A stretch of DNA of 20,044 nucleotides from a virus, in IMG/VR virus record IMGVR_UViG_3300044678_002200, positions 1-20,044 of that record. One strand, written 5' to 3'. How positions within the stretch are numbered: the stretch's first letter is position 1; each line of letters opens with the position of its first letter. This document shows positions 1-20,044 of the stretch, piece by piece. A model generated the notes under the pieces. The model made no database searches. It saw nothing but the letters and a program-made list of their open reading frames with translations, and was not told where the DNA came from. The position numbers were made by a program, and so were the translations under genes.

Positions 1-1
1 C

Positions 2-34
2 AACCGCGCCGTCCTCTTCTGCATCAAGACATAA
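2..34 (+). CDS. C-terminal end of an upstream phage gene (partial)
   Basis: One reading frame entering from the left edge encodes ten residues ending in VLFCIKT and stops at TAA 32-34. The repeat-filled spacer before the next gene starts shortly afterwards, the same stop-then-repeat layout seen at the other late gene junctions. By position this should be another tail or connector gene, but ten residues do not identify it. Two other frames are also open across the edge, so the frame choice is only moderately supported. Confidence 0.35.
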   Translation, partial: NRAVLFCIKT

Positions 35-51
35 GCTCCGGTCTTCAGTCT

Positions 52-83
<32 letters not shown>

Positions 84-90
84 TCCCCTG

Positions 91-1974
91 ATGCCTCTCG
101 ACAATCCCACCCAACGCGAAGGCGATTCCGGTTTCATCGGCATGGCCTCCCGCATCAATCCTCTCCAGCTTAAGGAGGGGATGGTCCAGCTCGCGGTCAA
201 TATGCGGCTCGACCGGGGCGTAGCCCAGACCCGCAAGGGTGCCAAGCGTCTGGCCGATGCCATCGCGGCCGGTGAGACGGAGCTGGTCCTCGACTTCACG
301 CTAGGAGATGAGGTGACGGGGCCTATCGTTCGCTCGACCTACTCGGGAGGTGTCTTTGCGGCGGGGATTTACTCCTCGCCGCGACTCGACGATTCCAATG
401 AATACATCGTGCTCGCCGGTCCCGACGCCGCCTATCTCTGGCGCGAGGGTGCTAGCCTCGTCACCAAGAGCTACCCCACCTCACCCGTCACGGAGCTGAT
501 CCTACCCGGTGACGATGTCTCGCTGATCCAAGCCTTCGACCGGCTCTATCTCCTGCGCTGGCGCGATGAGGTGGAATACCGGCTCGCCTCCATCACGCAG
601 GCCAGTGGAGTGGCCACCGCCACGACGCCGACGCCCCATGGATACACGGCCGGTCAGGTGGTCCGGATCTATGGCAGCGATCAGGCGGGCTACAATGCCG
701 ACTTCCTGATTGCCAGTGTCCCCACGACTACGACCTTCACCTTCGCCGTCCCGACCGGCACCGTCACCCCCTCGACCGGCGTGGCCTTTGCCCGGCGAGT
801 CTGTCCTCCCATGGTCTGGGATGGCGGCACGGGGAACTTCGTCAGGGTCGGACTCGGCACCCACCCGGCAGGACCCACCTTCAGCCGGATGCCCTCGGGC
901 TCCATCGTCACCTACACGAACAATACCCTGCTCATGGCCCGCAACCGGGACGAGGTGATCATCTCCGATGTCCTCGATGCCGAGACCTATGATCCCCTGC
1001 TCAAGTCCTTCCGGGCGAATGCAGGCTCCAACGATCAGATCGTGGCCCTCCACCCCTATGCCGAGGGCCAGGTCCTCGTCTTCTGTAGGAAGTCGATCTG
1101 GCTGGCCACCGCCGTCATGGGTGCCGACGGGATCTCGATCGACCCGGCCAACTCCTCGCTCCAACTCCTCACCAATGAAGTCGGCTGCTGCGCCCGCCGC
1201 TCGATTGCGACGGCCGGGGTCTATGTCTATTTCCTCTCGGATAGCGGGATCTACCGGCTCGACAATCAGTTCGACCTGAAGCTCAGGGGCAATACCAAGC
1301 CACTGTCCGATCCGATCGCCGATCTGCTGGGTGAGATCAATGTCCCGGCCGTCGGCCTCTCCAACGGGGTCTTCTTCAACAACCGCTACTACCTGGCCGT
1401 CCCGACGAGACTAGCCAACGGCACCCCCTCCGATACGCCCAATACCCTCTTCATCTACAACATGCTCAACGAGGCATGGGAGAGCCGGGATGGCTATGCC
1501 TTCAACCTCGATAACCTCATGGTCTCGGACTACGGCACCGAGCGGCGACTCTATGCGGCCTCGCGCAATGGCAAGCTCTACCTGCTCGACCAGTATGACA
1601 GCGGGCTCGATGACCAGCCGACCGGAAGCGGCACCTACACCGTAGCTGGCCAGCTTGTCACCCGCCGCTATGGATTCGGATCACTCACCAGCAAGCGGAT
1701 GACGCGGACCGTCTCCTCGGTGGTCCTCCCGGCCGGAGCAAGCGCCGCCATGGATGCCATCACGACCGATCCCGATGGAGATTTCGAGATTCTATCGTTG
1801 ACAAATAACGGGATCTCACTGGAAGATTATACAGTCAAGGGGCCGATCCGCCGGAATGCAAACATGCTGGATCTGCGATGGAGGACGACATCAGGCAGGC
1901 CGATCCTGCGGGCACTCACGGCAGAAGCCACCGTGGACGGACTACCGAAGACAGGGACGCGAACAGAGGAATAA
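91..1974 (+). CDS. Large tail structural protein, tail-tube/nozzle-like
   Basis: A 627-residue protein with no signal peptide or membrane segment and a beta-strand-rich pattern throughout. Residues 163-232 look like a small inserted beta-sandwich module with the signature TPHGYTAGQVVRIYG...YNADFLI...TTFTFAVPTG, a module common in phage structural proteins. Around residues 364-390 the pattern VGCCARRSI...GVYVYFLSDSGIYRL resembles the repeated beta blades of phage tail proteins that probe or seal the tail, such as the T7 gp12 (tail tubular protein B) and P22-type stabilisation families. Its place just before fibre and ejection-protein genes fits a tail nozzle or hub. It has no SD; its upstream spacer is TCATCAT repeats and TTTTCCCCTG. 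The structural role is well supported by context; the exact T7 equivalent is inference. Confidence 0.85.
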   Translation: MPLDNPTQREGDSGFIGMASRINPLQLKEGMVQLAVNMRLDRGVAQTRKGAKRLADAIAAGETELVLDFTLGDEVTGPIVRSTYSGGVFAAGIYSSPRLDDSNEYIVLAGPDAAYLWREGASLVTKSYPTSPVTELILPGDDVSLIQAFDRLYLLRWRDEVEYRLASITQASGVATATTPTPHGYTAGQVVRIYGSDQAGYNADFLIASVPTTTTFTFAVPTGTVTPSTGVAFARRVCPPMVWDGGTGNFVRVGLGTHPAGPTFSRMPSGSIVTYTNNTLLMARNRDEVIISDVLDAETYDPLLKSFRANAGSNDQIVALHPYAEGQVLVFCRKSIWLATAVMGADGISIDPANSSLQLLTNEVGCCARRSIATAGVYVYFLSDSGIYRLDNQFDLKLRGNTKPLSDPIADLLGEINVPAVGLSNGVFFNNRYYLAVPTRLANGTPSDTPNTLFIYNMLNEAWESRDGYAFNLDNLMVSDYGTERRLYAASRNGKLYLLDQYDSGLDDQPTGSGTYTVAGQLVTRRYGFGSLTSKRMTRTVSSVVLPAGASAAMDAITTDPDGDFEILSLTNNGISLEDYTVKGPIRRNANMLDLRWRTTSGRPILRALTAEATVDGLPKTGTRTEE

Positions 1975-2003
1975 GTCGAGGGTCGAGGGTCGAGAGTCGA
2001 GAG
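1975..2003 (+). repeat. Heptamer tandem repeat, GTCGAGR x4
   Basis: Two copies of GTCGAGG followed by two of GTCGAGA, starting at the very next base after the TAA stop of the preceding gene. The same array occurs as its reverse complement directly after the stop at 3919 and in + orientation inside a coding sequence at 7674-7701. Confidence 0.95.
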
Positions 2004-2014
2004 CCAGCAGCTAA

Positions 2015-2042
2015 CAGCCTTCAGCCTTCAGCCTTCAGCCTT
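2015..2042 (+). repeat. Heptamer tandem repeat, CAGCCTT x4
   Basis: Four perfect copies of CAGCCTT in the spacer between the 627-residue tail protein and the S74 fibre gene; a further partial copy (CTTCAGCCT) follows near 2071-2080. The family recurs in the same orientation at 3958-3977 and 5205-5232, always between late genes. Confidence 0.95.
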
Positions 2043-2090
2043 TCCCCCTTCCCACTGGATCCCATTTCAACCTTCAGCCTGTCTCCCTTT

Positions 2091-2111
2091 TCATCATTCA
2101 TCATTCATCCT
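2091..2111 (+). repeat. Heptamer tandem repeat, TCATCAT x3
   Basis: Two perfect copies and one with a single change (TCATCCT), same phase and orientation as at 54-81. It is followed by a C-rich, SD-less leader that runs into ATG 2135. Together with the two preceding arrays it makes up most of the 160-base spacer 1975-2134, in which I see no gene. Confidence 0.93.
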
Positions 2112-2134
2112 TCATAATTTCCCCCTAATCCCCT

Positions 2135-2743
2135 ATGGCTCTCGTCACCAAAGGCCGCACCTTCGTCTCCGGAGAAGTCGTCACCCCGACCAAGCTCAAC
2201 TCGCTCGTCGATAGTGCGACCGTGACCCAGATCGTCAATGCCGACATCGACGCAGCGGCCGGAATCGTCGACACCAAACTGGCTACCATTGCAACGTCCG
2301 GGAAGGTCGCCAACTCGGCCACCACGGCAACCAGTGCCAACACGGCCAATGCCATTGTGGCCCGAGACGGGTCTGGAGCCGTGAGCGTGGGAGCCATCAC
2401 CAGCGGGGCGATTTCCTCCACCGGCAACATGTCAGTGACCGGAGCCATCACGGCTTCCGGGAATATCACGGCCTTCTCTGACGCCCGACTGAAGGCCAAT
2501 GTCGAGACAATCCCTAACGCTCTCTCCCTAGTGAATCGCCTGCGCGGCGTGCGCTACGACAGGACTGATACCGGCGAGCACCAGATCGGCGTGATCGCCC
2601 AGGAAACACTGCAGGTCATTCCCGAAGTAGTGATCCCTGTGGCCGAAACGGGATACCTTTCAGTGGCTTACGGAAACATCGTGGCCGTCCTGATCGAGGC
2701 GATCAAGGAGCTCTTCGCTCAGGTAGAATCACTCAAGAAGTAG
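2135..2743 (+). CDS. Tail fibre protein with S74-type intramolecular chaperone
   Basis: 202 residues. The N-terminal part (1-110) is a low-complexity, Ala/Thr/Ser-rich repetitive shaft typical of trimeric fibre stalks. The C-terminal part is a peptidase S74 intramolecular chaperone: S115-D-A-R-L-K120 carries the Ser and Lys expected for the self-cleavage dyad, followed by IGVIAQE (151-157) and a C-terminal helical coiled-coil segment (about 179-202). In this family the chaperone trimerises the fibre and then cuts itself off, so mature fibre would be roughly the first 114 residues; that is unusually short for a fibre and suggests a tip or adaptor mounted on another protein. It lacks an SD. It is seven bases upstream of the glycine-rich adhesin gene, with which it is probably co-translated. 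Confidence 0.9.
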   Translation: MALVTKGRTFVSGEVVTPTKLNSLVDSATVTQIVNADIDAAAGIVDTKLATIATSGKVANSATTATSANTANAIVARDGSGAVSVGAITSGAISSTGNMSVTGAITASGNITAFSDARLKANVETIPNALSLVNRLRGVRYDRTDTGEHQIGVIAQETLQVIPEVVIPVAETGYLSVAYGNIVAVLIEAIKELFAQVESLKK

Positions 2744-2750
2744 AATCTCC

Positions 2751-3527
2751 ATGGCCCTCCAATCCACAGGCCCGATCAGCTTTGCCGACATCCGAGACGA
2801 GTTCGGAGGAAGCGGCGCGGTCTCCCTGGGAAGCTACTACGCCGGCGGAGCGAATGTGCCCAATGATGCCTTTGTCACCAACGGAACGATCCCTGCATCG
2901 GGGGCCATCTCCTTCAATAATTTCTATTCCACGACCAAGGGATCCAACTACACGACCTACACCTCCAGCGGATCCTTCACCGTGCCTACAAATGTTATCA
3001 GGATGCAGGCATGGATGGTAGGAGGAGGGGGAGGGGGAACTTCTGGAGGTGGAAACTTTGGCGGTGGCGGCGGCGGCGGCGGGTACTCCTTTGGGCAATT
3101 TACAACAAGCCCCGGATCAGCTTTTAACTACTACGTTGGAGGTGGTGGCGGAGGAGGCTCCTACAATAGCTCCGCGGGCGTAGGTGGCGGCGGAACGGGA
3201 GGAAACTCTTCGGTCGCCGGACTAGCAGCCTATGCTGGCGGCGGTGGTGGCGGAACCGCAGGTGCACTAGGAGCGGTCGGAAACGGCGGCTACGGCGGCT
3301 ATGGCAATCAGGCATATGGTGCGTCCGGAGAGTCGGGCTATAGTTACGCTCGCGGCGGAAACGGTGGAGGCTCGGGCGATGGCACCGGTTATGGCGGTGG
3401 CGGCTCCGGTTCAAACTATGGAGCAGGAGGAAACGGCAGCGGGTATGGCGGTGGTGGTGGCGGAGGTGGAAATTACAATGCTCCGGGAGGATGGGGGAGT
3501 GCTGGCTACGTCAGACTTCGATACTAA
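2751..3527 (+). CDS. Glycine-rich tail adhesin/receptor-binding protein
   Basis: 258 residues. Residues 8-60 hold the phage tail motif ISFADIRDEFGGSG...SLGSYYAGG...IPASGAISFNNFYS, seen in the N-terminal modules of many tail-associated proteins. Residues about 67-90 form a short beta segment (SGSFTVPTNVIRMQAWMVG), after which about 160 residues are mostly Gly with Ser, Asn, Tyr and Ala, in runs such as VGGGGGG and YGGGGGGGG. Such domains can fold as polyglycine type II helices and serve as exposed receptor-binding tips in phage adhesins (for example the T-even S16 gp38 type); that fold is an inference here. The gene directly follows the S74 fibre and ends with TAATG, overlapping the next gene's start. 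Confidence 0.85.
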   Translation: MALQSTGPISFADIRDEFGGSGAVSLGSYYAGGANVPNDAFVTNGTIPASGAISFNNFYSTTKGSNYTTYTSSGSFTVPTNVIRMQAWMVGGGGGGTSGGGNFGGGGGGGGYSFGQFTTSPGSAFNYYVGGGGGGGSYNSSAGVGGGGTGGNSSVAGLAAYAGGGGGGTAGALGAVGNGGYGGYGNQAYGASGESGYSYARGGNGGGSGDGTGYGGGGSGSNYGAGGNGSGYGGGGGGGGNYNAPGGWGSAGYVRLRY

Positions 3528-3919
3528 TGCTCGCATGGGAAATCGCACGACAATGGCAGGCGGCCAACTGCATGACGCCCTTCGAGGAACTCCTCGGGGG
3601 GCATCTCTCGTGTGGTCTGGTTCATTCCACTCCGGAAGTCTTCCTCCTCGCCCAGGAATGTCACTGGACGGGAACGGAAATGATCTCGCGCAGAGACGCA
3701 GAGGCGCAGGGATTGCCGATCAATGCATGGTTCACCGAGCTGGCGGCTGCCTCCCCAACAGTCCAACAGTCCAACAGTCCAATAGCCGAGTTCCTCAGAG
3801 TGGCTCCCCATCCTCACACCTACGTCCTCTGGTATCGGGCCGCACGCAATCGCCCGCACAACATCCACGCTTACAAGTGGGATCACCTCGCCCGCCGCGT
3901 CGGCCTCTCGGTTTCTTAG
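3527..3919 (+). CDS. Unknown phage protein, repeat-invaded
   Basis: 130 residues from the ATG at 3527, which overlaps the TAA of the adhesin gene (TAATG) and so is preferred over the in-frame ATG at 3491 inside that gene. I do not recognise the family. The protein is soluble, with aromatic and His-rich stretches (AQECHWTGTE; APHPHTYVLWYRAARNRPHNIHAYKWDH). Two microsatellite arrays lie within the frame: one encodes roughly SRRDAEAQ (residues 54-61), the other PTVQQSNSP (77-85). Both look like additions between otherwise ordinary segments. Context between the adhesin and ejection-protein genes suggests a virion assembly or tail accessory role, but that is inference. Confidence 0.75.
   Translation: MLAWEIARQWQAANCMTPFEELLGGHLSCGLVHSTPEVFLLAQECHWTGTEMISRRDAEAQGLPINAWFTELAAASPTVQQSNSPIAEFLRVAPHPHTYVLWYRAARNRPHNIHAYKWDHLARRVGLSVS
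3689..3710 (+). repeat. Octamer tandem repeat, CGCAGAGR, inside a CDS
   Basis: CGCAGAGA, CGCAGAGG and a third partial CGCAGG, in frame within the 130-residue gene. It encodes part of SRRDAEAQ without breaking the reading frame. Confidence 0.85.
3755..3785 (+). repeat. Octamer tandem repeat, CCAACAGT x3, inside a CDS
   Basis: Three perfect 8-mers CCAACAGT plus a degenerate fourth (CCAATAG). Three 8-mers make 24 bases, so the frame is kept. The segment encodes PTVQQSNSP within the unknown 130-residue protein. Confidence 0.93.
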
Positions 3920-3920
3920 C

Positions 3921-3950
3921 CCTCGACTCTCGACTCTCGACCCTCGACTC
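3921..3950 (-). repeat. Heptamer tandem repeat, GTCGAGR family (inverse orientation)
   Basis: Reads YCTCGAC four times on the + strand (CCTCGAC, TCTCGAC, TCTCGAC, CCTCGAC), the reverse complement of the array at 1975-2003. It starts one base after the TAG stop at 3919. Confidence 0.95.
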
Positions 3951-3957
3951 AGCCACT

Positions 3958-3977
3958 TAGCCTTCAGCCTTCAGCCT
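3958..3977 (+). repeat. Heptamer tandem repeat, CAGCCTT family
   Basis: Nearly three copies (TAGCCTT, CAGCCTT, CAGCCT) followed by AAACCCCTACCATT, leading into ATG 3992 without an SD. Confidence 0.9.
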
Positions 3978-3991
3978 AAACCCCTACCATT

Positions 3992-5197
3992 ATGGGCGGA
4001 TCCAAATCACAACCAGTACCCGACAAGCCTCAGCAGATCGACTATGCCAAGCTCATGGCCTCGGCCAACGAGCAGGCCCGCGCCGCGGTCGATCAGCAGT
4101 TCAGGTCTCAGATTCAATACTACCCAGAGATGGAGAGGCTCCAACTGGGGACAGTCTCCAAGATCGGCGGGAATCTCGATAATGCCTACACTCGTCAGGC
4201 CAAGGGAGTCATCGACTCCACTCTCCAACAGGGTGCCACCGCCCTTTCCGATACCGGCAATCGGATCAATGCCCTCGGCGATCTCTCAGGAGCCATCGCC
4301 CGTGATGCTCAGGGTCGTGCTCTCGCCGGTCCCACCTCCATCGAGCAGAACCTCTACGACGCCGCCGCCAGTGATTTGGCGCTCGGCCGCTCGCTCAATG
4401 CCGAGGAAGCCCGCAATGCTTCGCAAGCTGCTCGTGGTGCCTTCGCCGCACGCGGGCTCGGAGTCGGCTCCGGTGCCGCCGCCGCTGAGATCCTGAATCG
4501 CTCGGCCGTAGCCGATGCCCGCTACCAGCAGCGCCTCGCCAACGCCCAAGCCGCCAACCAGACACGCGAGCAGGGTATCCAGGGCCGCCAGTCCGCCGCC
4601 CTCGGGATGCTTGGCAATACCGCCAACATCTACGGCCAGGGTGGTGGTGCCTATCAGAACGCCGCCCAGCTCGGCTTCGGCGGGGCCAATGCCCTGGTGA
4701 ACCTCGATCCCTATCAGCGTGCGCTCGGCACCGGTGTCCAGCTCGGCAGTGGCATCCTCGGCCAGACGGGGCAGATGATCGGCAATACCTATAACCAAGC
4801 CCTCGGCATGGCCGGGAATGTCTCCAGCTTCAATACCAACATGCAGGCGAGCATGTATAACTCGGCCCTCAACAACAACGCGGCCACCTCCGCCGCGAAC
4901 AACGCCATGTGGGGTCAGATCGCAGGGTCGGCCATCGGTGCCGTCGGCAAGATCGGCTCGGCCGCCGCCATGTGCTGGGTCGCCCGCGAGGTCTATGGCG
5001 AGGAGAACCCGGCCTGGATGGAGTTCCGTGACTGGCTGCTCACCCGTGGCAGCTACCGCCGCGTCAGCCGCTACGCCGCCAACGGCCCGCGCATCGCCGA
5101 GTATATCTCCACCCGCCCCGGCTGGAAGGCCCGCCTGCGCAAGTGGATGGACGCACGCCGCGCCGAAATGGCCAGCGCCGCCCCCTACCAATACTAA
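3992..5197 (+). CDS. Candidate internal virion/ejection protein (gp14-like position)
   Basis: 401 residues, rich in Ala, Gln, Asn and Gly, largely predicted helical. The N-terminus MGGSKSQPVPDKPQQIDY followed by long Ala/Gln helices (AARGAFAARGLGVGSGAAAAE) is typical of podovirus proteins encoded just before the large ejection proteins. About residues 305-332 form a Gly/Ala hydrophobic stretch that could insert in a membrane. The last ~75 residues make a distinct basic, Trp-rich domain beginning CWVAREVYGEENPAWMEFRD, which resembles C-terminal modules I associate with phage tail/ejection proteins. In T7 order this slot belongs to gp14, an inner-core protein ejected with DNA; assignment here is by position and composition, not by a diagnostic motif. 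Confidence 0.8.
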   Translation: MGGSKSQPVPDKPQQIDYAKLMASANEQARAAVDQQFRSQIQYYPEMERLQLGTVSKIGGNLDNAYTRQAKGVIDSTLQQGATALSDTGNRINALGDLSGAIARDAQGRALAGPTSIEQNLYDAAASDLALGRSLNAEEARNASQAARGAFAARGLGVGSGAAAAEILNRSAVADARYQQRLANAQAANQTREQGIQGRQSAALGMLGNTANIYGQGGGAYQNAAQLGFGGANALVNLDPYQRALGTGVQLGSGILGQTGQMIGNTYNQALGMAGNVSSFNTNMQASMYNSALNNNAATSAANNAMWGQIAGSAIGAVGKIGSAAAMCWVAREVYGEENPAWMEFRDWLLTRGSYRRVSRYAANGPRIAEYISTRPGWKARLRKWMDARRAEMASAAPYQY

Positions 5198-5204
5198 CGC
5201 CCGT

Positions 5205-5232
5205 CAGCCTTCAGCCTTCAGCCTTCAGCCCT
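5205..5232 (+). repeat. Heptamer tandem repeat, CAGCCTT x4
   Basis: Three perfect CAGCCTT copies and a fourth CAGCCCT, beginning eight bases after the stop of the preceding gene. Confidence 0.95.
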
Positions 5233-5260
5233 ATCTCCTAGCTCCCATCTCCTAGCTCCC
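5233..5260 (+). repeat. Heptamer-derived repeat, ATCTCCTAGCTCCC x2
   Basis: Two perfect copies of a 14-mer that is itself two related 7-mers (ATCTCCT and AGCTCCC). The array directly abuts the CAGCCTT array and ends nine bases before ATG 5269. Confidence 0.93.
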
Positions 5261-5268
5261 AACCACCC

Positions 5269-5667
5269 ATGTTCGCCTACAATCCCACCGTCAACGACAA
5301 CTCCGGCCAGATCACCGCCGCTGGCACACTCGCCATGGCCAAGGGCATCACCGACGGAGTCAACTCCGCCACGGGATCGGTGGCCGACGGCATGGGCAAG
5401 GCCGACATGGACCGCAAGACCCTCGACATGATCATGGGCAAGGCCGACCAATACCGCGCCGCCGGGATCATGGATGACAAGACCTATGGGGACATCACCC
5501 GTGGAAGCCTCAGCAAGGCCACCGGCATCCTGGCCGGATTCGAGGCCACCGTCGTCAACCCCTACCTCGAACAGCAGAAGTACCAGAACTACGCCAACGC
5601 CCAGATGCAGATCAAGAACGCCGGATCGGGAGCGTCGGCTGGTGGAGGGGATCTCGTGATCCAGTAA
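5269..5667 (+). CDS. Small virion-type protein of unknown function
   Basis: 132 residues; no family recognised. The start ATG follows a CT/AC-rich leader (CCCAACCACCC) without an SD. The sequence is mostly helical and polar, with Met/Lys/Asp-rich segments (GMGKADMDRKTLDMIMGKAD) and a Gly/Ser-rich tail (GSGASAGGG) typical of a flexible end. No signal peptide or clear membrane segment is seen. The gene sits between the candidate ejection protein and another small gene, with one base between its stop and the next ATG, so the two are probably coupled. A role in the internal core or the ejection apparatus is a guess from position. Confidence 0.75.
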   Translation: MFAYNPTVNDNSGQITAAGTLAMAKGITDGVNSATGSVADGMGKADMDRKTLDMIMGKADQYRAAGIMDDKTYGDITRGSLSKATGILAGFEATVVNPYLEQQKYQNYANAQMQIKNAGSGASAGGGDLVIQ

Positions 5668-5668
5668 T

Positions 5669-6463
5669 ATGCCCGCCCTCTCGCTCAACGACTTTGCCAA
5701 GCAGGAGCTTGGCTATCAGCCGGGAACAAGGATCCCCGCCGCCGAAGCCAGCAAGATCAGGGCTGCCTATCAGCACTATATAAACAAGCGGACCGATGCC
5801 TCTGTTGCTGCCGAGCGCCCTGCCTTCACCCCCACTGGAGTTAACGCTACTTTCCCTGATGGAAGCTCTGTTCCGATGCTTATGACATCTGCCAATTCGG
5901 CGATGCCTGCTCCGGATAGAAACACATGGAAGCCCGATAGGGTAACGGCAAATGACGGAACCGTATATTTGTATGACCCAAACACCGGGAACGGATTTCC
6001 TGTGCGCGATCTCTATACCGGAACTCCAATCAAAGCTGCCACCAAGGATACACAAGACTCTGTTGTGGCTATGCAGCAGGCCCAGCTCCAGCAGGACATC
6101 GCCAAGATGCAGTCAGCAGGAGCTCCCTGGTATCGCTCCTCGGCATCTTATCAACAGGACATCGCCGCAAAGCAGGCCCAGCTCAACGCCATGCTCAATC
6201 CCGCCTCGGTCCTAGCTGGCGCTCCATCTCCCAGCGCCCAGCCCCCAGCTCCTACGCCGCAGGCCACCCCACAGGCCACCCCAGTCCCTACTCCGGACAG
6301 CGCATTCCTCACCTCTCCCATGCCATCGCCAACACCCGAGGCCACCCCGGCACCCACCCCGATCTCCATGTCCTCCTCTGATTACCAGTCCAAGTATGGC
6401 CGCGCCATGAAGCCCGGCCGCTATCGCACCAAGAGCGGGGCCGAGGTCCTCATCACGGACTAA
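5669..6463 (+). CDS. Proline-rich virion-type protein of unknown function
   Basis: 264 residues in three parts. Residues 1-40 form a helical N-terminus (LNDFAKQELGYQPG). The middle contains a beta-rich stretch around 50-125 (TVYLYDPNTGNGFPVRDLYTGTP) and a Gln-rich helix (AMQQAQLQQDIAKMQ). Residues about 185-232 are a Pro/Thr/Ala linker with repeated PTPQATPQATPVPTP-like units. The C-terminal ~30 residues (YGRAMKPGRYRTKSGAEVLITD) look like a small beta motif. Bases about 5770-6080 are visibly more AT-rich than the flanking late genes, which may mark a recombined segment. The family is unknown; it sits one base after the previous gene and five before the giant ejection protein, consistent with a companion virion protein. 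Confidence 0.75.
   Translation: MPALSLNDFAKQELGYQPGTRIPAAEASKIRAAYQHYINKRTDASVAAERPAFTPTGVNATFPDGSSVPMLMTSANSAMPAPDRNTWKPDRVTANDGTVYLYDPNTGNGFPVRDLYTGTPIKAATKDTQDSVVAMQQAQLQQDIAKMQSAGAPWYRSSASYQQDIAAKQAQLNAMLNPASVLAGAPSPSAQPPAPTPQATPQATPVPTPDSAFLTSPMPSPTPEATPAPTPISMSSSDYQSKYGRAMKPGRYRTKSGAEVLITD
6230..6250 (+). repeat. Heptamer repeat CCCAGCN x3 inside a CDS
   Basis: CCCAGCG, CCCAGCC and CCCAGCT in tandem (21 bases, frame-preserving), contributing SAQPPAP at the start of the proline-rich linker. The preceding bases (CTAGCTGGCGCTCCATCTC) also resemble the ATCTCCT/AGCTCCC family, so the linker may have grown from such an array. Confidence 0.7.
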
Positions 6464-6467
6464 TCGC

Positions 6468-9400
6468 ATGGCCGCTCCCTCGCAGGACGAGCTGGCCGCG
6501 CTCGATTACATCGGACCCGTCGAGGCGTCCGCTCAGGCTCAGGCATCCACCTCCCCCGATCCTCTCTCGGAGCTGGAGTATCTCTCACCCCTCGACGCCA
6601 GGGAGAATCCTCCCCTCGTCGCCGTGGACCGGACAGGAGCTCCGCTTGATCCTGCCAAGGCGGGCTTCGCCCCCGAGGGAACCGATCCCCTCTCACCGGC
6701 CAATCGCTGGAATGAGAAGTCGGCGCCCTACAAAGTCACCTCTGGTGGAATCGAGCTGGATCCCCTCCGCTACGGAGCCGGTGTCCAGTCTGCCTACGCG
6801 GCTGGCCTTATCGACCAGGCCACCTTCTCCAAGCTCTCTTCCAACGCCGCCAAGATCGAGGAGACCGCCCGCCGCCGCCGGGATCTGGAAGCCACGGCCG
6901 GATCCTCCCCCGAGGGGAAGGCCCTCCTCTACGGAGCAGGCCGGGGTGGAGCCGTCACGATGGGATTCCTGGGTGGTGCCGCGATCCCCGCTGTAGCCGG
7001 GATGGCAGCCGGTCCCGCCGCCCTGGCCACCGGCACCGCCGGAGGTATCGTGGGAGGCTATGCCGCAGGCCGCGGATACGATGCCCTCTACAAGACACTG
7101 GCCGAGAATGACTCGGAGTTCTCCAGCTACCTCGCAGCCAGCGAGGCCCGGCCCGGATACAATGCGGCCGGTGAGCTGGCCTCCATCGCCATCACCGCTC
7201 CCGCCGCCCCCTACAATCTGATCAAGGGGATCCAGCTTGTGCGCGAGACCAAGGGTGCGCTCGAAGCCGCCAAGTTCGCAGGCAAGGTCGTCGGACTCGG
7301 AGCCGGAACCGGTGCCGCCACCGACATCACCTGGAGACTGGCCGATCAGGCACTGGCCTCCGGGGATGAGACTCCCGAGGGCCCAACCTTCCAGTCCTCC
7401 TTCCAGTCCGCCGTCATGGGTGCTCTCCTCTCGGGGCTCACTGTCCAGAACAAGCGCTATGAGATGGGCGACATCCAGGCACTCGTCTCCAAGAAGCAGG
7501 CCGGTGAATCCCTCTCTCCCATGGATGAGGAGGCGGTCTCCACCGCGCTCCGCGTCACCGATGCCGTCCGGGGTGAGTATGGTCCCACTGCCCGAGGCAA
7601 CATGCGGATGCAGGGAACCTCCTTCATGGGCAAGCCCGAGGCGCTCAAGACTGAGGTGGCGCTCGGAGAGGGAGTCGAGGGTCGAGGGTCGAGAGTCGAG
7701 GGCCTACCGGCAGGACCCGGTGCGCCTGCTGATCTGGGTGAGCTGATCCCCATCGAGGATGCGCCGAGCGGGGCCTTCACCATGGATCGGAACAATGCCG
7801 TCCCGGCCAACACTCCCGAGGGCGTGATCGCCATGCCGGGCAGGCCAGCGCTGGCAGATGGAAACCTGAAACCTGCCGTAACGGATGCGAAGCAACGGCC
7901 GGGCAAGCAAACCGGAAACCTGAGTCAGCCATCCGCGCCAGCAAGCACTCCAGCTCCGGCCGATGACTTGGCTGAGTTGGAGCCGATCACGGGATACACT
8001 GATCCCGAGACAACCGGCGGGATCCCAATCCCCTACACGGAATCCAAGCTGAAGATCTCAGACATCAAACTCTCAGAGGATGTACCCAATTTTAAGGAGA
8101 ATGCCAATCCTGATACCGGCGTCGTCCGGGGCCAAGAGATCCAGGGGAACATCGACATGAGGGCCTTCGGCCATCTCATGATCTGGCAACGCAACAACGG
8201 AGCCAATGAACTGATCTCGGGGAGACACCGCTTTGACGCGGCCAAGCGCAATAGGCTGGACACGGTTCCTGCCTATGTCATGCGGGAAGCCGATGGATTC
8301 ACGAAGCCGATGGCAATGGCGCTTGACGCGGAGCTGAACATCCTCGATGAGAAAGGTGAGGTTAAAGATTATGCAAACTACTTCAGAAACACTACGATTA
8401 CAGAAGATAAGGCAGCACAGAGAGGACTCCTATCGAGAGCTAAAGGCCGCTCCGGCTTCCGAATTGGAACGGGTGCGGGGCCTGATCTCTACGCTGCATA
8501 CCAAGCAGGCCGAATCAATGAGGCGCGAACCCTCGCCATCGCAACAGCCGCCCCAGGCGACGTAGATCTCCAGCGAGCGGGCATCGCCGCCGCTCTCCGC
8601 AAGGTACCGGCCGATGAGATCACCGGCCTGCTAGGCTACATCAAGGTAGCCAAGAATCTCGAAGCACAGGGCACCCAAGGGGATCTCTTCGGGACCAGTG
8701 ACGCCGCCCTCCAGAAGGGTGAGGAGATCGCCAAGGCCGCCGCCGCCAAGGTGCGCGAGATCAATGAGCAGATCGCCGCCGTCCAGTCCGCAGCCAAGAG
8801 ACCCGAGGCCGCCGCCAAGCTGGGCGTCAATGTCAAGGATCCCGAGGGAATCCTCAACCGCGTGGCCGAACTCCAGCAGCTCGCCGCCAGGTACAAGTCC
8901 TTCTACACCGATCCGGAGATCATGGCCGAACTCTCAGGCGTCTCGCCCGAGCAGGCCGCCGCCGAGATGGCGCCACCGGCACCGGCTACCCCCAATATCG
9001 CTACCAATGGGGAGGGGAATCTCTTTGCCCCTGCCGACATGCCATTCGGCCTGACCGGTGAGGTGATGGCCGAGCCAACCCCCGCAGAGATCGCCGAGGC
9101 CGAGCGTCAGCGCCTCGCCCAGGAGGAAGCCGACCGAGCCCAAGGGGATATGTTCTCAGGGGGATTCTCAGGCACCGCCGACTACGGCCCGCAGGGTGGA
9201 TCTCGTGGAGCCCCCGCCGCCGATCCCTCCATCCCCAAGGAGGCCACGGTCATGTCACGAGGCCCCGGCTGGGAGATGCCCGAGGTCCTCGGTGCCACCG
9301 ACCGCGTGCTCCCCATCGAGGCACCCGAGCTGATCAGATGGTTCCGCGAGGCCACCGGCATGTCACCCGAGGTCCGCCGCCGGATGAAGTCGCTGGGTCT

Positions 9401-12400
9401 CTTCTACCCTGTCGGCAAGGGTCGCATCGCTCTCCGCGCCTCTCTCTTCTCCAATCCCCAATCGGTCGCCATGACCCTTGCCCATGAGATCGGTCACTGG
9501 ATCGACTACCTCCCCGACGAGTCACTGAAGAGGGGCAATATCCTAGGCAGGCTGGCGACGCTTTCCAAATTCAAGAGCAACCTTCTTCCTGAGATAGGGG
9601 GATCGAACAAGGAGATCCGCGCCGAGCTGATCGCTCTCTCCGACTGGTGGAAGCCGTTCGGTGCCGAGACGGCCAGTAAGAAATCGAGCTACTACAAGTA
9701 TCGTGTGAGCGCCGTAGAGCTCTATGCCGATGCTATCTCTGTCCTCTTCAACTCTCCGGCTGATCTGGAAGTCCGAGCCCCTAAATTCTGGAAGGCATTC
9801 TTCGACCTCGTGGATCGGAAGCCGGAGGTGGCCGAAGCCATCGCCGCCATCCAGACTTTCCTAGCCAAGGGGCCGGAGGCGGTCAACCGCACCCGGCTTG
9901 CCGAGTCGAAGGCTGGCTATGCCAAGGCAAGCGAGCTGGTCAAGCGCCGCTCCGCCGCCATGAAGGCATGGGCCAAGTCACCCCGCCGTCTCTGGGAGCG
10001 GGCCAAGGATACCTATTACTTCTACGCCCAGCCAGCCATCGAGCTGATGCACCAGAAGCGCCGATCCGGCCAGCCCCTCAAGCCGGAGGATCGGATGGAC
10101 TGGCTCTTCGAGGAGATGCCGCTGGCCAACTCCTCTGTGCAGGCCGATCTCATGGAGATCACGGCCAAGGTCTCCCCCATCCTGCAGGAAGTCGGCCTGA
10201 CCGATGATGACCTAGGGATCTACCTGGAGAACTACCGTATCGCCAATGAGCGCATCGAGGTGGAACGCCAAGTCGGCAAGGCCAGTGAGCAGGAGAGTGA
10301 GATCGAAGTCACCGGCCGGACGGTCATGGCCAATCCCGACGGCAAAGACCCCGTCATCGCCCAGGCTCTCCTCGACCAGCAGCGTGCCGACATGTCACCG
10401 GAGCAATGGGCCGCCCTCCAGCAGGCAGCCGAGGCATTCCACGATAAGATCTTCTCGGTCCTCTCGGAGGCTGTCGATGCGGGGATCATCTCCCGGGAGA
10501 TCTACGAGACGCTCCTGGTCCCGAACAAGGATGCCTACGCCACATTCACCCCGCTGAAGTATGCCGACCGCTATGTCCCGGCCGGGATCGTGAAGCAGGT
10601 GGGGACGCTCGACCAGGTCGCCAATCCCTACACACAATCCGTCCTGAAGATGGCGGCCATGCGCCGCGCCGCCCAATCCAATCAAGCCAAGGCTACCTTC
10701 TTCAACTGGATGAAGGAGAACTTCTCCGGTCTGATCCAAGATGCCGAGATGCGCTGGGATGGTCGCCGCAATGTGCCGGTGCCGACCCGCGAGGTGGGAT
10801 GGAAGACGCTCACCTACCGCGTGGACGGGAAGCTCCGCGGGGTCCACCTACCGGAGCGCTATGCGGATGTCTTCGAGTCGATGAGTCCAGCCCACCAGGA
10901 CGGACTGATGCAGGCGCTCTCCTTCCTCTGGAGCTCGGCCGCCTACCCGCTCATCATCAAATACAATCCCTCCTTCCAGCTCGCTCTCTCCCCCATGCGC
11001 GATCTGCTCCGCACGATGCGGAATGCCCCGGACAAGACCCGTGGGAGGATCCTCGGCCAGACGGCCTATCAGCTCGGGCTCGCCATGCTCCAGCCGCAGG
11101 GGCGCGAGGCTCTCGCCACCACGGCGGGAGGCGTCGTCGGCACCGCTGTCGGATCGACCATCGGATTCGTCGGGGGTCCCGCCGCGGCCGTGGCCGCCGG
11201 TCAGGTGGGAAGCTATGTCGGGAGCGCCATCGGCATGGCTCTCGGGAAGATGCTGGCCGCAATCCCGGTCAACATCGGGTCCTCCCCCCTGGTCAACCGG
11301 ATCTCCGGTCAGGCCGATGATCTCCTGATCGAGATGCTCCAGAACGGGGCGATGGTGGGGCCGCATGAGTCCTTCTACGCGACGGCCGATTCCCACGGTG
11401 CCCTCGGTGACATCCTCCGCCAATACAATATGCTCCCGGCCGAGGATCAACCGGCATGGTCCCGCAAGTGGTTCGTCAAGCCGGTCCTCTCCTATCTGCG
11501 CTCGATCCAGTTTGCCGGGCAGATCATGGAGGCTCTCCCCAAGGTCTCGGCCTACAAGGTGCTCGCCAAGGATCTCGGCTGGCCAACCCGTGAGGCGGCC
11601 GCCTATGTCCGCAACTACATGGGCGTCCCTAACTACATGAAGAAGGGGAACGGGATCTCGACGCCGGGGATTCTCTTCCCCTTCATCAATATCACGATGC
11701 GCTCCTGGGAGTCCTCGATGAAGCTCCTCGCCGGACGGGAGAAGGGGCGCAAGTCGCAGGCCGACTATCTCCTGAGTTATCTGTTCTTCGGGGGATTCCT
11801 GACGACGGTGATGACGGTCCTCGCCAGGGAGGGATTCTTCGGGGATGACATGGCCGGGATCTTCCGGAAGATCCCCGACCGCGATGTCTATGCCTATCAC
11901 TCGATCCCTGTCGGCACCACGACCACGGGAGACTATGGCTCGAAGACGGCCTACTTCCGCTGGCCTGTCGATGAGGTGGACCGCGCCATCAATGGGATGG
12001 TCTATTACGGCCTGACCTCGACGCTCCGCCAGCTCAAGGGGGAGAAGACGGGAATCGGCCTCGGCCAGATCATGGCCGTTCCTCAAGGGGAACTGCCCTC
12101 GCTCAACCCCTTCCTCTCACTGCCGGCCAAGTGGGCCACCTATGCCGCCGGGATGAATCCGATCGACGAGCACCGCGGGCGCTCGATCCTGACTGATGAC
12201 GAGCTGAAGGCGGGAGGCTGGCCCGCTGCCAAGAAGATGGTCATCCATTCGCTCGACAAGATGGGTGTCTCCAACTTCCTGCGCTATGATGAGAAGAGCA
12301 ACACGGTCTCGGAGTTCGCCGTCTCCTCGACCGCGCCGATCAACCGATTCCTGAAGATCACCGACGCCGGGGAGTCTGAGCGTGACCGGGATGAGGTGGC

Positions 12401-12686
12401 CGGTGAGGAGAAGGCAATCGCCCAGGTCCGCGTCGATCTCTCGGAGGATGTCCGCACCGCCACCCGTGAATACTCATGGCTCCAGAAGCTGGCCGAGAAA
12501 CGGACGCCTCAGCAGACGCTCCGCTTCGCTGTCCTGAAACAGTGGAACAGTCAAATCTACCGCCCGCAGATCGAGGCGATGCGCTCCGCTGTCGAGAAGG
12601 GGGATGTCGCCGCCGGTGCCCGAGCCGTCCGCACGATCAACGGGATCACCGACGGGATGAAATCAGCCTGGGCAAAGAGCCGATAA
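6468..12686 (+). CDS. Giant polyvalent DNA-ejection protein (ParB-like + metallopeptidase-like + LPD38-like)
   Basis: 2072 residues. Near the N-terminus and again around 421-508 are short acidic motifs (LAALDYIGP, LSELEYLSP, LGELIPIED, LAELEPITG). A Gly/Ala hydrophobic segment spans about 150-205. A ParB-like domain lies at about 526-640 with the signature LISG-R-H-R (G585-R588). A zinc metallopeptidase-like domain has H1006-E-I-G-H1010 and a probable third ligand E1084 in AVELYADAIS. The remainder (about 1180-1850) resembles the LPD38 region of polyvalent phage proteins, including NPSFQLALSPMRDLLRTM; hydrophobic segments lie at about 1553-1603 and 1768-1787. Known polyvalent proteins are injected with phage DNA; the length, position and membrane-like segments also match T7 gp16-type channel proteins. 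A GTCGAGR array lies in frame at residues 403-412. It has no SD. Confidence 0.9.
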   Translation: MAAPSQDELAALDYIGPVEASAQAQASTSPDPLSELEYLSPLDARENPPLVAVDRTGAPLDPAKAGFAPEGTDPLSPANRWNEKSAPYKVTSGGIELDPLRYGAGVQSAYAAGLIDQATFSKLSSNAAKIEETARRRRDLEATAGSSPEGKALLYGAGRGGAVTMGFLGGAAIPAVAGMAAGPAALATGTAGGIVGGYAAGRGYDALYKTLAENDSEFSSYLAASEARPGYNAAGELASIAITAPAAPYNLIKGIQLVRETKGALEAAKFAGKVVGLGAGTGAATDITWRLADQALASGDETPEGPTFQSSFQSAVMGALLSGLTVQNKRYEMGDIQALVSKKQAGESLSPMDEEAVSTALRVTDAVRGEYGPTARGNMRMQGTSFMGKPEALKTEVALGEGVEGRGSRVEGLPAGPGAPADLGELIPIEDAPSGAFTMDRNNAVPANTPEGVIAMPGRPALADGNLKPAVTDAKQRPGKQTGNLSQPSAPASTPAPADDLAELEPITGYTDPETTGGIPIPYTESKLKISDIKLSEDVPNFKENANPDTGVVRGQEIQGNIDMRAFGHLMIWQRNNGANELISGRHRFDAAKRNRLDTVPAYVMREADGFTKPMAMALDAELNILDEKGEVKDYANYFRNTTITEDKAAQRGLLSRAKGRSGFRIGTGAGPDLYAAYQAGRINEARTLAIATAAPGDVDLQRAGIAAALRKVPADEITGLLGYIKVAKNLEAQGTQGDLFGTSDAALQKGEEIAKAAAAKVREINEQIAAVQSAAKRPEAAAKLGVNVKDPEGILNRVAELQQLAARYKSFYTDPEIMAELSGVSPEQAAAEMAPPAPATPNIATNGEGNLFAPADMPFGLTGEVMAEPTPAEIAEAERQRLAQEEADRAQGDMFSGGFSGTADYGPQGGSRGAPAADPSIPKEATVMSRGPGWEMPEVLGATDRVLPIEAPELIRWFREATGMSPEVRRRMKSLGLFYPVGKGRIALRASLFSNPQSVAMTLAHEIGHWIDYLPDESLKRGNILGRLATLSKFKSNLLPEIGGSNKEIRAELIALSDWWKPFGAETASKKSSYYKYRVSAVELYADAISVLFNSPADLEVRAPKFWKAFFDLVDRKPEVAEAIAAIQTFLAKGPEAVNRTRLAESKAGYAKASELVKRRSAAMKAWAKSPRRLWERAKDTYYFYAQPAIELMHQKRRSGQPLKPEDRMDWLFEEMPLANSSVQADLMEITAKVSPILQEVGLTDDDLGIYLENYRIANERIEVERQVGKASEQESEIEVTGRTVMANPDGKDPVIAQALLDQQRADMSPEQWAALQQAAEAFHDKIFSVLSEAVDAGIISREIYETLLVPNKDAYATFTPLKYADRYVPAGIVKQVGTLDQVANPYTQSVLKMAAMRRAAQSNQAKATFFNWMKENFSGLIQDAEMRWDGRRNVPVPTREVGWKTLTYRVDGKLRGVHLPERYADVFESMSPAHQDGLMQALSFLWSSAAYPLIIKYNPSFQLALSPMRDLLRTMRNAPDKTRGRILGQTAYQLGLAMLQPQGREALATTAGGVVGTAVGSTIGFVGGPAAAVAAGQVGSYVGSAIGMALGKMLAAIPVNIGSSPLVNRISGQADDLLIEMLQNGAMVGPHESFYATADSHGALGDILRQYNMLPAEDQPAWSRKWFVKPVLSYLRSIQFAGQIMEALPKVSAYKVLAKDLGWPTREAAAYVRNYMGVPNYMKKGNGISTPGILFPFINITMRSWESSMKLLAGREKGRKSQADYLLSYLFFGGFLTTVMTVLAREGFFGDDMAGIFRKIPDRDVYAYHSIPVGTTTTGDYGSKTAYFRWPVDEVDRAINGMVYYGLTSTLRQLKGEKTGIGLGQIMAVPQGELPSLNPFLSLPAKWATYAAGMNPIDEHRGRSILTDDELKAGGWPAAKKMVIHSLDKMGVSNFLRYDEKSNTVSEFAVSSTAPINRFLKITDAGESERDRDEVAGEEKAIAQVRVDLSEDVRTATREYSWLQKLAEKRTPQQTLRFAVLKQWNSQIYRPQIEAMRSAVEKGDVAAGARAVRTINGITDGMKSAWAKSR
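7674..7701 (+). repeat. Heptamer tandem repeat, GTCGAGR x4, inside the ejection-protein gene
   Basis: GTCGAGG, GTCGAGG, GTCGAGA, GTCGAGG, almost identical to the intergenic array at 1975-2002. It encodes the low-complexity run VEGRGSRVEG in a linker of the giant protein. Twenty-eight bases is not a multiple of three, so either the insertion carried extra bases or the frame was compensated. Confidence 0.95.
7861..7874 (+). repeat. Short heptamer repeat, GAAACCT x2, inside the ejection-protein gene
   Basis: Two tandem GAAACCT copies, with a third isolated copy about 40 bases downstream (GGAAACCTGAG near 7914). They lie in the same disordered linker as the GTCGAGR array. Confidence 0.6.
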
Positions 12687-12720
12687 CCTACCGCTGGAGC
12701 TAGGGGTATCTACCAATCTT

Positions 12721-12745
12721 CTACTAAAACGTTTACAATTAGTAG
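12721..12745. terminator. Inverted repeat between convergent genes, candidate bidirectional terminator
   Basis: CTACTAA (12721-12727) and TTAGTAG (12739-12745) form a perfect 7-bp stem around an 11-nt AT-rich loop. It lies 34 bases after the stop of the giant late gene and directly abuts the stop of the opposing secreted-protein gene, the expected place for a two-way terminator. The stem is AT-rich and there is no strong U-tract, so termination efficiency is uncertain. Confidence 0.5.
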
Positions 12746-13045
12746 TTACCGCTGCCGGTTCCGCTGGCCAGCGGGAGGGTTCGCAGTCGGGACGATGAAG
12801 GTCACGTCGCCTATCTTCTGGATGTAGGTGGGGCCTCGATCCTTGTAGATGACGCCCGAGCCCTTCCCGTCTCCGGCGACAAAGGCATTCCTCCCATTGT
12901 CATTGATCTGCTGGACGCCGCCGGTGCCCTGTCCGCCGACGATGGTGGCGATTCCGACGTCCTCCAAATCGCAGTCCTGGGCTGCACAATTCATTGCAGA
13001 AACTGCAAGGATGAGGGTGGATAGTATGGTGGTGGTTGTCTTCAT
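12746..13045 (-). CDS. Small secreted protein downstream of the integrase
   Basis: 99 residues with a classical signal peptide: MKTTTTILSTLILAVSAMNCAAQ (Lys, then a hydrophobic core, then small residues), cleaved probably within CAAQ-DC. A lipobox match is poor (AMNC), so a soluble periplasmic or secreted product is preferred. The mature part is ~75 residues, Gly/Asn/Val-rich and beta-like, with a basic C-terminus (GQRNRQR). No family recognised. Its ATG overlaps the integrase stop (ATGA, 13042-13045) and its leader (13046-13076), lying inside the integrase end, contains only A and C on the coding strand. Being expressed with the integrase suggests a lysogenic-conversion (moron-type) gene; this is inference. 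Confidence 0.75.
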   Translation of the reverse strand: MKTTTTILSTLILAVSAMNCAAQDCDLEDVGIATIVGGQGTGGVQQINDNGRNAFVAGDGKGSGVIYKDRGPTYIQKIGDVTFIVPTANPPAGQRNRQR

Positions 13046-14298
13046 GGGGTGGGTGTGGTTGGTGGTGGTGTGGTGGCTGGTAGTCCGTAGATATTCAGGA
13101 GATCGCTCGGCCTGGCGCTCCGTACTCCCTTCAATTCCTTGGCATAGTACTTCGTGACGGTGACAACGGAGGCGTGCCGGAGGGTATCCCTGGCCGCGTC
13201 GGATCCGTGGACCGTGTAGATGAGTGAACCAGCCCAGCGCCTCAGCTCATAGGCTATCTTCCTACGACCTTTGATTAGATCGCGCATGGCGTCGTTAATC
13301 CCTCGTTCGCAGATCTCGAAGCGCTCGGTCTTGTTCTTGGCCGGGACGATATGGGTGCAGGTGTCGCAGGGGAGCGGCTCTCCGTTCTTGTCCATGCTGA
13401 TCTCGTGGGTGCAGGTGGTCGGCCTGAATGTCCGGAGATGCTGCCAGAGGTCGTCGCTGATCTCGACGGGTGCCGGGATGGCCTCGGCGTACTGGCCGAC
13501 GACGCGGAGGTAGCGCTTGCTCACCGGCTTGCCCTCTTCGTACTCGACTCCCTCGCTGATGTCGCTCCACTTGGCCCGCGCCACTTCGTTGTTGCGGAGC
13601 GCCAGTCTGGACATGAAGACATAGACGATCCAAAGAGGGGACCGGGCTTTCAGCAGCTCGTTGCCTTTGTTTTCTAGGGCCATCACTTCCTCCCTGGTGA
13701 AGGGGATGAATCCCGCTTCCCGATCGCCCTTGAAGTCTCGCTTGGCCCGGAAGCCGTCGAGGTTCGGGAGGATGAGGCCCTTGTAGAGTGACATGACCTT
13801 GGGGCTGATGATGCACCGTGCCTGAGTAAGGCTGGCATGGATGGAGTGGTCAGGGCGTCCTTTCGCCCTCTCCTTGGCAATATAGCTGTCGAGGGTCTCC
13901 TCGGTGAGGATCGAGGAGGGGAGCACTCGAGGGTCATCCTTGCCGGTGACGACTCGCAGGAGGGTCTCCATGGCGGAGATGTAGTTATTCCTGGTGGCTG
14001 GTGCGATGTCCCGCTCGGCTGCCATGTAGCGGTCCAGGATATCGCCTACGGTGGCAAGACCGGTAGTCGAGGCCGTCACGGGCTTCTTGGGCTCTTTCTT
14101 CCAGTCGTTCTTCTCCAGCTTGCCGAGCTCCACCTTGGCCTGTTTCACGGCCTGGTCCTTCAGGCTGGTCCCGAGGGTCTTCCAGATTGCCCGGCCATCC
14201 CGGCGGAGGCGGAGATAGAGATTGTCCCCGCGACGCCAAAGCGTGTAGCTTTTCCCTCGGTGAACGACAACGATTTCGGATCTCTCAGCGGTGCTCAT
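13042..14298 (-). CDS. int: Tyrosine recombinase, phage integrase
   Basis: 418 residues. Residues about 13-60 form a small arm-type DNA-binding domain (KSYTLWRRGDNLYLRLRRDG...WKTLGT). A SAM-like core-binding domain (about 82-165) starts TVGDILDRYMAAERDI. The catalytic domain has R235 (LALRNNEVARAKWSDI), box II Y350-E-L-R353 with Tyr replacing the usual first His, H375 (LRHAS) and nucleophile Y384 (VTKYYAK). Between boxes I and II lies an unusual Cys/His cluster: C296-T-H, C311-D-T-C314-T-H316 and C330. The C-terminus TTPPPTTPTP is encoded by the AC-rich leader of the next gene. AAGGA at 14308-14312, nine bases before ATG, is one of the few SDs in the window. The candidate attP directly upstream supports its role. 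Confidence 0.95.
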   Translation of the reverse strand: MSTAERSEIVVVHRGKSYTLWRRGDNLYLRLRRDGRAIWKTLGTSLKDQAVKQAKVELGKLEKNDWKKEPKKPVTASTTGLATVGDILDRYMAAERDIAPATRNNYISAMETLLRVVTGKDDPRVLPSSILTEETLDSYIAKERAKGRPDHSIHASLTQARCIISPKVMSLYKGLILPNLDGFRAKRDFKGDREAGFIPFTREEVMALENKGNELLKARSPLWIVYVFMSRLALRNNEVARAKWSDISEGVEYEEGKPVSKRYLRVVGQYAEAIPAPVEISDDLWQHLRTFRPTTCTHEISMDKNGEPLPCDTCTHIVPAKNKTERFEICERGINDAMRDLIKGRRKIAYELRRWAGSLIYTVHGSDAARDTLRHASVVTVTKYYAKELKGVRSARPSDLLNIYGLPATTPPPTTPTP

Positions 14299-14311
14299 GT
14301 TAATAGTTCCT

Positions 14312-14347
14312 TGCTACGCCCCAACCTGCTACACGTTCTGCTACACG
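14312..14347 (+). promoter_or_regulatory. Left-arm candidate integrase binding sites of attP
   Basis: Three direct repeats of TGCTACRC: TGCTACGCC (14312-14320), TGCTACACG (14327-14335) and TGCTACACG (14339-14347), the last two 12 bp apart. An inverted match (CGTGTAGC, 14242-14249) lies just inside the integrase gene. Matching sites occur on the other side of the tRNA-derived core, as expected for arm-type sites of a tyrosine recombinase. Confidence 0.6.
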
Positions 14348-14450
14348 TCAAGCAGGTTAAGAATGGTGGTCTCTGGTGGGTTCTAGTGGGAAGCATTTTG
14401 ACGCCGCAACAGAGTAAAATCAGAGGGTTTCAGTCACCAACACTTTCAAA

Positions 14451-14489
14451 GCCGCTTTAGCTCAGTCGGTAGAGCATCTCATTCGTAAT
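14451..14489 (+). other. Candidate attP core: 5' 39 nt of a tRNA-Thr(CGU) gene
   Basis: Bases 14451-14489 match the start of a tRNA gene: acceptor 5' strand GCCGCTT, a D arm GCTCAGTCGGTAGAGC, and the anticodon stem 5' strand plus loop TCTCATTCGTAAT with anticodon CGT (Thr). After that the expected stem complement TGAGA is absent (TCATC instead) and no T arm or acceptor 3' strand follows, so this is a fragment. Breaking at the anticodon loop is a classical crossover place for tRNA-targeting integrases. The integrase gene begins 152 bases to the left. Note that the phage carries the 5' part of the tRNA, where most familiar phages carry the 3' part. Confidence 0.7.
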
Positions 14490-14517
14490 CATCTTTCTCT
14501 CTCTTTCGGCGGTCTCG

Positions 14518-14538
14518 TGCTACGCGGTATGCTACACT
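14518..14538 (+). promoter_or_regulatory. Right-arm candidate integrase binding sites of attP
   Basis: TGCTACGCG (14518-14526) and TGCTACACT (14530-14538), again 12 bp apart and in the same orientation as the left-arm copies. The stretch 14299-14564 has no gene; apart from these sites and the tRNA fragment it holds the integrase leader and, at 14415-14420, a TAAAAT that could be a -10 element for the tRNA. Confidence 0.55.
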
Positions 14539-14564
14539 TTGGCGAGGCTGGCGGCGCAGGTAGT

Positions 14565-14759
14565 TTATTCCCGTGGTGGGTGCGTCGGTAGTCCTGTGTC
14601 GCCGGGTTTCTGGGGCTGGCTGAAGACGGTGATGTCGGGGTTTGCTCGCTGCATCCTGGTCAGTGCCCGGATGACCATGACGACGAATCCCGGTGGGTGC
14701 TTGGCGAGCAGGTCACGGATGACCTGCTGCGCGGTGGCCCTGGCGTCCTGGTGGCTCAT
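14565..14759 (-). CDS. Small unknown early protein
   Basis: 64 residues (MSHQDARATAQQVIRDLLAK...), last gene of the leftward early operon. Its ATG overlaps the TAA of the gene before it (TAATG at 14757-14761), which supports translation by coupling. A helical N-terminus with a central hydrophobic run (GFVVMVIRAL) is visible, too short to call a membrane segment. No family recognised. Confidence 0.6.
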   Translation of the reverse strand: MSHQDARATAQQVIRDLLAKHPPGFVVMVIRALTRMQRANPDITVFSQPQKPGDTGLPTHPPRE

Positions 14760-15466
14760 TAGAATCGGCTTTCGCAGGCGATCATCTCCGCGAGGGAGGC
14801 GGGCTTGACTCCGGCCGGGACTGAGTAGGCGATCCCTCCGTCTTCGGTCTCGGTGGCCTCGAGGTCGTCCGTCCGGTAGAATTCCGACGTTTCGTCAATG
14901 TAGGTGTAATTATCGACGAATGCCTGCCGATCGAATGTGCTCCTAATGTGAGTGACTGCGGCAGCACGGTCGCTGAACGCGTACCACTCATTGCTGGCCG
15001 ATGATCCCATGGTGGCAGATTCCAGGATAATCTCAGACTCTGGCGAATCGTGGATAATGTCCCACCAATCGGGGGCGCTCGCCCCGCGATGGTAGTTTGA
15101 TCCATGGCTTGCGATGAGGTCCAATCCTCCCAGCAAATCAGACAAGAACTTGATCTGCTCATCCACGCCCATCTCCATGTCTCCGCCAGAATGCCACTGA
15201 GTCATCTCCTGTAACGCCGCACCGGCCTCATTGGGGTGGTTGGCTTTTAGGTCGGAGACTAGGCCGTCCCTCTCTTCCATCTTGTCGATCATGTCAATCC
15301 ACCAGGAGATGGTGGATTGATCGGCTGTCGCGTCGTAGTCGGAGTTGCCAGTGACGCGGTTGATGTTGGTGTCGTCTGCCGAGAGATCGGCCATCTGGTC
15401 GCCCGATCCGGCTGGGTCGTAGGTCAGGATCTCAGTCTCGTTGCTGTCGGTGTTCAGGATTCTCAT
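14759..15466 (-). CDS. Unknown acidic early protein
   Basis: 235 residues, strongly acidic, with no recognised family. N-terminal part is Asp/Asn/Thr-rich (NTDSNETEILTYDPAGSGDQ); Trp-containing segments follow (STISWWIDMIDKMEE; APDWWDIIHDSPESE), and the C-terminus looks like a separate short tail (VPAGVKPASLAEMIACESRF). No signal peptide or membrane segment. An acidic, DNA-mimic-like composition is compatible with a phage inhibitor of a host nucleic-acid-binding protein, but nothing specific supports that. The 21-nt leader between the previous stop and this ATG (15467-15487) contains only A and C on the coding strand, with no SD. It overlaps the next gene by TAATG. Confidence 0.8.
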   Translation of the reverse strand: MRILNTDSNETEILTYDPAGSGDQMADLSADDTNINRVTGNSDYDATADQSTISWWIDMIDKMEERDGLVSDLKANHPNEAGAALQEMTQWHSGGDMEMGVDEQIKFLSDLLGGLDLIASHGSNYHRGASAPDWWDIIHDSPESEIILESATMGSSASNEWYAFSDRAAAVTHIRSTFDRQAFVDNYTYIDETSEFYRTDDLEATETEDGGIAYSVPAGVKPASLAEMIACESRF

Positions 15467-15487
15467 GGGTGTGGGTGGTTGTGGTGG

Positions 15488-15763
15488 TTAGGCTTTAATT
15501 CCGGCCACTAGGTTCTTGTATTCGGTGACGCTGGCGAGGTCGTCGCGGAACTCCTCGAAGAGGGCTTCGGTGAACTCGCTCGTGAATCCGTCCTCGTCGG
15601 TAGTCATGTCGAGTTCTCCGGAAATGAGAACGTCGCCCTCTGAATTGCACAGTCTAAAGGGCGTGAATCGGATGCCGTTCGAGGTCTGGTAGTCGAGGGA
15701 GACGCCCCCCTGTGTGGTTTCTATGAGGTCAAGGAGCTGTTGGCGGGTGTATTCAGTTTTCAT
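15488..15763 (-). CDS. Unknown early protein
   Basis: 91 residues. The N-terminus MKTEYTRQQLLDLIETTQGGVSLDYQ is helix then strand; the rest is a likely alpha/beta domain with an acidic helix (SEFTEALFEEFRDDLASVTEYKNLVAGIKA). No family recognised and no membrane segment. Its ~49-nt leader (15764-15812) is almost free of G and U in the transcript sense (AC-rich), and there is no SD. It lies between the 57-residue gene upstream and the acidic 235-residue gene downstream in the same orientation. Confidence 0.75.
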   Translation of the reverse strand: MKTEYTRQQLLDLIETTQGGVSLDYQTSNGIRFTPFRLCNSEGDVLISGELDMTTDEDGFTSEFTEALFEEFRDDLASVTEYKNLVAGIKA

Positions 15764-15812
15764 CGGTATGGGTGTGTGTTGTGGTTAGTGTGGTGCGTTG
15801 TTGTGGTGTTGT

Positions 15813-15986
15813 CTAGTTTCTGAAGGGGTTGGGGAGTTGGAGGGATCCGTTTCCGGACCAGTGCCAGCGGTTGTTTAAGATGGCGATCCAGGCGCGGCAG
15901 GTGCTTTGCTTTGGTTCCTGTTTGGTGGCCGCGAGGCGGCGCAAGTAGTCCCGGCGTGCCAGGTCTTTGACTCGGCGGAGGTTCAT
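15813..15986 (-). CDS. Small basic early protein (57 aa)
   Basis: Reading from ATG 15986-15984 to TAG 15815-15813 gives a 57-residue basic protein starting MNLRRVKDLARRDYLRRLAA and ending SLQLPNPFRN. Its ATG overlaps the TGA of the gene upstream (ATGA at 15983-15986), the pattern expected in this operon, so it is preferred over the longer, proline/histidine-rich frame that covers the same bases. The central TCRAWIAILNNRWHWSGNG stretch is compact and aromatic. Charge and size would suit a nucleic-acid-binding or inhibitor peptide, but the family is not recognised. Confidence 0.7.
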   Translation of the reverse strand: MNLRRVKDLARRDYLRRLAATKQEPKQSTCRAWIAILNNRWHWSGNGSLQLPNPFRN

Positions 15987-16243
15987 GGCTGGGCCTCCAC
16001 CTTATAAACACTCCACCCTTGCGGCAGTTTTCCATCCAGGTATGGGTGAACTTTTAGCCCCTGGATCGCTGCGGCATTCTCGGCGTCTTTCTTGCGGCGA
16101 TAGTTACCGACCATGGTGATTTTTGACCCATTGAAGGGGCTTACATACGTTTCTCCTGGTTCTGCAAATCCAAATCGGAAACGACTAAATCCCTTGGTTA
16201 TGTCTCTTTCCTCGAATTTAGGAAGTTCTTGTAGTGAGTTCAT
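15983..16243 (-). CDS. Unknown early protein
   Basis: 86 residues (MNSLQELPKFEERDITKGFSRFRFG...). It looks like a small beta-rich domain (GETYVSPFNGSKITMVGNYRRKKDAENAAAIQG...GWSVYKVEAQP), with basic residues around YRRKK. No family recognised. It overlaps its upstream neighbour by ATGA (16240-16243) and its downstream neighbour likewise (15983-15986), so three consecutive genes appear translationally coupled. Confidence 0.75.
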   Translation of the reverse strand: MNSLQELPKFEERDITKGFSRFRFGFAEPGETYVSPFNGSKITMVGNYRRKKDAENAAAIQGLKVHPYLDGKLPQGWSVYKVEAQP

Positions 16244-16542
16244 CCCTGCACCTCCTCGCCGGTTGCCTTGGCGATTGCTTCCCTAGCTTGTTCCCGTGCT
16301 AGGAAACGGAGTGTTTCACTATGAGGAGAACTTTCTACCCGCTCTAATTCGATCAAAGCGGCCAAGAGTTCCGGTGCGGCCGCGATCAATCGGGCGTTTG
16401 CTCGTCGCTCATTTTCATCTTGGCCGGGCATCTCGCACGTCTCGGCGACTCGGCAGGCATTGTTTTTGGCGATAACTGTTGGCTCTCCTGGAATGGCCTC
16501 CCTGTATTCCCAGGGCCCGGTGGTGTGTTGTGTTGTTGTCAT
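16240..16542 (-). CDS. Phage early protein of the 'GPW...ANARLIAAAPELL' family
   Basis: 100 residues. It has the two signatures of a widespread but uncharacterised phage/prophage family: an N-terminal HTTGPWEYRE segment and a central ENERRANARLIAAAPELLAALIELE helix. Proteins of this type are common in early regions of temperate phages; their function is not established to my knowledge. The ATG is preceded by an AC-rich leader with ACACC immediately before it and no SD. A 16-base element shared with the leader of the 161-residue gene lies 19-34 bases upstream. Confidence 0.85.
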   Translation of the reverse strand: MTTTQHTTGPWEYREAIPGEPTVIAKNNACRVAETCEMPGQDENERRANARLIAAAPELLAALIELERVESSPHSETLRFLAREQAREAIAKATGEEVQG

Positions 16543-16561
16543 GGTGTGCTGTGCCGGTTTG

Positions 16562-16577
16562 CGGTTGGCTCTTCCGT
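16562..16577 (-). promoter_or_regulatory. 16-bp repeated leader element, copy 1
   Basis: On the + strand CGGTTGGCTCTTCCGT; the transcript sense reads ACGGAAGAGCCAACCG. An identical copy lies at 17376-17391. Each copy sits 35-37 bases from its outer end to the start codon of the downstream - strand gene. A regulatory or translation-enhancing element, or a promoter component, is inferred from the conserved position. Confidence 0.45.
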
Positions 16578-16600
16578 TTTGGTGTTGGTGTTGGTGGGTG

Positions 16601-16849
16601 TTAGAGGCTAGTTGCGGCGGCGGCGAATAGGATTTTACGCATGGCGTCGGACTTGTAGCTTTTCAAGGCTTCATCAATGTCGGCGTAGAGCTTCCCGAAA
16701 CCCTTCCATACTCGGTTGCTGGCGTTGTGCTGGCATACTTGGACTCCGTAGGAGTAGAAGGCTACAAGCGCCGAGACCTTGCCGCATGATGCTTCAACGT
16801 AAATCCCGTGCTCAGTTTTCTTAAGGCTGGTTATCGTAATTGGATTCAT
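16601..16849 (-). CDS. Unknown early protein
   Basis: 82 residues. A beta-rich N-terminal half (NPITITSLKKTEHGIYVEASCGKVSALVAFYSYGVQVCQ) and a helical C-terminal half (LYADIDEALKSYKSDAMRKILFAAAATSL). No signal peptide; family not recognised. The 19-nt leader (16850-16868) is AC-rich with CCACACC directly before ATG and no SD. Confidence 0.75.
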   Translation of the reverse strand: MNPITITSLKKTEHGIYVEASCGKVSALVAFYSYGVQVCQHNASNRVWKGFGKLYADIDEALKSYKSDAMRKILFAAAATSL

Positions 16850-16868
16850 GGTGTGGTTCGGTTGGGTG

Positions 16869-17354
16869 TTAGGCGGTGGCGAAATGTTCGGCCCGGATCT
16901 GGTGCCTAGTCTTGGGTGATCCCCACGCGGCGTCGGAGTATCCCGCCAGCGAGGCGATCGCGGCGTTTTTCAGCCCCTCAAGAAAGGCGCGGGCGTTGCT
17001 GGTCTCCCATTCGGGGTGTTCACAGCTCTGATAATCAAGGCAGGATATGGCCTTCAGTACCTGTACGGGCTCGAAATCCCATGCGTTGAGCATGTCATCG
17101 AGTTTGTTCGGCGTGATCGTGAAGAGGTCAATCGGTGCCGGATCGTTAGGATACCGATGATTGACGCTCTTGACGTTCTCCTTCCAGAGCTCCGACGCGA
17201 ATGCGGCGGCGCCTTCGGGGTCGTACTGACTGATTTCCTTGGCCTCGTTGTTCCACCAGGTGAATTTCCCGTGGGATCCCCAGTTGATCCGACGGCTCAG
17301 GGCTGCCGCGACGAGGTAGATGATGTGGTTTTCGCTGACTATGTATGCACTCAT
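16869..17354 (-). CDS. Unknown early protein
   Basis: 161 residues. Aromatic and mixed charge, probably globular: AALSRRINWGSHGKFTWWNNEAKEI, HRYPNDPAPIDLFTITPNKLDDMLNAWDFEPVQVLKAISCLDYQS, and a C-terminal segment with GYSDAAWGSPKTRHQIRAEHF. No membrane segment or known motif. The 118-base spacer upstream (17355-17472) contains copy 2 of the 16-bp leader element and a tandem 10-bp repeat, so this gene may begin its own transcript, separate from the RHH/lipoprotein genes upstream. Confidence 0.8.
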   Translation of the reverse strand: MSAYIVSENHIIYLVAAALSRRINWGSHGKFTWWNNEAKEISQYDPEGAAAFASELWKENVKSVNHRYPNDPAPIDLFTITPNKLDDMLNAWDFEPVQVLKAISCLDYQSCEHPEWETSNARAFLEGLKNAAIASLAGYSDAAWGSPKTRHQIRAEHFATA

Positions 17355-17375
17355 TTTTGATTTGCCCGTTTGGTC

Positions 17376-17391
17376 GGTTGGCTCTTCCGTG
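17376..17391 (-). promoter_or_regulatory. 16-bp repeated leader element, copy 2
   Basis: Exact copy of the element at 16562-16577 (CGGTTGGCTCTTCCGT on +), with further similarity on its left side (CCGTTTGG against CGGTTTG). It is placed at nearly the same distance from the start of the 161-residue gene as copy 1 is from the 100-residue gene. Confidence 0.45.
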
Positions 17392-17427
17392 GTGATACTC
17401 TCTCATGGGTTCCCACTGGAACGCAAG

Positions 17428-17447
17428 AGAAATCTTTAGAAATCTTT
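17428..17447. repeat. Tandem 10-bp direct repeat, AGAAATCTTT x2
   Basis: Two perfect, abutting copies, spaced by one helical turn, in the only sizeable spacer of the leftward operon. Spacing by one turn is typical for a protein binding site on one DNA face, so this is a candidate operator for the 161-residue gene. Confidence 0.5.
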
Positions 17448-17472
17448 TATGCCCTGCGAAACGGCTTAAAAC

Positions 17473-17748
17473 CTAGCTCGGCGGGCGGTTGCGGTCGTCC
17501 TTCTCGGCTGCCCTTCGTGCTTTCTGGAGTGTGTTCGAGGGGATTTTCCCGGTGCCAGTGACGCGGGGAAACGTGGTCCCGGCAAGCACGGAAGCCGTCA
17601 CCGCGGCGCTAATGTAGCCCCCGCGTGAAAGCCCGCTTTCCCTGGCAAGAAAGTCCATGGCGGCGAGCACCTCGACGCAGAGTGTCGAACTGATGCTGGC
17701 TTTCCCTTTCCCCGGGCCGTTTCCCGTGCGTTCGTTCTTCTTGGTCAT
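17473..17748 (-). CDS. Ribbon-helix-helix-like small protein
   Basis: 91 residues from ATG 17748-17746, which overlaps the TAA of the lipoprotein gene (TAATG); a longer in-frame extension into that gene is rejected. After a basic N-terminus (TKKNERTGNGPGKGK), the segment ASISSTLCVEVLAAMDFLARESGLSRGGYISAAVTASV fits the strand-helix-turn-helix layout of CopG/Arc (RHH) DNA-binding proteins. The C-terminus is basic and helical (LQKARRAAEKDDRNRPPS). A role as transcription or plasmid/phage-copy regulator is inferred from the fold only; I am moderately sure of the fold. Confidence 0.7.
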   Translation of the reverse strand: MTKKNERTGNGPGKGKASISSTLCVEVLAAMDFLARESGLSRGGYISAAVTASVLAGTTFPRVTGTGKIPSNTLQKARRAAEKDDRNRPPS

Positions 17749-18062
17749 TAGTAGGTGAAGTTGGAATTTGTGGCGTTTGTAAGTTCCTTCTGAATCAATG
17801 CCGCCGCTTTGATGGCAGTGTCGCGCTCTAAGATCGGCCGCCAAAGGCTGAGGGTTCCACCATTGGCCGGGATCTTGGCGAGCTGCCATGCCTCTCCAGT
17901 GGTCGTATCAATTCGGAGGGTTGTCCTGGTTCCGTTTTCGGGATCGGTTCCCTCGTGTAGTGCGTACTTGGCAGACTGCGAACAGGAAGCACACAGAGCA
18001 CAAAGGAACAACAGGAGCAGGAGTAATACAAATGGACTTGTCTTTCTTGTGCGGTTTCTCAT
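17748..18062 (-). CDS. Small lipoprotein
   Basis: 104 residues if started at ATG 18062-18060; a TTG start at 18077 would add five residues (MQITF) ahead of the natural signal peptide. The N-terminus MRNRTRKTSPF is basic, followed by a Leu-rich core and LCALCAS-C27, where C27 with Ala/Ser before it is the likely lipidated cysteine. The mature part is a small mixed domain (KYALHEGTDPENGTRTTLRIDTTTGEAWQLAKIP). Possible roles are a superinfection-exclusion lipoprotein or, less likely from its place in the early region, a spanin-type lysis lipoprotein. No family match is evident. Confidence 0.7.
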   Translation of the reverse strand: MRNRTRKTSPFVLLLLLLFLCALCASCSQSAKYALHEGTDPENGTRTTLRIDTTTGEAWQLAKIPANGGTLSLWRPILERDTAIKAAALIQKELTNATNSNFTY

Positions 18063-18080
18063 AAAGGTAATCTGCAATCT

Positions 18081-18395
18081 CTACGATGTTGCCCGGCGTT
18101 TCGTTTGGTTTAACGCGGCCTGCGGTCCGGGGTTATTCTTCTTGGCATGAAAACCAATCCTGGGCGTGTTCGCCGGGGGCTCTTCGGCCACTTTAGCGGT
18201 TTCTGATTGTGCAGGAGGATAGACGCGGCTCAGGAGGTTGGTCCGGTCAAGCTGCTCTATGGTGTCCAGAAACTCGGAAATTGCGGTGACGGCCAAGTCC
18301 GCTTTGGTGATCCCGCGATCGTCACAGAACTTATCGAGTCGGGCCTTTAATGCCTTTGGCAGTCTGAAGTTGAAAGTGCTTTCCCGCTTCTTCAT
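18081..18395 (-). CDS. Ribbon-helix-helix repressor-like protein, leftward arm of the switch
   Basis: 104 residues from ATG 18395-18393; a TTG six codons upstream would overlap the candidate operator and is less likely. Residues about 5-45 (STFNFRLPKALKARLDKFCDDRGITKADLAVTAISEFLDT) show the RHH pattern: a short strand (FNFRLP), then two helices separated by a Gly turn. The C-terminal half is long, Pro/Ala-rich and basic at the end (AALNQTKRRATS), probably flexible. It is divergent from the RHH gene at 18488 and shares the TGTGSCACA sites between them, so it is probably one partner in a bistable early switch that sets lysogeny or early-operon expression. First gene of the leftward operon. Confidence 0.8.
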   Translation of the reverse strand: MKKRESTFNFRLPKALKARLDKFCDDRGITKADLAVTAISEFLDTIEQLDRTNLLSRVYPPAQSETAKVAEEPPANTPRIGFHAKKNNPGPQAALNQTKRRATS

Positions 18396-18403
18396 GCACC
18401 CAA

Positions 18404-18412
18404 TGTGCCACA
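18404..18412. promoter_or_regulatory. TGTGSCACA candidate operator 1
   Basis: TGTGCCACA, a near-perfect palindrome around the centre base, eight bases upstream of the leftward RHH start codon. Three such 9-mers occur within 234 bp here. Confidence 0.55.
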
Positions 18413-18451
18413 ATGGAAATTCCCTGCACTAAGAATTTCGCTTATTTGTGT

Positions 18452-18479
18452 TTGACTTGTGCCACAGTTCATATACAAC
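18452..18479 (+). promoter_or_regulatory. Candidate rightward promoter with leaderless start
   Basis: TTGACT (18452-18457), 16 bp spacer, TACAAC (18474-18479); TATACA overlaps at 18472. The predicted start of transcription would be about 7-9 bases after, practically at ATG 18488, and no SD precedes that ATG, so the RHH message may be leaderless. Operator 2 lies in the spacer between the -35 and -10 elements. Confidence 0.4.
18458..18466. promoter_or_regulatory. TGTGSCACA candidate operator 2
   Basis: TGTGCCACA in the same orientation as operator 1, 54 bp away, placed between the -35 and -10 of the candidate rightward promoter, where a bound repressor would block polymerase. Confidence 0.55.
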
Positions 18480-18487
18480 TCGTGTCC

Positions 18488-18676
18488 ATGCCCGATCAAC
18501 TCGACGCAACCATGACCATGAGAATCCCCGTTGAACTCAAGGCGCGACTCCGCGCGGAAGCCGATAAACACTGGCTGAAACCTTCCGATGTCGCACGCAT
18601 CGCCATCCGTGATTTCTTGGATGCAAAGTGTGGCACAACCGAATTGCAAGCGAATCACGAGGAGGTTGAGAAATGA
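18488..18676 (+). CDS. Ribbon-helix-helix protein, rightward arm of the switch
   Basis: 62 residues from ATG 18488; an in-frame ATG 75 bases upstream would extend the frame through the promoter/operator and is rejected. Residues about 9-45 (TMTMRIPVELKARLRAEADKHWLKPSDVARIAIRDFLD) form a clear RHH: strand TMTMRIP, first helix VELKARLRAEADKHW, second helix SDVARIAIRDFL. It pairs with the divergent RHH gene across shared TGTGSCACA sites, a third one lying inside its own coding end (18629-18637). Likely a Cro-like or Arc/Mnt-like early regulator. The stop overlaps the next ATG (ATGA). Confidence 0.85.
   Translation: MPDQLDATMTMRIPVELKARLRAEADKHWLKPSDVARIAIRDFLDAKCGTTELQANHEEVEK
18629..18637. promoter_or_regulatory. 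TGTGSCACA candidate operator 3 (intragenic)
   Basis: TGTGGCACA, the reverse complement of operators 1 and 2, within the 3' part of the rightward RHH gene, about 170 bp from operator 2. This distance would allow looping or cooperative repression. Confidence 0.45.
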
Positions 18677-18807
18677 GCGCCCACGCCTTCATTCTTGAGC
18701 TTTTGGGGATCGGGTTCTTGCTTTCCCTGGCAATCTTCTCCGGGCCTCTCTCTGCCGCCGCCCTTTCTTTTTTTTACGGTTCCAACAACCGGAGGGTAAG
18801 AAAATGA
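18673..18807 (+). CDS. Mini membrane protein (44 aa)
   Basis: 44 residues from ATG 18673, which overlaps the stop of the RHH gene (ATGA) and is preceded by a strong SD, AGGAGG at 18660-18665 with seven bases spacing. Residues about 5-34 are hydrophobic (FILELLGIGFLLSLAIFSGP...AAALSFF), followed by a basic end (NNRRVRK), giving one membrane helix with a positively charged cytoplasmic tail. A superinfection-immunity or holin-like small protein is possible; nothing diagnostic is present. A T8 tract lies near its end (18768-18775), and its ATGA stop overlap carries the next start. Confidence 0.75.
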   Translation: MSAHAFILELLGIGFLLSLAIFSGPLSAAALSFFYGSNNRRVRK

Positions 18808-19025
18808 GCATCGCGGGGGAACTGGTGCGTCTGGAGGTCTGGCCGTCGAGGAAGACCCGCGTCATTCTTGAGAAGTTAAAACCCGCATGGCTCCTCGCCA
18901 TGCACCCCGGCGTTTCTTTTTTTTATAGGGTAGAAGTCAATAATGACACAAGGACACTAACTCCCGACCCTTCGAGGGCTCGTGATGTCTTCCGGGAGTC
19001 GTGCCGCTGGGCTGCTAAAGCATGA
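18804..19025 (+). CDS. Unknown small protein
   Basis: 73 residues from ATG 18804, with an SD (GGAGGG, 18791-18796, seven bases before ATG) and ATGA overlap with the mini membrane protein. The sequence MSIAGELVRLEVWPSRKTRVILEKLKPAWLLAMHPGVSFFYRVEV looks like a small alpha/beta domain; the C-terminus is basic and Arg-rich. No family recognised. It contains a T8 tract (18917-18924) in the identical context TTTCTTTTTTTTA and encodes SFFY there, as the previous gene does at its own tract. Its stop overlaps the next gene (ATGA). Confidence 0.7.
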   Translation: MSIAGELVRLEVWPSRKTRVILEKLKPAWLLAMHPGVSFFYRVEVNNDTRTLTPDPSRARDVFRESCRWAAKA

Positions 19026-19222
19026 GCGCGACCACTTCCACCACTCCGGCCCGCTGGCTGACTTCCCGCGAGGTGTGCGACCGCCTCGGGATCCACTTGA
19101 ACACGCTCGCCCGTTACGTCGCTGCGGGCGAGTTCGGCAAGGTTCTCTTTCTGAGCCGGAAGGATAGGCGGATCTCTGAAACTGCACTGGATGCGTTCAT
19201 CGCCCGCCGCTTAGTTGGATAA
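19022..19222 (+). CDS. Excisionase/MerR-type helix-turn-helix protein
   Basis: 66 residues. ARWLTSREVCDRLGIHLNTLARYVAAGEFGKVLFLSRKDRRISETALDAFIARRLVG has the layout of the small winged-helix/HTH family used by excisionases and other phage DNA-binding proteins: LTxxEVxxRLGIxxNTLxRYVxxGE, then a basic wing, then xxRISExALDAFIARR. It could be the directionality factor (Xis) for the integrase, or a regulator of the early or packaging genes; the first is favoured since an attP and integrase exist. No SD precedes its ATG, which overlaps the upstream stop (ATGA), so coupling is likely. Confidence 0.85.
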   Translation: MSATTSTTPARWLTSREVCDRLGIHLNTLARYVAAGEFGKVLFLSRKDRRISETALDAFIARRLVG

Positions 19223-19223
19223 C

Positions 19224-20044
19224 ATGGCCAAGCGTTCCAAGCCTTCACTCCTGGATGAGGTGGCCGCCGATGAGGCCGCCGCCCCTTCTCTTTTTTTAAT
19301 TTCTACGGAAGAGGAAGGGAATCAGGAGATGGAAAGACGCGGAGAGTTCACCGCCGAGAGGCTGATGGAATCCCGTCCGACGATATACCGGGCGCTTGTC
19401 GATGGTCTCGGGCAAGGTCTCGGGGTTCGTCAACTCTGCCGGGCGTATCGGGTGAGTCATCACACGGTCGCCGCCGTCATGGCTCGGGAGTCTCAAGCTG
19501 TAGCCACAGTGAAAGAAAGGACTGTGAGTGTGTTGCGGACATTCGGACGACTCGCCGCTGATCGTCTCCTGGATGAAGTCGATCAGATACCTATCCAGTC
19601 ACTTCCCATTGCCCTGGGCATCGCTGTCGAAAAGGCTGAACTCCTATCCGGTGGAGCAACGTCGAGGATCGAGCACGCCGAGAGCGGACCCACTCACGAG
19701 GACTATCTGCGGATGATCCAGGGCAAGGTGATTGATGCCGAGGTTGTCCCGGCTATCGGTTTACAAGGGGAAGAAGCGCCACAAAAGAGCGCCGATCCCG
19801 CCGCCCTGGCGCAGGCAGAGCCCTTCGAGGTGAGCGCCCCGGCTGCCGACCTGGCTCTCCTCCCTGGTGTCTCTTCTGCTGCCTTGATTCCCACTGGAAT
19901 CAGTGAGAAACCTTCAACACCTGATGAGCAATCAGATGGTTTGACAGGTTCCGACTCTGTAGATGATGGGATTGCTACGCTTTCTGATACACATTCGCCC
20001 GGCTTCGAGGCCGTCGAGGATGGCCAGCCAGCCACTCAGGAGCC
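19224..20044 (+). CDS. HTH phage protein, candidate small terminase subunit (3' end missing)
   Basis: Open from ATG 19224 to the right edge, 273 codons without a stop. Residues 63-86 (GQGLGVRQLCRAYRVSHHTVAAVMARES) are a clear helix-turn-helix; the region 95-150 is helical with a hydrophobic face (VSVLRTFGRLAADRLLDEV...LPIALGIAVEKAELLSG), and residues after 150 are acidic, Pro/Ala/Ser-rich and probably disordered. A DNA-binding N-terminus plus helical oligomerising region right before the expected terminase suggests the packaging initiator (TerS), but a late regulator is equally possible. A T7 tract (19291-19297) occurs near the N-terminus; a later start at Met36 would place it in the leader. 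The hairpin GATTCCCACTGGAATC lies near 19887-19902. Confidence 0.75.
   Translation, partial: MAKRSKPSLLDEVAADEAAAPSLFLISTEEEGNQEMERRGEFTAERLMESRPTIYRALVDGLGQGLGVRQLCRAYRVSHHTVAAVMARESQAVATVKERTVSVLRTFGRLAADRLLDEVDQIPIQSLPIALGIAVEKAELLSGGATSRIEHAESGPTHEDYLRMIQGKVIDAEVVPAIGLQGEEAPQKSADPAALAQAEPFEVSAPAADLALLPGVSSAALIPTGISEKPSTPDEQSDGLTGSDSVDDGIATLSDTHSPGFEAVEDGQPATQE

Follow-up and report, generated by a model that had tools for sequence, protein, structure and literature searches.

Layout of the locus

The window, meaning the whole stretch of DNA analysed here (IMG/VR virus record IMGVR_UViG_3300044678_002200, positions 1-20,044; 20,044 bases), carries two small putative ribbon-helix-helix (RHH) genes, RHH_L on the minus strand and RHH_R on the plus strand. 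Their start codons (18395 and 18488) face apart across a spacer of 92 bp, in agreement with the first-pass annotation, which had put two divergent RHH genes around a spacer of about 90 bp. The features of the locus are as follows.

13042..14298, minus strand: integrase, far end of the leftward gene run (PHROG 1 integrase, E 2.9e-14)
17473..17745, minus strand: RHH3, third RHH-like gene of the leftward operon (weak PHROG repressor match)
17748..18077, minus strand: small lipoprotein-like gene, second of the leftward operon (lipobox-like N-terminus in the ORF)
18081..18395, minus strand: RHH_L, 104 aa, leads the leftward (int) operon; proposed prophage repressor
18404..18412, plus strand: operator-like site 1, TGTGCCACA, exact match, 8 bp upstream of the RHH_L ATG
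18452..18457, plus strand: -35-like TTGACT (TTGAC[TA] invariant among relatives)
18458..18466, plus strand: operator-like site 2, TGTGCCACA, exact match, between the -35-like and -10-like hexamers of RHH_R
18474..18479, plus strand: -10-like TACAAC, 8 nt before the RHH_R ATG (TACAA[CA] invariant among relatives)
18488..18676, plus strand: RHH_R, 62 aa, leads the rightward operon; proposed lytic (Cro/Arc-like) repressor
18629..18637, plus strand: operator-like site 3, TGTGGCACA, exact match, RHH_R 3' end, 171 bp from site 2
18673..18807, plus strand: 44-aa small hydrophobic protein (ORF; start overlaps the RHH_R stop)
18804..19025, plus strand: 73-aa conserved protein of the rightward operon (tblastn matches in relatives)
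19022..19222, plus strand: HTH_17 protein, excisionase-like (Xis-like), rightward operon (Pfam HTH_17, 5.8e-11)
19224..20042, plus strand: P5, conserved HTH-like marker protein of the phage family; runs off the window

The RHH cassette divides a leftward operon ending in int from a rightward operon with Xis-like and replication functions. This is the divergent position between lysogenic and lytic operons known from lambda, with DnaB further right in relative G001. The HTH_17 protein also matched PHROG 66, excisionase and transcriptional regulator (5.9e-7). P5 matched no Pfam family above cut-off; it marks a phage clade (39 loci) and could serve as a probe for further members. The lipoprotein-like gene, which has homologs in relatives carrying different switch cassettes, lies directly behind RHH_L and is a candidate superinfection-exclusion gene.

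RHH_L and RHH_R as paralogous RHH proteins

The RHH fold (Arc/CopG/MetJ) consists of a beta-strand followed by two helices, some 45 residues in all. Pfam RHH scores of both proteins were below threshold. Against PHROGs, RHH_L matched Arc-like (E 8e-5) and CopG-like (E 7e-4) repressors, and the best match of RHH_R was an unnamed family, at only E 2e-3. AlphaFold models of the two proteins have helices at 15-28/32-47 and 14-27/31-48 after a strand-like N-terminal segment, the order of elements of an RHH protein. The top Foldseek matches in the PDB were dominated by RHH proteins (CopG, ORF56, Arc, VapB, AmrZ, SvtR), with CopG and Arc for RHH_L and ORF56, CopG and Arc for RHH_R; their E-values, above 0.5, are weak as expected because the chains are so short.

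RHH_L and RHH_R align with each other at 40% over 40 residues (E 5e-8; hhalign probability 96.6%) and by this comparison are homologous, that is, paralogs. At those alternating positions which, from known RHH-DNA complexes, are expected to touch DNA, there is little difference between their putative contact strands (STFNFRLP and ATMTMRIP). The palindromic sites are consistent with an RHH dimer, modelled here as monomers, placing its sheet in the major groove of a symmetric operator. Searches of GenBank phages gave no match for RHH_L or P5 and matches of E 0.4 or worse for RHH_R; a search of genome contigs with RHH_R gave none.

Three TGTGSCACA sites confined to the cassette

The first-pass annotation had reported three TGTGSCACA sites, at 18404, 18458 and 18629, as far above chance. 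They proved to be exact and the sole matches in the window, with no further copy in 20,044 bases even at one mismatch and 0.10 exact matches expected under a first-order Markov model. Since any odd 9-bp palindrome occurred three times within 234 bp in only 1 of 500 dinucleotide shuffles, the triplet exceeds chance even after post hoc choice of the motif. The third site had been called the inverse of the others. It does lie inside RHH_R as described, but the orientation does not hold, since TGTG-S-CACA is palindromic and "inverse" therefore means a difference in the central base only. All three sites have one common core. Site 1 overlies the RHH_L start region, and site 2 takes up the leading 9 of the 16 bp that separate TTGACT from TACAAC. 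CRP-like sites (TGTGA-N6-TCACA) and DnaA boxes, judged by their usual consensus, do not seem to match them.

Protein plus DNA searches yielded eight IMG/VR records with the same RHH pair. Both spacer sites are present in all eight, 54-55 bp apart, and a counterpart of site 3 lies at the RHH_R 3' end in each, 169-171 bp beyond site 2. One relative has a one-base variant of site 1, TGTAGCACA; site 2 reads TGTG.CACA in every relative; and site 3 has a one-base change in one relative, other than the site 1 variant. The central base alternates freely between C and G, and a strongly conserved spacer block reads GCTTATTTGTG.TTGAC.TGTG.CACA. In total, the eight relatives (∼240 kb) contain 22 exact copies, all inside the cassette and none elsewhere, and no copies of TGTGSCACA were found in phages whose slot holds another RHH pair. 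Conservation of the sites beside the homologous gene pair had been set in advance as one test of the switch reading, and the sites passed it in eight relatives, with fixed geometry and exclusively within the cassette. That short 9-mers picked after the fact merely coincide here is an explanation to which we give practically no weight: it is already refuted by the conservation, exclusivity and fixed spacing in the eight relatives.

A scan of IMG/VR for the two-site DNA geometry, made without protein, recovered L014 and L028, which the RHH_R protein search had missed and whose RHH proteins are 53-63% identical to those of the window. An RHH pair accompanies 7 of its 18 matches (L014, L018, L020, L022, L027, L028 and L029); the other 11 are chance-like, have no RHH neighbours and were rejected.

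Among some 27 degenerate codons for conserved residues of RHH_R, only GGC and ACA, the two in site 3, are invariant in nine sequences, and nearly all the others vary synonymously. Because these two alone never vary, site 3 is retained for its DNA sequence.

A conserved promoter-like element around site 2

The placing of the middle site between TTGACT and TACAAC in the first-pass annotation was borne out by the relatives, all of which conserve the layout TTGAC[TA], 16 bp, TACAA[CA], with the ATG 6-8 nt beyond. This suggests that site 2 lies inside the RHH_R promoter, and the distance of 6-8 nt from the -10-like hexamer to the ATG suggests a leaderless RHH_R mRNA. The hexamer pair does not amount to a consensus sigma-70 promoter, and no promoter on either strand passed a strict sigma-70 scan. 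For the leftward promoter, a search for a consistent hexamer pair found none.

Exchange of the putative switch cassette between related phages

Phages with the common flanks (RHH3, lipoprotein gene, 73-aa gene, HTH_17 gene and P5) but without TGTGNCACA carry unrelated RHH pairs. The exchanged unit comprises the DNA-binding part of RHH_L, the spacer and RHH_R: DNA homology between cassettes ends inside RHH_L past the DNA-binding part and resumes just beyond RHH_R, the 44-aa gene forming the right border. Two relatives, for example, are 97% identical in the lipoprotein gene and in the tail of RHH_L, and from there to the end of RHH_R their sequences are unrelated; this tail (LRAAENP...RSAGA) is common to different cassettes. 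The pattern of homology breaks looks like an exchange of immunity specificity. Relatives conserve RHH3 whether their cassette is A, B or C, and it is not part of the exchanged unit. With the RHH_L of cassette B it shares 48-54% identity over 48 residues, and the two are therefore related; RHH3 could be a further participant in the switch.

RHH folds occur widely among antitoxins and ParB-type proteins, for example omega of pSM19035 (PMC9499535), and the pair might accordingly belong to toxin-antitoxin systems, as two antitoxins, or form an RHH partition locus. We regard both as highly improbable. The small neighbouring genes stay put when the RHH genes are swapped and are therefore not cognate toxins; type II toxin-antitoxin was rejected for want of a co-inherited toxin. 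A search with AAA_31 found no ParA-type ATPase gene in eight relatives, and the sites, single palindromes set apart from one another, do not form contiguous repeats; partition of the ParG or omega kind was rejected on the missing ATPase.

The alignment of P5 gathered 39 loci, of which ∼37 could be classified. In ∼34 of these the slot holds an RHH or RHH-like pair, some calls being weak, and the RHH cassettes fall into at least eight sequence-unrelated classes, A-H, with class G called on weak profile matches (E 1e-2 to 1e-3). In the remaining three loci (L068, L070 and L087) a protein above the HTH_3 or HTH_26 (Cro/C1-type) cut-offs replaces the RHH pair. Comparison of L068 with L069 was the most direct: the flanks are identical at 95.3% of DNA positions on the left and 92% on the right, and the ∼700 bp between them show no similarity: in L069 they hold RHH_L with RHH_R, in L068 an HTH repressor with one small gene. 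The finding of a C1-type HTH repressor in the same slot of near-identical sister phages strengthens the earlier reading of the locus as a switch. Because this repressor takes the position of RHH_L, we assign the prophage-repressor role to RHH_L.

The right gene of the three HTH cassettes matches no known repressor family. A circuit with one repressor and no toggle could be read from this, in which RHH_L, RHH_R or RHH3 alone uses all three sites, autoregulates and controls both operons and the partner does something else; the single core sequence in all sites would suit it too. We nevertheless consider such a circuit unlikely, as almost every cassette pairs two RHH genes, which travel with the spacer when exchanged, and the window's RHH_L and RHH_R are paralogs with similar contact strands.

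A third site also occurs in two other cassettes. In cassette C, ACTCATGAG lies in the promoter gap and is repeated 170 bp downstream inside the RHH_R gene; 14 of 20,000 shuffled spacers give such a 9-mer repeat at this offset. In cassette E, TTGTCAGAAAGTTTCTGACAA inside the gene, conserved between two phages, is related to the promoter elements TGTCAGA/TTTCTGA. We do not claim a universal third operator, because B, D, F and G showed none and the one in H is weak. The similar distance of ∼170 bp may reflect the length of the RHH domain, the coding sequence beyond it being free to vary.

Search for a separate repressor or antirepressor

HTH_3 and Peptidase_S24 searches found no match in 12 close relatives of 9-44 kb, which are metagenomic records, possibly incomplete, and might have an unknown repressor elsewhere; no P22-type separate primary immunity region with an HTH repressor was found among these 12. 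One of the relatives, G001 (40.7 kb), has integrase, DnaB, terminase, capsid and portal genes, and because it spans all of these it is close to a whole genome. In group D, a weak, sub-threshold HTH_3-like gene occurs elsewhere in the leftward operon, in the RHH and the HTH sister alike. The earlier statement that the switch is made of RHH proteins alone, with no CI/Cro-type repressor, stands in that HTH_3 and S24 are lacking in the 12 relatives and that C1-type HTH proteins occupy this locus in the sisters L068, L070 and L087 only; it needs amending in that the rightward operon has an Xis-like HTH_17 protein. Neither ANT nor Bro-N, the antirepressor domains sought, matched in eight relatives.

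These results bear on whether the locus is a secondary one like immI of P22, where the RHH pair would control an antirepressor or superinfection function and an unrecognised primary repressor would keep lysogeny. P22 has divergent RHH genes, mnt and arc, which control ant beside a separate immC (PMC11016777, PMC7549136), and the lipoprotein-like gene that follows RHH_L might serve in exclusion. On the other side, ANT, Bro-N, HTH_3 and S24 genes are all absent from the relatives searched, the pair lies between the int and replication operons and not in the late region, and a C1-type repressor fills the same slot in sister phages. We judge a secondary locus improbable.

A proposed RHH-based immunity switch

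We consider it quite likely that this locus serves a temperate phage as its primary immunity (lysis-lysogeny) region, built from RHH repressors, since integrase lies leftward, the Xis-like HTH_17 gene rightward and, in relatives, replication genes further right. The best reading combines a logic like that of P22 mnt/arc with a position like that of CI/Cro. What the sequences show is the sites, their geometry and conservation, the cassette exchange and the operon logic; binding, site allotment, repression, bistability and looping we infer. RHH_L and RHH_R, as paralogous dimers with near-equal contact strands, would probably read one palindrome, TGTGSCACA. Bound to site 2, between -35 and -10, a dimer would block the rightward promoter; bound to site 1, which overlies the start region of RHH_L, it would switch that gene off. 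RHH_L would thus play the CI/Mnt role and RHH_R the Cro/Arc role, and site 3, ∼170 bp inside RHH_R, might act as an auxiliary operator through looping, cooperativity or a roadblock.

A broader proposal has, in our estimation, an even chance of being right: that throughout this uncultured clade of temperate phages exchangeable RHH/RHH cassettes with their own operators are the only immunity system, that they swap with CI-type HTH cassettes in the same slot, and that an auxiliary operator evolved ∼170 bp inside the lytic repressor gene in the unrelated cassettes A, C and E, for looping or roadblock control.

Relation to known systems

The usual account of phage immunity is built on HTH repressors of the CI/Cro kind. 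In lambda, divergent cI and cro lie between the lysogenic and lytic operons, with operators OR1-3, exchange of cassettes and a leaderless repressor mRNA. The present locus resembles it in its divergent genes between operons, three palindrome copies, cassette exchange and probable leaderless repressor mRNA. It differs in having RHH in place of HTH proteins, no S24 autocleavage domain and one operator inside a coding region.

RHH proteins in such roles have precedents, P22 Mnt/Arc and SSV1 F55. P22 immI has two small paralogous RHH repressors, ∼40% alike, each regulating the other's operon (PMC11016777, PMC7549136). The pair described here is likewise two divergent homologous RHH genes, ∼40% alike, proposed as a lysogenic-side and a lytic-side repressor. 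However, immI lies among the late genes as a secondary region, and the antirepressor that it controls acts on C2 in immC, whereas this RHH pair sits between int and replication operons, has different operators and is accompanied, in the relatives searched, by neither an antirepressor nor a C2-type gene. That lysogeny of an archaeal virus can depend on an RHH protein is shown by SSV1 F55, a repressor of this fold which keeps up the carrier state; in AFV6, AvtR/gp30 acts on the stretch separating its own promoter from the promoter of a second predicted RHH gene (PMC5569661). Both are proteins of archaeal viruses with unrelated sequences and tandem-repeat or degenerate operators, and no cassette exchange is described for them. 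In 12 of 182 Pf prophages the repressor C gene is missing where an Arc-family gene has been inserted (PMC7549136), but these are filamentous phages, and no divergent RHH/RHH pair or operator set is described in that work. What appears to be new here is an RHH pair as the main switch, its frequent exchange as a cassette and its interchange with C1-type repressors.

A large phage family thus appears to run its lysis-lysogeny decision with two very small RHH proteins. The natural swap in near-identical phages would allow a direct comparison of two unrelated repressor folds in one job, and the cassettes offer eight or more ready-made RHH specificities, each with the operators that go with it. An RHH switch would also explain the repressor-less look of many integrase-bearing metagenomic phages.

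Other features of the window and its relatives

A search of genome contigs with P5 found only L045 (LJOT01000296.1), a 4.5-kb Anabaena MAG contig that has this phage region with cassette C; it is either a hint to the host or a binning error, the context being too small to name a host. In other cassettes than that of the window, long inverted repeats overlie the RHH_R promoter, at L074:3653-3766 and in the L077 spacer, such as GGTATATTTCAC...GTGAAATATACC and GGGTGTGTTTG...CAAACACACCC. In-frame runs of 7-8 T (TTTCTTTTTTTTA or similar) occur at 18754, 18903 and 19277, in the 44-aa, 73-aa and P5 genes; they are conserved in relative G001 and might cause slippage or pausing. Several arrays of 7-bp units in tandem are found in the window at 53-82, 2015-2042, 3922-3950, 5204-5230 and 7674-7702, and repeats of the CCTTCAGCCT type are the commonest 10-mers in relatives G001, G003 and G004. 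Finally, positions 6468-12686 form a single open frame of 2072 aa, homologous to a 2184-aa frame of relative G001, which probably encodes a large internal virion protein.
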